From positions 2,294,001 through 2,358,000 of the forward strand of contig NZ_CP117996.1 of NCBI RefSeq assembly GCF_028743715.1: 64,000 nt of DNA, written 5' to 3'. This document shows, piece after piece, positions 1 to 64,000 of this stretch; position 1 is the stretch's first letter; each line of letters opens with the position of its first letter. The translations under genes and the position numbers were made by a program. Under the pieces are notes generated by a model that saw only the letters and a list, made by a program, of their open reading frames with translations, was not told the DNA's origin and made no database searches. Source of the stretch: Microbacterium sp. Clip185. Lineage in GTDB: Bacteria > Actinomycetota > Actinomycetes > Actinomycetales > Microbacteriaceae.

Positions 1-1569
1 GAGCACCGGACCGGGATCGGCCAGCGCACGCCGCAGAGCGGGCTCAAGATCCGCCGCACTCTCGACGCGGATGCCGGTGATCCCGACGGCCTCGGCCACG
101 GCCGCGAAGTCCGGGTTGTGCAGGTCGGTGCCGTAGTTGACGATGCCGGCCGCCTTCATCTCGACCTCGACGAAGCCCAGAGCGGAGTTGTCGAACACGA
201 CGATCTTCACCGGCAGATCGTTCTGACGGATGGAGAGCAGGTCCCCCATGAGCATCGCCAGGCCCCCGTCGCCGGCGAGCGCGATCACCTGGCGGGAACG
301 GTCCACGGCCTGCACGCCGAGCGCCTGCGGGAGCGCGTTCGCCATCGAGCCGTGCGTGAACGAGCCCAACAGGCGCCGCTGCTTCGTCATGTGCAGGTAG
401 CGTGCCGCCCAGATGACCGGCGTACCCACATCCGCCGTGAAGACCGCATCCGGTGCTGCCAGCTCGTCCACCAGGCGCGCGACATACTGCGGATGGATCG
501 GCTTCTTGCCGTCGTCGTTGGCGAGCCCGTCGAGCTCGCGCCGCGTCTTGCGGTAATGCTCGACCGACTCCTTCAGGTGGTGGTCCTTGCGGTCCTGATC
601 GATCAGCGGCAGCAGGGCGGATGCGGTCGCACCCGCATCCCCCACGAGCCCGACGTCGATGGGCGTGCGATGCCCCAGCTGCTCGCCGCGGATGTCGATC
701 TGCACGATCTTCGCCTTCTCGGGGAAGAACTGGCGGTACGGGAAATCGGTGCCGATCATCAGCAGCGCGTCGCACTTCTCCATGGCGCGGTAGCCGGACG
801 AGAAGCCCAGGAGCCCCGTCATCCCCACGTCGTAGGGGTTGTCGTACTCGATGTGCTCCTTGCCGCGGAAAGCGTGCACGATCGGCGCCTGCAGACGCCC
901 GGCGAGCGCGAGCACCTCGTCGTGGGAGCCCGCCACCCCGGCCCCCGCGAGGATCGTGACCTTGCCCGCCGCATTCAGCACGGCGGCGGCCTCTTCCAGC
1001 TCGGATGCGGACGGCACGACGACGGGCCGCGTTGCCCGGATAGGAGCGGACGGGCGACGATGCGGCGCGTCCGCGAAGAAGACGTCGCCCGGGACGACGA
1101 CAACGGCCACACCGCGCTTCTCGATCGCGGTGCGCATCGCCGTCTCGAGCACCCAGGGCAGCTGCGCCGGGTCCGAGACGAGTTCGGCGTAGTGGCTGCA
1201 CTCGCGGAAGAGCTCCTGCGGGTGCGTCTCCTGGAAGTAGCCGCTGCCGATCTCGGCGGACGGGATGTGGGAGGCGATCGCCAGCAGCGGCACACGGGAG
1301 CGATGCGCGTCGAAGAGGCCGTTGATGAAGTGCAGGTTGCCCGGGCCGCAGCTGCCGGCGACGACGGCGAGCTCGCCCGTGATCTCCGCCTCGGCCCCCG
1401 CCGCGAACGCCGCGGACTCCTCGTGCCGCGCGTGCAGCCATTCGATGCCGCCATCCTTGCGCAGGGCATCCGTGAAGGCGTTCAAGGAGTCGCCGGGCAA
1501 CCCCCAGATGCGGGTGATCCCGGCGTGGCGAAGAGTACGGACGAAGAGTTCTGCGACGTTTCCGGCCAT
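1..1569 (-). CDS. poxB: Pyruvate dehydrogenase (quinone)/pyruvate oxidase-like ThDP enzyme, C-terminus cut off
   Basis: The reverse strand reads without a stop from ATG at 1569 to the window edge, giving 523 codons. The N-terminal ThDP-binding fold carries the H49-E50-E51 cluster, where the cofactor-activating glutamate is expected. The C-terminal ThDP domain has GDGGLAM followed by an Asn (FDNSALGF), the classic GDG-N motif. The family decarboxylates pyruvate to acetate and CO2 and passes electrons to menaquinone at the membrane. Family members are about 570-580 residues, so roughly 50 C-terminal residues, the region that binds membrane in E. coli PoxB, lie outside the window. An acetolactate-synthase-like enzyme is the main alternative. 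The best-matching text (NAFTDALRK, HPQYVARLVDELAAPDAVF) favours PoxB. Confidence 0.85.
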   Translation of the reverse strand, partial: MAGNVAELFVRTLRHAGITRIWGLPGDSLNAFTDALRKDGGIEWLHARHEESAAFAAGAEAEITGELAVVAGSCGPGNLHFINGLFDAHRSRVPLLAIASHIPSAEIGSGYFQETHPQELFRECSHYAELVSDPAQLPWVLETAMRTAIEKRGVAVVVVPGDVFFADAPHRRPSAPIRATRPVVVPSASELEEAAAVLNAAGKVTILAGAGVAGSHDEVLALAGRLQAPIVHAFRGKEHIEYDNPYDVGMTGLLGFSSGYRAMEKCDALLMIGTDFPYRQFFPEKAKIVQIDIRGEQLGHRTPIDVGLVGDAGATASALLPLIDQDRKDHHLKESVEHYRKTRRELDGLANDDGKKPIHPQYVARLVDELAAPDAVFTADVGTPVIWAARYLHMTKQRRLLGSFTHGSMANALPQALGVQAVDRSRQVIALAGDGGLAMLMGDLLSIRQNDLPVKIVVFDNSALGFVEVEMKAAGIVNYGTDLHNPDFAAVAEAVGITGIRVESAADLEPALRRALADPGPVL

Positions 1570-1635
1570 GACTCCACGCTAAAGCGCACCACCGGATCCG
1601 GCTAAGACGATTGACGAACGGGCCCCCGACGTGTG

Positions 1636-2226
1636 TCAAAGAGTCACAGCGGAGACGACACCCTGCACGCTGCGCTCGAGGAAGCCCACGATGTCGTCGA
1701 TGTCGACGTCGTCATCCACGGCCAGCTCGATCAGCACTTCTTCGGCGAACGCCACCCACGACCGCAGAGCGACGTCGAGCAGCGGGCTGGCGGGAACTCC
1801 CAACTCGGCGAACACCTCGCGCAGGCGTTGTGCGTTGGCATCCCGGGCGCGATCCACGACCACCCGCACCTCGGGGTCACCGCTGGCGACGCCGCGCACG
1901 AGCGAGAAGAAGGTGCCGCGGTTCTCACGCACGAAGAGCGCGATGCGGCGGAGGGTGTCGCGCAGCCGCTCCACCGCGGCCAGCTCGTCACGCGGGTGGG
2001 TCGCCTCCAAAAGCGCATCACCCGCACGCGCGACCACCGCCTGATGAAGGCCCTGCCGCGAGCCGAAGTAGTGGAAGATCAGCGCACGCGAGACCTGCGC
2101 CCGATCCGACAGCTCCTCGATCGTCAGGTCGTCGAGCGGCCTGTCCGCGAGGAACGCGACGCCGAGGGCGACCAGTTGCGCGCGACGCTGCTCCGGACTC
2201 AGCCTGGTGCGCCGCTCACTCCCCAT
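1636..2226 (-). CDS. TetR/AcrR family transcriptional regulator
   Basis: This 196-residue protein has the usual TetR plan. A helix-turn-helix lies at about residues 38-70 (IEELSDRAQVSRALIFHYFGS), followed by an all-helical ligand and dimerisation region. The start MGSERRTRL is preceded by a short positively charged tail. It is transcribed away from the DUF6230-DUF6114 set that begins at 2369, and the 142-base gap between them holds two inverted repeats. I infer that it represses itself and that set. The ligand is unknown, and the poxB-like gene just downstream in the same direction may be cotranscribed. Confidence 0.85.
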   Translation of the reverse strand: MGSERRTRLSPEQRRAQLVALGVAFLADRPLDDLTIEELSDRAQVSRALIFHYFGSRQGLHQAVVARAGDALLEATHPRDELAAVERLRDTLRRIALFVRENRGTFFSLVRGVASGDPEVRVVVDRARDANAQRLREVFAELGVPASPLLDVALRSWVAFAEEVLIELAVDDDVDIDDIVGFLERSVQGVVSAVTL

Positions 2227-2263
2227 AGCCAGAGCCTAGGCGAGAGGTCGACCTCGCCCGGGG

Positions 2264-2322
2264 TGAGAGTCCTCTCATACCCGCTCTCACACTATTGACA
2301 CTTCGTCAACGAGGTCTAGGCT
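2264..2322 (+). promoter_or_regulatory. Candidate TetR operators and promoter for the DUF6230 operon
   Basis: Two inverted repeats are visible. TGAGAG-TC-CTCTCA lies at 2264-2277 and TTGAC-ACTTC-GTCAA at 2295-2309. The second contains a good -35 hexamer TTGACA (2295-2300), which is followed after 16 bases by TAGGCT (2317-2322) as a -10. An operator overlapping the -35 is a typical repressor arrangement. The link to the divergent TetR gene is inference. Confidence 0.5.
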
Positions 2323-2368
2323 CGCTCACCGACGGCATCGTCGCCGTCCCCTCACCCCCGGAGGATCG

Positions 2369-2965
2369 ATGAAGTTCCCCAACATGGTGCGCTCGCGCAC
2401 CGGTCGTGTCGTCCTGGCCACCATCCCCGTCGTGGCCGCATCCAGTCTGCTGTTCGGCGGCGTCGCCCAGGGCGCCGTCCCGGTCTCGTTCGCGGTGTCC
2501 GGCAGCGAGTTCCAGATCAGCGCCTCTCAACTCGAGGGCACCGGTTTCTCTCAGTACGCCGGCGTCACGCAGGACACCGCCGGCAACCAGCACTCCGTCG
2601 CGATCGCCAACATCGCCTCGGCGACGCTGGCGGATCTGTGCCAGTCCGTCGTGTCGGACACCCCGCTCGGCAAGGTCGGCGTGCTGATCACCGCCGGCGG
2701 CGGCGGAAACCCGGCGAGCGCCACGAACCTGCAGATCGGCATGACGGGCCTGCGCGGCGACTCATCCTTCGGCAACATCCGCATCGGCGTGGATGCGTCC
2801 ACCGTCAACACCGCGGCGAAGGGATCCGCGGGCGACTTCGCGCAGGACGCCGACTCGGTGAGCATCGCGAACCTCCAGCAGAACTCGTGGAGCACGCAGG
2901 CGTCGACCTTCACCCTGACGGGGATGAAGCTTGAGCTGACCGACGGAACGAAGACATGCTTCTGA
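2369..2965 (+). CDS. DUF6230 family secreted or anchored protein
   Basis: This 198-residue protein starts at ATG 2369 behind GGAGG. Residues 1-35 form a signal-like segment: basic start, hydrophobic VVLATIPVVAASSLLFGG, then AQGA. The rest is rich in Ser, Thr, Gly and Ala, contains the phrase SFAVSGSEFQISASQLEGTG, and ends in a Cys-Phe pair. It matches actinobacterial DUF6230 proteins, sometimes misnamed cholesterol esterase, which are usually encoded just before a DUF6114 membrane protein as here. No catalytic motif is visible and the function is unknown. The gene overlaps the next by ten bases. Confidence 0.7.
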   Translation: MKFPNMVRSRTGRVVLATIPVVAASSLLFGGVAQGAVPVSFAVSGSEFQISASQLEGTGFSQYAGVTQDTAGNQHSVAIANIASATLADLCQSVVSDTPLGKVGVLITAGGGGNPASATNLQIGMTGLRGDSSFGNIRIGVDASTVNTAAKGSAGDFAQDADSVSIANLQQNSWSTQASTFTLTGMKLELTDGTKTCF

Positions 2966-3438
2966 ACGCCACGCGTCGCTCCCTCGCCGAGCGCGAGACG
3001 ACCGAACAGGAGTCCGAGAAGGAGCCGTCGCGCTGGCGCGCCTGGCGCACGCAACGGCCGTTCGTCGGCGGCGTGATCGTCATCGTCGCAGGTCTGGTGA
3101 TGTTCCTGTCGAGCCAGCTCGACTTCGGCAAGCTGCACATCCAGCTCGGCATCGAGGGTCTACAGGCGACCATCGTGCCGCTGGCCCTTGTCCTGCTCGG
3201 CGCCCTGTCGATCTTCATGCCGGCCCACCGCATCTTCTACGGCGTGATCACTCTGGGCCTGGCCGTGTACTCGATCGTCGGCGTGAACCTCGGCGGATTC
3301 ATCGTCGGGATGCTGCTGGGCTGCGTCGGCGGCATCACGGTCGTCTCGTGGGCGCCGCGGCCGGGTGAGGCCGCATCCGCGCTCGCACCGGGCGAGGAGC
3401 GGGAGGTGCGAACCAACGGCGAGAAGGAGACCGCATGA
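2956..3438 (+). CDS. DUF6114 family membrane protein
   Basis: This 160-residue protein starts inside the end of the DUF6230 gene. A charged N-terminal tail (about residues 1-35) precedes three to four hydrophobic helices (PFVGGVIVIVAGLVMFLSS, TIVPLALVLLGALSIFMPA, GVITLGLAVYSIVGVNLGG, GGFIVGMLLGCVGGITVVS) and a charged C-terminus. The pairing with DUF6230 is the usual genomic association of this family. It probably forms an inner-membrane partner for the secreted protein, but no activity is known. Confidence 0.7.
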   Translation: MLLNATRRSLAERETTEQESEKEPSRWRAWRTQRPFVGGVIVIVAGLVMFLSSQLDFGKLHIQLGIEGLQATIVPLALVLLGALSIFMPAHRIFYGVITLGLAVYSIVGVNLGGFIVGMLLGCVGGITVVSWAPRPGEAASALAPGEEREVRTNGEKETA

Positions 3439-4154
3439 TCCGCCGCCTGCTGCCCGTCGCCGTGGTGGGCGCGCTGCTTGCAACCACGGGTGCCGCCGCT
3501 GCTCCAACCGAGCGGCCCACGGCGTGGTGCATCCCGCTGTTCATGTCGTGCGACGACCCCACCCCGACACCGTCGTCCACCCCCTCGCCGAGCGAGTCAT
3601 CCGTGCCCGGCCTGCCAGGCCCCCCTGACCTCGGCGGGCAGAGCCCCACCCCGGGCGCGTCAGCGACGCCGCAGGCCCCCACCGAGCCGCAGACACCCGC
3701 CGAGCCGCAGGCGCCCGTCGAGGCCGTCCCGGATGAGACAGCGCCCGTGTTCACCCAGCCGCCGGCGCAGCTGGGGTCGGACGGCCTGTCGATCGGCGGG
3801 CTCAAGAGCATCTCGCTCGTGACCGTGCCCCTCGCCGACGGCACCCGGACGCACGCCCTCAAGATCAGCGCGGACAGCATCACGATCACCGACTTCGCTC
3901 TGACCGTGGGGCACGCCGACGGCCCTGCGCTGGTGACCACGGCGGACACCATGACCCTCTCGGGCGATGTCTCGGTGTACCTGAACTCCCTCACCGCCAC
4001 CGGCGCCGACGGCACGTCGTACACGCTGGGCGCCGAGACTCCACCGCCGCGCGACGGGATCACCCCGACGCTTCTGCGCGTCACACTAGGCCTCGTGGGT
4101 GCGACGGCGGATTCGATCAGCTACTCGAACACCGACCAGCAGCTCACGTCCTGA
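3435..4154 (+). CDS. Secreted protein with Pro-rich linker, third gene of the DUF6230/DUF6114 set
   Basis: This 239-residue protein starts in an ATGA overlap with the DUF6114 stop. Residues 1-23 are a signal peptide (MIRRLLPVAVVGALLATTGAAAA). Two close cysteines follow (WCIPLFMSCDD), then about 65 residues of Pro/Thr/Ser/Glu-rich linker. The C-terminal domain is mostly beta in pattern, with repeated short hydrophobic stretches (SISLVTVPL, DSITITDFALTVG, DTMTLSGDVSVYLNSL). I do not recognise the C-terminal domain. Context suggests a surface or envelope-associated complex with the two preceding proteins. Confidence 0.65.
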   Translation: MIRRLLPVAVVGALLATTGAAAAPTERPTAWCIPLFMSCDDPTPTPSSTPSPSESSVPGLPGPPDLGGQSPTPGASATPQAPTEPQTPAEPQAPVEAVPDETAPVFTQPPAQLGSDGLSIGGLKSISLVTVPLADGTRTHALKISADSITITDFALTVGHADGPALVTTADTMTLSGDVSVYLNSLTATGADGTSYTLGAETPPPRDGITPTLLRVTLGLVGATADSISYSNTDQQLTS

Positions 4155-4267
4155 AAAGTTCCCGGTGAACCTCGTGTGAGTTCGATCCGATCCGCGTGCA
4201 GGGGTTGATTCCGCTCTGGATTCTCGGAATCGTGGCCGGTCCGCAGACATCGATGGAAGGGAGCACC

Positions 4268-4546
4268 ATGCTCACTCTGACGGAGAACGCTGCTTCGGCG
4301 GTCAAGACGATCTCGTCCCAGATCCCGGCGGAAGGTGGCGGGCTGCGCATTCGCGACACCGGCACCGAGACCGGATTCGAGCTCGCACTCGCTGCCGCCC
4401 CCGAGCCGCAGGATGCGGTGGTGGAGACGTCGGGTGCTCGCGTCTTCGTGGACTCCGGTGCGACGGATGCCCTCGATGACAGGGTGCTCGATGCCGAGGT
4501 CAGCGATGACGGCTCCGTCCGTTTCGCCCTCGGCGTCCGGGGCTGA
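4268..4546 (+). CDS. HesB/IscA-like protein lacking cysteines
   Basis: This 92-residue protein starts at ATG 4268, supported by the purine-rich GGAAGGGAG a few bases upstream. A longer reading frame from 4196 lacks a good start. The opening MLTLTENAASAVKTI and the beta-rich GGLRIRDTG...GFELALA resemble A-type Fe-S carrier proteins. The family normally needs one Cys near residue 35-40 and a Cys-Gly-Cys near the end, and there is no cysteine anywhere here. It therefore cannot bind a cluster in the known way and may be a structural or regulatory relative. Such Cys-free HesB-like proteins are, as far as I know, annotated in other actinobacteria too. Confidence 0.65.
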   Translation: MLTLTENAASAVKTISSQIPAEGGGLRIRDTGTETGFELALAAAPEPQDAVVETSGARVFVDSGATDALDDRVLDAEVSDDGSVRFALGVRG

Positions 4547-4556
4547 GACCCCGCCC

Positions 4557-4586
4557 AAAGGCCCCCGGGTTCGCCCGGGGGCCTTT
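4557..4586. terminator. Bidirectional terminator hairpin
   Basis: A perfect 13-base stem (AAAGGCCCCCGGG at 4557-4569 with its complement at 4574-4586) closes on a TTCG tetraloop. It has A/T runs at both edges. It lies between the convergent IscA-like gene and dnaE2. Confidence 0.9.
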
Positions 4587-4592
4587 GCCGTG

Positions 4593-7500
4593 TCACTGGA
4601 AGTCGCGCGAACGGTGCGAGATCCCGACGCGGAGATCTTCGAAGGCATCCGCGACGAGGTTGGTGACCCCCTCCACCGAACGCTCCAGCATCCCGCGCAC
4701 GATCAGCGCCGGCGAGTCGCGCACGATGCGTCGGTATCGGTTCCACACGCCGGTCGAGCAGATCACGTTCACCAGCCCGTGCTCGTCTTCGAGGTTGAGG
4801 AAGGTGATCCCGGATGCGGTCGCCGGCCGCTGCCGGTGGGTCACGAGGCCTGCGACTTCGATGCGCCGCCCCGACTCGTGGGCGCGCATCTCGCGCGAGG
4901 TCAACACTCCTCGCGCGTCCAGCGCGGAGCGGTAGTGGGTCAACGGATGATCGTCGGTGGAGATGCCCGTCGCCCAGAGATCGGCCGCGAGCGTCTCGTA
5001 GCTCGACGGGTCGGGGAACAACGGCGGCTGCACCGCCATGACGGTGTCGGGGAGGAACTCCGCCCTGTCCTGCGCGGCGGTGCCGGCGGACCAGATCGCC
5101 TCACGGCGGGTCAACCCGAAGCAGTCGAAGGCGCCGGCCGTGGCCAGCGCCTCCAGTTGCGCCACGGTCAGGTCGCACCGGCGCACCAGATCGCGCATGT
5201 CGCGAAACGGCCCCTCCGCGTCGCGCTCGGCAACGATGCGTGCGGCGACCTTCCCCCCGATACCGGTCACCGCGCCGAGCCCCAGCCGTACCGCGAACGC
5301 GCCGTCGCGGCGATGAGCGGCGGACTCGTCGGGAGCCGCCGCGTCGAAGGGCCCCACAGGCGGTTGCGGGCCGCGGCACGCGTCCATCCCTGTCGGCACC
5401 GTGCTCTCACCGACCGGCTCGAGTCCGGCCTGGGCACCGGAGAGCTGCACGTCGGGCCGGCGCACCTCGACACCGTGGCGCCGGGCATCCGCGGTCAGCG
5501 TGGCAGGCGAGTAGAAGCCCATGGGCTGCGCCCGCAGCAGCCCCGCGAGGAACGCCGCCGGGTAGTGCAATTTGATCCATGAGCTCGCGTAGACCAGCAG
5601 GCCGAACGAGAGCGAGTGCGACTCGGCGAACCCGAAGTTCGCGAACGCCTGGATCTTGCGGTAGATCGCATCCGCGTCCTCGCCGATAAGGCCGTGGCGC
5701 GCCATGCCGGCGTAGAGCTTCTCTTTAAGCGAGTCGATACGTTCCTGACCGCGCTTGGACCCCATCGCACGACGCATGAGGTCGGCGTCCTCTCCGGAGA
5801 GATCGCCCACGACCATCGCCATCTGCATCAACTGCTCCTGGAAGACGGGGATCCCCTTGGTGCGCTCGAGCACCGGGATGAGATCCGGATGCGGATACGT
5901 CACCTCTTCGTGGCCGAGCTTGCGCCGCACGAACGGATGCACCGCCCCGCCCTGGATCGGACCGGGCCTCACGAGCGCGATCTCGATCACGAGGTCGTAG
6001 AAGGCCCGGGGCTGCAGGCGCGGCAGCAGTCCCATCTGCGCGCGCGACTCGACCTGGAACACGCCGATCGAATCGGCACGGCACAGCATGTCGTAGACCG
6101 CAGCCTCCTCCTTCGGCAGGGAGCGCAGCTCCCACGTCTCCCCTGTCGCCGCATGGATCAGATCGAAGCAGTACTGGAGAGCGGACAGCATTCCGAGCCC
6201 GAGCAGGTCGAACTTGACCAGCCCCATCCACGCGGCGTCGTCCTTGTCCCACTGGATGACGGTGCGCCCCGGCATCCGAGCGTGCTCGATCGGCACGACC
6301 TCGCCCACAGGCCGCTCGGTGAGCACCATGCCGCCGGAGTGGATGCCGAGGTGGCGCGGCGCCTTGAGCAGCTCGGTCGCATAGGCCACGACCTGATCCG
6401 GGATGTCGTGGTCAGGGGCGCTCTCGAGCGACGCACCCCAGCGCTCGACCTGCTTCGACCAGGCATCCTGCTGTCCGGGTGAGAATCCGAGTGCCCGCGC
6501 CATGTCGCGCACGGCGTTCTTGGGGCGGTACTGGATGACGTTGGCCACCTGCGCCGCGCGCTCACGCCCGTACTGCTGGTAGACCCACTGGATGATCTCC
6601 TCGCGACGGTCGGAGTCGAAGTCCACGTCGATGTCGGGCTCCTCGTCGCGCAGGCTCGACAGGAACCGCTCGAAGGGCAGGTTGTAGGCGATCGCATCGA
6701 CCGCCGTGATGTCGAGCAGATAGCAGACAGCACTGTTGGCCGCCGAACCGCGACCCTGGCAGAGGATGCCGCGCCGCCGGGCCTCCTGCACGATGCCGTA
6801 GACGATCAGGAAGTAGCCCGGAAAGTCCTTCATCTCAATGACCTCGAGCTCGCGCTCGATGCGCCGGCGCTGGTCTTCGGTGAGGTTCGGATAGTTGCGC
6901 GGCACCGCATCCCACACCAGTTGCCGCAGCCACGACATGGGCGTGTGCCCCTCGGGAACGGGGAGCTTGGGCAGCGCGGGTGCGGCCTTGCGCAGCGGGA
7001 ACGCCAGCTCGTCGGCGAGTGCGACGCTGCGCGCGACCGCGCCGGGGTACCGGGCGAAGCGGGCCGCCATCTCGGCCCCCGAGCGCAGGAACGCTCCCCC
7101 GTGCGCGGGGAGCCACCCGTCGAGCTCATCCATGCTGCGATTCGCCCGCACGGCGGCGATCGCCGCCGCCAGGAGCCTGCGCTCGGGCACCGCGTAGTGC
7201 ACGTTGCCGGTAGCAACGACGGGCAGCCCGCGTTCTGCGGCAAGGGCGGCGAGGACGTCGTTGCTCTGGGTGTCTCTCGGATCCCCGTGATCGATGAGCT
7301 CGACCTGCACCGCATCCCGCCCGAACAGGTCGACGAGCAGGTCGAGTTCGCGCGCCGCCCCCGCCGGCCCCTCGAGGGTGAGCGCCTGACGCACGGCGCC
7401 CTTGCGGCATCCGGTGAACACGGCCCACTGCGGATCCCGCGGGCCGCCGGACTGCTCGGCGAGCTCGGTCACGTCGTACACCGGTCGCCCCTTCTCGGCG

Positions 7501-7997
7501 CCCCGCAGCTGGGCGCGGGTGAGCGCACCGGCGAGACGGTGGTACCCCTCCTGCCCGCGGGCGAGCACCAGCAGGTGGCGCCCGACCGGATCGGGGCGCC
7601 CCTTCTGCGGCGCGGGCAGATCGAGTGACAGCTCGGCACCGAACACCGTCCGCAGCCGGCGGGGCTCCGCCGCCTCCGCGAAACGCACCGAGCCGTAGAA
7701 GCCGTCGTGGTCGGTGACGGCCAGCGCATGCAGACCCAGTCGCTCCGCCTGCTCCACGAGCTCCTCGGGCGAGGACGCCCCGTCGAGGAACGAGTACGAC
7801 GAGTGCGCGTGCAGCTCGGCGTAGGGCACCACCTGTTCGGGGCGCTCGATCACCGGCGGCACATAGGGGCCGCGCTTGTGCGACCACGCCGGACTGTCGC
7901 CGCCGTCCGCCCCGGCAGGAACAGGCCTGGGTCGCCGCGCATCGCTGAGGGCGCGTTCGAGCTCCGACCACGGGACGGGCGGGTTGTGCCAGCCCAT
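4593..7997 (-). CDS. dnaE2: Error-prone DNA polymerase DnaE2
   Basis: The polymerase is 1134 residues from ATG 7997, whose A is also the last base of the imuB TGA. Upstream in-frame sequence lies inside imuB. It has an N-terminal PHP domain (YAELHAHSSYSFLDG at about residue 55, TDHDGFYGS), the family C polymerase core with the catalytic PDIDVDFD at about residue 450, and a C-terminal OB fold (EVAGLVTHRQRP). In mycobacteria DnaE2 performs translesion synthesis with ImuA' and ImuB during the SOS response. The order imuA-imuB-dnaE2 here is the canonical mutasome operon, preceded by a LexA-type site. The length is normal for DnaE2 and shorter than replicative DnaE1. Confidence 0.95.
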   Translation of the reverse strand: MGWHNPPVPWSELERALSDARRPRPVPAGADGGDSPAWSHKRGPYVPPVIERPEQVVPYAELHAHSSYSFLDGASSPEELVEQAERLGLHALAVTDHDGFYGSVRFAEAAEPRRLRTVFGAELSLDLPAPQKGRPDPVGRHLLVLARGQEGYHRLAGALTRAQLRGAEKGRPVYDVTELAEQSGGPRDPQWAVFTGCRKGAVRQALTLEGPAGAARELDLLVDLFGRDAVQVELIDHGDPRDTQSNDVLAALAAERGLPVVATGNVHYAVPERRLLAAAIAAVRANRSMDELDGWLPAHGGAFLRSGAEMAARFARYPGAVARSVALADELAFPLRKAAPALPKLPVPEGHTPMSWLRQLVWDAVPRNYPNLTEDQRRRIERELEVIEMKDFPGYFLIVYGIVQEARRRGILCQGRGSAANSAVCYLLDITAVDAIAYNLPFERFLSSLRDEEPDIDVDFDSDRREEIIQWVYQQYGRERAAQVANVIQYRPKNAVRDMARALGFSPGQQDAWSKQVERWGASLESAPDHDIPDQVVAYATELLKAPRHLGIHSGGMVLTERPVGEVVPIEHARMPGRTVIQWDKDDAAWMGLVKFDLLGLGMLSALQYCFDLIHAATGETWELRSLPKEEAAVYDMLCRADSIGVFQVESRAQMGLLPRLQPRAFYDLVIEIALVRPGPIQGGAVHPFVRRKLGHEEVTYPHPDLIPVLERTKGIPVFQEQLMQMAMVVGDLSGEDADLMRRAMGSKRGQERIDSLKEKLYAGMARHGLIGEDADAIYRKIQAFANFGFAESHSLSFGLLVYASSWIKLHYPAAFLAGLLRAQPMGFYSPATLTADARRHGVEVRRPDVQLSGAQAGLEPVGESTVPTGMDACRGPQPPVGPFDAAAPDESAAHRRDGAFAVRLGLGAVTGIGGKVAARIVAERDAEGPFRDMRDLVRRCDLTVAQLEALATAGAFDCFGLTRREAIWSAGTAAQDRAEFLPDTVMAVQPPLFPDPSSYETLAADLWATGISTDDHPLTHYRSALDARGVLTSREMRAHESGRRIEVAGLVTHRQRPATASGITFLNLEDEHGLVNVICSTGVWNRYRRIVRDSPALIVRGMLERSVEGVTNLVADAFEDLRVGISHRSRDFQ

Positions 7998-9535
7998 CAG
8001 TCGTACCTCGCCTCGACGCTCCAGCGGGCGTCCTCGTGCACGAGCAACCAGGCGACCTGGGCGGCGTCGACGATCTGGAACCGGTGCGCAACCCGGCGGC
8101 GGGCCGCATCCCACTCCCGTTCGATGACGGTCCACGGCCCCGCCCACGAGAGCACCCCGCGCCGGGCTCCCCCGACGGCGATGTCGGCGGGCGTGCCCGA
8201 CAGCGCCCCGCGCTCGTCGACGAGGATGCGGGTGCCCTGGGCATCCCGCACCTCGGCCGGACGAGGCTCGGGGAACACCGTGGTCGGCAGCGGCGCCGGC
8301 AGCGACCCCGGCCAGGGCAGCGACGCGTCGCGCGGAGCGACGGCGCGGTCACCCCAGGGCACCATCACCTGACGTTCGTCGAGCCAGCGCCCGCCGGCGA
8401 TCACCGGCGTCAGAACGCTCCGATGCCCGAGCATCGCCTGCACCCGCGAGAGGGCATGGTGCACCTTCTCGCGCTCTCCCCGTCCGAACAGCCCCGGGAC
8501 GTGGTGAGCCTGTTCGTCGACGGCTTCGGGTGAGATGCGCACGCGCGCCACGGGACTGCGCAACTCCTGCTGCTCGGCGAGCTGCCAGCGCACCCGGTCG
8601 ACGACCGCCGCCGCATCGAAGGTTCCCGGATGCAGCCAGACCCGTTCACTGCGCTCTCCCCGCTCGGACTCGAGCTCCACACGTAGCTCGGTGCACACGA
8701 GCCTCAGCTCGTCGAGACGCGCGATGAACTCCTCCGCCGCCATCCGCATCCCGAAGGCCGCCTGCTCGGCGAGTTCGACGGGCGGCTCGAACACGACCTC
8801 GCGATCGAGCTCGGGCGGGACGTCGCGGGGGGTCACCGTGCGGGAGTCCGCTCCTGCGGCGAGCGCCTGAAGCCGCACTCCCTGCTCGCCGAGGCGATCG
8901 CGGATGCCGTCGGTCGGCAGCTCGGCGAACGCGCCCAGCGTGTGGATGCCCAGTCGCGCCAGCAGCGAGGCGAGCGAGGTCTCGGCCCCGGCGTCGTGCA
9001 GCAGGGTGGCGGGCAGGGGCGCGAGGAAGGGTCCTGAAAGACCCGGAGGCACGCACCGCACCGGCGCCTCGGCGGTCGTTGCGGCACGGGCTGCCTGCTC
9101 GGCCGTGAAGGGGCCGTCGGCGATGCCGATGCGGACATCCCTCACACCCGCCTCGTGCAGCGCCGCACGCAGGACGTTCGCCGCTTCCTCCTCGCCGCCG
9201 TAATAGCGGGCGGGCCCCCGTGCCTTCAGCGCGCAGAGCCCCGGGCGGATGATCTGCACGTGCGGCGCGAGACGTTCGATCGCCGCCACGAGCGGCGCGA
9301 AGGCGCGGTGGTCTCGCGCTGCATCCATCGCCACGATCCGCAGGCGAGGACAGGCGCCCTGCGCGTCGCGGCGACGCTGGCCACGACGCACCCCCTCGGC
9401 GCGGGCCGCGGCGGAGCAGGCGACCACGACGTTCTTCTCGACGACGGCGACCGCCTCCGCCTCCTCGCCGCTCTCGCGTGCGAAAGCGACCACCGGCCAG
9501 TCCGGGATCCAGACGACGAGGGTGCGCACGGGCAT
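7997..9535 (-). CDS. imuB: ImuB, inactive Y-family polymerase homologue of the mutasome
   Basis: This 512-residue protein starts at ATG directly after the imuA-like stop (TAGATG). The N-terminus (RTLVVWIPDWPVVAF) aligns with the Y-family palm. Where active polymerases have the metal-binding D-F-E, ImuB proteins have replacements, and the visible opening has Trp-Ile-Pro-Asp instead. The long C-terminal tail includes WAGPWTVIEREWD, common in ImuB. In M. tuberculosis ImuB is an adaptor joining DnaE2 to the beta clamp. It shares one base with dnaE2 and is certainly cotranscribed. Confidence 0.9.
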   Translation of the reverse strand: MPVRTLVVWIPDWPVVAFARESGEEAEAVAVVEKNVVVACSAAARAEGVRRGQRRRDAQGACPRLRIVAMDAARDHRAFAPLVAAIERLAPHVQIIRPGLCALKARGPARYYGGEEEAANVLRAALHEAGVRDVRIGIADGPFTAEQAARAATTAEAPVRCVPPGLSGPFLAPLPATLLHDAGAETSLASLLARLGIHTLGAFAELPTDGIRDRLGEQGVRLQALAAGADSRTVTPRDVPPELDREVVFEPPVELAEQAAFGMRMAAEEFIARLDELRLVCTELRVELESERGERSERVWLHPGTFDAAAVVDRVRWQLAEQQELRSPVARVRISPEAVDEQAHHVPGLFGRGEREKVHHALSRVQAMLGHRSVLTPVIAGGRWLDERQVMVPWGDRAVAPRDASLPWPGSLPAPLPTTVFPEPRPAEVRDAQGTRILVDERGALSGTPADIAVGGARRGVLSWAGPWTVIEREWDAARRRVAHRFQIVDAAQVAWLLVHEDARWSVEARYD

Positions 9536-10219
9536 CTAGCCCACCGCCCTCATGGGCACGGGAGCGGCAGGGGCGACGGCGGTGAGGGCGCCGTCGCGAT
9601 CGGGGAGCATGAGTCGCGCGCGCCGGGGCACGGGAGAGCGGCGCGACTGCACGGCGATCGTCACCGTGCGCGACGACAGATAGCCGTAGCCGTCGCCGAG
9701 TCCGTCCCACTGTGAATCGACGATCTGCAGCGCAGCCTCCGCCTGCGGCCAGACTCCCTGCACCAGAAGGCTCGCACCGCGGTCTCGCAGTCGCGCCATG
9801 AAGCGGGAGGCTTCGGCATCCGACACCGCTCCCGCAGGCCGCACGGCGACCACCGGCATGACCTCGGCGAGGGTGGCGGCCACGGCCAGCCAGCGCGGGC
9901 CGGGCTCGGGGACGAGGACGAGGCGCTCGAGCGCCACACCCAACCCCGCCGCCGCCTCGGCGCCCAGCTCCGGCATCCCCACTGCCGCGCACCACGCCCC
10001 CTCGCGGGAGGGGCGGGCGAGCAGCGAGAGCAGCAGCGAGGTGGAGGGGGCCACCGTGTATGCGGAGCCGGCACGAAGCCCCCCACCCGGAAGGAGCTCC
10101 GCCAGCGCCGGATGCACCGGTCGCACGGCCGCATCCATCCGCCGGCCCTGAACGCGCTCGAGCTGCGCGCGGAGGCGATGGACCTCACCCACGGCGTCTT
10201 CTCGCACGATCACCTTCAC
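9536..10219 (-). CDS. imuA: ImuA-like RecA-fold protein, first gene of the mutasome operon
   Basis: This 227-residue protein has a GTG start at 10219, six bases after a TAGCCT -10, so the mRNA is probably leaderless. It resembles the small RecA-like ImuA/ImuA' proteins that precede imuB: GAWCAAVGMPELGAEAAAGLGV and a beta-alpha series without a clear intact Walker A. The sequence GSAYTVAPSTSLLLSLLA sits where the P-loop would be. The role is inferred from its position: an accessory subunit of the DnaE2 mutasome. Sequence identity alone would not be enough to name it. Confidence 0.75.
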   Translation of the reverse strand: MKVIVREDAVGEVHRLRAQLERVQGRRMDAAVRPVHPALAELLPGGGLRAGSAYTVAPSTSLLLSLLARPSREGAWCAAVGMPELGAEAAAGLGVALERLVLVPEPGPRWLAVAATLAEVMPVVAVRPAGAVSDAEASRFMARLRDRGASLLVQGVWPQAEAALQIVDSQWDGLGDGYGYLSSRTVTIAVQSRRSPVPRRARLMLPDRDGALTAVAPAAPVPMRAVG

Positions 10220-10225
10220 TCCGAC

Positions 10226-10254
10226 AGGCTAGAACGGATGTTCTAGTTCTTCAA
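10226..10254 (-). promoter_or_regulatory. SOS promoter with LexA box for imuA-imuB-dnaE2
   Basis: On the reverse strand TTGAAG (10254-10249) and TAGCCT (10231-10226) are separated by 17 bases, and the GTG start follows the -10 by six bases. The perfect palindrome TAGAAC-N4-GTTCTA at 10230-10245 occupies the spacer and touches the -10. It fits the Gram-positive/actinobacterial LexA box (GAAC-N4-GTTC core). LexA binding here would block polymerase, giving DNA-damage induction. Confidence 0.85.
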
Positions 10255-10330
10255 TGTCAGATTCGAAGATACGAACGAGTTCGGACATCCTCTTCGGGAG
10301 CAGACCCGCGACGTCTGCACGAGGAGTGGG

Positions 10331-10355
10331 GCTGGCGGCACCCTACGTGCCGCCA
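10331..10355 (-). terminator. Hairpin downstream of the isochorismatase-like gene
   Basis: A 10-base perfect stem (CTGGCGGCAC at 10331-10340 with its complement at 10346-10355) has a five-base loop. It lies six bases past the stop codon of the gene at 10362-10955. There is no T-run on the reverse strand, so efficiency is uncertain. Confidence 0.5.
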
Positions 10356-10361
10356 GGGACA

Positions 10362-10955
10362 TCACCTCAGCGATCGATCGTGCACACGTCGCTCGGATCC
10401 GACGATCTCGGCCGTCGTCCGGATGCGGGCGAACCCGCCTTCCTGCAACACCAGAGCAGAGGTGGCCATGATCTCCGCCGCCGTGCGCGTCACACGACCT
10501 ATACCGCTGATCTCGGCATCGAGATCGAAGGTGCGGGTCGCATCCCACACCACCGTGGTGTCGTATCCGAGATTGCCCGCCATGCGCGCCGTCGTCTCGA
10601 CGCACATGTTGGTCTGAATACCGCAGATCAGCAGCTCCCCTATCCCCTGCTCCTGCAACCAGGCGTGCAGGTCGGGGTCACCGTAGAACGCGGAGTTCAC
10701 GCTCTTGGTGATCAGCAGTGCAGCCGCGGCGCGGTCGACGACATCGACGAGCGCATTGCCGGCAGCGGACGGATGCAGCACAGAGGTTTCGCTGCGGGAG
10801 TCGTGACGGACCACGACGACCGGGACACCCTCGATCTCGGCGTACCGCAACAGCGCGGCGACGTTCTGCTCGCACTGCGGATTCGCCGTCGGCCCCCAGA
10901 ACTCCAGGTCGTCGAACCCCTTCTGCATGTCGATCACCACGAGCGCGCGCGTCAT
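10362..10955 (-). CDS. Isochorismatase-family cysteine hydrolase
   Basis: This 197-residue protein has the whole catalytic triad of the family. D9 lies in LVVIDMQKGF, K84 in LLITKSVNSAF, and nucleophile C118 in CGIQTNMCVETT. The opening ALVVIDMQ is diagnostic. Family members hydrolyse isochorismate, nicotinamide or small amides, and the substrate cannot be read from sequence. The gene starts in a four-base overlap with the end of the EamA gene, so the two form an operon likely controlled by the divergent MarR protein. A linked role, hydrolysing a compound or its conjugate and exporting the product, is inference. Confidence 0.9.
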   Translation of the reverse strand: MTRALVVIDMQKGFDDLEFWGPTANPQCEQNVAALLRYAEIEGVPVVVVRHDSRSETSVLHPSAAGNALVDVVDRAAAALLITKSVNSAFYGDPDLHAWLQEQGIGELLICGIQTNMCVETTARMAGNLGYDTTVVWDATRTFDLDAEISGIGRVTRTAAEIMATSALVLQEGGFARIRTTAEIVGSERRVHDRSLR

Positions 10956-11887
10956 GCCTTCATCCCACCACGCGATACCGGCTCCGCCGCCTCACCCGGC
11001 TGCCGACCAGCAATCGATTCCTGCCGCGGCGCGCGGCGGCGATGCGGCAGCACGCCCCACACCACGCCACCGAGCACCAAGGCGAGCCCGATCATCTGCG
11101 CGAGGCCGAACGTCTCCCCGGCCAATACGACCCCCAGCACGACGCCGGTGACCGGGTTCAGCAGCCCGACGAGGCCGACCGCGGCGGCGGGCAGCCGCTG
11201 AAGACCGGCGAACCAGGCCGCGTAGGCCACCGCGGTGCCGATCAGCATGACGTAGGCGAACCCGACGACGCCCTCGGGGGTGAGTTGCGGGGGCGGCCCC
11301 TCGAGGACCAGCGCGACGGGCACGAGAACGACGGAGCCCGCTAGGAGCTGCCACGACGTCATCGCGAGCGCGGGCACCTCCTGCCCCCAGCGGGAGGTGA
11401 GGACGAAGCCGAAGGAGGAAGCGACCATCGCCCCCAACGAGGCGGCGATGCCCCACGGATCGACCGACCCCGCGCCGACACCGAGCATGAGCACGACACC
11501 CGCGATCCCGACAGCCGCGCCCAGGGCGGCGGCGACACGCGGCCGCTGCCCCAGCAGCGCCCAGGCGAAGAGCATGATGCATGCCGCGGAGGTGGACATG
11601 AGGGTCGCCGCCAGGCTCGACGGAAGCCGCTGGCCGACGATGTAGATCAGCACGCTGAAGCCGCCGACATTCAGCACTCCCAGCAGTAGCGATCGCCACC
11701 ACCACGAGCCGCGCGGAAGGCGGCGGGCGAACAGCAGCACGAGCAGCCCGGCGGGCAGGCATCGGATGACAGCACCCCACAGCGGCACATCGGGCGGCAG
11801 CAGATGCCGAGTCACCACGTAGGTGCTTCCCCACGCGATCGGCGCGATCGCGGTGATGAGGACCCATCGTCGCCATTTATCTTCCAT
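10952..11887 (-). CDS. EamA-family (DMT superfamily) transporter
   Basis: This 311-residue protein starts at ATG 11887 (MEDKWRRW). A longer frame from 12061 runs antisense into the MarR gene and is rejected. About ten hydrophobic segments form two EamA repeats (first TAIAPIAWGSTYVVTRHLLPP; second beginning PWGIAASLGAMVASSFGFVL). The protein ends in a basic cytoplasmic tail. EamA proteins export small metabolites or amino acids. The start codon lies inside the first of two palindromes shared with the divergent MarR gene, which suggests direct repression. Confidence 0.9.
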   Translation of the reverse strand: MEDKWRRWVLITAIAPIAWGSTYVVTRHLLPPDVPLWGAVIRCLPAGLLVLLFARRLPRGSWWWRSLLLGVLNVGGFSVLIYIVGQRLPSSLAATLMSTSAACIMLFAWALLGQRPRVAAALGAAVGIAGVVLMLGVGAGSVDPWGIAASLGAMVASSFGFVLTSRWGQEVPALAMTSWQLLAGSVVLVPVALVLEGPPPQLTPEGVVGFAYVMLIGTAVAYAAWFAGLQRLPAAAVGLVGLLNPVTGVVLGVVLAGETFGLAQMIGLALVLGGVVWGVLPHRRRAPRQESIAGRQPGEAAEPVSRGGMKA

Positions 11888-11922
11888 GGAAGGAAATACT
11901 ACCTTCCGCGGAAGATATTGTG
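11881..11922. promoter_or_regulatory. Paired palindromic operators between eamA-type gene and marR-type gene
   Basis: Two perfect 12-base palindromes, CTTCCATGGAAG (11881-11892) and CTTCCGCGGAAG (11903-11914), share the arms CTTCC/GGAAG. Their centres are 22 bases apart, about two helical turns, so both face the same side of the DNA. The first covers the ATG of the exporter gene. The second sits just before TATTGT (11917-11922), a -10 placed five bases from the MarR ATG. This is a strong candidate for MarR autoregulation. Confidence 0.75.
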
Positions 11923-11927
11923 ATCGC

Positions 11928-12425
11928 ATGACCGGAACCGAGGATCGCGTCAGCCGCATCCAGGACGATTGGCGCCGCGAGCGTCCCGATCTCGATCCCT
12001 CCCCCCAGGGCGTGATCGGCCGCATCCACCGCGTGGGCATGGCCCTCACCCGCGAGCTCACCGCGGTCTACGCCCGCTTCGGGCTCACCGAAGCGGAATT
12101 CGACCTGCTCGCCTCACTCCGGCGGGCGGGCGCGCCCTACAGCCGGCCGGCGGGTGAACTCGCCGAGCACACGATGGTCACCTCGGGCGGGCTCACCAAG
12201 CGCGTCGACCGCCTCGTCAAGCGGGGCCTCGTCACACGCTCAGGGTCCGACGCCGACGGCCGGCGCCGCCTGGTCCGGCTGACGGATGCCGGGCGCGCGC
12301 TGATCGACGACGCCTTCACCGCACACATCGCCAACGAGCACCGACTGGTCCGGATGCTGGACGCGCCGGATGCGGAGCAACTCGCCCGCACCCTGCAGCA
12401 CTGGAGCGAGCGGCTCGAGCGCTAG
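11928..12425 (+). CDS. MarR family transcriptional regulator
   Basis: This 165-residue protein starts at ATG 11928. The frame open from 11823 overlaps the divergent gene. It has a winged helix with the recognition helix at TMVTSGGLTKRVDRLVKRGLV and wing SDADGRRRLVRLTDAG (DxRxxxxxLT is typical of MarR). The family binds palindromes as a dimer and releases DNA on binding phenolic or other small ligands. The twin palindromes upstream are its likely targets. With TATTGT five bases before the ATG, the transcript is probably leaderless. Confidence 0.9.
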   Translation: MTGTEDRVSRIQDDWRRERPDLDPSPQGVIGRIHRVGMALTRELTAVYARFGLTEAEFDLLASLRRAGAPYSRPAGELAEHTMVTSGGLTKRVDRLVKRGLVTRSGSDADGRRRLVRLTDAGRALIDDAFTAHIANEHRLVRMLDAPDAEQLARTLQHWSERLER

Positions 12426-12431
12426 GACTGC

Positions 12432-12929
12432 TCAGGCGGCGAGCGCCAGATAGGGCTCCCACCGGGGGTCAGCCCGCTCGGTTCCGCGCACGCTCCAACC
12501 CGAACCGTGCGGCACGTCGGGCACGAGCCGCAACGTCCACGACATCTCCTGCGGCGTGCGATCACCCTTCACGTTGTTGCAGCGCAGACAGCACGCCACC
12601 AGGTTCTGCCAGGTGTCGCGCCCTCCGCGCGAACGCGGCAGCACATGGTCGATGGTGGATGCGGCCTTCCCGCAGTACCCGCAACGGTGTCCGTCGCGGC
12701 GCAGCACGCCTCGGCGGGTGACCGGCACGTTGCGCACATTGGGTATGCGCACGTAGCGGGTGAGGATGATGACCGCGGGCCGGTCGTAGATCTGCGTCGT
12801 ACCCCAGATGGGCACGTCCTCGACGCGTTCGACGATGGTCGCCTTCTCGTTCATGACGAGCACGAGTGCTCGCTTGAAGGAGACGACGGCCAGCGGCTCG
12901 TAGCCGGCGTTCAACACCAGTGTGCGCAT
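12432..12929 (-). CDS. HNH endonuclease
   Basis: This 165-residue protein starts at ATG 12929 (MRTLVLNAGYEPL), after AGGACAGGGA. The zinc-binding pairs are visible: CGYC in DGHRCGYCGK and CLRC in ACCLRCNN. They flank the active-site TIDHVLPRSRGG and N-V-K-G-D. This compact HNH protein is widespread in actinobacterial chromosomes as a standalone gene, outside phage. Its target is not known to me. It is convergent with the MarR gene, with only six bases between. Confidence 0.9.
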   Translation of the reverse strand: MRTLVLNAGYEPLAVVSFKRALVLVMNEKATIVERVEDVPIWGTTQIYDRPAVIILTRYVRIPNVRNVPVTRRGVLRRDGHRCGYCGKAASTIDHVLPRSRGGRDTWQNLVACCLRCNNVKGDRTPQEMSWTLRLVPDVPHGSGWSVRGTERADPRWEPYLALAA

Positions 12930-13005
12930 TCCCTGTCCTCTCGAATGGCCCGGACGGCTTCGCGGATATTCGATTCGATGGACGCATCGGGGTTGCGGAG
13001 GCATG

Positions 13006-13036
13006 AAAAAAGGCGCTGTCTCATGGACAGCGCCTT
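13006..13036 (-). terminator. Rho-independent terminator (reverse strand)
   Basis: The 11-base stem AAGGCGCTGTC (13010-13020) pairs with 13026-13036 around a five-base loop. On the reverse strand it is followed by a run of T (plus-strand A at 13006-13010). It would end transcripts coming from the M23 peptidase gene or from the intervening structured region, 77 bases before the HNH start. Confidence 0.85.
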
Positions 13037-13228
13037 GAACACACGGGAAACCCGTGAGTGTCGGTCACGTGATGCCGAAGGACGAGCAGACCGAGCGCAT
13101 CCATGGTTCGGATGCGTGGTGAACTGCCCATCGGCGCCCTCCGCTTCTCTCAGCGTCGTGCCCTCAGGGTAGCCCACCGCGACGCGCCCGGGACGCGTGT
13201 TTGATGAACTCTCGGAATCGTGTCGGGG
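13037..13228 (-). other. Structured 3' UTR of the M23 gene or possible small RNA
   Basis: No gene is credible in this 192-base gap. On the reverse strand it would form CGCATCC/GGATGCG (13096-13102 with 13110-13116), then CACGGG-N3-CCCGTG (13042-13056), then the terminator at 13006-13036. It could be a 3' UTR or a processed RNA. A weak -10 (TACCCT on the reverse strand, near 13170) is the only promoter hint. Confidence 0.3.
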
Positions 13229-14113
13229 TCAGCCCGCGTTGGCCTGGAGCCAGGCATAGGGGTCGACCAGGCCGCCGCCGATGCGCACCTCGAAGTGGAG
13301 GTGGTTGGCGGTGGAGGAGCCGGTGCTTCCCATCAGGCCGATGATCTGACCGGCCTCGACGTAGTCGCCAGGGTTCACCAGAGTCTGGGTCATGTGGCCG
13401 TACAGAGTGGTGACGCTCTGACCGTTGATCACGCTGTCGAGCACGACCGCGTATCCGTAGCCGTAGTACCAGCCGGCGACGCGCACGGTTCCGGCCGCAG
13501 CGGCGAACTCGGGGGTGCCCGCGGCGCCCAGCAGATCGACGCCCTGGTGATAGCCGTCGGCGCCGAATCCGCGGCCGACGCGGATCTGCGACATGTCCAG
13601 AGGCCAGCGCACGGCCCCGCTGCCGGGGGCCACCATGTTCAGGTCGACGTTGGCGGCGGAGAACGAGGCGGCGGAACCGGCGGCGGCGATGCGCGCGGCG
13701 GCGGCTTCGGCGGCCTTCTTCTTCTCGATCTCTTCGGGCGTGGTCGCCGCGTAGCTGCCGCGGTCGAGATCTGCCGAGGTCACCGTGGAGGCCACGACGA
13801 GCGACTGCGGGTTCTCTGCCGCCACCTGTTCGATCGTGGCCGCATCCGCGCCGCCGTTGAAGGCGGCGTAGGCGGGAAGACCGACGGCCACGACGAGGCC
13901 GCCGACCATGCTGAGGGTCACGATGCTGCGCAGGGGCTTGCGGAAGCTGCTGCCGGTGCGGGCCGGGCGCGCGGCGCGGGCGACAGCGGTCTTGGTGCGG
14001 GTCACCTGACCCTGGGCGGTGCGGGCCAGTTCGCGCATGCTGCGGCGACTGGTCACGGGATTCGCGGCGGCCTCGGGCGCGCCTACCGACGAATCGTCGT
14101 TCTGTTCAGCCAA
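13229..14113 (-). CDS. M23 family metallopeptidase (peptidoglycan endopeptidase)
   Basis: I place the start at TTG 14113 (LAEQNDDSS), which follows GGAGG by five bases. The open frame extends to 14248 but without a ribosome site. This gives 294 residues. A basic cytoplasmic N-terminus precedes one transmembrane helix (IVTLSMVGGLVVAVGLPAYAAF). An Ala/Glu/Lys-rich region follows, then an LytM domain with HQGVDLLGAAGTPEFA, GHMTQT and HLHFEVRIGG. The domain's usual HxxxD, HxH zinc ligands are all present. It probably cuts peptidoglycan cross-bridges at the cell surface. Confidence 0.85.
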   Translation of the reverse strand: MAEQNDDSSVGAPEAAANPVTSRRSMRELARTAQGQVTRTKTAVARAARPARTGSSFRKPLRSIVTLSMVGGLVVAVGLPAYAAFNGGADAATIEQVAAENPQSLVVASTVTSADLDRGSYAATTPEEIEKKKAAEAAAARIAAAGSAASFSAANVDLNMVAPGSGAVRWPLDMSQIRVGRGFGADGYHQGVDLLGAAGTPEFAAAAGTVRVAGWYYGYGYAVVLDSVINGQSVTTLYGHMTQTLVNPGDYVEAGQIIGLMGSTGSSTANHLHFEVRIGGGLVDPYAWLQANAG

Positions 14114-14339
14114 ATCATCCTCCGGCGCCTCCGCGCTCACAGCGCTGGCTCGTCGGCACTCGATGTCGGGGCACGATATGCGGGTTGCACCACACGGACG
14201 ACGAGCCGGAGAGGCAATCCGTGCGGGATCCATCGGTGGGCTTCTCACCTGCGGACTGTCCGAGGCTACCGGAAGGTAACGAATAAGTCACGCTGGCGAG
14301 GGCCGGATCAATGCTCCGACGGGCTGGGGAGAACCGCTC
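14114..14339 (-). other. Long leader/intergenic region upstream of the M23 gene
   Basis: These 226 bases separate the M23 start from the end of the DtxR-type gene. GGCTCGTCG (14147-14155) pairs perfectly with 14199-14207, so a leader RNA would fold. Reverse-strand TAGCCT near 14264 is a possible -10. M23 genes in actinobacteria often carry cyclic-di-AMP (ydaO) riboswitches, but I do not find that consensus here. Confidence 0.3.
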
Positions 14340-15041
14340 TCAGCGGGCGTCGGCGACGAGGAAGATGTGGCCGGCGACCTCGACCGGAAGCTCCAGGCCC
14401 TCGTCGGATCCGTCCATCTGCACGAGGACGTAGCCCTCGTTGTACTGGAAAGTTCCGGCTGCGCCAGGGACGACGCCGGCGGCGCGCAGCTGCTGCAGGA
14501 GCTCGGGATCGACCTGCGCGGGCTCGGCGAGGCGACGCACGGTGCCGGTGATCGGGCCGCCCTCGGCATCGAGCTTGCGGACCAGACCCACCACGCCCTC
14601 TTCGAACGTGGAGCTCGGCAGGTCGCCGAGCTGGTCGAGGCCGGGGATGGGGTTGCCGTAGGGCGACTCCGTGGGGTGTCCGAGCAGCTCGACGAGCCGG
14701 CGCTCGACCTGCTCGCTCATGACGTGCTCCCAACGGCAGGCCTCCTCGTGGACGTACGCCCAGTCGAGCCCGATCACGTCGCTGAGCAGCCGCTCGGCGA
14801 GGCGGTGCTTGCGCATGACGTCGACGGCCTTCTGCCGGCCGGCACCGGTGAGCTCCAAGGAGCGGTCGTCGGAGACGACCACGAGCCCGTCGCGCTCCAT
14901 CCGGCCGACGGTCTGGGAGACGGTCGGACCGGAGTGACCGAGTCGTTCGCTGATGCGCGCACGCAGGGGAACGATGTTCTCCTCCTCGAGCTCGAGGATG
15001 GTACGCAGATACATCTCTGTCGTGTCGATCAGGTCGGTCAT
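14340..15041 (-). CDS. ideR: Iron-dependent regulator of the DtxR/IdeR family
   Basis: This 233-residue protein reproduces C. diphtheriae DtxR metal ligands at the same residue numbers: M10, H79, E83 and H98, plus C102, E105 and H106 in ACRWEHVMSE. Cys102 points to the iron-sensing DtxR/IdeR type, not manganese-sensing MntR. An N-terminal winged helix (RISERLGHSGPTVSQTVGRME) and a C-terminal SH3-like domain (about residues 155-233) complete the family plan. With Fe(II) it represses iron uptake and activates storage genes. It is transcribed singly, divergent from serC. Confidence 0.92.
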   Translation of the reverse strand: MTDLIDTTEMYLRTILELEEENIVPLRARISERLGHSGPTVSQTVGRMERDGLVVVSDDRSLELTGAGRQKAVDVMRKHRLAERLLSDVIGLDWAYVHEEACRWEHVMSEQVERRLVELLGHPTESPYGNPIPGLDQLGDLPSSTFEEGVVGLVRKLDAEGGPITGTVRRLAEPAQVDPELLQQLRAAGVVPGAAGTFQYNEGYVLVQMDGSDEGLELPVEVAGHIFLVADAR

Positions 15042-15126
15042 GAACGTGTCCTCGAAGTCATAGGGGGCCCGAGGAGAGCCTATCCAACGTGACGATGGTC
15101 ACGGCGGTCGGCGACCCGCACGCCCC

Positions 15127-15132
15127 TAGAAT
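15127..15132 (+). promoter_or_regulatory. -10 element for leaderless serC mRNA
   Basis: TAGAAT lies exactly six bases before the serC ATG. This spacing places transcription start at or next to the start codon, and there is no Shine-Dalgarno sequence. The -35 is not clear. Confidence 0.6.
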
Positions 15133-15138
15133 CGAGCC

Positions 15139-16251
15139 ATGTCCCACGTCGTGCTCCCTCGCGAGATCCTGCCCGCCGACGGCCGCTTCGGATGCGGCCC
15201 CTCGAAGATCCGCCCGGAGCAGGTCGCTGCTCTGGCCGAGCGCGGTTCGTCGCTGCTGGGCACCTCGCACCGCCAGGCTCCCGTGAAGAACCTCGTCGCG
15301 AGCGTGCGGGAGGGCTTGGCGGCGCTGCTGCGTCTGCCCGAGGGCTACGAGATCGTCGTCGGCAACGGCGGATCGACTGCCTTCTGGGATGCGGCCGCGT
15401 TCGGCCTCATCGAGAACCGCGCACAGAACCTGGTGTTCGGCGAGTTCGGCGGCAAGTTCGCCGCTGCCGCTGCCGCACCGTGGCTGCAGGCGCCCGACGT
15501 CCGCAAGGCCGAACCCGGCACGAGCACCTCTCCCGAGGCTGTGGAGGGCGTCGACGTCTACGCCTGGCCGCACAACGAGACCTCGACCGGTGTCGCCACG
15601 CGCATCGCCCGTGTCGCCGGGGATGCCGGTGCGCTGACGGTCATCGACGCGACGAGCGCCGCGGGCGGCATCGACTTCGACGTCGCGGAGACCGATGTCT
15701 ATTACTTCGCCCCGCAGAAGAACCTCGGCTCCGACGGCGGTCTGTTCTTCGCGGCGGTCTCACCCGCGGCGATCGAGCGCATCGAGCGCATCGCCGCATC
15801 CGGTCGCTACATCCCGGAGTTCCTCAGCCTGAAGAACGCGCTCGACAACTCCCGCCTGCAGCAGACGCTGAACACCCCGGCGCTGTCGACGCTGGTGCTG
15901 ATCGACGAGCAGGTGCGCTGGATCAACGCCAGCGGCGGCCTGAGTTGGGCGGCGGCGCGCACTTCCGAATCATCGCAGGTGCTCTACGACTGGGCCGAGG
16001 CGTCGAGCGTCGCGACGCCCTTCGTCGTCGAGGTCGCCGACCGCTCCCCCGTGGTCGTCACGATCGACTTCGACGAGAGCGTGGATGCGGCCGCGGTCGC
16101 TGCGAGCCTGCGCGCGAACGGCATCGTCGACACGGAGCCGTACCGCAAGCTCGGACGCAATCAGCTGCGGGTGGCGACGTTCACCTCGATCGATCCCGAC
16201 GACGTGCGCCAGCTGACCCGGAGCATCGACTACACCCTCGAGCACCTCTGA
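15139..16251 (+). CDS. serC: Phosphoserine aminotransferase
   Basis: This 370-residue protein is of the actinobacterial (mycobacterial SerC) type. It starts MSHVVLPREILPADGRFGCGPSKIR, where GPSK is characteristic. PLP-binding Lys194 lies in YYFAPQKNLGSDGG. It converts 3-phosphohydroxypyruvate plus glutamate to phosphoserine for serine synthesis, and may also act in pyridoxal phosphate synthesis. Length is normal. The gene stands alone with its own -10. Confidence 0.95.
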   Translation: MSHVVLPREILPADGRFGCGPSKIRPEQVAALAERGSSLLGTSHRQAPVKNLVASVREGLAALLRLPEGYEIVVGNGGSTAFWDAAAFGLIENRAQNLVFGEFGGKFAAAAAAPWLQAPDVRKAEPGTSTSPEAVEGVDVYAWPHNETSTGVATRIARVAGDAGALTVIDATSAAGGIDFDVAETDVYYFAPQKNLGSDGGLFFAAVSPAAIERIERIAASGRYIPEFLSLKNALDNSRLQQTLNTPALSTLVLIDEQVRWINASGGLSWAAARTSESSQVLYDWAEASSVATPFVVEVADRSPVVVTIDFDESVDAAAVAASLRANGIVDTEPYRKLGRNQLRVATFTSIDPDDVRQLTRSIDYTLEHL

Positions 16252-16288
16252 CCCGGACGGGGCTTCGCGCCCCCACCGGGTGAGTACA

Positions 16289-16332
16289 CGTTCGCCGGGT
16301 GAGCACTCGATGTGATGCTCACCCGGCGAACG
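16289..16332. repeat. Long perfect inverted repeat between convergent genes
   Basis: The 17-base arm CGTTCGCCGGGTGAGCA (16289-16305) and its exact complement (16316-16332) flank a ten-base loop. A partial extra copy of the arm core (CACCGGGTGAG) lies at 16275-16284. There is no T-run. It may act as a bidirectional terminator for serC and the DUF3027 gene, or be a REP-like palindromic element. Confidence 0.7.
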
Positions 16333-16362
16333 GATGCTCAGTGGGCGTTGCCCGGGCCGGAC

Positions 16363-17106
16363 TCACTCCTCGTCGGAGTCGTCGTCCTCGTCGGAGTCTT
16401 CCTCGTCGTCCTCGTCGGGGTCGTCGTCGTAGTCGTCATCGAGCTCGTCGATGTCGACGCCGTCGACGTCACCCGCGTGCAGGATCGACTCTCCGCCGCC
16501 CTCAGCCTCGTCGTCCTCGTCCTCGTCCTCGGAGTCGTCGAGATCGTCCGTGTCTTCGTCCGACTCGTCATCCTCGGAGTCGTCCTCATCGTCCTCAGCC
16601 TCGGCGGCCGCCTCCGCCGCCGCGGCCTGCTGGGCGTGGTACTCCGCCAGTCGCGTGGCCCACGGCACCCATTCGGGCGCGAGCAGGGCGCCGTCGCCGG
16701 GCAGCAGTTCGACCTCGAGGACCGTAGGCTCGGCTCCCTCGACGCGCGCCAGTGAGACCGTCCAGTACCAGCCCGGGTATCCCGCCAGGCGGTTCTCGAA
16801 GCGGAGCGAGACGACGCCATCGGGCTCGAGCGTGTATCCGGCCGCAGGCCCGACGGTCTGCGGCTTGGTGATCTCGTGGAGCGCGGACAGCGCCAGCTCG
16901 TGAGCGGCGAGAAGCTCGGCATCCGGCTCACGGGGCTCGAGGTCGGCTTCCGTCTCAGCGTCCATCGCGTCGACGCCGGCATCGGCGATGGCGGCTTCCT
17001 CTGCCGCCACCTCCGTCACCACTGCCTCGTCGGCCTGCGCGACGAGCTCCGCGTCGACGGCCTCGTCAGAGACCGGCTCTGCGCCGGACTCAGGCGTCGA
17101 GGTCAT
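16363..17106 (-). CDS. DUF3027 domain protein with very acidic tail
   Basis: This 247-residue protein has an acidic N-terminal extension (about residues 1-60). The conserved DUF3027 core (about residues 65-165) contains AGYPGWYWTVSLARVEGAEPTVLEVELLPGDGALLAPEW in outline. The last 75 residues are almost entirely Asp and Glu. DUF3027 proteins are actinobacterial and of unknown function. It overlaps the preceding cold-shock-domain gene by 17 bases. That fixed pairing suggests a role connected with nucleic acids, but this is only context. Confidence 0.8.
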   Translation of the reverse strand: MTSTPESGAEPVSDEAVDAELVAQADEAVVTEVAAEEAAIADAGVDAMDAETEADLEPREPDAELLAAHELALSALHEITKPQTVGPAAGYTLEPDGVVSLRFENRLAGYPGWYWTVSLARVEGAEPTVLEVELLPGDGALLAPEWVPWATRLAEYHAQQAAAAEAAAEAEDDEDDSEDDESDEDTDDLDDSEDEDEDDEAEGGGESILHAGDVDGVDIDELDDDYDDDPDEDDEEDSDEDDDSDEE

Positions 17107-17473
17107 CGGCTACCTTGCGCAGCACCGCGGCGATCTTCTTGGAGTGCGACGACGAGGGGTAGCGCCCGCGGCGCAGGTCGCCGCCGATCCCGTCGAGCAG
17201 CTTCACGAGGTCTTCGAGGATGATCGCCATGTCGTCAGCGGGCTTGCGCGCACGCTTCGCCAGGCTGACGGGGGCATCCAGCACCCGCACCGACAGCGCC
17301 TGCAGTCCGCGCTTGCCGTCGGCCACGCCGAACTCCAGCCGCGTGCCGGGCTTGACCGAGGTCGTGCCCTGCGGGAGAGCCGTGGCGTGAAGAAAGACGT
17401 CCTGACCGTCATCCGAGGAGATGAAGCCGAACCCCTTCTCCTCGTCGTAGAACCTGACCTTGCCGGTGGGCAT
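17090..17473 (-). CDS. Cold-shock domain protein with C-terminal extension
   Basis: I choose ATG 17473 (MPTGKVRFYDEEKGFGFI), six bases after GAGGTG, over the GTG two codons upstream. It has 127 residues. The cold-shock domain (1-68) keeps the RNA-binding aromatic patches KGFGFI and DVFLHA. A further 60 residues, predicted helical and basic (LAKRARKPADDMAIILEDLVKLLDGIG), are absent from ordinary CspA. Likely an RNA chaperone. It is the first gene of a two-gene operon with DUF3027. Confidence 0.85.
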   Translation of the reverse strand: MPTGKVRFYDEEKGFGFISSDDGQDVFLHATALPQGTTSVKPGTRLEFGVADGKRGLQALSVRVLDAPVSLAKRARKPADDMAIILEDLVKLLDGIGGDLRRGRYPSSSHSKKIAAVLRKVADDLDA

Positions 17474-17590
17474 GGACACCTCGCTGCTGCTCTGCGCCCG
17501 GAAAGCGTTCGCGGGCGCGACGGAACGCGGATCGGAAGATCCCCTGGTTCCAGCCTACGACACCCCCGCCGAGGCGATAGGCTGATGCGG

Positions 17591-17866
17591 ATGAGCAAGC
17601 CCACGCCCGACAGCGACCTCCCGGTTAGCCGCCTCGACCGCATCCTCGCGTTCATGGCGCTGGGGCTGCTCGCGCTCTCGGTGCTGTCGTTCTTGTCGAT
17701 CATGATCAGCACGGCGATGGGCCTCACCCACGAGGACTACGGCACGGGCATCTGGCCGGCCGTGAGCGCCATCGTGTACATCGCACCCCCGCTGGCCTTC
17801 GTGCTCATGCTCACCGTCATCATCCGGGCCTTCATCAGAAGGGCTCGGGCGAACCGAGCCGGGTGA
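17591..17866 (+). CDS. Small membrane protein, two predicted helices
   Basis: The start chosen is ATG 17591, seven bases after TAGGCT (17578-17583), a leaderless arrangement. An alternative ATG lies two codons earlier. It has 91 residues with hydrophobic segments at LAFMALGLLALSVLSFLSIMIS and PAVSAIVYIAPPLAFVLMLTVIIRAFI, ending in a basic tail. I recognise no family. It overlaps the helicase-associated gene by four bases (GTGA) and is probably cotranscribed with it. Confidence 0.7.
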   Translation: MSKPTPDSDLPVSRLDRILAFMALGLLALSVLSFLSIMISTAMGLTHEDYGTGIWPAVSAIVYIAPPLAFVLMLTVIIRAFIRRARANRAG

Positions 17867-19590
17867 CGGTGGCGGGCCCCTCGGACGAACGCGCGCTGGC
17901 GTCGCTGCTTGCCGCGTCCGGCGACGAGGAGCTGGCCCAGCTCTTCGCCGCCCGCAAGCTCCCGCCGTCGACTCCCGCGCAGGACTTCTTCGACGTCGCG
18001 GCGACGCTTCTCAGCGATGCCAGCGTCGATCGCGCCCTGACGCGGCTGGCCGCTCCCGAGCTCGCCGCGCTGGCCTCGGCGCAGACGGGGCCGGTCGCTC
18101 CTGACCTGCGACCGATGCTCGCAGCCCGCGCCCTGCTCGATGCCGACGGCGTTCCGTTCCAGGCGGTGCGCTCGCGTCTGACCGAACGGGCCGGCTCCGA
18201 GGCGTTCGCCTCGCCCGAGGTGGCGCCTCTCGCCGCCGCAGATCCCCAGACGGTCGCGGCGGCCGCAGAGCGCGCCTTCGAGCAGGTCGCCTCGCTCGCC
18301 GACATACTGATCGCAGCCGCAACCGCCCCGCTGTCGCGCACGGGCGCCGGGGCTGTCAGCGCGACCGAACGCCGTCGGCTCATCGACGACGGCGCGGTCG
18401 CCTCGGCGGAGCAGCTCGAGGATCTCCTTCTTCTCGGAGCCGACGCGGGGTTGCTCAGCGACGAGGATCGCAGCTGGCAGGCGACGGATGCGGCAGCCGA
18501 CTGGCTCGACGCGAGCACGAGTGAACGGTGGGGCGTGGTCGCGTCAGCGTACGTACGCGCCCTCCCCGAGGCGCTGCGTACTCCCGAGGGGGGCTTCCTG
18601 CCGCCTTCGGCGTGGCCGGGCGTCTACCGGCTCGATGCGGAGTGGCCCGAGCAGGCTGCCGCTCTGGTGCGCCGGGGCGTGCTGTGGGGCGTCCTGGCCG
18701 AGGACGGCCTGCTCCCCTGGACGGCCCAGCTCTCGAGCACGGGAGACGTGGACACCGGAACGCTGACCGCGGCGCTGCCGCCGGAGGTCGACAAGATCTA
18801 CCTGCAGGCCGATCTGTCGGCGATCTCTCCCGGCCCTCTCGCGCCGAGGCTCGAGCAGCGGCTGCGCCGGATGGCGACTCGCGAGACCCGGGCGCAAGCC
18901 TCGACCTATCGCTTCACCGCCGAGTCGTTGACGACCGCGATGAGCGGCGGAGAGAGCGCAGAGTCGGTGCACGCCTTCCTGACCGACGTCTCGCTCACCG
19001 GAATCCCGCAGCCCCTGGCATATCTCATCGACGCGACCGCCGCACGCCACGGCGCGATCCGCGTCGGCACGGATGCGGCCACCGGCCGCACGGTGGTGCG
19101 CAGCTCGTCACCGCAGCTGCTCGCGACCATCGCGGTCGATCAGTCGTTGCGCCCCGTCGGTCTGGTGGAGCATGAGGGCGCACTCGTCTCCCGCGCCGGG
19201 CGGGATGCCGTGTACTGGTCACTCGTCGACGCGCGCTACCCCGTGGTCGCCGTCGACGAGAACGACCGACTCGAGCGTGTCGTGCGCCGATCCGCACGAC
19301 AGGCCGCGTCCGAGCCGCCCCCGCGCGAGCAGTACGGAGCCCTCATCGCGTCACTGCGCGGCGCGCAGTCCGGTGACGCGGATGCCGCGTGGCTCGAGCG
19401 GGAGCTCGAACAGGCCGTGCGCGCCCGCGCGACGATCGACGTCACCGTGAGCCTGCCGGACGGCTCGACGCGGGTGTTCGCGCTCGAGGCGACGGGCCTG
19501 GGCGGCGGCCGGCTTCGCGGACTCGACCGCGCCGCCGACGTCGAGCGCACCCTGCCGATGACGAGCATCGTCTCGGTGAGCCCGCGCTGA
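17863..19590 (+). CDS. Helicase-associated domain protein, partner of XPB
   Basis: This 575-residue protein has a GTG start coupled to the previous stop. It lacks Walker motifs. The central and C-terminal part (VDKIYLQADLSAISPGPL..., GIPQPLAYLIDATAARHG) matches the helicase-associated family encoded next to bacterial XPB, as in M. tuberculosis Rv0862c/Rv0861c. It is probably a partner or accessory subunit of the helicase encoded 47 bases downstream. Function remains inferred from that conserved pairing. Confidence 0.8.
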   Translation: MTVAGPSDERALASLLAASGDEELAQLFAARKLPPSTPAQDFFDVAATLLSDASVDRALTRLAAPELAALASAQTGPVAPDLRPMLAARALLDADGVPFQAVRSRLTERAGSEAFASPEVAPLAAADPQTVAAAAERAFEQVASLADILIAAATAPLSRTGAGAVSATERRRLIDDGAVASAEQLEDLLLLGADAGLLSDEDRSWQATDAAADWLDASTSERWGVVASAYVRALPEALRTPEGGFLPPSAWPGVYRLDAEWPEQAAALVRRGVLWGVLAEDGLLPWTAQLSSTGDVDTGTLTAALPPEVDKIYLQADLSAISPGPLAPRLEQRLRRMATRETRAQASTYRFTAESLTTAMSGGESAESVHAFLTDVSLTGIPQPLAYLIDATAARHGAIRVGTDAATGRTVVRSSSPQLLATIAVDQSLRPVGLVEHEGALVSRAGRDAVYWSLVDARYPVVAVDENDRLERVVRRSARQAASEPPPREQYGALIASLRGAQSGDADAAWLERELEQAVRARATIDVTVSLPDGSTRVFALEATGLGGGRLRGLDRAADVERTLPMTSIVSVSPR

Positions 19591-19637
19591 CGGCGAGCCG
19601 ACCCTCATCCGCTGCCGCGCCGGTAAACTCGACGGTT

Positions 19638-21299
19638 ATGTCCGACGGCCCCCTGATCGTCCAGAGCGATCGCACGGTTCTGCTCGAAGTCGCCCACCCC
19701 GAGTCGGAGAACGCGCGGCACGAGCTGGCGGTCTTCGCAGAGCTCGAGCGTGCTCCCGAGCACATCCACACCTACCGCATCACGCGCCTCGGACTGTGGA
19801 ACGCCCGCGCGGCCGGCCATGACGCGGAGGACATGCTCGACACCCTCGACCGCTGGTCGCGCTTCCCGGTACCGCCGTCGGTCGCCACCGACATCCGAGA
19901 GACCGTCGGCCGCTACGGGCGGCTCGTGATCGAGCGCGGTCCGTACGGCGACGACGACGACGCGCTTCTGCTGCGCTCGACGGATGCGGCCGTGCTGGCC
20001 GAGGTCTCGCGCAACAAGCGCATTCAGCCGCTGCTCATCGCGCACCCGTCTCCCGGCGTGCACGTGATCGACGCCTGGGCGCGCGGTCAGATCAAGCAGG
20101 AGCTGCTGAAGATCGGCTGGCCCGCCGAAGACCTGGCCGGCTATACCCCTGGCACCCCGCATCCGATCGACCTCGAGGAGACGGACTGGTCGCTGCGTCC
20201 CTACCAGCGCCAGGCCGTCGACATCTTCACGGAAGGCGGCTCCGGTGTCGTCGTGCTCCCCTGCGGCGCGGGCAAGACGCTCGTGGGGGCGGCCGCGATG
20301 GCCGACACCAAGACGACGACGCTCATCCTCGTGACCAACGCCGTCAGCGCGCGCCAGTGGCGCGACGAGCTGCTCAAGCGCACGACGCTCGCCCCCGAGG
20401 AGATCGGCGAGTACTCGGGTCAGGTCAAAGAGGTCAAGCCCGTCACGATCGCGACCTATCAGATCCTCACCGCGAAGCGGAAGGGCGAGTACGCACACCT
20501 CGCGCTGCTCGATGCGCTGGACTGGGGTCTCGTGGTCTACGACGAGGTTCATTTGCTGCCGGCGCCCGTGTTCAAGCTGACCGCCGATCTGCAGGCTCGG
20601 CGCCGCCTCGGCCTCACCGCGACGCTCGTACGCGAAGACGGGCGCGAGGGCGACGTCTTCAGCCTCATCGGCCCCAAGCGCTTCGACGCACCCTGGAAAG
20701 AGATCGAGGCTCAGGGCTTCATCTCCCCCGCCGCCTGCTTCGAGGTGCGCGTCGACCTGCCCGCCGACGAACGGCTCGAGTACGCCGCAGCCGTCGATGA
20801 GGACCGTTACCGCCTGGCCGCCACGGCACCGGCGAAGATCGACGTCGTGCGCGCCCTCGCCGCGCGCCACAGCGACGAACAGATCCTCGTGATCGGCCAG
20901 TACCTCGACCAGATCGACATCATCGCCGAGGCGCTCGGCGCCCCGAAGATCACCGGCGCGACACCGGTCGACGAGCGCGAGCAGCTCTATCAGGCCTTCC
21001 GCGAGGGCACGGTGCCGTTGCTCGTGGTCTCCAAGGTCGCCAACTTCTCGGTCGACCTGCCGGACGCATCCGTGGCCATCCAGGTGTCGGGTTCGTTCGG
21101 GTCCCGCCAGGAGGAGGCGCAGCGTCTCGGGCGGCTGCTGCGACCCAAGAGCAACGGCCACACGGCCAGCTTCTACACGCTCATCGCCCGCGACACCGTC
21201 GATCAGGACTTCGCGCAGAACCGTCAGCGCTTCCTCGCCGAGCAGGGCTACAGCTACACCATCCTGGATGCGGACGACCTGCTGGCCGCAACGCGCTGA
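19638..21299 (+). CDS. XPB/Ssl2-type DNA repair helicase
   Basis: This 553-residue protein starts at ATG 19638, eight bases after TAAACT (19624-19629), suggesting a leaderless mRNA. Walker A is VLPCGAGKTLVG at about residue 206. The Walker B is DEVH at about residue 301, motif III is LTATL, and motif VI is EEAQRLGRLLRPK. This is superfamily 2, XPB type. Bacterial XPBs unwind DNA 3' to 5' with a presumed repair role. Length matches the mycobacterial protein. Confidence 0.93.
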   Translation: MSDGPLIVQSDRTVLLEVAHPESENARHELAVFAELERAPEHIHTYRITRLGLWNARAAGHDAEDMLDTLDRWSRFPVPPSVATDIRETVGRYGRLVIERGPYGDDDDALLLRSTDAAVLAEVSRNKRIQPLLIAHPSPGVHVIDAWARGQIKQELLKIGWPAEDLAGYTPGTPHPIDLEETDWSLRPYQRQAVDIFTEGGSGVVVLPCGAGKTLVGAAAMADTKTTTLILVTNAVSARQWRDELLKRTTLAPEEIGEYSGQVKEVKPVTIATYQILTAKRKGEYAHLALLDALDWGLVVYDEVHLLPAPVFKLTADLQARRRLGLTATLVREDGREGDVFSLIGPKRFDAPWKEIEAQGFISPAACFEVRVDLPADERLEYAAAVDEDRYRLAATAPAKIDVVRALAARHSDEQILVIGQYLDQIDIIAEALGAPKITGATPVDEREQLYQAFREGTVPLLVVSKVANFSVDLPDASVAIQVSGSFGSRQEEAQRLGRLLRPKSNGHTASFYTLIARDTVDQDFAQNRQRFLAEQGYSYTILDADDLLAATR

Positions 21300-21356
21300 C
21301 CCGCCGGGAAGGCCCGCATCCAGCCATCCCACCGAATCGGTCACCATAATGGGCCT

Positions 21357-22043
21357 ATGACCGCACCGCGCATCCTCGTCGTCGACGACGAACCGAACAT
21401 CCGCGACCTGCTCATCACGAGTCTGAAGTTCGCCGGTTTCCAGGTTCGCGCCGTCTCCAACGGGGCACAGACGATCTCGGCCGTCCTCGAGGAGGAGCCG
21501 GATCTCATCGTGCTCGACGTCATGCTGCCCGACATGAACGGCTTCAGCGTGACCAAGCGCCTCCGCGAGGCCGGATACACCGCTCCGATCCTGTTCCTCA
21601 CCGCGAAGGACGACACGGAGGACAAGATCACCGGGCTGAACGCCGGTGGCGACGACTACGTCACCAAGCCGTTCTCGCTCGATGAGATCGTCGCCCGCAT
21701 CCAGGCGATCCTGCGCCGCACGATGCAGGCGGACGAGGAGTCCGTCATCCGTGCGGGCGAGATCACCATGGACCAGGACACCCACGACGTGTACGTGGGT
21801 GACGCGCAGATCGAGCTGAGCCCCACCGAGTTCAAGCTGCTGCGCTACCTCATGCTCAACCCGAACCGGGTGCTGTCCAAGGCGCAGATCCTCGATCACG
21901 TCTGGGAGTACGACTTCAACGGCGACGCGGGCATCGTCGAGAGCTACATCTCGTACCTGCGTCGCAAGATCGACCCGCACTCCTCCGAGCCTCTCATCCA
22001 GACCAAGCGCGGCTTCGGCTACATGCTGAAGACCAAGTCCTGA
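21357..22043 (+). CDS. OmpR-family response regulator
   Basis: This 228-residue protein has a receiver with acidic pocket D10-D11, phosphoacceptor D54 (VLDVMLPDMNG) and K in VTKPF. The C-terminal winged helix (ELSPTEFKLLRYLMLNPNRVLSKAQILDHVW) follows. CATAAT at 21344-21349 lies seven bases before the ATG, so translation is probably leaderless. It forms a two-component pair with the kinase downstream. It resembles the TcrX/TrcR/MprA group, but the signal cannot be assigned. Confidence 0.92.
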   Translation: MTAPRILVVDDEPNIRDLLITSLKFAGFQVRAVSNGAQTISAVLEEEPDLIVLDVMLPDMNGFSVTKRLREAGYTAPILFLTAKDDTEDKITGLNAGGDDYVTKPFSLDEIVARIQAILRRTMQADEESVIRAGEITMDQDTHDVYVGDAQIELSPTEFKLLRYLMLNPNRVLSKAQILDHVWEYDFNGDAGIVESYISYLRRKIDPHSSEPLIQTKRGFGYMLKTKS

Positions 22044-22117
22044 CACCGGAGCGCGCCCTGGGCACCGAGAGCGACAGCGTCACGCGCTGGTGGCGCGGGA
22101 TCAGCCTGCGCGCGAAG

Positions 22118-23809
22118 GTGACCGGCGTGACCGTGGCGGTCCTCGTCGTCGGGCTGCTCGCGGCGGGCCTGGGAACCATGGTGTTCCTGCGCACGACGCT
22201 GCTGACGAACCTCGACCAGAACCTCAAGCAGGTCGCCCAGTCGGCGATCGCGAGCGCGCTGGTGGAAGCCACGATCGACTCCGACGGCAATCTCGAGTTC
22301 GCGCCGCGGGATGAAGCCGGCGGCACCCCTTACACGGTGGCGCTCTACGCCTGCACGGCGCAGGGCACGCGGCTCGCGGTCGCGGGCGGCCAGGATGCGT
22401 CCACGACGCCGGTGCTTCCCGAGACATACCCCTGTGACCGCGCCTACATCGACCAGGACACCGTCACAACCCTCGACGGCAGCGACAACTCGCACTTCCG
22501 CGCCACGGTGATCGTGACGCCCGTCGAGGGCACCAACGCGACCGTCGTGCAGCTGGTGGCGGTGCCCACCGGGCCGACGGAGCGGATCGTCGCCACCTAT
22601 CTCGGGATCTACGCGATTCTGGCGCTGGTCATCGTGATCGCGAGCGCCTTCCTCGTGCGTTGGGTCGTGACCCTCACCTTCCGCAGCCTCGGGCAGGTGG
22701 AGCGCACGGCCGACGCGATCGCCGGCGGCGATTTCAGTCAGCGGATGACCGACATCGAGCCCGACACCACCGAGGTCGGCCGCCTCAAGCGGGCCATCAA
22801 CACGATGCTCGGCCGCGTCGACGCCGCGATCTCGCAGCGCGACGCCACCGTGCGCCAGATGCGCCGGTTCATCGGCGATGCGAGTCACGAGCTGCGCACG
22901 CCTCTCGTGACCGTGCGCGGCTACGCGGAGCTCTACCGGATGGGCGCAATCCCGGATGCGGACGCCACCGCGCAGGCCATGGAGCGCATCGAGAAGGAGG
23001 CCATGCGCATGACCTCCATGGTCGAGGATCTCCTGGCCCTCGCACGCCTCGACGAGAAGCGCGACCTCGTGCTCTCCCCCGTCGATCTGCGTCCCATCGC
23101 CCGCGACGCGGCACTGGATGTCGGAGCCTCGGCCCCGCAGCGCACGGTCAGCGTGATCGACACGACCTCGGCCGCCCCCGCGCCCTTGCGGACGCCCCCG
23201 GTCTCGGCCTCACGGCAGGCACCCGCAGATGTGCCGCCGCGGCGGCGCGGCGCCGTTCCCACGGCCGCGATCACCCTGGCTGCGCGCCTGCGACGACGCT
23301 CGCGCGACGGCGGTGGCGACACCGGTGAGGTGCATCCGCTGCCGGTGGCCTTCCATCCGCGCACGCCGATGATGCCGCCGGTCGTCATGGGCGAGGAGAA
23401 CCGCATCCGTCAGGTCGTCGCGAACCTGCTGGGCAACGCGCAGCGCTTCTCCGCGCCGGACTCCCCCATCGAGCTGCGCGTGGGCACGGATCTCGAGACC
23501 CGCATGGGGTGGATCGACGTGATCGATCACGGCGAAGGTATTCCGGAGCAGATCCGCACGCAGATCTTCCAGCGGTTCTGGCGCGCCGACACCTCGCGCG
23601 CCCGGGAGACGGGCGGATCGGGGCTCGGTCTGTCGATCGTCGCCTCCATCGTGGAGTCGCTGCAAGGCACCGTCGAGGTGCGCGACTCCGAGGGCGGCGG
23701 CGCGACCTTCCGGGTCTCGCTCCCCCTCGCCGTCGATCAGGATGCGTCCGCACACCTGCTGATCGACACGCAGCCGCTGGAGCGGCTGCCGGATCTTCCG
23801 CTGTCCTGA
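22118..23809 (+). CDS. Membrane sensor histidine kinase with a disordered insertion
   Basis: I report the first standard start, GTG 22118 (563 residues). The frame is open back to CTG 22040, which overlaps the regulator stop and would add a basic leader (WWRGISLRAK) typical before the first helix, so the true start may be upstream. It has TM1, an extracytoplasmic region of about 135 residues, TM2 and HAMP. HisKA follows with the phospho-His in GDASHELRTP (about residue 257). The ATPase domain has N-box NLLGNAQRF, then DHGEGIPE and GSGLGLS. About 80 Pro/Arg/Ala-rich residues interrupt the region between HisKA and the N-box. Confidence 0.88.
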   Translation: MTGVTVAVLVVGLLAAGLGTMVFLRTTLLTNLDQNLKQVAQSAIASALVEATIDSDGNLEFAPRDEAGGTPYTVALYACTAQGTRLAVAGGQDASTTPVLPETYPCDRAYIDQDTVTTLDGSDNSHFRATVIVTPVEGTNATVVQLVAVPTGPTERIVATYLGIYAILALVIVIASAFLVRWVVTLTFRSLGQVERTADAIAGGDFSQRMTDIEPDTTEVGRLKRAINTMLGRVDAAISQRDATVRQMRRFIGDASHELRTPLVTVRGYAELYRMGAIPDADATAQAMERIEKEAMRMTSMVEDLLALARLDEKRDLVLSPVDLRPIARDAALDVGASAPQRTVSVIDTTSAAPAPLRTPPVSASRQAPADVPPRRRGAVPTAAITLAARLRRRSRDGGGDTGEVHPLPVAFHPRTPMMPPVVMGEENRIRQVVANLLGNAQRFSAPDSPIELRVGTDLETRMGWIDVIDHGEGIPEQIRTQIFQRFWRADTSRARETGGSGLGLSIVASIVESLQGTVEVRDSEGGGATFRVSLPLAVDQDASAHLLIDTQPLERLPDLPLS

Positions 23810-23884
23810 TCTCCCCAGTCGACGAGCGCCGGCGCGCAGTCCCCATCCGGGACGGCTATGAGTCGGCCCATCGCGCGTGGTCTC

Positions 23885-23903
23885 TAGCGTCGGAGTCTCC
23901 GAC
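23885..23903 (+). promoter_or_regulatory. -10-like element with inverted repeat before the WXG100 gene
   Basis: TAGCGT (23885-23890) overlaps the palindrome GTCGGA-GTC-TCCGAC (23889-23903). It sits just before the ribosome site GAGAGG and the ATG at 23918. A repressor site or 5' hairpin is possible. Confidence 0.4.
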
Positions 23904-23917
23904 AGAGAGGGGCTCCC

Positions 23918-24205
23918 ATGGCGACCTTCGCCGTAGACAGCGACCAAGTCGCTGCAGCGACCATCACGATCCGTGGCACCATCGACCGGCTGCAGGGAGA
24001 GTCCACAGCGCTGCTCGCGCAGCTCGGCGCGCTCCAGAGCTCGTGGACCGGCGCCGCATCCGGCATGTTCCAGGGCACGATCGAGCAGTGGCGTGCCGCC
24101 CAGCGCACCGTGGAGGACGCCCTCGCGAGCATCCACGTGGCGCTCGGTGTGGCCGCGCAGCACTACACAGAGGCAGAACAGGCCAACATGACGCTGTTCC
24201 GCTGA
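23918..24205 (+). CDS. WXG100-family (ESAT-6-like) protein
   Basis: This 95-residue protein is all alpha-helical in pattern. The hallmark turn W43-T44-G45 (SSWTGAASGMF) lies between two helices of about 35-40 residues. WXG100 proteins are dimeric substrates of type VII (ESX/Yuk) secretion. No EccC ATPase, partner WXG protein or LXG toxin is encoded nearby in this window, so it is an orphan substrate here. A YxxxE-like tail signal may be present as YTEAEQ near residue 83. Confidence 0.9.
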   Translation: MATFAVDSDQVAAATITIRGTIDRLQGESTALLAQLGALQSSWTGAASGMFQGTIEQWRAAQRTVEDALASIHVALGVAAQHYTEAEQANMTLFR

Positions 24206-24233
24206 GAGCTCCGGTCCCCCCACCGGATACGGC

Positions 24234-24267
24234 GGATGCCCCGGTCCCTTGCGGGGCCGGGGCATCC
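24234..24267. terminator. Bidirectional terminator hairpin
   Basis: GGATGCCCCGG (24234-24244) pairs perfectly with 24257-24267. The loop contains a smaller CCC/GGG pairing. It lies between the convergent WXG100 and groEL genes. Confidence 0.85.
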
Positions 24268-24284
24268 GTTCGTGAGGTCTGGAC

Positions 24285-25940
<1,656 letters not shown>

Positions 25941-25967
25941 TTAGCACTCAGTGATATCGAGTGCTAA
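25941..25967. promoter_or_regulatory. CIRCE element (HrcA operator) upstream of groEL
   Basis: TTAGCACTC-N9-GAGTGCTAA is an exact match to the consensus. It lies 37 bases before the groEL start, in the 5' untranslated region directly downstream of the -10. Confidence 0.97.
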
Positions 25968-25970
25968 TCC

Positions 25971-26000
25971 ATTCTGGCACTCGCCCCCGGGGAGTGCAAG
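25971..26000 (-). promoter_or_regulatory. groEL promoter overlapped by a second, degenerate CIRCE
   Basis: On the reverse strand TTGCAC (25999-25994) and CAGAAT (25976-25971) are 17 bases apart. The same stretch reads CTGGCACTC-N9-GAGTGCAAG on the plus strand at 25974-26000. That matches 14 of 18 CIRCE arm positions with the exact nine-base spacer. Its centre is 33 bases, about three helical turns, from the perfect CIRCE. Confidence 0.7.
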
Positions 26001-26038
26001 CCGCCGCGAAGGTGCCGCGAGTGCACGGCGCACACGGC

Positions 26039-26074
26039 GAGACCCCCGGGCACCCGCGGGTGCTCGGGGGTCTC
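26039..26074 (-). terminator. Terminator of cspA
   Basis: A 17-base stem with a single G-T wobble (26039-26055 with 26058-26074) and a two-base loop lies directly past the cspA stop codon. Confidence 0.85.
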
Positions 26075-26087
26075 ACGCGATGGGGTC

Positions 26088-26291
26088 TCAGGCGACGATG
26101 CGAACCGACTCGGCCTGCGGACCCTTCTGTCCGCTGCCGACCGTGAACTCCACGGCCTGCCCTTCTTCGAGGACGCGGAATCCGGTCATGTCGATGTTCG
26201 AGTAGTGGACGAAGACGTCCTCACCGTCGCCGGAGGTGATGAATCCATACCCCTTCTCGGCGTTGAACCATTTGACGGTGCCCTGGGCCAT
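26088..26291 (-). CDS. cspA: Cold-shock protein CspA
   Basis: This 67-residue protein has both RNA-binding motifs, KGYGFI and DVFVHY. The opening [18 protein letters not shown] is that of the actinobacterial single-domain CspA. It is an RNA chaperone. Start ATG 26291 follows AGGAGAC. It is monocistronic, with its own terminator. Confidence 0.96.
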
Positions 26292-26426
26292 ACGAGTCTC
26301 CTGATGCTGTAGAACGCAGTCATCGTATGCAGCCCAAACAGCGTCGAAGCGACGGATTCGGCACAGTTGACACGGCGGCAGCGAACTGTTTACGCCGCGG
26401 AAACACGCGGCCCTCGGCGACGGGCC

Positions 26427-27029
26427 TCAGGAGGTAGGAGTGGGGCTGGGCGCACCGGCGGCGGTGCGATCGAGCCCGATCACGATCGTCAGTTGCTTGG
26501 CCTGTGACTCGTCCACATCGGCCGTGCCGGCGTCGTCGGTCGGCTGGTACGTGGTGCTCTGGGCGACGTCCGCTCCGCCGATGAGTTCGGCGAGCCCCTT
26601 CGCTGCCGCCTCGTCGCCCGGGAAGGCGTAGTAGACCGTCGTCTGGGCGAAATCGGTGGCGCTGGCACTGCTCGCGTTGACGAGGTCTGCACTCCAGCCC
26701 TTCGCGATGAGCTCGTCCTTCATGGTGGTTGCCAGCCCTGTCTCCGGCGTCGCGTTGAGCACCAGAACGGAGAAGGACATGTCGACGACCGGCGTCACCT
26801 CCGGCGTCGGCGTGGGCGTGGGAGTCGGCGAGGGCACCAGCACGATGCGCCCGGAGAGCACCAGGCTCCCGAAGATCCCCGCGGCGATGAGGACGATGGT
26901 CACGACGATCGCCCACAGTGTGACGACTCCCGCCCGCATGCGCGGGTTCTCGGCGCGGTGCGCTCCTACACGCCCCGAGGTGTTCGGCAGGTCGTCGAAG
27001 CGGTCGCGGGGCTGCGGAGTTCGGGACAC
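26427..27029 (-). CDS. Membrane-anchored LytR C-terminal domain protein
   Basis: This 200-residue protein has a GTG start. A basic cytoplasmic tail (about 1-32) precedes one transmembrane helix (VVTLWAIVVTIVLIAAGIFGSLVL). A (TP)n linker and an extracytoplasmic LytR_C domain follow (about 85-185: FSVLVLNATPETGLATTMKDELIAKGW). This domain occurs at the end of LytR-CpsA-Psr cell-wall ligases but here stands alone. A second Thr-Pro stretch ends the protein. It probably acts in envelope assembly. The gene lies 46 bases after the DUF3263 gene, its common neighbour. Confidence 0.85.
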   Translation of the reverse strand: MSRTPQPRDRFDDLPNTSGRVGAHRAENPRMRAGVVTLWAIVVTIVLIAAGIFGSLVLSGRIVLVPSPTPTPTPTPEVTPVVDMSFSVLVLNATPETGLATTMKDELIAKGWSADLVNASSASATDFAQTTVYYAFPGDEAAAKGLAELIGGADVAQSTTYQPTDDAGTADVDESQAKQLTIVIGLDRTAAGAPSPTPTS

Positions 27030-27075
27030 CCCCCGATGCTACCGGAGCGCCTCGCTCCGCCCGAAGAGCGAGGCC

Positions 27076-27345
27076 TCAGGCGCCGCGCCGGGCCGTCGAG
27101 CGCTCACGCCGACGCTCGTCACGGATGCGACGCAGGCGACCTACCAGGAGCGGATCGTGCGCCAGGGCGGCTTGCGAGTCGACCAGTCGCCCCAGCAGCT
27201 GGTAGTAACGCGCCGGTGCGAGCTGGAGCTCGACGCGGATCGCCTCCTCCTTGGCATCGGTGTGCGCGAGCCAGCGCGCCTCGAAGGCGAGCAGCTGGGT
27301 ATCCCGCTCGCTCAGAGCGTCGGATGCGGAGTCGCGCACGGGCAC
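27076..27345 (-). CDS. DUF3263 family protein
   Basis: This 89-residue, highly charged protein has the core LLAFEARWLAHTDAKEEAIRVELQLAPARYYQLLGRLVD. It matches the actinobacterial DUF3263 family. The AKEEAIR...LAPARYYQLL stretch looks like a helix-turn-helix, so DNA binding is plausible but unproven. It sits nine bases past the DUF2332 gene and upstream of LytR_C, so the three likely form one transcript. Confidence 0.8.
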   Translation of the reverse strand: MPVRDSASDALSERDTQLLAFEARWLAHTDAKEEAIRVELQLAPARYYQLLGRLVDSQAALAHDPLLVGRLRRIRDERRRERSTARRGA

Positions 27346-27354
27346 AGGGCCACG

Positions 27355-28377
27355 CTAACCGAGCATGCCCGCCGCATCCGGACGCCACTCCACAGCCGCG
27401 CCCAACGGGTCGACCGCGGCGAGCACCTCGCCATCCAGCGCCAGCGCGAAGCGATCCTTCGGCCAGGCGGCCGCTTCGATCGGCGCGCTCCAACCGTCGT
27501 GCAATCCCGGTGCGTCGATCGTGATCCAGCGTCCTGATGCCCGAGCCGCATCGATGATGCGTCGCCGCCCGTCCCTGGGAACATGGGCGAGCACGCCCGG
27601 CGTCGTGACCACGAGGGTCGCGTCGGGCGGGGCGGCCATCGCAAGCTCCGCGATGACGCCCTGCGCCGCCGCATCCGCCGCTCGCAGAATCGGCGGCTCC
27701 TCGGCAGCGATATCGAGGGCGGCCTCGATACGCTCCCGGCGCCCCTCCTCCCCCGGCCACACAAGCCCCGTCAGCCACCGGCGATCCTCGGCGGAGCGGG
27801 CGTCGAGCGGATGCAGGTCGATGCCCGCCCGCCACACGACCGTCGGCATGCGCAGCTCCGTCTCCGGACCACTCCACGTGGATGTGAGGACGACCGCAGC
27901 GGGGCCGGCGGTCGGATCGAGCCTTCGTGTTCGTCCCGCATCCGCGTCGTAGCGATAGGAGTAGCGATCCGGATAGAGGCACAGGCCGGCACTGGCGCCG
28001 ATCTCGAGCAGCGCGATAGGACCCTCGATCTGCGAGAGCGCGGGAAGCAGCGCCGCGCAGCGCCCGGGCTCGTTCGTCTGCACGGAGCGCGCCGCGGACT
28101 CCGATACGAGGGCGTCGGCGTGCGCGAGCACCCACGCCCCCCAGTCCGCATGCTCCGCCTCCGACGCCCCCAGGAGCCTGCTGACGGCGAACACGAGGGG
28201 CGGCTGCCGGTGGGTCGCCGGTATCCGCGCAAGGACCGTGGCGAGTTCCGGCGTGGTCCACACCGACTGCGCCCACCTCTCGTAGAGACTGCTGCGACCC
28301 GGCGCCTCTTCTTCGGCGAAGCGCCGGTAGCGCGCGATGACGGCCTCGAGTTCGCTCACCCGCTCATTCTCGGTCAC
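27355..28377 (-). CDS. DUF2332 family protein
   Basis: This 340-residue protein has a GTG start. The middle shows a Rossmann-like motif, PIALLEIGASAGLCLYPDRYSY, reminiscent of SAM methyltransferases. RAGIDLHPLDARSAEDRRWL and TLVVTTPGVLAHVP are DUF2332 landmarks. Members have no established function. An enzyme acting on a small molecule is a reasonable guess. The gene is divergent from msrB. Confidence 0.8.
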   Translation of the reverse strand: MTENERVSELEAVIARYRRFAEEEAPGRSSLYERWAQSVWTTPELATVLARIPATHRQPPLVFAVSRLLGASEAEHADWGAWVLAHADALVSESAARSVQTNEPGRCAALLPALSQIEGPIALLEIGASAGLCLYPDRYSYRYDADAGRTRRLDPTAGPAAVVLTSTWSGPETELRMPTVVWRAGIDLHPLDARSAEDRRWLTGLVWPGEEGRRERIEAALDIAAEEPPILRAADAAAQGVIAELAMAAPPDATLVVTTPGVLAHVPRDGRRRIIDAARASGRWITIDAPGLHDGWSAPIEAAAWPKDRFALALDGEVLAAVDPLGAAVEWRPDAAGMLG

Positions 28378-28428
28378 ACGGGAACAGTGCCCTCGCCGGT
28401 CGGGTTGAATGGAGCAGAAGGAGGACGA

Positions 28429-28836
28429 ATGAGCTACGCAGTGAACAAGTCCGAGGAGCAGTGGCGCGAGGAGCTCGGAGCGGACAAGTACGCGGTCTTG
28501 CGTGAGGCCGCGACGGAGCGTGCGTGGACGGGCGAACTGCTCGATGAGTCACGCGCGGGTCTTTACGCGTGTGCCGCGTGCGGTGCCGAGCTGTTCCAGA
28601 GCGGAACGAAGTTCGATTCGCACTGCGGCTGGCCGAGCTTCTACGAGTCGGTCCGCCCGGAGGCAGTGGAGCTGATCGAGGACAACAGTCACGGGATGGT
28701 GCGTACCGAGGTGCGCTGCGCCTCCTGCGGCTCCCACCTGGGCCACGTGTTCCCGGATGGCTTCGGCACGCCCACCGGCGATCGGTACTGCATGAACTCG
28801 ATCGCTCTCGAGTTCACCCCGGAGGCCGGCGAATGA
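28429..28836 (+). CDS. msrB: Peptide-methionine (R)-S-oxide reductase
   Basis: This 135-residue protein starts at ATG 28429 behind GAAGGAGG. Zinc-binding CAAC (about residue 49) and CASC (about 101), plus the catalytic Cys in RYCMNS near residue 123, are all in place. So are the family signatures FDSHCGWPSFY and GSHLGHVF. It repairs oxidised methionine in the cytosol using thioredoxin. It is translationally coupled (ATGA) to the nitroreductase-like gene. Confidence 0.96.
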   Translation: MSYAVNKSEEQWREELGADKYAVLREAATERAWTGELLDESRAGLYACAACGAELFQSGTKFDSHCGWPSFYESVRPEAVELIEDNSHGMVRTEVRCASCGSHLGHVFPDGFGTPTGDRYCMNSIALEFTPEAGE

Positions 28837-29372
28837 CCACCGGCGCACGCGACGCGATGCGCGTGCGCCGATCGTGGTCGAAAGTGACCGACGAGGCGCC
28901 GACGCACGACGAGCTCGTCGACATGGTCGCTGCCGCGGGACGGGTGGCCGACCACTCGTCGCTGCGGCCGTGGCGGCTGATCGAGCTGCGCGGGGAGGAC
29001 CGCGAGCGCCTCGGGCGCGCGATCCACAAGGCGGAGAAGAAAGACGGAGCGTCGACCAAGCCGCTGCGTGCCCCACTGCTGATCGCGGTCGTCGCCCGCA
29101 TCCGGAAGGACAAGGTGCCGGAGTGGGAGCAGGAGGCGGTCGCGTCCGGCGTCGCACACATGCTGAGCCTTGCTCTCGATGAGGCCGGCTGGGGTGTCAT
29201 CTGGCGCACCGGGAGCTATACCCGGAGCAAGGCCGTCGCCAAGGTGCACGGACTGAGCAAGAACGAGCGCCTGTTGGGCTGGCTGTATGTCGGGGGCAAG
29301 CCCGGCCTCTCCCGTGAGGCGCGGATCAAGCAGGTCGACGGCGCCGCGTTCCTCAGCAGTCTCCCGCGCTGA
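28833..29372 (+). CDS. Nitroreductase-family flavoprotein
   Basis: This 179-residue protein starts in an ATGA overlap with msrB. R12-R13-S14 at the N-terminus and ADHSSLRPWRLIEL at about residue 40 correspond to the FMN-binding RRSxR and the N/H-SQPWRF motifs of the family. The later GWGVIWRTGSYTRS fits the substrate-side helix. An NAD(P)H-dependent flavin reductase of small molecules is likely. The link with msrB suggests a redox-stress operon. Confidence 0.85.
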   Translation: MTTGARDAMRVRRSWSKVTDEAPTHDELVDMVAAAGRVADHSSLRPWRLIELRGEDRERLGRAIHKAEKKDGASTKPLRAPLLIAVVARIRKDKVPEWEQEAVASGVAHMLSLALDEAGWGVIWRTGSYTRSKAVAKVHGLSKNERLLGWLYVGGKPGLSREARIKQVDGAAFLSSLPR

Positions 29373-30320
29373 TCACCGCCGTCGCCACCGGGGGACGGTC
29401 GCCACGACGACGCCGACGACGGCGACGACCACGGCGATGAGCGCCACCTCGATGGGCGGCCCGGCATGGCCGGGAAAGAGCGCATCGATGACGACCGAGG
29501 CTCCGAGAAGGCCGACCACCGAGCCGAGCCCCAGCTGCAACACACCGGTGTGCCGCACGAGCGCTGCCGACAGGAAGATGTAGACGACGCCGATGGCGCC
29601 GCCCACGTAGAGCCAGGGCTCGGTCGGCAATCGACGCGTTCCTGCAAGCACGAGCTGCACGGCGGCCGCAGCCGTCAGGAGCACGGTGCCACCGGCGAAG
29701 TTCACGAGTGTGGCCGTCAGCGGACTGCCCACCTCGTTGCGCAGCCGCCCGTTCGTGGCCTGCTGCCAGGCGATTCCCGCTCCCGCGAGCAGGGGAAGCA
29801 CGAGCAGCCAGACGGGAACGGATGCCGCTCCCTCGCCCACCAGTGAGACGACGACCGCCGCAACGACGAGCAGAGCCCCGGCAAGGCGTCCTATCGTGAC
29901 GCCGACGACGCCGGCGGGGCCGTAGCCGACCCGATCGAGGACGACGCCGTTGACGGTCTGGCCCGCGACCACGCCGACGGTGAAGGCCGCGACGCCGATC
30001 GCCGCGACCGCGAGTCCCTGCGTGAAGACGGTGAACGCGCCCGCGGCGCCGCCGAGGATCATCCACACCGGGATGCGGCGCTCACGAACGCCCGCGATCA
30101 GGCGGGCGATTCCCGCACGACCGCCCGCCAGCAGCGCGCTGAGGGCGAGCAGGATGACGAAACCCGATCCGAACGAGATGGCGGCTGCCGTCAACGCATC
30201 GCCGATGGCCGCACCGAGTGCGCCATTGATCTGCGCCTGCGTCGCCGTCAGCACGCCGACGAGAACGGCACCGGCCACGGCGATCGGTCGGGGAAGGCGT
30301 CGTGGGTGGGGCGAAGTCAC
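29373..30320 (-). CDS. YdcZ/DUF606-type DMT transporter
   Basis: This 315-residue protein has a GTG start and ten hydrophobic helices in two repeats of five. The repeats open with AGAVLVGVLTATQAQINGALG and VPVWLLVLPLLAGAGIAWQQ. The Q-x-x-N-G-x-L pattern in each repeat (QAQINGAL; QQATNGRL) is typical of the DUF606/YdcZ branch. Substrate unknown. Its stop codon adjoins that of the nitroreductase gene (convergent), and it may be cotranscribed with the upstream MarR gene. Confidence 0.88.
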   Translation of the reverse strand: MTSPHPRRLPRPIAVAGAVLVGVLTATQAQINGALGAAIGDALTAAAISFGSGFVILLALSALLAGGRAGIARLIAGVRERRIPVWMILGGAAGAFTVFTQGLAVAAIGVAAFTVGVVAGQTVNGVVLDRVGYGPAGVVGVTIGRLAGALLVVAAVVVSLVGEGAASVPVWLLVLPLLAGAGIAWQQATNGRLRNEVGSPLTATLVNFAGGTVLLTAAAAVQLVLAGTRRLPTEPWLYVGGAIGVVYIFLSAALVRHTGVLQLGLGSVVGLLGASVVIDALFPGHAGPPIEVALIAVVVAVVGVVVATVPRWRRR

Positions 30321-30362
30321 CGATCGAGACTACGTGCACCGTGCGGTGCGGACTGACCGGGC

Positions 30363-30878
30363 TCAGGCGGAGGCGGCGCTGCTCGCAACGGCAGAATCGA
30401 CCGCGTCCACCGCTTCGGTCATCGCGTGAAGAAACCCGACGATGGCGGCCGCATCATCCGGGTCGAGGGAGCGCACGGCAGCCATCATCCGCGCGTGCAT
30501 GCCGTCGAGCGTGCGACGCACCTCGACGTGGGCGAGATCGGTGGTCTCGACGAGCAGGCGGCGACGATCCTTGGGGTGCGGCTTGCGGCGCAGATGCCCA
30601 CTGCGCTCGAGCCGATCGAGAATGCCCGTGACCGACGGTGTGGAGACACCGAGGTAGCGACCGATGTCGACGGGCGATACTTCTCTACCCTGCTTCGTCT
30701 GGCGCATCAGGTACTGCAGCACGAGAAGGTCGTTCTCCCCCATCCCCATGGACTCCTGTGTCCGACGCCGCATCGCCATCTCGGAGGCGCGATAGGTGCG
30801 CAGCGCTTCGAGCACGCGCCGGCCGGCTTGCTGGCGCACGTCATTCGCGTCGTACCAGTACATCGCGCGGTCGCTCAT
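30363..30878 (-). CDS. MarR family transcriptional regulator
   Basis: This 171-residue protein has a winged helix at IGRYLGVSTPSVTGILDRLERSGHLRR with wing HPKDRRRLLVETT. It ends in a Ser/Ala-rich tail. The upstream gap to the divergent small-protein gene is unusually AT-rich for this chromosome (about 30885-30960), as expected for a shared control region. I find no perfect palindrome comparable with the other MarR site. The transporter gene begins 42 bases downstream, so it may be part of the same unit. Confidence 0.9.
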   Translation of the reverse strand: MSDRAMYWYDANDVRQQAGRRVLEALRTYRASEMAMRRRTQESMGMGENDLLVLQYLMRQTKQGREVSPVDIGRYLGVSTPSVTGILDRLERSGHLRRKPHPKDRRRLLVETTDLAHVEVRRTLDGMHARMMAAVRSLDPDDAAAIVGFLHAMTEAVDAVDSAVASSAASA

Positions 30879-30974
30879 CGCACCCCACGATTTGCGAAAT
30901 GTTTGTTTGCCATATCGCTAGCCTACCTAGTAATGTCCTCATCGAACAAGCTTCATCGATCGAAAGGCACCCTC

Positions 30975-31301
30975 ATGGGAAAGCTCTACTACGCAAACGC
31001 CACCGACCCGATCGAGATGAGCGATCGTCTGCTCGCCCACGTCAAAGTGGTCGCCACGACCAAGCTGCGACGCCAGGAGTCGTTCACGATCAACCTCCGC
31101 GCAGCGGCGGGACGAGAGACGTTGTGGATCCACTCCTCGATTCCGCTGCGGTTCGTCTTCTCATCCGCCGAGCCCGAGGCGCTCAACCCCGGATTCCTCC
31201 AGTCGCTCGCCGAGGCTGCCAGCTCGACGGCGGGACTCACGGTGGACATCGACGAAGAGGTCCCGGCAGCCCAGCAGCAGCCACGCCGGCGCGCGGCATG
31301 A
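30975..31301 (+). CDS. DUF7882-type small protein
   Basis: This 108-residue protein starts at ATG 30975 (MGKLYYANATDPIEMSDR), preceded by AAAGG. An in-frame ATG at 30933 would add 14 unlike residues. The pattern D-R-x-L-A-H-V-K-V-V and the K-L-R-R-x-E-S-F line are those of the small Microbacteriaceae family often mislabelled ATP-dependent ligase. It has no ligase motif. Function unknown. It is coupled by ATGA to the next gene. Confidence 0.7.
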   Translation: MGKLYYANATDPIEMSDRLLAHVKVVATTKLRRQESFTINLRAAAGRETLWIHSSIPLRFVFSSAEPEALNPGFLQSLAEAASSTAGLTVDIDEEVPAAQQQPRRRAA

Positions 31302-31639
31302 CGACCACCCTCGCGCCATTCGTCACCGCCGCATCGCGGACCACGTGGAATCAGGCCGACGACGGACTGTACGTCGCTCAGCGCGACGGTGACTTCTTCG
31401 GCTACATCGATAGGAACGACGACGGTAGCTTCGTCGCGTTCGACCGCTTCTCCTCGCCGGTGGGGCGCTACTCCACCCTCGCAGCCGCCAAGGCGTCGCT
31501 GACGACGGTCGTCTCCGACCCGATCAACCGGCAGCGGTTGCGCACGCGTGAGCGCCTGCCCTTCATTGCTGCGACGTGGGCGGGACTGGCAGCGATCGCC
31601 GTGGCCGTCACCGCCGGCGTCCTGCTTCCCGGCTTCTAA
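31298..31639 (+). CDS. Small protein with C-terminal transmembrane helix
   Basis: This 113-residue protein is translationally coupled to the preceding gene. The soluble part (DGLYVAQRDGDFFGYIDRNDDGSFVAFDRFSSPVG in outline) looks like a short beta-meander. The last 27 residues are a single hydrophobic helix (FIAATWAGLAAIAVAVTAGVLL). That gives a tail-anchored topology. I recognise no family. The coupling suggests the two small proteins work together at the membrane. Confidence 0.75.
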   Translation: MTTTLAPFVTAASRTTWNQADDGLYVAQRDGDFFGYIDRNDDGSFVAFDRFSSPVGRYSTLAAAKASLTTVVSDPINRQRLRTRERLPFIAATWAGLAAIAVAVTAGVLLPGF

Positions 31640-31686
31640 CGTCGGCTCACCCGCGTCACCCCCGTCGAGGTGGTGTCGGTGCGGCG

Positions 31687-31745
31687 GTGCCGGCTACAGG
31701 ACGTGAACCTGCAACCCCCGTATGACAACGTGCGCGTCGACGCCC
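31687..31745 (-). repeat. Tandem copy 1 of the tRNA-Thr 3' half
   Basis: This 59-base unit is identical to the one at 31757-31815. Its first 42 bases match the 3' half of the tRNA-Thr gene (anticodon loop to discriminator) with two mismatches. The 5' half is replaced by an unrelated palindromic GCGTCGACGC, so no acceptor stem can form. Confidence 0.85.
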
Positions 31746-31756
31746 TCGTGATTCCA

Positions 31757-31815
31757 GTGCCGGCTACAGGACGTGAACCTGCAACCCCCGTATGACAACG
31801 TGCGCGTCGACGCCC
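31757..31815 (-). repeat. Tandem copy 2 of the tRNA-Thr 3' half
   Basis: This unit is identical to the one at 31687-31745, 70 bases apart, and 69 bases from the corresponding edge of the intact tRNA. The spacers (11 and 10 bases) both contain GATTC. The arrangement looks like duplicated attachment-site cores or tRNA remnants. Confidence 0.85.
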
Positions 31816-31826
31816 GATTCAATCCG

Positions 31827-31899
31827 TGCCGGCTACAGGACTTGAACCTGCAACCCCCGTATTACAAGTACGGTGCGCTACCAATTGCGCCAAGCCGGC
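31827..31899 (-). tRNA. tRNA-Thr (anticodon TGT)
   Basis: The 73-base cloverleaf is complete. The acceptor GCCGGCT/AGCCGGC has discriminator A. The D arm is GCGC/GCGC. The anticodon stem CCGTA/TACGG has loop CTTGTAA, and the T arm GCAGG-TTCAAGT-CCTGT is intact. The CCA end is not encoded. It reads ACA codons. Confidence 0.95.
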
Positions 31900-31966
31900 A
31901 TGACCGCCTCGCGGTCTGACGCCCTCGCGAGCGCAGGGACGAGTCTATGCGCTCCCTGCGCGGGGA

Positions 31967-32905
31967 TTACGACGTGGGCGTGGGCGTGGGAGTCGGGCTC
32001 GCGGTGCGGTAGTACGCGTCGCTCGCCGTGGTGAGCACGAACTGCGCGAACTCCTTCGGGTCATCCAGCGCACCCTGGTAGAGCTCGCCGTTCACGAAGA
32101 TCATGGGCGTGCTGGTCAAGGTGAGACCGTCGGTACCCGGGATGCCTGCGACGGCCGCATCGGTCGCGGTCTTGGCCCACGCCATGAACTCGCCGTTCTC
32201 GATGCAGGAGCGCACCTGACGCGGATCGGAGGCGCCGGCCGCCTGGGCCACGTCGGCGAGCGTGTCGTCGCTCAGTCCGTCGGATGTGGCCTCCGGCTGC
32301 TGCAGGAGCAGCTGGTGGTTGAACGCGAAAACCGTGTCGGGCGAGTAGGTCGCCACGCAGGCGGCCGCACCCGCCGCACGCAGCGAGTACTTCGTGCCGT
32401 TCGACTTGGCCGTGAGCATGGCGACGGGGTGGTACGAGAGCGTCGCTGCCCCCTCCGTCACCCACGAGGAGAGCTGGGGCGCGTTCGCCGTCTCGAACTG
32501 CTTCGCCCCGGGGGCGAGGTAGTCCACGTACACGCGGATGTCGACGGAGGACCGGTTGGTCGGAACCGGCGTAGGAGTCGCGTCACCCTGCGGCGCCGAG
32601 GATTCGGACGGAGCAGGCTCGTCCACCGAGCCGCCGAGCACCGACACACCCGAGACGGATGCGACCGCGAAGCCTCCGTCGACCGCACCGCTCGGCTGGA
32701 GCTGAGGAGCGGAGGTCGAGGAACTCACCGCGAACACCACAGCGGCGACCACGGCACCGACGACCGCCACACCGCTGATCGAGAGAGCAGCCAGGCGAAG
32801 TCGACCGACACGCGCGTGGCGCTGCCGCACTCGCTGCGCCTTCTCGCGCACCGCCTCGCGGCGGTCGCTCGGCGCCGGGACGTTCGATGAGTCGTCGCTC
32901 GACAT
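31967..32905 (-). CDS. Membrane-anchored DsbA/thioredoxin-fold protein without CXXC
   Basis: This 312-residue protein starts at ATG 32905. A charged N-terminus (1-36) precedes one transmembrane helix (about 38-60). A Ser/Pro linker and a DsbA-like domain follow (about 125-300), with the cis-Pro region LTSTPMIFVNGELYQG. Where DsbA proteins carry CPYC, this one reads VDYLAPGAKQFE, so the redox pair is missing. Two other cysteines (ACVATY, RSCIENG) remain and could pair. A chaperone or binding role seems likelier than thiol oxidation. The tail is (TP)-rich. Confidence 0.82.
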   Translation of the reverse strand: MSSDDSSNVPAPSDRREAVREKAQRVRQRHARVGRLRLAALSISGVAVVGAVVAAVVFAVSSSTSAPQLQPSGAVDGGFAVASVSGVSVLGGSVDEPAPSESSAPQGDATPTPVPTNRSSVDIRVYVDYLAPGAKQFETANAPQLSSWVTEGAATLSYHPVAMLTAKSNGTKYSLRAAGAAACVATYSPDTVFAFNHQLLLQQPEATSDGLSDDTLADVAQAAGASDPRQVRSCIENGEFMAWAKTATDAAVAGIPGTDGLTLTSTPMIFVNGELYQGALDDPKEFAQFVLTTASDAYYRTASPTPTPTPTS

Positions 32906-33115
32906 AGGACCTCTGAAGAAAACGTAGGGACCGGCGGAGTCCGGTCGGGCCGCCCGGGAAACGGCCGATCCGATGCTAGCCAGACTGTCTGAGAAATGCC
33001 CAGACGCTCGTGCCATACTGAGAGGTGCGCCCGATGGCGGGCGTTGCGGGTCACCCCCGCGCATCCATCACTACGGATCGTCCGGCACGTACCTGCCGGT
33101 GAAGGAGAAGAAACA

Positions 33116-34219
33116 GTGGCAACTGTCACGTTCGACAACGCAACGCGTCTGTACCCGGGGGGAACCCGCCCGGCCGTCGACAAGCTCAACCTCGAGGTCG
33201 GAGACGGCGAGTTCCTCGTCCTGGTCGGCCCCTCCGGTTGCGGTAAGTCCACCTCGCTGCGCATGCTCGCCGGCCTCGAAGAGGTCAACTCGGGCAGCAT
33301 CCGCATCGGCGACCGCGACGTCACCGACGTCCCGCCGAAGGACCGCGACATCGCGATGGTGTTCCAGAACTACGCCCTCTACCCCCACATGACGGTCGCC
33401 GAGAACATGGGCTTCGCGCTCAAGATCGCCGGCGTCGGCAAGGAAGAGCGCGCCCAGCGTGTGCTCGAGGCCGCCAAGCTCCTCGACCTCGAGGAGTACC
33501 TGACCCGCAAGCCGAAGGCCCTCTCGGGTGGTCAGCGTCAGCGTGTCGCCATGGGTCGCGCCATCGTGCGTCAGCCCCAGGTGTTCCTCATGGACGAGCC
33601 GCTGTCGAACCTCGACGCCAAGCTCCGCGTGCAGACGCGTACGCAGATCGCGTCGCTGGTGCGTCGCCTCGGCGTCACCACGGTCTACGTCACGCACGAC
33701 CAGACCGAGGCCCTCACCATGGGCGACCGCATCGCCGTGCTGAAGGACGGCCTGCTGCAGCAGGTCGGCACCCCGCGTGACCTGTACGAGAAGCCGAAGA
33801 ACGTCTTCGTCGCCGGCTTCATCGGCTCCCCCGCCATGAACCTCTTCCCGGCCGACCTGGCCGAGGGCGGCGTCCGCTTCGGTGACCTCGTGGTCCCCGT
33901 CGAGGCCGACACCATCGGCAAGGCTCACGGCTCCGAGGTCACCATCGGCGTGCGTCCCGAGGACATCCAGGTCGCTCCCGCCGACGGCAAGGGCCTGTCG
34001 GTCGTCGTCGACCTGATCGAGGAGCTCGGCGCCGACGGCTACCTGTACGGCCACTCCGAGATCAACGGCAAGCGCACCGACATCGTGGCGCGCGTCGACG
34101 GTCGTCGTCACCCGAGCGCCGGCGAGACGGTCATCCTCGCCCCCGTCCCCGGTCACGTGCACGTGTTCGACCTCGAGAGCGGCGAGCGCCTGAACGACAA
34201 GGCGATCGCTTCGGTCTGA
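33116..34219 (+). CDS. ugpC: MsmK/UgpC-type sugar ABC transporter ATPase
   Basis: This 367-residue protein has a GTG start behind GAAGGAGAAG. Walker [10 protein letters not shown], signature LSGGQRQRVAMGRA, Walker B VFLMDEPLSNLDAKLR and the H-switch THDQ are all present. The C-terminal TOBE/MalK regulatory domain (about 235-367) includes GVRPEDIQV. No permease or binding protein is adjacent. This is the usual shared ATPase that serves several carbohydrate importers in Gram-positive bacteria. The symbol follows common annotation. Substrate not determinable. Confidence 0.92.
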   Translation: MATVTFDNATRLYPGGTRPAVDKLNLEVGDGEFLVLVGPSGCGKSTSLRMLAGLEEVNSGSIRIGDRDVTDVPPKDRDIAMVFQNYALYPHMTVAENMGFALKIAGVGKEERAQRVLEAAKLLDLEEYLTRKPKALSGGQRQRVAMGRAIVRQPQVFLMDEPLSNLDAKLRVQTRTQIASLVRRLGVTTVYVTHDQTEALTMGDRIAVLKDGLLQQVGTPRDLYEKPKNVFVAGFIGSPAMNLFPADLAEGGVRFGDLVVPVEADTIGKAHGSEVTIGVRPEDIQVAPADGKGLSVVVDLIEELGADGYLYGHSEINGKRTDIVARVDGRRHPSAGETVILAPVPGHVHVFDLESGERLNDKAIASV

Positions 34220-34232
34220 TCGGAACGACCCC

Positions 34233-34270
34233 CGCGGCGCGGCGGATCCACCCGGATCCGCCGCGCCGCG
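34233..34270 (+). terminator. Strong GC hairpin after the ugpC-type gene
   Basis: A perfect 17-base stem (CGCGGCGCGGCGGATCC at 34233-34249 with 34254-34270) closes on ACCC. No T-run follows. It separates the ATPase gene from the DUF4032 gene. Confidence 0.75.
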
Positions 34271-34289
34271 ACATATGTGGAGGGACACC

Positions 34290-35609
34290 ATGGCGGACTC
34301 GCTGACCATCACGGCCAGTGCGATCGATCCCGCACTCTTGACGCTGCCGTGGAGCACGCCGCTCGCGGACTGGTCCAGCAACGACATCGTGCAACTCCCC
34401 AAAGGTCTCTCGCGCCACCTGGTGCGCTTCTCGACCCTCAGCGGCAAGGTCATCGCCGTCAAGGAGACCACCGGCGAGATGGCGCGGCGCGAGTATGACA
34501 TGCTGGGCAACCTCGCCCGCCTCGACGTCCCCTGCGTCGACCGTTTCGCGGTCATCGACGGGCGGACCGATGCGGCCGGTCATCCCCTGCCCGCGGCGCT
34601 CGTGACCGCCCACCTCAAGTTCTCCCTGCCTTACCGCGCCCTGTTCACCCAGGTGCTGCGCCCCAACACGGCCTCGCGCCTCGTCGACGCGCTCGCCGTG
34701 CTCTTGGTGCGTCTGCACAACGTGGGCTTCTTCTGGGGTGATGTCTCCCTCTCCAACACCCTCTTCCGACGGGATGCGGGAGCTTTCGCCGCCTACCTCG
34801 TCGATGCGGAGACGGGCGAACTGCACGAGAGCGGCCTCACCCCCGGTCAGCGCGAGCACGACCTGGACGTCGCGCGCACGAACATCGCGGGCGAGATCAT
34901 GGACCTCGCCGCCGGCGGACGTCTGGCCGGAGACGTCGACGCGCTCGACATCGCCGACGGCATCGTCTCCTCGTACCGCTCGCTGTGGGCGGCGCTGACC
35001 GACAAGGAGAGCTTCTCCGCGGCGGAGTCGTGGCGCATCACCGAGCGCGTCCAACGGTTGAACGCGCTCGGGTTCGACATCGGTGAGATGTCGATCGACA
35101 CCGCGACCGACGGAGCGCTCGTCTCCATCCAGCCCAAGGTCGTCGACGCCGGGCACCACCAGCGGCGTCTGCTGCGCCTGACCGGTCTCGATGTCGAGGA
35201 GAACCAGGCCCGACGTCTGCTCAACGACCTCGACGAGTTCCGCGCACGCATCTCCCGCGTGGGCTCCGACGAGGAGATGGTCGCCCACGAGTGGCTCACT
35301 CGGAAGTTCGAGCCGGTCGTGAAGGCGATCCCCTTCGATCTGCGCTCCAAGCTGGAGCCCGCTGAGGTGTACCACCAGGTGCTCGAGCACAGCTGGTACA
35401 TGTCGCAGGCGCGCGGCCGCTCCGTGCCGCTCGCGGAGGTTCTGACGAGCTACATCGACGATGTCCTGCGCCACCGCCGTGACGAGGCGACCGTCGTGGG
35501 CCCGCCCACCGAGGCGACGTCCGTCATCCCCGTCCTGCGCGACGACTACGTGCCGCGCGACGCAGACGACGATGACGACGAGGCCATCGACTGGCGCGAT
35601 CTGGTCTGA
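34290..35609 (+). CDS. DUF4032 protein with kinase-like (WaaP/Rio-type) fold
   Basis: This 439-residue protein starts at ATG 34290 behind GGAGGGACACC, in preference to ATG 34275. The N-terminal half looks like a lipopolysaccharide-kinase/Rio-like fold: K in GKVIAVKETTGEMARREYDML, then LHNVGFFWGDVSLSNTLFRRD, where D-x-S-x-x-N resembles the catalytic loop, and AYLVDAETGE resembles the DFG-type metal site. The C-terminal half is DUF4032. The tail is acidic. An actinobacterial phosphotransferase of unknown substrate is plausible. Confidence 0.8.
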   Translation: MADSLTITASAIDPALLTLPWSTPLADWSSNDIVQLPKGLSRHLVRFSTLSGKVIAVKETTGEMARREYDMLGNLARLDVPCVDRFAVIDGRTDAAGHPLPAALVTAHLKFSLPYRALFTQVLRPNTASRLVDALAVLLVRLHNVGFFWGDVSLSNTLFRRDAGAFAAYLVDAETGELHESGLTPGQREHDLDVARTNIAGEIMDLAAGGRLAGDVDALDIADGIVSSYRSLWAALTDKESFSAAESWRITERVQRLNALGFDIGEMSIDTATDGALVSIQPKVVDAGHHQRRLLRLTGLDVEENQARRLLNDLDEFRARISRVGSDEEMVAHEWLTRKFEPVVKAIPFDLRSKLEPAEVYHQVLEHSWYMSQARGRSVPLAEVLTSYIDDVLRHRRDEATVVGPPTEATSVIPVLRDDYVPRDADDDDDEAIDWRDLV

Positions 35610-35646
35610 TCACACGCGGCGGCCCGCCGCATCCGCCCGCTTCGGC

Positions 35647-36288
35647 TCAGTACCCGACGGTGAAGCGCTCCCGCGAATGACGCGGGGTCTCGATCTCGTC
35701 GAGCACGGCGACGGCGAGGTCGGCGCCCGAGATGAAGGACTCGCCGTTCTCATCGACGACGAGCACGTCACCCCCGTCGCGGTATGAGCCGGTGCGCTCC
35801 CCCGGCGCCCAGGCGCCGAAGCCTCCGGCGGGGTGAATGTAGAACCAGTCACGGTCACCGGCGCGCGTCTGCAGGTCCTCGAGGATGCCGATGGCCTCGA
35901 GCGCTTCGGGCTTGTACTCGTCGGCGAAACCGTCAGTCTCGACCAGACGCGGTCCGCCCTCGGCGACGAGACTTCCACCGGCACCGCCGATGACGCCGAT
36001 GCGCACGTCCTCGGGCAGCACAGAAAGCAGCTGCTCGATCGCCGGGCGGAGCGCGCCGAGCATGTCACCGCGCGCGGCCACGGCCGAGACGACCACATCG
36101 ACGCCGACCAGCTCGTTCACCAGCGTCGGGACATCCAGCAGCGTGGCCTCGACATAGGTCGCACCCTCGACCCGTTCGGCGGGAACCGTGCGCGCGACGG
36201 AGAGCACCGTGTGCCCGCGCCGGACCGCCTCTGCGACGATGTGGCTGCCGGCGTATCCGGTTCCCCCGAGAACGGCGATGCGAGACAT
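35647..36288 (-). CDS. NAD(P)-binding oxidoreductase (atypical SDR, NAD(P)H-binding family)
   Basis: This 213-residue protein starts at ATG 36288 (MSRIAVLGGTGYAGSHIVAEA). The N-terminal GGTGYAG is the GxxGxxG dinucleotide-binding motif of the NmrA/BVR-B-like group. GVIGGAGGSL and DWFYIHPAGGFGAW follow. It lacks the classical YxxxK. Members reduce or sense NAD(P)H. The specific reaction is unknown. The gene is 23 bases downstream of rlmB and could be its operon mate. Confidence 0.85.
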   Translation of the reverse strand: MSRIAVLGGTGYAGSHIVAEAVRRGHTVLSVARTVPAERVEGATYVEATLLDVPTLVNELVGVDVVVSAVAARGDMLGALRPAIEQLLSVLPEDVRIGVIGGAGGSLVAEGGPRLVETDGFADEYKPEALEAIGILEDLQTRAGDRDWFYIHPAGGFGAWAPGERTGSYRDGGDVLVVDENGESFISGADLAVAVLDEIETPRHSRERFTVGY

Positions 36289-36311
36289 GGGTGCTCCTTC
36301 GGTCAGGACCA

Positions 36312-37295
36312 TCAGGCCGAACGTAGCGTGGCGACCTGGTAGAGCGCGACGGATGCGGCGATTCCCGCGTTCAGGGACTCGGTCGCGGCGGAGATCGGGA
36401 TCGACACGATCTGGTCGCACGTCTCGGTCACCAGGCGCGAGAGCCCCTTGCCCTCGGAGCCCACGACGATCACGACGGGACGGTCGGCGAGCTGGAGTGC
36501 CGGAAGCGCCACGTCGCCGCCGCCGTCGAGGCCGAGCACGAACACGCCCTGCTTCTTGAACTCCTTGAGCGTCGTCGTGAGGTTCGCCGCCATCGCGACG
36601 GGCAGGCGCGCTGCCGCTCCGGCACTCGTCTTCCACGCCGCGGAGTTGACGCCCGCGCTGCGACGCTGCGGGATGATGAGGCCCTGACCGCCGAACGCCG
36701 CCGTGGAGCGGATGATGGCGCCCAGGTTACGGGGGTCCGTTACACCGTCGAGCGCCACGATCAGCGGCAGCTCATCGCGGTCGATGATCTGCTCGAGCAG
36801 GTCCTGCGGGTGCGCGTACTCGTACGGAGGGACTTTCAGCGCCACACCCTGGTGCACGCCGTCGAAGCCTGCCATGCGGTCCAGCTCCTGCCGCGTGACC
36901 TCGAGCACCGGGATCTCGCGGTGGGTCGCGATCGACAGCATCTCCTTGACGCGGTCGTCCATCTCGACGCGCTGCGCGATGTAGAACGCGGTCGCGGGGA
37001 TACGGGCGCGCAGCGCCTCGAGCACCGAGTTGCGGCCGGTGACGGTCTCCGTGTCGTCGTTCTGCTTCGAGCGCGGCGTGCGGTTCAGACCCGCGACACG
37101 CGGAGCGGACTTGCCCCCGGCCGCGACGAAGCGCTCCTGGGCGGCCTTGCGCTTACCGGCGGGGTGCCAAGCGCGATCCTCCGCCTTGGGGGTCGGACCG
37201 CGACCCTCGAGCGAGCGACGGTTCTTGCCGCCGGTGCCCTTCGTAGGACCCTTCTTCTTGCCGCGTCCGGCTGACGGGTTTCCCGGCTTAGCCAC
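36312..37295 (-). CDS. rlmB: 23S rRNA (guanosine-2'-O-)-methyltransferase RlmB-type
   Basis: This 327-residue protein has a GTG start overlapping the cysS end by eight bases. The N-terminal 75 residues are Lys/Arg/Gly-rich and probably disordered. They are followed by the SpoU substrate domain and a SPOUT knot. Its motifs are DPRNLGAIIRSTAAFG (motif 1), VVGSEGKGLSR (2) and IPISAATESLNAGIAASVALY (3). It methylates 23S rRNA, with SAM bound in the knot. The cysS-rlmB pair is conserved in actinobacteria. Confidence 0.93.
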   Translation of the reverse strand: MAKPGNPSAGRGKKKGPTKGTGGKNRRSLEGRGPTPKAEDRAWHPAGKRKAAQERFVAAGGKSAPRVAGLNRTPRSKQNDDTETVTGRNSVLEALRARIPATAFYIAQRVEMDDRVKEMLSIATHREIPVLEVTRQELDRMAGFDGVHQGVALKVPPYEYAHPQDLLEQIIDRDELPLIVALDGVTDPRNLGAIIRSTAAFGGQGLIIPQRRSAGVNSAAWKTSAGAAARLPVAMAANLTTTLKEFKKQGVFVLGLDGGGDVALPALQLADRPVVIVVGSEGKGLSRLVTETCDQIVSIPISAATESLNAGIAASVALYQVATLRSA

Positions 37296-38691
37296 GTTTC
37301 ACACTCCAATGGGTCCCCTCGGGACCGTCTTCGAGGACGATGCCGGCGGCCGCGATCGCATCGCGCACCCGGTCGGCGCTCGCCCAGTCCTTGTCTGCTC
37401 GCGCCTGGGCGCGTTGGTCGATCATGACGCGAACGAGCGCGTCCAGGGCTCCGGCTTCGGGGCCGTCCACGCTCGTGCGCCACCGCTCGTCGAGCGGGTT
37501 GATGCCGAGGATGTCGGTCATGGCGACGACCTCGGCCGCGCGGCGGCGCGCGCTCTCCGAGTCTCCCTCATCGAGTGCCGCGTTTCCTGCACGCACCGTC
37601 TCGTGCAGCACGCCGAGCGCCTGCGGTACACCGAGGTCGTCGTCCATCGCAGCGGCGAATGCCTCAGGGATCGCGGCCGTCTGCGGCGCTGCTCCCCCGC
37701 GTTCGGCGCGGTCGAGGAACGTCCGGATGCGTTCGACCGCCGCCTCGGCCTCATCGAAGGCCTTGCCGGAGACATCGAGGCTCGATCGGTAGTGCGCGGC
37801 GGCGAGCGCATAGCGCACGACGAGCGGGTCGCGCTCGGCGAGCACGTCGGCCGCAAGGGTGAAGTTGCCGAGCGACTTCGACATCTTCTGGCCGTCGACG
37901 GTCACCAGTCCGTTGTGCACCCAGTACTGCGCGAACGCATCGCCGGCGGCCGTGGACTGTGCCAGCTCGTTCTCGTGGTGCGGAAAGCGCAGGTCGAGGC
38001 CGCCGCCGTGGATATCGAAGTGCGGTCCGAGATAGCGGCGCGACATCGCCGAGCACTCGATGTGCCATCCCGGGCGCCCCTCACCCCAGGGAGACGCCCA
38101 CCGCGCATCCGCCGGCTCGCCGCGCTTCGCACCCTTCCACAGCGCGAAGTCGTGCGGGTCGCGCTTGCCGCGAGGGTCCGCATCCGCCGCCGCTTCCATC
38201 GCGTCGACGTCCTGGTGCGTGAGAGCGCCGTAGGCGGACCAGGACCGCACGTCGAAGTAGACGTCGCCGGAGCCATCGGGGGCCGGGTAGGCGTGGCCGC
38301 GCTCGATGAGCAGCGCGATCAGCTCGATCATCTGCGGAATGGATGCGGTCGCCCGAGGCTCGTACGTCGGCGCGAGGATGCCGACGGCGGAATAGGCCTG
38401 GCTGAACGCGAGCTCCATGCGGTAGGCGAGCGCCCACCACGGCTCGGCGGGCGTTGCATTGGCGAGGACCTTGTCGTCGATGTCGGTGACGTTGCGCACG
38501 AACGTCACCCGACCGAACCGGTGTGCGAGCCAACGCCGCAGCAGATCGAAGCTCAGCGCGGCGCGCACATGGCCGATGTGCGGGCCGGACTGCACCGTCG
38601 GGCCGCAGACGTACATCGTGACGTTGCCGTCCTCCAGGGGCGCGAAGTCGCGCAGCGCCTGCGCCTGGGTGTCATAGAGCCTGACCGTCAC
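37288..38691 (-). CDS. cysS: Cysteinyl-tRNA synthetase
   Basis: This 467-residue class I synthetase has a GTG start. HIGH lies at residues 38-41 (GPHIGHVRA), KMSKS at about 269 (GQKMSKSLGNF), and Zn ligands include C29 and the WHIECSAM cysteine. The C-terminal anticodon-binding DALR region follows. It charges tRNA-Cys. Length is typical. Confidence 0.97.
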   Translation of the reverse strand: MTVRLYDTQAQALRDFAPLEDGNVTMYVCGPTVQSGPHIGHVRAALSFDLLRRWLAHRFGRVTFVRNVTDIDDKVLANATPAEPWWALAYRMELAFSQAYSAVGILAPTYEPRATASIPQMIELIALLIERGHAYPAPDGSGDVYFDVRSWSAYGALTHQDVDAMEAAADADPRGKRDPHDFALWKGAKRGEPADARWASPWGEGRPGWHIECSAMSRRYLGPHFDIHGGGLDLRFPHHENELAQSTAAGDAFAQYWVHNGLVTVDGQKMSKSLGNFTLAADVLAERDPLVVRYALAAAHYRSSLDVSGKAFDEAEAAVERIRTFLDRAERGGAAPQTAAIPEAFAAAMDDDLGVPQALGVLHETVRAGNAALDEGDSESARRRAAEVVAMTDILGINPLDERWRTSVDGPEAGALDALVRVMIDQRAQARADKDWASADRVRDAIAAAGIVLEDGPEGTHWSVKRG

Positions 38692-38754
38692 TCCACCAGC
38701 CTACCGGCGGGGCTGTGTCACCACCCCGACACATGACCGCGGTAGAAAGGACGG

Positions 38755-39672
38755 ATGCTGCCCGTGTTCGCCGTCCTCGCCGCGGCGGTGCTGTTCGGGA
38801 CGACGGGCACCTCGCAGGCCCTGGGCCCCGACGGCACGACCCCTCTCGGAGTGGGTGCCGTGCGTCTTCTCCTGGGCGGCACGGCTCTGGCGGTGATCGG
38901 TTTCGCCCTCGCCCGTCGGAACCGACGCGCGACGGCAGCCGCGCCTCCCCCGCTGACCGCGCGCGCTCTGATCCTCATGGCTCTGACAGGCATCTGCCTC
39001 GCGGCCTACCAACCGCTCTTCTTCCTGGGAACGGCCCGCGGCGGTGTCGCCGTCGGCACCGTCATCGCGCTCGGCTCGGCTCCGGTCATGGCGGGGCTCA
39101 TCGAATGGGCGATCACCCGTCGCCTTCCCCGACCCACGTGGCTCGTGGCGACGGCGCTCGCGACGACCGGGGTCGCACTGTTGGCCTTCGCCGGCGGTGG
39201 CTCCGGTTCGGCGGACCCCCTCGGCGTGATCGGATCAGTGGGCGCGGGGGCCGCGTTCGCCGTCTTCGCCAACGCCCAGCGTCGGCTGATGTCGAGCGGG
39301 TGGGATCCATTCACCGTCGCCGGGGCCATGGGTGCAGGTTCCGCCGTGAGCGCCCTGTTCATGCTCCCGTTCGCCTCGTTCACCTGGCTCGCCGAGCCCA
39401 GCGGCATCGCCGTCGCGCTCTGGCTGGGACTCGCGACGATCGCGATCGCCTACACGCTGTTCACCTGGGGACTGCAGCGCCTCACCGCGGCCACCGCGGC
39501 GACGCTGACCCTCGCCGAGCCCATCACCGCCACCCTGCTGGGGCTCGTCGTGCTCGGGGAGCATCTGGACACCGCCTCCATCGTCGGCATCGCTGTGCTC
39601 ACCGTCGGACTCGTGGTGCTGGCGTGGGGCTCCCGCCGGCGGGATCCCGAACCGTTCCCTCTCGAAGGATGA
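38755..39672 (+). CDS. EamA-family transporter
   Basis: This 305-residue protein starts at ATG 38755 after GAAAGGACGG. It has ten hydrophobic helices in two EamA repeats (ending GSAPVMAGLIEWAI and AEPITATLLGLVVLGE, the family signature P-x-x-A/T). Probable small-metabolite exporter. With the GNAT gene coupled to its 3' end it forms a two-gene plus-strand unit placed between cysS and ispDF, which face the other way. Confidence 0.9.
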   Translation: MLPVFAVLAAAVLFGTTGTSQALGPDGTTPLGVGAVRLLLGGTALAVIGFALARRNRRATAAAPPPLTARALILMALTGICLAAYQPLFFLGTARGGVAVGTVIALGSAPVMAGLIEWAITRRLPRPTWLVATALATTGVALLAFAGGGSGSADPLGVIGSVGAGAAFAVFANAQRRLMSSGWDPFTVAGAMGAGSAVSALFMLPFASFTWLAEPSGIAVALWLGLATIAIAYTLFTWGLQRLTAATAATLTLAEPITATLLGLVVLGEHLDTASIVGIAVLTVGLVVLAWGSRRRDPEPFPLEG

Positions 39673-40133
39673 CCATGCTCGAGTTCCGCATCGACGATCC
39701 GACCCGCGGCGCGCCGCACGAGCTCGTCTCCGCGCACCTGGTCGCGATGCATGCGGGCACCCCCGCCGAAAGCGTGCACGCGCTCGACGCAGCGGGGCTG
39801 AGCGCACCCGAGGTCACCTTCTGGTCAGCGTGGTCCGGGGGTGAGCTGGCGGGCATCGGCGCTCTCAAGCGATGGGGCGACGACCGCGGCGAGCTGAAGT
39901 CCATGCGCGTCGCCGACGCCTTCCGCGGGACGGGCTTCGGGCGCGGCATCCTTCGCCACATCCTCGGCGAAGCGGCAGCGATGGGCCTGACGAGCGTGTG
40001 GCTCGAGACCGGCAGCACGCCGGAGTTCGTGCCCGCGGTACGCCTCTACGAGAGTGAGGGCTTCGTGCGCTGCGGGCCGTTCGCCGACTACCGCGACGAT
40101 CCGCTGTCGCTCTACTTCACGCGGGCGGTCTGA
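39669..40133 (+). CDS. GNAT-family N-acetyltransferase
   Basis: This 154-residue protein starts at ATG 39669 overlapping the EamA stop. A second ATG lies two codons later. The acetyl-CoA pyrophosphate loop reads RGTGFGRGILRHIL (R/Q-x-x-G-x-G/A) at about residue 84. LETGSTPEFVPAVRLYESEGF is the typical motif B. Acceptor unknown. Linkage to an exporter suggests modify-and-export of an amine, which is inference. Confidence 0.9.
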   Translation: MTMLEFRIDDPTRGAPHELVSAHLVAMHAGTPAESVHALDAAGLSAPEVTFWSAWSGGELAGIGALKRWGDDRGELKSMRVADAFRGTGFGRGILRHILGEAAAMGLTSVWLETGSTPEFVPAVRLYESEGFVRCGPFADYRDDPLSLYFTRAV

Positions 40134-40137
40134 CCGG

Positions 40138-41337
40138 TCACTGCGCGGGAAGCAGCATGGCGACCGCGACCGCGAAGACGCCTTCGCCGCGTCCCTCGAA
40201 GCCGAGGCCGTCGGTCGTCGTGGCCGAGACGGACACGGGCGCGTCCAGGGCTTCGCTCAGCACGGCCTCCGCCTCGCGGCGCCGCGCGGCGAATCTCGGG
40301 CGGGTGGTCTGAACCTGCACCGAGACGTTGCCGATCACCCAGCCCGCTTCGCCCACCAGGGCACGGGTGCGAGCGAGGAACGCATCGGCGTGCGCGTTCG
40401 CGTACTCGGGGCGGTCGACGCCGAAATGCGTGCCGATGTCGCCGAGACCCGCCGCCGCCAGCACGGCGTCGACGACGGCGTGAGCGACCGCATCCCCGTC
40501 CGAGTGGCCGGACAGGGCGGGCTCATCCGGCCACCGCAGTCCCGCGAGCCACAGCTCCCCGTCTGCGCCGAACGCGTGCACGTCGGTGCCCACACCCACC
40601 CGCGGCGCAGGCGCCGGTTGCTGGAGTCGCACCGGGTGCTCGGCGACGGGGGCCAGGAGCAATCGTGCGCGTTCGAGGTCGGCGGGATGAGTGATCTTGA
40701 AGCCGAGAGCATCGCCTGCGACCGCCGCGATGCGGTGCCCCGCCGCCGCGACGAGCGCCGCGTCGTCGGTGAACTCGGTGTCGGCCACGGCGTACGCCGC
40801 GCTCAGGACGTCCCGCCGGAATCCTTGCGGGGTCTGCGCCGCACCCAGCTCGGAACGATCGACCACGCCGATGATCTCGTCGCCGTCGACCCGCTTGATC
40901 GTATCGACCACGGGAAGAACCGGGACGGCACCCCATCCGGTGCGTTCGACGGCGTCCACGATCCGGATAAAGACCTCGGGAGATGTCAGCGCACGGGCGG
41001 CATCGTGCACGAGCACGATCTCGATATCGCCCCAGAGCGCTGCGAGCCCCGCGGCGACCGACTTCTGACGAGTGTCCCCACCGGCGACGACGCTCACACG
41101 CTCACGCGCATCGCCCGCTGCGGCGAGTGCCTCCGTCAGCGCCTCGCCGGTGCGGTCCGCGGGGGCGACGACGACCACCTGAGCGTCGAGCGCACTGCGG
41201 AACACGCCGTCGAGGGCATGACGCAGCATCGTGTGTTCGTCGATCCCGACGAAAGCCTTGGGGACGTCCTCACCGAGCCGGGTACCTGACCCGCCGGCGA
41301 CGACCACGACCGCGATACGCGGCACGGGCTGAGGCAC
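40138..41337 (-). CDS. ispDF: Fused IspD/IspF of the MEP isoprenoid pathway
   Basis: This 399-residue protein has a GTG start. The N-terminal cytidylyltransferase half (about 1-230) has AGGSGTRLGEDVPKAFV and VHDAARAL. The C-terminal cyclodiphosphate synthase half (about 240-399) has VGTDVHAFG (D-x-H metal site), GHSDGDAVAHAVVDA and ATTTDGLGFEGRGEGV. Many actinobacteria have separate or fused versions. It carries out two non-adjacent steps of the non-mevalonate pathway. It lies 14 bases after carD. Confidence 0.95.
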   Translation of the reverse strand: MPQPVPRIAVVVVAGGSGTRLGEDVPKAFVGIDEHTMLRHALDGVFRSALDAQVVVVAPADRTGEALTEALAAAGDARERVSVVAGGDTRQKSVAAGLAALWGDIEIVLVHDAARALTSPEVFIRIVDAVERTGWGAVPVLPVVDTIKRVDGDEIIGVVDRSELGAAQTPQGFRRDVLSAAYAVADTEFTDDAALVAAAGHRIAAVAGDALGFKITHPADLERARLLLAPVAEHPVRLQQPAPAPRVGVGTDVHAFGADGELWLAGLRWPDEPALSGHSDGDAVAHAVVDAVLAAAGLGDIGTHFGVDRPEYANAHADAFLARTRALVGEAGWVIGNVSVQVQTTRPRFAARRREAEAVLSEALDAPVSVSATTTDGLGFEGRGEGVFAVAVAMLLPAQ

Positions 41338-41351
41338 GAAAGCGCCCTTCG

Positions 41352-41834
41352 TCAGCTCGCGAGAACCTCTTCGAGCAGCACGCTGGCCTTCTCCTCGTCC
41401 GTCTTCTCAGCGAGCGCGAGCTCGGAGACGAGGATCTGCTTGGCCTTGGCGAGCATGCGCTTCTCACCCGCGGAAAGACCGCGGTCCTGATCGCGGCGCC
41501 ACAGGTCGCGCACGACCTCGCTGACCTTGATCACATCGCCCGAAGCGAGCTTCTCGAGGTTCGCCTTGTAGCGGCGCGACCAGTTGGTCGGCTCCTCGGT
41601 GAAGGGGGCACGCAGCACCTCGAAGACACGCTCGAGACCGTCCTTGCCGATCACGTCGCGCACACCCACGAGGTCGACATTGTCGGCCGGAACCTCGATG
41701 ACCAGATCGCCTTGGGTGACGTTGAGCTTCAAGTACTTCTTGGTCTCGCCCTTGATGACGCGTTCCTTGACCTCGATGATGGTCGCGGCACCGTGGTGCG
41801 GATAGACGACCGTTTCGCCAACCTCAAAAAGCAT
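41352..41834 (-). CDS. carD: CarD transcription factor
   Basis: This 160-residue protein starts at ATG 41834 ([19 protein letters not shown]), eight bases after GAAAGGA. The N-terminal RNA-polymerase-interacting Tudor-like domain and C-terminal helical domain ([35 protein letters not shown]) are intact. CarD stabilises open complexes at rRNA and other promoters and is essential in mycobacteria. carD-ispDF is a conserved operon. Confidence 0.95.
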
Positions 41835-42232
41835 GGAGTTATGTCCTTTCGGCAACGACCAGGATACCACAGGGCCGAATGCGCTAGGGTTCGCGCCCTC
41901 GCCCCACGCCCCTCATCCCCGCGCCCGCGCCGCCGCGAGCGCCCCCGCGCGCGCCCATTCCCCTCGACGCCCAGTCCCCCTCACCGCCCGAGTTGCGTCG
42001 CATGTGCGCAGATGCCACACCTTTACGCAACGGCGCCTGACATTCACTGGCGCGGATGCGGAGAAGTGTGGCGTCGTTGGGGGCACGCCGCGCTCCGGCG
42101 CGTCTCGACGTGCGCCGTTCGCTCGTCGAGCGTGCTCCCGGCGCCCGGCCGACCGAGCGAGCGCCGCGGCACAGGAGAGGCCGGCGGTACCCCGTAGAAT
42201 GCTGGAGAAGCCGTCTGCAACCGGGAGGAACC
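41835..42232. other. 398-base intergenic region with palindromic repeats
   Basis: No gene is supported here. 41900-41990 is C-rich low-complexity sequence. At 41992-42072 there are nested imperfect inverted repeats: GTTGCGT (41992-41998) with ACGCAAC (42025-42031), and GCCACACCTTTACGC (42014-42028) with an imperfect complement at 42058-42072. TAGAAT at 42195-42200 is a likely -10 for the lipoprotein gene. Confidence 0.5.
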
Positions 42233-42703
42233 GTGAAAACGCGCCTGATCGCGTCCGTCGTCGTGGCGGCTGCTGTCGCACTGGGAACGAGCGGCTGCGC
42301 CATGCTCTCGCCGCAGAGCACCACGATTCAGTACTCCCCCGCCGACGGGCTCAACGTGCCGGCTTCGAGCGGGCCGCTCGCCGTGCGCAACGCCCTCGTC
42401 GTCGCCAACGACGAAGGCACCGAGGGCAACTTCGTCGCCGCGATCGTGAACGAGAGCGACTCCTCGCAGGTGCTGAACCTCGAGGTCGGCGAGAACGCCG
42501 TGAAGCTGACCGTGCGAGTCCCTGCCGGCGACACCGTGAGCCTCGGCACCGAGGACACCGATCCGCTGTTGATCGAGAACCTCGACGCCCGCCCCGGCTC
42601 GACCGTGCCCATCTTCTTCCAGTCCGGCGACGGCGAGGGCGCTCGCGTGGAGATCCCCGTCCTCAACGGCGACCTGGACTACCTGACGCCGCTCGCTCCC
42701 TGA
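42233..42703 (+). CDS. Small secreted lipoprotein
   Basis: This 156-residue protein has a GTG start after GGGAGGAACC. The signal peptide with lipobox LGTSGC gives acylated Cys22. The mature part is beta-rich (LAVRNALVVANDEG, NFVAAIVNESDSSQVLNLEVGE) and suggests an immunoglobulin-like sandwich. It resembles the small DNA-modification-methylase-labelled lipoproteins of actinobacteria, but no enzyme motif is visible. It is next to RegX3/SenX3, convergent. Confidence 0.82.
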   Translation: MKTRLIASVVVAAAVALGTSGCAMLSPQSTTIQYSPADGLNVPASSGPLAVRNALVVANDEGTEGNFVAAIVNESDSSQVLNLEVGENAVKLTVRVPAGDTVSLGTEDTDPLLIENLDARPGSTVPIFFQSGDGEGARVEIPVLNGDLDYLTPLAP

Positions 42704-42710
42704 ACGCAGC

Positions 42711-42757
42711 GCACGGGAAAGGGCGGGACACCTCCGGGTGCCCGCCCTTTCCCGTGC
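42711..42757. terminator. Bidirectional terminator hairpin
   Basis: A 17-base stem (GCACGGGAAAGGGCGGG at 42711-42727 with 42741-42757) is extended by further pairing inside. It lies between the convergent lipoprotein and regX3 genes. Confidence 0.85.
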
Positions 42758-42759
42758 AC

Positions 42760-43443
42760 TCAGGCCTCGAACCGGTATCCGAGTCCTCGGACGGTGACCA
42801 GCATGACCGGATCGCTCGGGTTCTCCTCGATGCGCGACCGGATGCGTTTGATGTGCACGTCCAGGGTCTTCGTGTCGCCGAAGTAGTCGGTGCCCCACAC
42901 ACGGTCGATCAGCTGCCCGCGGGTCAGCACCCGACCAGCGTTGCGCATCAGGACCTCGAGGAGCTCGAACTCCTTGAGCGGCATGTTGATCTCCTCACCT
43001 CCCACCGTCACGGTGTGGCGGTCGATGTCGAGCGTCACCCGGCCACCCTGCAGCACACGCTCATCGAGGTCGGCCTCCACCTGGGCGAAACGGCGCAGAA
43101 CCGCCCGCATCCGAGCGAGAAGCTCGCGGGCCGAGTAGGGCTTGGTGACATAGTCGTCGGCGCCGAGCTCCAGCCCCACGACGATGTCGACCTCGCTGTC
43201 CTTGGCAGTCAGCATGATGATCGGCACGGACGAGACGGTGCGGATCTGCCGGCACACCTCGGTGCCGGGCATGCCGGGCAGCATCAGGTCGAGCAGCACG
43301 ATGTCGGCGCCGCGCTCGCGGAACGCGGAAAGCGCGACGGCGCCGTCTTCGGCGATCTCGACCTCGAACCCCTCCCTGCGAAGCAGGTAGGCGAGCGGGT
43401 CGGCGAGGTCGGGCTCGTCCTCGACGATCAGGACGCGGGTCAT
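42760..43443 (-). CDS. regX3: Phosphate-responsive response regulator RegX3/PhoP-type
   Basis: This 227-residue OmpR-family protein has phosphoacceptor D52 (LLDLMLPGMPG), acidic pair E8-D9, and K in VTKPYS. The winged helix carries MPLKEFELLEVLMRNAGRVLTRGQLIDRVWG. It is coupled to senX3 by ATGA and divergent from phoU across the kinase. That layout is the actinobacterial phosphate-sensing unit. Candidate target sites are seen upstream of pstS, ppk and phoU. Confidence 0.93.
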   Translation of the reverse strand: MTRVLIVEDEPDLADPLAYLLRREGFEVEIAEDGAVALSAFRERGADIVLLDLMLPGMPGTEVCRQIRTVSSVPIIMLTAKDSEVDIVVGLELGADDYVTKPYSARELLARMRAVLRRFAQVEADLDERVLQGGRVTLDIDRHTVTVGGEEINMPLKEFELLEVLMRNAGRVLTRGQLIDRVWGTDYFGDTKTLDVHIKRIRSRIEENPSDPVMLVTVRGLGYRFEA

Positions 43444-44672
43444 TCGGTGACTCCGTTCGGATTCGGCGCCGCGGCCGTGGACGCGGCGGGGGTCTTCTTG
43501 GTCTTCTTGGGACGACGACGGCCGCGCGGGGTGGATGCCTCGAGGTCGTCCGGAGGCGTCGCGATCGGAAGCTGGATGGTGAAGGTCGAGCCGCGGCCGA
43601 CGCGCGACCAGACGCGCACCTCACCGCCGTGGCGCTGGACGGCGTGCTTCACGATCGACAGCCCGAGCCCCGTGCCGCCGGTGCGGCGAGAGCGTGCTTG
43701 ATCCGAGCGGAAGAAGCGCTCGAACACCCGCTGCTGATCGGCCTCGGAGATGCCGATGCCCCGGTCGGTGACCGCGATCTCCACCGAGTTGTGCACCTGC
43801 TTCACCCCGATGCCGACGCTCGAGCCGCTGGGCGAGTACGCGATCGCGTTGGCGACCAGGTTGCCGAGCGCCTCGGTGAGGATCTGTGTGTCGCCGCGCA
43901 CGTAGAGGCCGCGCGTACCGCCACGGACGACCGTCACCCCGGAGGAGCCCGCGGCCAGCGCGTGGGCCTCGATCGCGGCGGTGACGACGGAGTCCACCGA
44001 CACGTCGCCCACTTCGGCGAGCTCGTCCGCGGACTGCAGCCGCGAGAGGTTCATCACGCGAGAGGTCAGGGAGGCGAGCCGCTGCGCCTCGGCGCTGAGG
44101 CGACCGGCGAAGATACGCACCTGCGCGGGGTCGTCTGCGGCCGACTCGATCGCCTCCGCGAGCAGGCTCACCGCCCCCACGGGTGTCTTCAGCTCGTGCG
44201 AGGTGTTCGCGACGAAATCCCGGCGCATCTGCTCGACCCGCTCGCGTTCGGTGATGTCACGGATGACGATCAGCACCAGCTTCGGCGAGATGGTCGTCGC
44301 GCGCGCCGAGACGAGACGGGGCTCCGCAGGAGAGGAGGAACGGCGCAGGGTCAGACTCGCGGTGCTGATCCCTCCCGAGCGGACCGCCCGTGCGAGCTCG
44401 CGGATGCGCTCGTCGGGCACGACCTCGTCGACGTGGATGCCGAAAGCCTCGGCGGATGCGGATGCGGCCCGCACCGTCCCCGAGCCGTCCACCACGAGTG
44501 CACTGTCGTCCATCGCGGCCAAGACGTCGGGCACGCCCTCCGGAACGGCCGTCGAGTTGCGTGCCTCGACGCGGGCCCTGGCCCGCATCGCGCCGATGAT
44601 CAGGAGGGTGATCGACGCCCCGAGGACGACGCCCATGACCAGGGCCAGCAGCGCGAGCTGCGACGAGTTCAT
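43440..44672 (-). CDS. senX3: Phosphate-sensing histidine kinase SenX3-type
   Basis: This 410-residue protein has one or two N-terminal transmembrane helices (LALLALVMGVVLGASITLLIIGAM), a PAS domain (about 48-140), and HisKA with phospho-H159 in ANTSHELKTPVGAV. The ATPase domain has N-box GNLVANAIAYSP, DRGIGI and GTGLGLSIVKH. The tail (about 380-410) is Lys/Arg/Pro/Ala-rich and not part of the core. SenX3 monitors phosphate through PhoU and the Pst transporter. Confidence 0.93.
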   Translation of the reverse strand: MNSSQLALLALVMGVVLGASITLLIIGAMRARARVEARNSTAVPEGVPDVLAAMDDSALVVDGSGTVRAASASAEAFGIHVDEVVPDERIRELARAVRSGGISTASLTLRRSSSPAEPRLVSARATTISPKLVLIVIRDITERERVEQMRRDFVANTSHELKTPVGAVSLLAEAIESAADDPAQVRIFAGRLSAEAQRLASLTSRVMNLSRLQSADELAEVGDVSVDSVVTAAIEAHALAAGSSGVTVVRGGTRGLYVRGDTQILTEALGNLVANAIAYSPSGSSVGIGVKQVHNSVEIAVTDRGIGISEADQQRVFERFFRSDQARSRRTGGTGLGLSIVKHAVQRHGGEVRVWSRVGRGSTFTIQLPIATPPDDLEASTPRGRRRPKKTKKTPAASTAAAPNPNGVTE

Positions 44673-44739
44673 GGCTCCAGCGTAAATGGATGCTGAACCC
44701 GCACCCCGTCGCGAGCCGTCCAGGGAGGCCTACCGCGGG

Positions 44740-44772
44740 TAACATTCACTCCCGCGGCACCGTTCGTTAACC
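44740..44772. promoter_or_regulatory. Possible PHO box between senX3 and phoU
   Basis: GTTCGTTAACC at 44762-44772 fits the 11-base PHO repeat unit. ATTCAC (44744-44749) lies in a register 22 bases upstream. The middle unit is poor, so this is weaker than the pstS and ppk sites. Confidence 0.35.
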
Positions 44773-44840
44773 TTCGACGGCGAGAATCGCCCGGGCCCGT
44801 CCCGTGCCGCCCACGATCACCCCAGGAAGGTGCCTGTTTC

Positions 44841-45509
44841 ATGCGCGAGGTTTTCCAGCAGTCCCTCGACGAGGTCCGTGTCCGGCTCGTCGAGATCTCC
44901 GAGCTCGTCACCGAGGCCATCGAGAAGGCGACGAGGGCGTTCGGTACGAGCGACGTCGCGCTCGCCGAAGAGGTCATCGACAACGACTCCGTGATCGACG
45001 ACAAGGCCATCGAGCTCGACGAACTGGCGATCGACATCCTCGCCCGGCAGCAGCCCGTCGCAAGCGACCTGCGCACGGTCGTCTCGGCCCTGCGCATCAG
45101 CGCATCGCTCGAGCGCATGGGCGACATCGCCGAGCACATCGCGCAGCTGACGCGCATGCGCTTCCCCGACCGCGCCATCCCCAAGGGCCTCAAGGGCACT
45201 TTCACGAAGATGGGCGAGATCGACGTCGACGTGGCGCGCAAGCTCACCGAGTTGCTGCGCACGCGCGACCTGGACCTCGCCGAGCAGCTGCGCAACGAGG
45301 ACGACAAGCTCGACGAGTTGCATGTCAGCGTCTTCGAGAAGGTCCTCAGCGAGTCCTGGCAGGGCGAGGCGGCGGCGACCGTCGACGCGACCCTGGCCAG
45401 CCGCTACCACGAGCGCTTCGGTGACCACGCCGTCTCCGTCGCGAAGAAGATCGTCTACCTCGCGACCGGTGACTGGGCGCCGCAGTCCGAGGTCGAGCCT
45501 CAGATCTGA
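44841..45509 (+). CDS. phoU: PhoU phosphate-signalling regulator
   Basis: This 222-residue protein has two PhoU helical repeats. Each has an acidic metal-cluster motif: VIDNDSVIDDKAIELDE (about 45-61) and EDDKLDELHVSVFE (about 150-163). It links the Pst transporter to SenX3 and holds the pathway off when phosphate is plentiful. It is divergent from senX3, as in mycobacteria, and is followed by its own terminator. Confidence 0.95.
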   Translation: MREVFQQSLDEVRVRLVEISELVTEAIEKATRAFGTSDVALAEEVIDNDSVIDDKAIELDELAIDILARQQPVASDLRTVVSALRISASLERMGDIAEHIAQLTRMRFPDRAIPKGLKGTFTKMGEIDVDVARKLTELLRTRDLDLAEQLRNEDDKLDELHVSVFEKVLSESWQGEAAATVDATLASRYHERFGDHAVSVAKKIVYLATGDWAPQSEVEPQI

Positions 45510-45522
45510 CCTCGCAGACACA

Positions 45523-45563
45523 CGAGAAGGGCCCGGATGCGACGCGCATCCGGGCCCTTCTCG
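45523..45563. terminator. Bidirectional terminator hairpin
   Basis: A perfect 19-base stem (CGAGAAGGGCCCGGATGCG at 45523-45541 with 45545-45563) has a three-base loop. It lies between the convergent phoU and gpmA genes. Confidence 0.9.
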
Positions 45564-45570
45564 TACCGGC

Positions 45571-46317
45571 TTACTTGCCCTGGTTCGCGACGGCGGCAGC
45601 GCCCGCTGCGGCAGCTTCCGGGTCGAGGTACTCGCCCTTGCCCAGCGCCTGCAGGTTCTCGTCGAGGCGGTACACCAGCGGGATTCCGGTGGGGATGTTG
45701 AGCTCCGCGATGTCGTCGTCGCTGATGCCCTCGAGGTGCTTCACGAGCCCGCGCAGCGAGTTGCCGTGGGCGGCGACGAGCACGGTCTTGCCGGCCGTCA
45801 GGTCGGGGACGATGGACTCACTCCAGTAGGGCAGAAGTCGATCGATCACGAGCTTGAGCGACTCGGTGCGCGGCACCTCGCCGTCGATCCCGGCGTAGCG
45901 CGGGTCGTTGACCTGGCTGAACTCGGATGCGTCATCGAGCGGCGGCGGCGGAACGTCGAAGGAACGACGCCACAGCATGAACTGCTCCTGGCCGAACTCG
46001 GCGAGGGTCTCGGCCTTGTCCTTGCCCTGCAGCGCACCGTAGTGGCGTTCGTTGAGACGCCAGGTGCGCTTGACGGGGATCCACAGACGGTCGGCGGCGT
46101 CGAGCGCGAGGTTCGCGGTCTGGATCGCCCGGCTCAGAAGCGAGGTGTGGACGACGTCGGGCAGCAGGCCCGCCTCGGCGAGCAGCTCGCCGCCGCGGGC
46201 GGCCTCAGCCTTGCCCTGGTCGGTCAGGCGTACGTCGACCCATCCGGTGAAGAGGTTGAGCTCGTTCCACTGGCTTTGGCCGTGGCGCAGCAGGATCAGG
46301 GTGTGAGGGGTGGTCAT
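45571..46317 (-). CDS. gpmA: 2,3-bisphosphoglycerate-dependent phosphoglycerate mutase
   Basis: This 248-residue protein has R11-H12-G13 in [10 protein letters not shown], with H12 carrying the phosphate, and the ERHYGALQG and [16 protein letters not shown] motifs including the second catalytic His. It interconverts 3- and 2-phosphoglycerate in glycolysis. In M. tuberculosis gpm1 is also next to senX3-regX3, so this neighbourhood is conserved. Confidence 0.96.
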
Positions 46318-46357
46318 GAGCCCATGATATCGACCGCAACGCTGGCATCATGGGGCC

Positions 46358-47173
46358 ATGAGTCCTACGCCATCGGGTCGCATCACCCGAGGCACGACGG
46401 GGACCAACCGCCTCCGCCGCGTGGACCGGTGGATCGCCCGCCACCGGTCGCTGCGCACCGCGGAGGCGGAACCGCTCGTCGTCGATCTGGGCTTCGGGGC
46501 GAGCGGGGTCACCGCTCTGGAGCTCGAGGCGAGGCTGCACCGCATCCGACCGGATGTGCGCGTGTGCGGGCTGGAGATCGATCCCGCACGCGTGGCTCGG
46601 GCGCGTGCGCAGCTGGAAAGCGTGCGCGAGGGAGCCACGATCTTCCGCCCCGACGCGCGGGTGGGGTTCGACCGCGGCGGTTTCGAGGTCCCGGTGCCGG
46701 AGCGGCCGCGCATCATCCGAGCGTTCAATGTGCTCCGCCAGTACGACGAGGACGAGGTTCCGGCGGCGTGGGAGCGCATGACGTCGCGCTTGGATGCGGG
46801 CGGGATCCTCGTCGAGGGGACGTGCGATGAGCTCGGGCGCATCAGCACGTGGGTCGAGATCGGGCCCGACGCCCTCCCGCGCACGCTGACGATCTCGCTG
46901 CGGCTGACCGGCCTGGAGCTTCCCTCGATCGCGGCGGAGCGTCTGCCGAAGGCGCTGATCCACCGCAATGTGCCGGGTGAGGGCGTGCACGAGCTGCTGC
47001 GCGCGCTGGATGCGGAGTGGACGCGCGCGGCTCCCCTGGCGACGTTCTCCCCCGCGCAGCGGTGGCAGGCGGCGCTCACTGCGCTCGTGGCGGGCGGGTG
47101 GCCGCTGCGGCAGCGTGCGCGGTGGCGTCTGGGCGAGCTGACGGTGCCGTGGGAGCGGGTGGCGCCCCGCTGA
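46358..47173 (+). CDS. Predicted SAM-dependent methyltransferase-like protein
   Basis: This 271-residue protein has the motif I VVDLGFGASGVTALEL (about 41-56) and the acidic motif II CGLEIDPARVARARAQL (about 75-90), consistent with a class I methyltransferase fold. Motif IV is not clear. The C-terminal 80 residues are not conserved in any family I recognise. The gene is a lone plus-strand unit between gpmA and the FUSC gene. Substrate unknown. Confidence 0.75.
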   Translation: MSPTPSGRITRGTTGTNRLRRVDRWIARHRSLRTAEAEPLVVDLGFGASGVTALELEARLHRIRPDVRVCGLEIDPARVARARAQLESVREGATIFRPDARVGFDRGGFEVPVPERPRIIRAFNVLRQYDEDEVPAAWERMTSRLDAGGILVEGTCDELGRISTWVEIGPDALPRTLTISLRLTGLELPSIAAERLPKALIHRNVPGEGVHELLRALDAEWTRAAPLATFSPAQRWQAALTALVAGGWPLRQRARWRLGELTVPWERVAPR

Positions 47174-47184
47174 GAGACGGCGTC

Positions 47185-48303
47185 TCAGATGCGGGGCATG
47201 GCGGCTCGCGCCTCATCTTCGCCGAGGCCGGTCGCCACGAGCAGATCGACCGCGAACGGCCGCAAGGCGGAGATGACGCTGTGCTCGCCCGCCGAGGCGC
47301 CCGGCGCGAGCTGTGCCGGATCCAGGTGGCGCGCGATGGAGCGGGCTGCCTCGCGTGCGGGGATCTGCTGCGCGATGTCGTCGAGCGACTCCCCCACGAG
47401 GGCGAGGGCCCGCGCCAGCGAGCGCAGCAGGTCGGCGGGGATGGGGCGGGGCGCGCCGTCGTCGAGGAGATAGCCGGATCGACGGGCTACGACGCGGAGG
47501 TTGCGCACCGCGAGGTCGGTGGCCGTCATGACACGTCTGTATCGGTCGAGCTCGGCGCGGCGTCTGCGCAGGAACGGCGAGATGCGCGCGACCGCGACGG
47601 CAGAGTCGAGCGATTCCTGCCACGCGCGCACGAGCGGATCGAGCGCCCGGGCCTTCTCGAGAGCGCGCTCCGCCCGCGCGCGGTCTCCCTCCTCGAGCGC
47701 ACGGATGAGGGTCGCGATCGCGTCATCGATCGCCCCGAAGAGCGCCCGCGCTTCGCGCAGCACCTCCGCGCGAGGGTTGCGGGGCACGAGGGCTGTCACC
47801 AGGAGCGCCGCGACGCCGCCGACCGCGCCGTCCGCCAGCCGGCTCCACGACGCCTCCGTCGGCGCCATCGGAAAGAGCAGGACGATGAGCCCCTGGATCG
47901 CGGCAGCGATGGCGAAGCCGGGCTGAGGGGAGAGCGCCCTGGCGACGAACACGACGACGGCGAGCGTGATGCCGAGCTGCCACCACCCAGGGCCCACCAG
48001 GCGCAGCAGGATCTCGGAGATGACGATGCCGAGCAGCATCCCGGCCACCGTCTCGGCCACGCGCCGCGGCCGGGCGTCGCGCACCAGGCCCAGACTCGAC
48101 ACCGCAACGGTTCCGGCGAGCACAGGAGCGGAGTGCCCGAGCACGAACAACGAGAAGACGTAGGCGCCCATCGCCGCCGCCGTCAGCTGGGCGATGGCGG
48201 GCAGGTCGGTGACGGCCCGGTGCAGGGCGGGCCTCGGATCGAAGCGCTCTCGCAGCCGCGTCGACACGCTCGTGGTGTCGACGCCGCCCGGGGGCACGGT
48301 CAC
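47185..48303 (-). CDS. FUSC-family membrane protein
   Basis: This 372-residue protein has a GTG start overlapping the ygfZ stop by four bases. Six hydrophobic helices lie in the first 180 residues (AAAMGAYVFSLFVLGHSAPVLAG, ETVAGMLLGIVISEILLRLV, GITLAVVVFVARALS). A long soluble helical domain follows (RAEVLREARALFGAIDDAIATLIRALEEG). This is the FUSC/aromatic-acid-exporter-like plan. Substrate unknown. Confidence 0.87.
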   Translation of the reverse strand: MTVPPGGVDTTSVSTRLRERFDPRPALHRAVTDLPAIAQLTAAAMGAYVFSLFVLGHSAPVLAGTVAVSSLGLVRDARPRRVAETVAGMLLGIVISEILLRLVGPGWWQLGITLAVVVFVARALSPQPGFAIAAAIQGLIVLLFPMAPTEASWSRLADGAVGGVAALLVTALVPRNPRAEVLREARALFGAIDDAIATLIRALEEGDRARAERALEKARALDPLVRAWQESLDSAVAVARISPFLRRRRAELDRYRRVMTATDLAVRNLRVVARRSGYLLDDGAPRPIPADLLRSLARALALVGESLDDIAQQIPAREAARSIARHLDPAQLAPGASAGEHSVISALRPFAVDLLVATGLGEDEARAAMPRI

Positions 48304-49388
48304 CGCCGGCGCGAGAGTCGGGGCAAGCGCGGTACGCCAGCGCTGGCACCCGCATCCGGCGGTACGACGGTGGTGACGGATGCGGCGACCTCACCGTCTG
48401 CAGTGCGCACGACGACGTCGGTGTCGGTGTCGGCCGTGCGCTTGATGACAGCCAGCGCGATCGGGCCGTCCTCGAAGTGGCGGGCGGCAGAGGTGATGCG
48501 GCCGATCTCCGTGTCGCCGACGGTGACCGCATCGCCGCGTGCGGGCAGGGATTCGGCGCTGCCGTCGAGGTGCAGGCTGACCAGACGACGCGGCGGGTGG
48601 CCGAGGTTGTGCACCTTGGCGACCGTCTCCTGTCCGCGGTAGCAGCCCTTGTCGAGGTGCACGGCGGTGCGGAGCCAGTCGAGTTCATGCGGGATCGTGC
48701 GTTCGTCGACCTCGTCCGCGAAGCGAGGGCGCCACGCGGCGACGCGCAGCGCCTCGACGGCGAGCTCGCCGGCGAAACCGATGTCGCCGGATGCGGCCAG
48801 CTGCGCCAGTCGCGCTGCCTCGGCCGCGTCCACGAGCGCCTCATTCCAGCTGCGCTGGGTGCCCGGGTGCTCCTCGATCGGCCCGTACGCGGCGCCGCCG
48901 ACGGCGACGGCGGGCCACGGGTCGCGCCAGACGAGCGGTGTCTCCCCGACGGTCACGGGACGGATGAGGGCGAGCCCGGCGTCGGTCGCGCCCACGACCG
49001 CAAGCTCGGTGGAGGCGTCGCGGACCTCGACCCGCAGCCGGAACCGCATGCGGTTAAGCCAGGTGGCGAGGGCCGGCGCGTCACCCGCATCCGCGATCAG
49101 CCATGTCGTCTCGCCGTCGTCCAGCACCGATGCCGCGTGCTCGACCCGCCCCTGCGGATCGAGCACCAGGAGCTCGGTCGACACCCCGGGCGCCAGCTGC
49201 GCGAGCGCCTGGGTGGTGATCGAGTCGAGCCAGCTCAGGCGGTCGACACCCGTGACCGCGACGACCGCACGACCCGCCCGCGGCGCGATGGCCGTGCCGC
49301 GCACCAGCGCACGCTGTTCGCGCATCGGATCGCCGACGTGCAGCAGCACATCGCCGTCGGTGATCGCGCCGGCGGGCGAGGCGATCAT
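48300..49388 (-). CDS. ygfZ: YgfZ-type folate-binding protein
   Basis: This 362-residue protein starts at ATG 49388. The earlier in-frame start lies within the upstream gene. The signature KGCYRGQETVAKVHNLG (K-G-C-Y-x-G-Q-E) is intact, and the GcvT-like fold is present (SWLDSITTQAL). YgfZ/IBA57 proteins use folate to help maintain Fe-S enzymes. It shares one base with the FABP gene (TGATG). Confidence 0.93.
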   Translation of the reverse strand: MIASPAGAITDGDVLLHVGDPMREQRALVRGTAIAPRAGRAVVAVTGVDRLSWLDSITTQALAQLAPGVSTELLVLDPQGRVEHAASVLDDGETTWLIADAGDAPALATWLNRMRFRLRVEVRDASTELAVVGATDAGLALIRPVTVGETPLVWRDPWPAVAVGGAAYGPIEEHPGTQRSWNEALVDAAEAARLAQLAASGDIGFAGELAVEALRVAAWRPRFADEVDERTIPHELDWLRTAVHLDKGCYRGQETVAKVHNLGHPPRRLVSLHLDGSAESLPARGDAVTVGDTEIGRITSAARHFEDGPIALAVIKRTADTDTDVVVRTADGEVAASVTTVVPPDAGASAGVPRLPRLSRRR

Positions 49389-49987
49389 CAGTCCACCTTC
49401 GCGAGGCGCGCGGATGCGTGCGAACCGAGCTCGGATCCGAGGGCGGCGATGTCCCACGCCCAGAGCAGATGCCCGTCGACCAGGCCGTACAGCCGGGTGG
49501 CCGCCGCGTAGGCCTTCGTTCCGGGCGCGGCGATCACCGCATCGGTGGCGATGTCGATGCGCGGGCCGCGGATCTGACCGAGGTAGAGCTCACTCACGCC
49601 GTCGGCGTGCACGATGTTCGCGGCGATCTCGAAGCCGCCCTCGGCGGTGCGCAGGGCTTCGACGTCGTCAGCGGTGCGCGCCGGCGCATCCGTGACGGCC
49701 GGCAGCAGTCCGGGCCCGGGATCGCCGGGTCCCTGCGGTCGCACGACACGCCAGAAACCGACCTCGGAGACGAGAAGACGCCGTGACTCGCCCTCGCCGA
49801 GCCAGGCGGTCGCGGAGTAGTTGACGGCATCTCCGCCGTCGTGGCTGAAGCTCACCCGGTGCGTGAACTCACCCGAGAAGTGGTGGCCGTCGGCCTCGTA
49901 ATCGATCACGCCTGTGCCCTCCCAGACTCCGAGGAGCCAGGAGAGGGGTGCGAGGTCGGCGGGCAGATCGGTGGGCAGCTCGATCAT
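49388..49987 (-). CDS. FABP/nitrobindin-family heme-binding-like protein
   Basis: This 199-residue protein starts at ATG 49987 after GGAGCGGGCG. The N-terminal LLGVWEGTG (GxWxGxG) is diagnostic of nitrobindin-like beta-barrels such as M. tuberculosis Rv0813c, and [14 protein letters not shown] follows. The proximal His usually near the C-terminus is not obvious: the end reads [11 protein letters not shown]. Its neighbours ygfZ and a GlnR-like gene match the mycobacterial Rv0811c-Rv0818 region. Confidence 0.88.
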
Positions 49988-49998
49988 CGCCCGCTCCG

Positions 49999-50112
49999 TC
50001 AGCGCTGGCCGCGGTAGAGGTTCCAGACCACGGCGCCCGAGACGAACGCGATGGCGAGGGAGGCGAGCACGAGCAGGCCCACGAAGAACATTTCGAGCGC
50101 GACCAGGTCCAT
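49999..50112 (-). CDS. 37-residue single-helix membrane protein
   Basis: The frame reads [19 protein letters not shown], then about 18 more residues ending in NLYRGQR and TGA. It has one hydrophobic helix with a basic end. TACCAT at 50124-50119 on the reverse strand lies six bases before the ATG, so the mRNA is likely leaderless. An upstream ATG at 50121 would add three residues. The stop is 11 bases before the FABP gene start, so this small gene probably heads the FABP-ygfZ-FUSC operon. No family recognised. Confidence 0.6.
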
Positions 50113-50148
50113 GCGCCCCATGGTAGCCCGTCCGCGAGGACGATGGGC

Positions 50149-50445
50149 TCAGCGCGTGCTGGCGATGAGCGAGGAGAGCGCGACGGCCACGCTGATCACT
50201 CCGAGCACGAGCAGGGCGCCGAGACTGCTGAGCGCCACGCGCTGGATGAAGCGCTGCACCCGCCCGTACGCGAGCTGGATGGCGAAGGCGAGGATGACGG
50301 ATGCGGCGAGCGCCAGCGTCATCCATGTCGCGTGCCACGGCGACGGGACGAACAGCGCGACGGCGATGCCTGCGACGGCCGCGAACACCCAGACGGCCAC
50401 GATGCCGCCGAAGGGCCGACGTGGCGCCAGTTCCGGTGTCGTCAT
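50149..50445 (-). CDS. Small membrane protein, three helices
   Basis: This 98-residue protein starts at ATG 50445, six bases after GAGAAT on the reverse strand (probable leaderless mRNA). Hydrophobic segments lie at [42 protein letters not shown] and [25 protein letters not shown] recognise no family. It is divergent from the GlnR-like gene. The small operon behind it starts from its own promoter. Confidence 0.75.
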
Positions 50446-50562
50446 ACGATCATTCTCACGCATGGGAGCGCGCGCTGCACGCCGTTCGTCCCGGTGAGAT
50501 CTGCGTGCCTCGCGGCTGCGCATAAGATGAGGCACGACGCGGACCCCGCCCGGAGGGTGACT

Positions 50563-51258
50563 TTGGCACAGCTTCTCGTTCTGAGTTCCGCCGGTGGCGC
50601 GCCCGCGCTCCCGGCGCTGGAGCTGTTGAGCCACCGTGTCCGCCAGATCCCCGCAGAGCCCGCACAGCTGGTCAACGCCCCCAACGCGGATGTCGTCTTC
50701 GTCGATGCCCGCCACGATCTGGTGGGCGCCAAGTCGCTGTGCAAGATCCTGACGACGACGGGACTCGACGCGCCGCTCGTGCTGATCGTCACCGAGGGCG
50801 GGCTGACCGCCGTGTCCACCGACTGGGGCGTCGACGACGTGATCCTGGTCGGAGCCGGGCCCGCCGAGGTCGATGCCCGCATCCGGCTCGCCGTCGGGCG
50901 TTTGTCGAAGGAGCAGGTCTCGACCCGCATCCAGACCTCCGGCATCACGATCGACGAGTCCTCCTACTCCGCCAAGGTGCACGGCAAGCCGCTGGATCTG
51001 ACCTACAAGGAGTTCCAGCTGCTGCACTTCTTCGCGACGCATCCGTCGCGGGTGTTCACCCGCGAGCAGCTGCTCAGCGAGGTCTGGGGCTACGACTACT
51101 TCGGCGGCACGCGCACGGTCGACGTGCACGTACGGCGCCTGCGCGCCAAGCTCGGCGATCTCGAGCAGCTCATCGGCACGGTGCGCAACGTCGGCTACCG
51201 CTTCAACGTGTACGAAGAGGATCAGATCCCGGCTGCCGGGGAGCGCGCCGGATCCTGA
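50563..51258 (+). CDS. glnR: GlnR-like orphan OmpR-family regulator
   Basis: I choose TTG 50563, five bases after GGAGG. The GTG at 50557 touches the ribosome site. It has 231 residues. The receiver-like half retains one Asp ([10 protein letters not shown], about residue 48) but lacks the acidic pair and conserved Lys needed for phosphorylation. The DNA-binding half is intact: [38 protein letters not shown]. That combination is typical of actinobacterial GlnR, the global nitrogen regulator. The position before ppk and near pst also fits the mycobacterial neighbourhood. Confidence 0.8.
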
Positions 51259-51269
51259 CCCCCCGCGGA

Positions 51270-51291
51270 GTTCACACTCGTGTCACCTCTG
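51270..51291 (+). promoter_or_regulatory. Candidate PHO box upstream of ppk
   Basis: The two direct 11-base units GTTCACACTCG (51270-51280) and TGTCACCTCTG (51281-51291) match the actinobacterial PhoP/RegX3 repeat G(T/G)TCAC. The site is 18 bases before the ppk start. Confidence 0.6.
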
Positions 51292-51308
51292 GCTGCAAGG
51301 ATGTGGGA

Positions 51309-53474
51309 ATGATCTCCGACGTGATGCTCGATGCGGGCCTGGGCGATGCCGACGACGACGACTTCGACGTCACCGACGGCGGTGACACAGAACTGCCCGA
51401 GGCGCGCTATCTCGATCGCGAACTGAGCTGGCTGGCATTCAACCAGCGCGTCCTGGAGCTCGCGGAGGACCCGACGGTCCCGACGCTGGAGCGCGCGAAC
51501 TTCCTCGCCATCTTCGGCAGCAACCTCGACGAGTTCTTCATGGTGCGCGTCGCGGGGCTCAAGCGCCGCATCATCACGGGTCTGGCCGTGCCGACCAACA
51601 TCGGCCGCGCAGCGCAAGACGTCCTCGCCGACATCTCGCGCGACGCCCACGCCCTCCAGCTGCGTCACGCCGAGGCATGGCAGCAGCTCGTGCGCCCCGC
51701 CCTCGCGGAGTCCGGCATCGCGGTGATCGGTTGGGACGACCTCGACGGCGACGACCGCACGCGCCTGTCGGACTACTTCCAGTCGCAGGTGTTCCCGGTG
51801 CTCATGCCTCTCGCGGTGGATCCTGCGCACCCCTTCCCCTACATCTCGGGCCTCTCGCTGAACCTCGCCATCCGCATCCGCAATGCGAAGACCGGCCGCC
51901 AGGAGTTCGCGCGCCTGAAGGTGCCGCCCATGCTGCCCCGGTTCGTCGAGGTCTCGCGCGACGGCGAGCGCGTGCGCTACCTCGCTCTCGAAGACCTCAT
52001 CGCCAACCACCTCTCCGACCTGTTCCCGGGCATGGAGATCCTCGACCACCACGCCTTCCGCCTCACCCGCAACGAAGACATGGTCATCGAAGAGGACGAG
52101 ACCGAGAACCTCATCCAAGCGCTCGAGGCGGAGCTCATGCGCCGACGCTTCGGGCCGCCGATCCGCCTCGAGATCACCGACGACATGGACGAGCTCACCC
52201 TCGATCTGCTGATCAAGGAGCTCGACATCACCGAGCAGGAGGTCTACCGCCTGCCCGGACCGCTGGATCTGCGAGGGCTCTTCGATCTGTCGCGCATCGA
52301 CCGCCCCGATCTGCATTACCCGCCGCACGTCCCCACGACCGCGGTGGCGTTCCAGCCCGGTGACAACAACGAGCGCGCCGACATCTTCGCCGCCATCCGC
52401 AAGGGCGACGTTCTCGTGCACCACCCGTACGAGTCCTTCGCCACCAGCGTGCAGGCCTTCCTCGAGCAGGCGGCGAAAGACCCGCACGTGCTGGCGATCA
52501 AGCAGACGCTGTACCGCACCTCGGGCGACAGCCCCATCGTGCAGGCGCTGATCGACGCCGCCGAGGCCGGCAAGCAGGTGCTGGCGCTCGTCGAGGTCAA
52601 GGCGCGCTTCGACGAGGCGAACAACATCGTTTGGGCCCGCAAGCTCGAGAAGGCCGGCGTGCACGTCGTCTACGGTCTCGTCGGGCTGAAGACGCACTGC
52701 AAACTCGCCCTCGTCATCCGCGAGGAGAACGGCGTGCTGCGCAGCTACTGCCACGTCGGCACCGGCAACTACAACCCGAAGACCAGCCGGATCTACGAGG
52801 ACTTCGGCCTGTTCACCGCGAGTGACGAGGTCGGCCGCGACCTCACCCGCCTGTTCAACGAGTTGAGCGGGTACGCGATCGAGAAGAAGTTCAAGCGTCT
52901 GCTCGTCGCTCCGCTGCACCTGCGCAAGGGTCTCGTCCGCCTCATCGAGCGCGAGCGCAAGCACGCCCTCGACGGCAAGAGCTCGGGCATCCGCATCAAG
53001 GTCAACTCGATGGTCGACGAACAGATCATCGACGCGCTCTATCGCGCCAGTCGCGCCGGGGTGCCCGTGGAGATCTGGGTGCGCGGCATCTGCAGCATCC
53101 GCCCCGGCGTCGAAGGACTGAGCGAGAACATCACGGTGCGCTCCATCCTCGGCCGCTATCTCGAGCACTCGCGGATCTTCGCGTTCGACAACGACGGCGA
53201 CCCGGAGACCTACATCGGCTCGGCCGACATGATGCACCGCAACCTCGATCGTCGCGTCGAGGCGCTCGTGCGCATCACGGCGCCCGCGCAGATCGCCGAG
53301 CTGAGCGAGCTGTTCTCCCTCGCGATGAGCGAGAGAACGAGTTCCTGGTGGCTCGCGGGCGACGGCACCTGGACGCGGCATTCGACCGACGCAGAGGACA
53401 AGGCGCTCGTCGACCTGCAGGACAAGACGATGTTCCAGGTGCAGCGTCGTCGGCGCTCGAGGGCGGTGCGATGA
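51309..53474 (+). CDS. ppk: Polyphosphate kinase 1
   Basis: This 721-residue protein starts at ATG 51309, eight bases after AAGGA. It has a short acidic leader. The N domain starts [20 protein letters not shown]. The catalytic His is in [14 protein letters not shown] (about residue 463), and a second active-site His is in [14 protein letters not shown] (about 642). It reversibly polymerises ATP gamma-phosphate into polyphosphate. It is coupled to the NUDIX gene by ATGA, as ppk1-mutT1 is in mycobacteria. Confidence 0.97.
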
Positions 53475-54409
53475 CGCACACCGCCGTCTATGCCGCGGGC
53501 GGAATCGTCTGGCGCCGGGTCGAGGACAAGCTGAAGATCCTCCTCATCCATCGCACCCGGTACCGCGACGTCACCCTTCCGAAGGGAAAGGTCGACCCGG
53601 GCGAGGCGCTGGTGGAGACGGCCGTGCGCGAGATCTTCGAGGAGACCGGCATCGCCGTCTCGCTCGGGCTCCCGGTCGGCGTCTCCCGCTACACGCTGCC
53701 CAGTCGGCGCGAGAAGATCGTGCACTACTGGTCGGCGGAGGCCACCGACGCCGCGATCCGCGCATCCGCGTTCGTGCCGAACAAGGAGATCGCGGCCATC
53801 GAGTGGGTGAGCCCGAAGAAGGCGCTCACCTACCTCAGCTACCCGGTCGACGTGGAGATCGTGGAGAACTTCCTCCGCTTCGTCGAGGACGGCGTGCTCG
53901 AGACGTTCCCGATCGTCGTGCTGCGCCACGCGAAGGCCACCCCGCGGGATGAGTGGTCGAACTCGGATGCGTCGCGCCCTCTCACCGCCCGCGGACGCAA
54001 GCAGGCCGAGGCGATCGTCGGACCGCTCACCTCGTTCGGCATCCGCCGAATCGTCTCATCGGATGCGGTTCGCTGCACCGAGACCGTGGCACCGCTGGCC
54101 GCCGCCCTCGGACGCTCCGTCAAGACGAGTGAGCTGATCAGCCAGGACGCGTGGGAGGAGGGCCGCTCCGACGCACGCACGGTCGTCGGCAAGCGGGTGC
54201 GCTCACGAAAGCCCGCCGTGGTGTGCAGCCACGGTCCCGTTCTGCCCGACATCCTGCACGAGCTGGCCCTCGCGACGGGCACGCTGCGGGGCTCTTATCT
54301 CGGCAGCGCCTCCGCGCTCGAGGTCGGAGGGTTCTCGGTGGTGCACCTGTCGCGCACGAACCCCGGTTCCGGAATCGCCGCGATCGAGACGCACCTGCCG
54401 AAGGTCTGA
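53471..54409 (+). CDS. mutT1: NUDIX hydrolase fused to histidine phosphatase (MutT1-like)
   Basis: This 312-residue protein has a complete NUDIX box from G39 to I61: E45, R53-E54, E57-E58 and G60 in the canonical spacing. A SixA-like phosphatase domain follows from about residue 150 ([27 protein letters not shown]). In mycobacteria the same fusion, MutT1, hydrolyses 8-oxo-dGTP and diadenosine polyphosphates. Its fixed place after ppk suggests a role in phosphate-anhydride turnover. Confidence 0.93.
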
Positions 54410-54412
54410 CAC

Positions 54413-54919
54413 GTGCCACGCACCGTCCGCGTGGTGTGGACGACACGAGAACACGCCGACCGTCGAGCGGAGGCCGCGCGTCTGGTGCGTGCCGCCACGG
54501 GGTGCACGCTCCGGCACGGGCCGTGCAGCAGGTGCGGCGGCGACCATGGACGCCCCCGCCTCGAGGAGGGCGGATCCGTCTCCCTCGCCTATGCCGGCGA
54601 CCTCGTGGTGGCGGCACTCGCCGACGACGGCGACATCGGTGTCGACGTCGAGGAAGGATCCGCATCCGCATCGGCGCGAATCGAGCGGTTGGCTCCCGGC
54701 TCGACGCTGCGCGACTGGACGAGGTTCGAGGCGGCGACCAAGGCGGTCGGGGCGGATCTGCGTGACGGCGCCCATCTGCCGGCGGTCGTCGAAGGAGAAG
54801 ACTGGCAGACGGACGTCGCCGGTCGCCTCGTGCACGGCTGGGATGTCGACGCCCCCACCGGGTACGTGATCAGCGTGGCGCGAGCCGCGGCAGCGGCGCC
54901 CGATCGATCCACGAGCTGA
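54413..54919 (+). CDS. Short Sfp-type 4'-phosphopantetheinyl transferase
   Basis: This 168-residue protein has a GTG start. C38-S-R-C-G-G-D-H-G-R-P, then SVSLAY, GVDVE (76-80) and W102-x3-E106-x3-K110 are the ordered motifs of Sfp-type transferases. The Lys and Glu spacing in WTRFEAATK is slightly atypical. At 168 residues it is shorter than usual (about 210-230). It would move phosphopantetheine from CoA onto a carrier Ser. The only carrier in this window is Ser550 of the synthetase ending at 56144. It overlaps the M1 peptidase gene tail to tail by 50 bases. Confidence 0.85.
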   Translation: MPRTVRVVWTTREHADRRAEAARLVRAATGCTLRHGPCSRCGGDHGRPRLEEGGSVSLAYAGDLVVAALADDGDIGVDVEEGSASASARIERLAPGSTLRDWTRFEAATKAVGADLRDGAHLPAVVEGEDWQTDVAGRLVHGWDVDAPTGYVISVARAAAAAPDRSTS

Positions 54920-56147
54920 GCAGCGACGCGGACTCGTCGTCCAGCAGGCGACGGAAGTCGTCGGTGACCACCAGAGCATGCCGGTGGGCCGCGGTCCAGG
55001 AGCGCAGCAGCTCGAAGAACGCCTCATCACCCAGGTGCAGCCGCAGGGCATGCAGAGCGAGAGCGCCGCGCTTGTAGACCCGATCGTCGAAGAGCCGGGC
55101 CGCGCCGGGGTCGGCGATCACCAGATCCTGTGGCTCGGCAGTCAACTGCCGCAGGTGAGCGCGGGCGCACCCGTCCGCGTCCGGTCCGCCCGATGCCTCA
55201 GACCACAGCCACTCGGCGTAGCAGGCGAAGCCTTCGTTGAGCCAGATGTCCTGCCATCGGGCGATACCGACGCTGTTTCCGAACCACTGGTGAGCGAGCT
55301 CGTGCGCCACGAGTCGCTCGCTCGCCGCATCCAGATGGTTCGCGCCGAACACCGCCATTCCCTGCGACTCGAGCGGGATCTCAAGATCGTCAGCGGTCAC
55401 CACGACGCGGTACCCGCTCTGCGGGTATGGGCCGAACCGCTCGCCGAACGCCGCGATCATCCGCGGGAGATCGGCGAATGCGGCAGCGGCCGGAGCCGTC
55501 AGGGCGGCGGGCGCCCAGAGCTCCACCGGTACGGGAGCGTCGATCTCGGTGCGCCCGTAACGGCCGACGTGCACCGCCGCCAGATACGTCGCGGTGGGCA
55601 CATCGCAGACGTACTCCACGACCCGACGGCGTCCCTGCGTCTGATCGAGGATGCGGGTGCCCACCGCGACGGCCGTGTACTCCCGATCGGTGGCGATCCT
55701 CATCCGCATCCGGGCACGATTGTCGGGGCGGTCGTTGCAGGGGAACCAGGTCGCAGCCCCCGTCGGCTGGTTCGCCACGAGCGCCCCGTCGGTCAGCTCC
55801 TCCCAGCCGATGGCGCCCCACGGCGAGCGTCTCGGCGCGGGCGATCCCTCGTAACGCACCTCGATCGTGAACGTCTCCCCTGCCGCGACGTCGCGACCGA
55901 ACCCGATCTGCAGGTGCTGCGCGCTCTGGCGCTGCACGGCCGGGCTCACGCCGTCGACGCGGACCCTGGTGGCCCGCATCCCGATGAGGTCCAGGCTCAC
56001 GCCGCGCAGGTCGATCGATGCGGTCGCCTCGATCGTCGCGGTACCGCTCAGACGGTTGGTGCGCACACGGTAATCGAGGTCGAGGCGGTAGGAGGCGACG
56101 TCGTACGAGACATCACCACTGCGTGGAGCGTAGGCGTCGCCGCTCAC
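54870..56147 (-). CDS. M1-family zinc metallopeptidase, candidate polymer hydrolase
   Basis: I choose GTG 56147, which overlaps the synthetase TGA (GTGA). An upstream GTG at 56186 lies inside the synthetase. It has 425 residues. Zinc motif HELAHQWFG lies at about residue 280, with third ligand Glu in NEGFACYAE. The exopeptidase GAMEN motif is not clear, and QGMAVFG is in its place. No signal peptide is evident. In Streptomyces a peptidase that degrades epsilon-poly-lysine is encoded beside the polylysine synthetase. The same layout here suggests hydrolysis of the product. Confidence 0.88.
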   Translation of the reverse strand: MSGDAYAPRSGDVSYDVASYRLDLDYRVRTNRLSGTATIEATASIDLRGVSLDLIGMRATRVRVDGVSPAVQRQSAQHLQIGFGRDVAAGETFTIEVRYEGSPAPRRSPWGAIGWEELTDGALVANQPTGAATWFPCNDRPDNRARMRMRIATDREYTAVAVGTRILDQTQGRRRVVEYVCDVPTATYLAAVHVGRYGRTEIDAPVPVELWAPAALTAPAAAAFADLPRMIAAFGERFGPYPQSGYRVVVTADDLEIPLESQGMAVFGANHLDAASERLVAHELAHQWFGNSVGIARWQDIWLNEGFACYAEWLWSEASGGPDADGCARAHLRQLTAEPQDLVIADPGAARLFDDRVYKRGALALHALRLHLGDEAFFELLRSWTAAHRHALVVTDDFRRLLDDESASLLSSWIDRAPLPRLAPR

Positions 56148-59100
56148 GAGGTGGACTGGTAGGGACGCACCTTCACCGCGCGCCACGGGCCGATGGGGTT
56201 GCCGCTCCAGCGGGTGCCGACGGGCACCGTCTCGCCGCGCATCACGAGGGACGCGGGCCCGACAGTCGCATCGGCGCCGATGACGGCAGCAGGCAGGATC
56301 ACGCTGTGCGGACCCAGCGTCGCGCCGGGGGCGAGCTCTACGGTGTCCATGCTCATGATTCGATCATGGAACAGGTGGGTCTGCACGACGCACCCTCGGT
56401 TGACCGTCGCTCCATCGCCGAGGGTGACCAGATCGGGTTCCGGGAGCCAGTACGAATCGCACCACACTCCCGTGCCGATGCGCGCCCCCATCGCCCGCAA
56501 CCACACCGCCAGGGCGGGTGTGCCGACGGCCCCACGTGCGAACCACATCGCCGCGACCATCTCGGTGAACGTGTCGACGACCTCCGTGCGCCAGACGAAG
56601 CTCGACCACAGCGGCTGTTCACCAGCGCGGATGGGGCCGACGATCGTCCACTTGGCGACGACCGTGACCGCTGCCGCCACGGCGCCCGCCGCCAACAGAA
56701 CGACCCCCGACAGCAGGAGCGCCCCCAGCCAGCCGAGCCAGCTCGTGAGTGCGGCGAGCGCGAACAGCACCGACAGCCCGATCGCGCAGGTCACGACCAC
56801 GGGGACGAACCGGCAGAGCTCCCACAGCGCTCGCGCGAGGCGCAATCCCGGCGTCGGGCGGTAGGTGCGCGACTCATCGGCTTCGGTGACGGCGCGGCGT
56901 AGCCGCACGGCGGGTGAGCCCAGCCACGAGGATCCGGGCTTCGCCTTGCGCGGCGCTGAGGAGAGCACGGCCACCAGCCCGTCGCGCGGCACGCGGTGGC
57001 CCGGCGCCGCCATCCCGGAGTTGCCGAGGAAGGCGCGCTTGCCGATGCGGACCGCGCCCAACCGCATCCACCCGGCGTGCAGTTCGTAGGAGGCCACCAT
57101 CGTGTCGTCGGCCAGGAACGCGCCGTCCTCGATCCGGGTCAGCGACGGCAGCAGAAGCACCGTCGACGCCTCGACGTCGCGCCCGACGCGGGCGCCCAGC
57201 ATCCGGAGCCAGACGGGTGTGAACAGGCTCGAGTACAGCGGGAAGAGGATGGTGCGCGATGCGTCCAGAAGGCGCTCGATCGTCCACGCCTGCCACGCCA
57301 CCCGGCTGCGCACGGGGTACGTGCCCTCGACGAGTCCGATCGAGAGCAGGCGCACCGCGACCACGACGACGCCGGCGAGCACGAGACCGCACACGAGCAC
57401 AGCGGGCACGAGCCAGACCATTGCCGCACCGAAGGCGGCGGACAACGACGAGGCGCCCCGCACACCGACGGCCAGGACGACCGCACCGCAGAGGATGGCG
57501 AACACCGGGAGCACGGCGAGTGCCAGTGCCGATGCGCCGTACGCCCACATCCAGCGGTGCGGAGTCGGCGGCCGCTCTGCGGGCCAGTCTTCCGCGACCG
57601 CACCGACACGGACCGCGGGAGAGCCCGCCCAGGTCTGCGCCGCACGAACCCGCCCGAACACGGCAGAGCCGGGAGCGATCTCGGCGCGCTGGCCGATGCG
57701 CGTGCCGGGGGCGAGGGTACTGCGTGCGCCGACGGTGGCCGCGGCGCCGATGCGGATGGCACCGACGCGCAACAGGTCGCCGTCGATCCAGTAGCCGCGC
57801 AGGTCCACCTCCGGCTCGATCGACGCTCCGTCGCCCACCTCCAGCATCCCGGTGACGGGAGGCAGCGTGTGCAGATCGACGTCACGACCGATCCGGGCCC
57901 CCAGCGCCCGCGCGTAGTAGGTGATCCAGGGCGCACCGGCGAGGCCGACCGCATCCACTTGCTCCGCGATCTGCTCCGCCAGCCACACGCGCAGATGCAC
58001 CGCTCCCCCTCGCGGATAGTCTCCCGGGCGCAGACCCGCGAGCAGGATGCGGGCGGATGCGGCGGCGAGCGCCATTCGCCCGAACGGCGTCGCGAACAGA
58101 AGCCACCCGACGACGAGCAGCCAGGCCGGCGCCGTCGGAAGGGCACCGAAGCCGGGGAAGAGGCTGAGGACCGTGCCTGCGGTGAGGATGTAGAGCAGCC
58201 ACCGCACGCCGGAGAGGATGAACAACGGCGCTCCCGCCAGCGTCTGCAGCCACTGCGTCGCCCGCGGCGTCGGCTCGGGACGCCGGTAGTCGCCGCTCAC
58301 CGCGTCGGGGAGGAAGGGTCCGAGGGCCTTGGCCATGGTCGACAGGCGCGGCATGTCGTAGATATCGGCAACGGCGAACTCCGGCACGCGCGCACGGATG
58401 CGGGAGACCAGCTGGGCCGCGGCCAGCGAACCACCCCCGAGGTCGAAGAAGTCCGCCTTCGGCCCCGGCACCGGAACACCCAGCACTGCCTGCCATTGCT
58501 CGGCCAGCCAAGCCTCCGCGGGATCGAGCCCCGACGGCGGCGTCTCGACGCCCGGCAGGGGCCACGGCAACCCGGCCCGGTCGACCTTGCCCGATGTGCG
58601 CACGGGTAACTCGTCGACGACGGCGAGAAGCGGCACGATCGCCGCCGGAAGGCTCTCCGCCAGCCGCGCCCTCGCCTCGGCGCGGTCGAGCTCGACCCCC
58701 GGCTCCAGAACGAGGTAGCCCACCAGGACCGAGACAGCCGCCTCGCTCTGCCGCACCGCGGCGGCCGCGGCATGCACGCCGGGAAGCTCCTGCAGCGCGG
58801 ACTCGACCTCGCCCAGCTCGATCCGCCGTCCGCCGACCTTCACCTGGTCGTCGGCACGCCCCTGGAAGACGAGGCCCGCACTCTCGAAGCGGACCAGGTC
58901 ACCGGAGCGGTACGCACGCTCCCACCCCAGCGAGGGCATCGGCGCGTACTTCTCCGCATCCTTCAGCGGATCGAGATAGCGGGCCAGGCCGACACCACCG
59001 ATGATGAGCTCCCCGACCTCGCCCTCGGCCACGCGGGCGCCGTCAGCATCCACCACCGCGAGCACCCACCCGTCCAGAGGCAGGCCGATCCGCACGGGGG

Positions 59101-60076
59101 CCGATCCGTCCATGAGAGAGCCGCACGCCACCACGGTCGCCTCGGTCGGGCCATACGTGTTCCACACCTCGCGGCCCTCGGACTGCAGGCGCGCGGCGAG
59201 TTCGGGCGGGCACGCCTCGCCGCCGAAGATGAGCAGCCGGACGTTCTCGATCGCCTCCGCGGGCCACATCCCCGCGAGTGTCGGCACCGTCGAAACCACG
59301 GTGATGCCCTGACGGATCAACCACGGCGCGAGATCCTCCCCCGAGCGCACGAGCGAGCGAGGCGCCGGCACGAGGCAGGCGCCGTGCCGCCACGCCAGCC
59401 ACATCTCTTCACAGGATGCGTCGAAGGCGACCGAGAGGCCCGCCAGCACCCGATCGCCCGGTCCGAGGGGTGCATCCTGGAGGAACATGCGCGCCTCGGC
59501 ATCCACGAACGCCGCGGCTGACCGGTGGCTCACCGCCACCCCCTTCGGCACACCTGTCGAGCCGGAGGTGAAGATGATCCAGGCATCATCCTCGACCGTC
59601 ACCTCAGGAACCGCGTCGAAGGCGCGCGTCGACGGATGCGGGGCATCCCCGCCGTGGAGTTCGGTCGCCGGCGCCGACCCGCCCGCAGGCACGTACACAC
59701 CTCCGGCACCGATCACACCGGCGACCCGCGCCTCCCCGAAAACGAGCCGCGCTCGTTCGTCGGGATCGTCCGCGTCGACCGGCACGTACGCTGCTCCCGC
59801 GACCAGCACCCCGAGGATCGCGACGTACAGATCCTTCGATCCCGAGGGCATGCGTACACCCACCCGGTCGCCGCGGCGGACGCCCGCGGCGAGCAGGCGG
59901 GCGGCGGTGCGGCTGACGTGCGCAAGAAGCTCCGCGTAGCTGAGGGCTCCCGAGCCGTCGTCGATCGCCGATGCCTCGGGGTGGCGCCGTGCACTTTCGC
60001 GCAGGATGTCCACCAGGGTGCGGGGCGACGGCGCCGCGGCGGACCGGTCCAGGACGACCTGAGATTCGGAGAGCAT
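56144..60076 (-). CDS. Pls-type single-module NRPS with membrane acyltransferase-like C-terminus
   Basis: This 1310-residue protein starts at ATG 60076. The adenylation domain (about 20-505) has IIFTSGSTGVPKGVAVSH (168-185), YGPTEATV, YRSGDL and catalytic K497 in TSGKVDR. Substrate-pocket D219 lies in FDASCEEMW. The carrier domain has Ser550 in FDLGGGSLAAA. From about 615 on, membrane helices alternate with left-handed beta-helix repeats (for example TRIGQRAEIAPGSAVFGRV), with no condensation or thioesterase domain. This is the epsilon-poly-lysine synthetase (Pls) plan, in which the C-terminal domains form isopeptide bonds. A basic amino acid substrate is inferred from E223/E224 near D219. 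Confidence 0.9.
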   Translation of the reverse strand: MLSESQVVLDRSAAAPSPRTLVDILRESARRHPEASAIDDGSGALSYAELLAHVSRTAARLLAAGVRRGDRVGVRMPSGSKDLYVAILGVLVAGAAYVPVDADDPDERARLVFGEARVAGVIGAGGVYVPAGGSAPATELHGGDAPHPSTRAFDAVPEVTVEDDAWIIFTSGSTGVPKGVAVSHRSAAAFVDAEARMFLQDAPLGPGDRVLAGLSVAFDASCEEMWLAWRHGACLVPAPRSLVRSGEDLAPWLIRQGITVVSTVPTLAGMWPAEAIENVRLLIFGGEACPPELAARLQSEGREVWNTYGPTEATVVACGSLMDGSAPVRIGLPLDGWVLAVVDADGARVAEGEVGELIIGGVGLARYLDPLKDAEKYAPMPSLGWERAYRSGDLVRFESAGLVFQGRADDQVKVGGRRIELGEVESALQELPGVHAAAAAVRQSEAAVSVLVGYLVLEPGVELDRAEARARLAESLPAAIVPLLAVVDELPVRTSGKVDRAGLPWPLPGVETPPSGLDPAEAWLAEQWQAVLGVPVPGPKADFFDLGGGSLAAAQLVSRIRARVPEFAVADIYDMPRLSTMAKALGPFLPDAVSGDYRRPEPTPRATQWLQTLAGAPLFILSGVRWLLYILTAGTVLSLFPGFGALPTAPAWLLVVGWLLFATPFGRMALAAASARILLAGLRPGDYPRGGAVHLRVWLAEQIAEQVDAVGLAGAPWITYYARALGARIGRDVDLHTLPPVTGMLEVGDGASIEPEVDLRGYWIDGDLLRVGAIRIGAAATVGARSTLAPGTRIGQRAEIAPGSAVFGRVRAAQTWAGSPAVRVGAVAEDWPAERPPTPHRWMWAYGASALALAVLPVFAILCGAVVLAVGVRGASSLSAAFGAAMVWLVPAVLVCGLVLAGVVVVAVRLLSIGLVEGTYPVRSRVAWQAWTIERLLDASRTILFPLYSSLFTPVWLRMLGARVGRDVEASTVLLLPSLTRIEDGAFLADDTMVASYELHAGWMRLGAVRIGKRAFLGNSGMAAPGHRVPRDGLVAVLSSAPRKAKPGSSWLGSPAVRLRRAVTEADESRTYRPTPGLRLARALWELCRFVPVVVTCAIGLSVLFALAALTSWLGWLGALLLSGVVLLAAGAVAAAVTVVAKWTIVGPIRAGEQPLWSSFVWRTEVVDTFTEMVAAMWFARGAVGTPALAVWLRAMGARIGTGVWCDSYWLPEPDLVTLGDGATVNRGCVVQTHLFHDRIMSMDTVELAPGATLGPHSVILPAAVIGADATVGPASLVMRGETVPVGTRWSGNPIGPWRAVKVRPYQSTS

Positions 60077-60093
60077 GCGCCGAAAGTAGGGAC

Positions 60094-60104
60094 CGCGGGT
60101 GAAC
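60094..60104 (-). promoter_or_regulatory. PHO half-site before the synthetase gene
   Basis: On the reverse strand GTTCACCCGCG (60104-60094) matches one PHO repeat unit 17-27 bases before the ATG. The adjacent upstream unit is poor. It faces away from the full site of pstS. Confidence 0.35.
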
Positions 60105-60149
60105 GGATGGTGTCGCCGCGCGCTCGTGAGAGCGCATCCGCCTCGCTCC

Positions 60150-60171
60150 GTTCACCTTCCGTTCACCCGCA
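60150..60171 (+). promoter_or_regulatory. PHO box of the pst operon
   Basis: The two exact direct repeats GTTCACCTTCC (60150-60160) and GTTCACCCGCA (60161-60171) have an 11-base period. They match the Streptomyces/mycobacterial consensus. TAGCGT at 60199-60204 is a possible -10. Confidence 0.85.
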
Positions 60172-60257
60172 CAGCGGACGCTGGTAAACGCACCTGCTTA
60201 GCGTCTTCGGCGAGCCCTGCACCGGGCCCGTAACCCTGACACGTGAAGGATTTCACA

Positions 60258-61370
60258 GTGAAGATCACCCGTATCGCCCAGGTGGGCGCCATCGCCGCGA
60301 TCGCGGCACTCGCGCTCGCCGGCTGTGCCGCGAACGAGGCACCCGCCGGCACCGAGAGCTCCGCCGGCGCCGAGTCGACGCTGCCCACCGGTCTCTCCGG
60401 CACCCTGAACGGTTCCGGCGCCACGTCGCAGCAGGTCGCCATCCAGTCCTGGACGCAGCTGCTGCAGACGGCCAACGCCGACCTCACCGTCAACTACGAC
60501 CCGCAGGGTTCGGGCACCGGCCGCGAGTCGTTCCAGTCGGGCGCCGTGCAGTTCGCCGGCTCCGACCGCGCGTTCAAGAAGGACGAGATCACCGCCGGGC
60601 CGTTCAGCGCCTGCGCCCCCGACTCGGGCCTCGTCGAGATCCCGGCCTACGTGTCGCCGATCGCGATCATCTTCAACGTCGAGGGCGTCAAGGAGCTCAA
60701 CCTCGACCCCGCCACGATCGCGGGCATCTTCGCCGGCACGATCACCAACTGGAACGACCCGGCCATCGCCGCGACCAACAAGGACGCGAAGCTGCCCGAC
60801 CTGGCGATCACGCCCGTGCATCGCTCGGACAAGTCGGGCACGACCGGCAACTTCACCGACTACCTCTCCAAGACCGACGCCGCAGGCTGGACGTACGGCT
60901 CCGTCGAGGAGTGGCCGATCGCCGGCGGTGAGGCTGCCCAGGGCACCTCGGGCGTCGTCAACGCGGTCAAGGGCGGCAACGGCACGATCGGCTACGCCGA
61001 CTCGTCGCAGGCCGCGGACATCTCGTCGGTCGCCGTCAAGGTGGGCGACGACTTCGTCAAGCACTCCGCTGAGGGTGCCGCGACGGCCGTCGACGCATCT
61101 CCGTTCGAGGACGGCCGCGGCGACAACGACCTCGCCATCACGATCGACCGCACCACGACCGAGGCCGGCGCCTACCCCGTCGTTCTCATCAGCTACCTGA
61201 TCGGTTGCGAGAAGTACACCGACGCCGCTGCGGCGAAGCTCGTCCAGGGCTTCTTCACGACGGCGATCAGCGAAGAGGGCCAGGAGGCCGCTGCCAAGAA
61301 CGCCGGCAGCGCCCCCATCTCCGACACGCTGCGCGAGCGCGCTCAGAAGGCCATCGACGCCATCTCCTGA
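60258..61370 (+). CDS. pstS: Phosphate-binding lipoprotein PstS
   Basis: I choose GTG 60258, seven bases after AAGGA, over GTG 60243. It has 370 residues. The lipobox ALAGC gives acyl-Cys23. Phosphate-binding segments GSGATSQQ, DPQGSGTGRESF, RSDKSGTTGNF and the substrate-side GSD are present. It delivers phosphate to PstCA at the outer face of the membrane. A hairpin follows before pstC, so PstS is probably made in excess over the permease. Confidence 0.96.
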   Translation: MKITRIAQVGAIAAIAALALAGCAANEAPAGTESSAGAESTLPTGLSGTLNGSGATSQQVAIQSWTQLLQTANADLTVNYDPQGSGTGRESFQSGAVQFAGSDRAFKKDEITAGPFSACAPDSGLVEIPAYVSPIAIIFNVEGVKELNLDPATIAGIFAGTITNWNDPAIAATNKDAKLPDLAITPVHRSDKSGTTGNFTDYLSKTDAAGWTYGSVEEWPIAGGEAAQGTSGVVNAVKGGNGTIGYADSSQAADISSVAVKVGDDFVKHSAEGAATAVDASPFEDGRGDNDLAITIDRTTTEAGAYPVVLISYLIGCEKYTDAAAAKLVQGFFTTAISEEGQEAAAKNAGSAPISDTLRERAQKAIDAIS

Positions 61371-61377
61371 CACGCAC

Positions 61378-61409
61378 AGAGCGGCCCCGGGTTCTCCCGG
61401 GGCCGCTCT
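61378..61409 (+). terminator. Hairpin between pstS and pstC
   Basis: A 14-base perfect stem (AGAGCGGCCCCGGG at 61378-61391 with 61396-61409) has a TTCT loop. There is no long T-run. It is likely a partial terminator or mRNA stabiliser that sets pstS above pstCAB. Confidence 0.8.
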
Positions 61410-61446
61410 GGCCCGTCCTGACCCGAACACGACGAGAAAGCGATAG

Positions 61447-62394
61447 ATGACAGCCACCGCCGCGGGACCCACCCGCCCCGCTGCCAAACGGCGACCCGGA
61501 GACATCTGGTTCTCCGGCTCCGCTCTGGCCGCCGGCAGCATGATCCTGGTGACGCTCGCCGCCGTGGCGATCTTCCTCATCATCCAGTCGATCCCCGCTC
61601 TCGGGGCGGACGCCTCCCAGGCTTCCCTCCTCTCCTCCAACTTCTGGGCCTACGTCGCGCCGCTGCTGTTCGGCACGGTCTGGGCCGCCTTCCTCGCCCT
61701 GCTGATGGCCGTTCCGCTGTCGCTGGGCGTCGCCCTCTTCATCACCCACTACGCACCGCGCCGCCTCGCGCAAGGTCTCGGCTACATCGTCGACCTGCTG
61801 GCCGCGGTCCCCTCCGTCGTGTTCGGCCTCTGGGGCATCCTCGTGCTCGCGCCCGCGGTGCAGCCGGTCTACTCATGGCTCAGCGACAACGCCGGGTGGT
61901 TCCCGCTCTTCTCCGGCGACGTGTCGGCTACGGGCCGCACGATCTTCACGGCCGGCATCGTGCTCGCCGTCATGGTGGTCCCGATCATCACGGCGATCTG
62001 CCGCGAGGTGTTCCTGCAGACGCCCAAGCTGCACGAGGAAGCCGCTCTCGCCCTCGGCGCGACCCGCTGGGAGATGATCCGGATGGCCGTGCTGCCCTTC
62101 GGTCGCTCCGGCATCGTGTCGGGCGCCATGCTCGGCCTCGGCCGCGCTCTCGGCGAGACCATGGCCGTCGCCATGGTGCTCTCGACCACGGGCGCCGTCA
62201 CCTGGCAGCTGTTCACCTCTCAGAACCCCTCGACGATCGCCGCGAACATCGCGCTGACCTTCCCCGAGGCCTACGGCACGAACATCAACGTGCTGATCGC
62301 GACCGGCCTCATCCTCTTCATCGTGACCTTCGTGGTCAACGCCATCGCGCGCTGGATCGTCAGCCGCCGCAAGGAATTCTCGGGGGCGAACTGA
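61447..62394 (+). CDS. pstC: Phosphate ABC transporter permease PstC
   Basis: This 315-residue protein has six transmembrane helices. The cytoplasmic EAA loop reads EEAALALGATRWEMIRMAVLPFGRSGI. It forms the membrane channel with PstA. The ATG lies behind a GAGAAAG site. Confidence 0.95.
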   Translation: MTATAAGPTRPAAKRRPGDIWFSGSALAAGSMILVTLAAVAIFLIIQSIPALGADASQASLLSSNFWAYVAPLLFGTVWAAFLALLMAVPLSLGVALFITHYAPRRLAQGLGYIVDLLAAVPSVVFGLWGILVLAPAVQPVYSWLSDNAGWFPLFSGDVSATGRTIFTAGIVLAVMVVPIITAICREVFLQTPKLHEEAALALGATRWEMIRMAVLPFGRSGIVSGAMLGLGRALGETMAVAMVLSTTGAVTWQLFTSQNPSTIAANIALTFPEAYGTNINVLIATGLILFIVTFVVNAIARWIVSRRKEFSGAN

Positions 62395-62395
62395 C

Positions 62396-63487
62396 ATGAC
62401 GATCACCGAATCCGCAGCTCCCGCGCGCACCGCATCCGGTGCTCAGCTGCGCGCCGGCCGCCTGGCGGGATGGTTCCCCTGGGTGCTGCTGGGCGCATCT
62501 CTCGGCGCGATGTTCGCCGTCTTCGCCATCCTCGGCACCGCGACCGGTGAAGGTGTGAATGTCGCGGGCTGGCTCGTCTCGTCCGCGCTGATCTACCTCG
62601 CGCTGATCACGGTCATCTCCACGATCGTCGAGGGCAGCCGCAAGGCCGTCGACCGCCTCGTCACCGGCGTCGTCACGAGCGCGTTCCTCATCGCGATGGT
62701 GCCGCTGGTCTCGGTCGCCTTCACCGTCATCGCCAACGGCGTGGCGCGCTTCGATGCGACGTTCTTCTCCTCATCGATGCGCAACGTCGTCGGCGAGGGC
62801 GGCGGCGTCGTGCACGCCGTCTGGGGAACGGTGCTGATCACGCTCGCCGCGGCGATCATCTCGATCCCGATCGGGCTGCTCACCTCGATCTACCTCGTCG
62901 AGTACGGTCGCGGCCGACTCGCCCAGGCCATCACCTTCCTCGTCGACGTCATGACCGGCATCCCCTCGATCGTCGCCGGCCTGTTCGCCTACGCCCTGTT
63001 CGCACTGTTCTTCGGGCCCGGCATCCGGATGGGCATCATGGGCGCCGTCGCGCTGGCTGTGCTGATGATCCCGGTCGTCGTGCGCTCGAGCGAGGAGATG
63101 CTGCGGCTCGTGCCGAACGAGCTGCGCGAGGCGTCGTACGCGCTGGGCGTGCCGAAGTGGCTCACGATCGTGAAGGTCGTGCTGCCGACCGCGATCGCGG
63201 GTATCACGACGGGTGTCATGCTCTCGATCTCGCGCGTCATCGGTGAGACCGCGCCGCTGCTGATCACGGCCGGCTTCACGGACTCGCTCAACTACAACCT
63301 CTTCGACGGCCGCATGCAGACGCTGCCGGTCTTCGTCTACACGCAGTACGCGAACCAGGGCATCCCACCCGAGGCGTACTGGGATCGGGCCTGGGCGGCC
63401 GCTCTCACCCTGATCCTCATCGTCATGCTCCTCAACCTCGTCGCCCGGATCGTCGCGAAGGTCTTCGCGCCGAAGACCGGCCGCTGA
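62396..63487 (+). CDS. pstA: Phosphate ABC transporter permease PstA
   Basis: This 363-residue protein begins one base after the pstC stop. About 60 extra N-terminal residues include an additional hydrophobic helix pair. The EAA loop is ELREASYALGVPKWLTIVKVVLP. It partners PstC. Confidence 0.95.
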   Translation: MTITESAAPARTASGAQLRAGRLAGWFPWVLLGASLGAMFAVFAILGTATGEGVNVAGWLVSSALIYLALITVISTIVEGSRKAVDRLVTGVVTSAFLIAMVPLVSVAFTVIANGVARFDATFFSSSMRNVVGEGGGVVHAVWGTVLITLAAAIISIPIGLLTSIYLVEYGRGRLAQAITFLVDVMTGIPSIVAGLFAYALFALFFGPGIRMGIMGAVALAVLMIPVVVRSSEEMLRLVPNELREASYALGVPKWLTIVKVVLPTAIAGITTGVMLSISRVIGETAPLLITAGFTDSLNYNLFDGRMQTLPVFVYTQYANQGIPPEAYWDRAWAAALTLILIVMLLNLVARIVAKVFAPKTGR

Positions 63488-63511
63488 CCTCCCGAGAGAA
63501 AGAACCCCTTC

Positions 63512-64000
<489 letters not shown>

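Follow-up and report, generated by a model that had tools for sequence, protein, structure and literature searches.

Three adjacent genes in a 64,000-nucleotide stretch of the Microbacterium sp. Clip185 genome (the window) are best read as a self-contained cassette for the natural preservative epsilon-poly-L-lysine (epsilon-PL), comprising a Pls-type synthetase, a translationally coupled M1 peptidase and a linked phosphopantetheinyl transferase (PPTase). We put the probability of this reading at about 0.75. All three open reading frames were confirmed between positions 54413 and 60076. Because a pls-peptidase operon has been described (PMC8117764) and a coupled PldII peptidase is also in print (PMC9223678), the synthetase and peptidase make up a known pair. 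The linked PPTase is conserved, unannotated and probably dedicated to the cassette, and looks new. According to the proposed mechanism, the PPTase would attach phosphopantetheine to Ser550 of the synthetase carrier (T) domain, allowing the adenylation (A) domain to activate L-lysine and load it onto the T domain. The membrane-bound, C-terminal tandem domains would then polymerise lysine via its epsilon-amino group, and the M1 peptidase would trim or degrade the polymer for self-protection.

Synthetase, predicted substrate and coupled peptidase

The synthetase gene (pls-like, 56144..60076, minus strand) encodes a protein of 1310 aa. As the earlier note had described, it contains one A and one T domain. 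Ser550 lies in a GGGSL motif, and a Pfam search identified no condensation or thioesterase domain. These are followed by a Pls/PosA C-terminal region that matches the NCBI family model TIGR02353 at 719.9 bits, against a curated cut-off of 423.1. A plain hydropathy scan revealed three hydrophobic clusters (residues 613-663, 843-920 and 1083-1147) and no clear six, where the family plan has six transmembrane segments round three tandem domains. The C-terminus also contains hexapeptide acyltransferase-like repeats, as might be expected of an A-T-acyltransferase protein that transfers lysines singly onto an acceptor at the surface, with no polymerisation. This is highly improbable given an equivalog-domain match so far over its cut-off, the architecture of proven polymerases and the coupled peptidase, and we rejected it on the TIGR02353 match.

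Among solved structures, the A domain of the Streptomyces albulus epsilon-PL synthase matches best (7wew, 612.6 bits; runner-up 401.5), with 61.5% identity over 507 aa. The earlier note had suggested that the product could be a polycation other than polylysine, and had proposed a pocket comparison with a characterised A domain. That comparison speaks for polylysine: the pocket code, DAESIGTVV, is identical to that of S. albulus Pls at all nine positions compared, with the tenth outside the comparison. The same code is present in 137 of the 140 aligned rows in all (L148 and L149 deviate and L150 is gapped). Position 2 is Ala in lysine-activating members of the family, Met in the ornithine enzyme and Phe in the PDAP enzyme (PMC10522769). 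Since the nine pocket residues match the solved S. albulus synthetase, epsilon-poly-L-lysine is the most likely predicted product. Pocket codes merely predict, and the same machinery might instead make another cationic homopolymer, from ornithine, diaminobutyrate, beta-lysine or a mixture, as such products are known for the Pls/PosA family (PMC10522769). We consider this quite unlikely, and rejected it as first choice, given the pocket residues and the M1 neighbour, which is reported beside Pls but beside none of the other three synthetases (PMC8117764). While the domain content and pocket identity are observed directly, lysine use and polymerisation by the window synthetase are predicted from its characterised relatives.

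We examined pls loci from 60 of the 132 other pls-bearing genomes of the genus and from 40 of the 58 other pls-bearing genomes of a family survey. A survey of the class outside the family covered 39 of 53 genomes and 40 loci, of which L136 and L151 were dropped as they contain no full synthetase, leaving 38. TIGR02353 matches in shorter frames (L136, L151 and further frames with lengths of 816-1106 aa) may represent Pls C-terminal regions that have no A domain.

The gene for a PldII-type M1 metallopeptidase (54870..56147, minus strand) has a possible start inside a GTGA sequence that overlaps the pls stop codon; the longest open reading frame runs from 56186. The protein retains the HExxH-18-E motif and matches PF01433 and PF17900, in agreement with the overlapping M1 peptidase of the earlier note. 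A same-strand M1 gene lies beside pls in all 61 genus loci (the 60 plus the window), 40/40 family loci and 35/38 class loci, and the M1 proteins of five Streptomyces-like loci share 45.6-48.1% identity with that of the window. The PldII of S. albulus is reported to be translationally coupled to pls and required for self-protection, and to lie outside the membrane (PMC9223678), whereas no membrane segment is evident in the window M1, a point against the reading. A named S. albulus locus encoding the whole of PldII is not among the matches listed, which comprise at least 80 other loci, mostly from Streptomyces. By analogy with the characterised relatives, we infer that the window M1 is a PldII-type epsilon-PL peptidase that would degrade the polymer.

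The linked phosphopantetheinyl transferase

The PPTase gene (54413..54919, plus strand) encodes a short, Sfp-type protein of 168 aa. It begins 3 nt past the stop codon of a mutT1-like gene and in the same frame, so a longer N-terminus is impossible. The protein is approximately 40 residues shorter than its relatives, with both the N-terminus and the middle shortened, and has no Pfam or NCBIfam match above the curated cut-offs; its assignment as a PPTase therefore rests on a profile and on fold. It has the two-half Sfp fold, and residues D78, E80, E106 and K110 are present in GVDxE and WxRxExxxK motifs, bearing out the short Sfp-type transferase that had been proposed next to the peptidase. After Sfp, we take these residues to be metal ligands and the catalytic E/K. 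E80 is replaced by Val, Ala or Asp in 12 of 103 loci, which, like the short length, counts against the cassette reading.

The association between this enzyme and pls is widespread. TIGR02353 matches above cut-off occur in 133 of 247 genus genomes, five of them being partial matches at contig ends or in broken frames (G019, G045, G102, G174 and G181). Among the matches listed, a PPTase lies within 4.5 kb of pls in at least 126 of the 133, a count that uses the best 150 PPTase matches and misses weaker ones. All 126 linked PPTases lie downstream of pls in the opposite orientation, at a median of 1378 bp from the domain match. For the other seven genomes, the matches listed contain no PPTase in G145, G057 and G142; G212, G062 and G169 have one on a different contig from pls, and G120 has a distant one. 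Examination of the G145 locus nevertheless revealed a PPTase, and the loci of G057, G142 and G120 (L155-L157) lack one. We accordingly reject a chance neighbourhood of the two genes. The earlier note had called the transferase dedicated, and had named homologues without the link as a refutation; the survey favours the link.

Co-occurrence gives a similar picture. PPTase matches at E<=1e-12 are found in 130/133 genomes with pls versus 8/114 without, and at E<=0.001 in 132/133 versus 42/114, so only the strong matches discriminate (Fisher p = 1e-55 for co-occurrence, with relatedness of the genomes ignored). One of the eight genomes without a full pls, G207 (L154), contains short pls and M1 fragments next to an apparently complete PPTase, and is a decayed cassette.

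Outside the genus, a PPTase is present in 36 of the 40 loci from other genera of the family. In 33 of these it is downstream and opposite; in three (L108, L110 and L113) it precedes pls in the same orientation and overlaps or abuts it. In these three loci the PPTase-pls link survives rearrangement. The wider class has a PPTase in 6/38 loci, as detected with a profile centred on Microbacterium that may have missed others, and a linked PPTase is absent from 11/11 Streptomyces-like pls loci. Given these eleven loci, and G057, G142 and G120, linkage is not essential to Pls. PPTase and Pls distances correlate across 96 loci (r 0.77, with 0/1000 permutations as high), as expected for a co-inherited cassette, although host relatedness alone could also produce this value.

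The ACPS model matches one 132-aa AcpS-like frame in the window genome. Apart from the Pls carrier, the PP-binding model matches only a 96-aa ACP there, so that no further non-ACP carrier was found with this model. A condensation-domain match does lie outside the window (G000:C1:320685-321425; PF00668, 55.1 bits, in a 453-aa frame), with no PP-binding carrier there. Among 27 pls-bearing genomes sampled, 18 have exactly two carrier matches and nine have more, so exclusivity for Pls is not a general property of the PPTase. These nine genomes, together with the PPTase-free loci L155-L157, leave some room for the small protein being a true PPTase that serves another carrier, or a passenger, with AcpS or another enzyme loading Pls; AcpS-type enzymes might do so. 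This is unlikely in view of the fixed position and orientation in at least 126 genomes, the co-occurrence, the carrier content of the window genome and the distance correlation, with the reservation on host relatedness given above. For the window genome, the simplest interpretation is that the PPTase is dedicated. The fold, active-site residues, linkage and co-occurrence are direct observations, and activity on the Pls T domain would follow from that of characterised relatives. A dedicated enzyme would account for active Pls in organisms without another non-ACP carrier.

Chromosomal setting and possible phosphate control

The earlier note did not mention the surroundings of the cassette, namely its ppk and pst neighbours, a PHO box, and a lysine-rich gene 5' of pls in around half of the relatives. 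On the plus strand, the PPTase is preceded by ppk1, encoding polyphosphate kinase (51324..53474, start approximate), and by the mutT1-like Nudix/histidine-phosphatase gene (53471..54409; NF052459 at 200.5 bits, below the cut-off of 475). On the other side, pstS, for a phosphate-binding protein, is divergent from pls (60243..61370, plus strand) and is followed by pstC (61447-62394). Including the window, 38 of the 61 genus loci have pls placed with the mutT1-like gene and ppk on one side and pstS-pstC on the other; the remaining 23 have it elsewhere. We found ppk in at least 34/61 genus loci; this count is low, the corrected ppk query covering L074-L173.

All 38 pst-linked loci fall inside one 40-row clade with support 100, in a quick tree that leaves out L150 and, given a long-branch warning outside the genus, is to be read within it. 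Their placement in one clade suggests that the cassette entered the ppk-mutT1/pstS site once, with a few changes since. At the pst loci of ten genomes without pls and six with pls elsewhere (L158-L173), ppk, mutT1, pstS and pstC are present and pls is absent in 16/16. The position of the cassette beside phosphate-uptake genes looks new.

Many relatives have a further gene immediately 5' of pls on the same strand (e.g. L013:2459-3160 (+)), encoding an H1-like protein that is rich in lysine and alanine and has a Rho_N-like C-terminus. It is present in 32/61 genus loci, 16 of them at pst and 16 away from it, and in 8/40 family loci, and two of five such proteins tested gave Rho_N matches just under the Pfam cut-off. 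The gene is missing from the window lineage; the C-terminal portion alone has a match in the window genome, in a 111-aa frame. In G202 (L159), which lacks pls, the gene lies between mutT1 and pstS, as if the remaining cassette had been lost. We speculate that this protein might be a fourth cassette member, for example binding nucleic acid, or sensing lysine supply through its own translation.

Since the cassette sits between mutT1 and pstS, pls and pstS share a promoter region of 166 bp, from start codon to start codon, in which a PHO box lies. The box, GTTCACCTTCCGTTCACC at 60150-60167 (GTTCACC-N4-GTTCACC, plus strand), is oriented towards pstS. The S. coelicolor motif is GTTCACC, and a classical PHO box has two 7-nt repeats, 4 nt apart (PMC4415409). 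The exact sequence GTTCAYYNNNNGTTCAYY has a single match in the 3.3-Mb genome, and the control gave 0. Window shuffles with two mismatches allowed produced a mean of 0.44 boxes, with at least one in 34/100; the observed match is exact. Only a single, weak half-site, GTTCAC at 60099..60104 on the minus strand, faces pls, 28 nt before its start, and a sigma-70 promoter scan of 59900-60400 found nothing.

Because the box points at pstS and tracks pstS, it need not act on pls. It is kept in 35 of the 38 pst-linked genus loci, and is absent from the other three and from within 600 bp of pls in all 23 genus loci away from pst. This weakens the case for pls being generally under phosphate control. 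On balance we lean towards a phosphate-independent pls promoter, with the PHO box serving pstS alone and the neighbourhood an accident of insertion. Set against this are the close spacing of the two start codons in the window, the retention of the box, and, more circumstantially, an S. albulus high producer with raised RegX3-SenX3, PstS protein and ppk1 (PMC10157215). The available text of PMC9195005 mentions PhoP in its references only. Phosphate control of pls in the window clade is possible as judged from the promoter sequence. A fuller and distinctly tentative scenario is that, after a single insertion between ppk-mutT1 and pstS in one Microbacterium clade, pls came to use the pst PHO box, with a private mini-PPTase that ends the ppk operon arming the synthetase, so that phosphate-starved cells would make a polycation able to bind polyphosphate or anionic neighbours. 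The PHO box points to low phosphate as a growth condition to try for waking silent pls clusters.

Relationship to known systems

The earlier note knew of no described system of this kind in Microbacterium, and the literature does not bear out such novelty. Pls homologues in Microbacterium were reported in 2021 among those of coryneform bacteria, with lysine as the predicted substrate (PMC8117764), and epsilon-PL clusters in two Microbacterium species followed in 2025 (PMC12067966). Both accounts probably concern the genes described here, in sister species, although the available text of neither account mentions the PPTase, the pst neighbours or the PHO box. We found no report in the open-access literature of a PPTase tied to pls or polylysine; PMC8949500 and PMC4361855 contain no such link in their available text.

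The Pls of Corynebacterium variabile is a close known system, as judged by its description. It makes epsilon-PL in S. coelicolor and none in C. glutamicum despite expression, for which its authors suggest regulation (PMC8117764); a missing PPTase is another possible reason. A C. glutamicum control genome, of the same species as this non-producing host, itself contains a TIGR02353 match above cut-off. A linked PPTase could also aid food-grade epsilon-PL production.

Pls-PldII of S. albulus has the same domain plan, pocket residues and downstream, coupled peptidase as the window, whereas Streptomyces-type pls loci have no linked PPTase and are not at the ppk/pst locus. PosA of Acinetobacter baumannii and the PDAP and PDAB synthetases belong to the same family and follow the same plan, but differ in pocket residues and substrates. 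Finally, the window PPTase has the fold and active-site residues of Sfp, PptT and PptAb, and differs from them in its reduced length, shortened N-terminus and middle, position below Pfam and NCBIfam detection, and linkage to pls.
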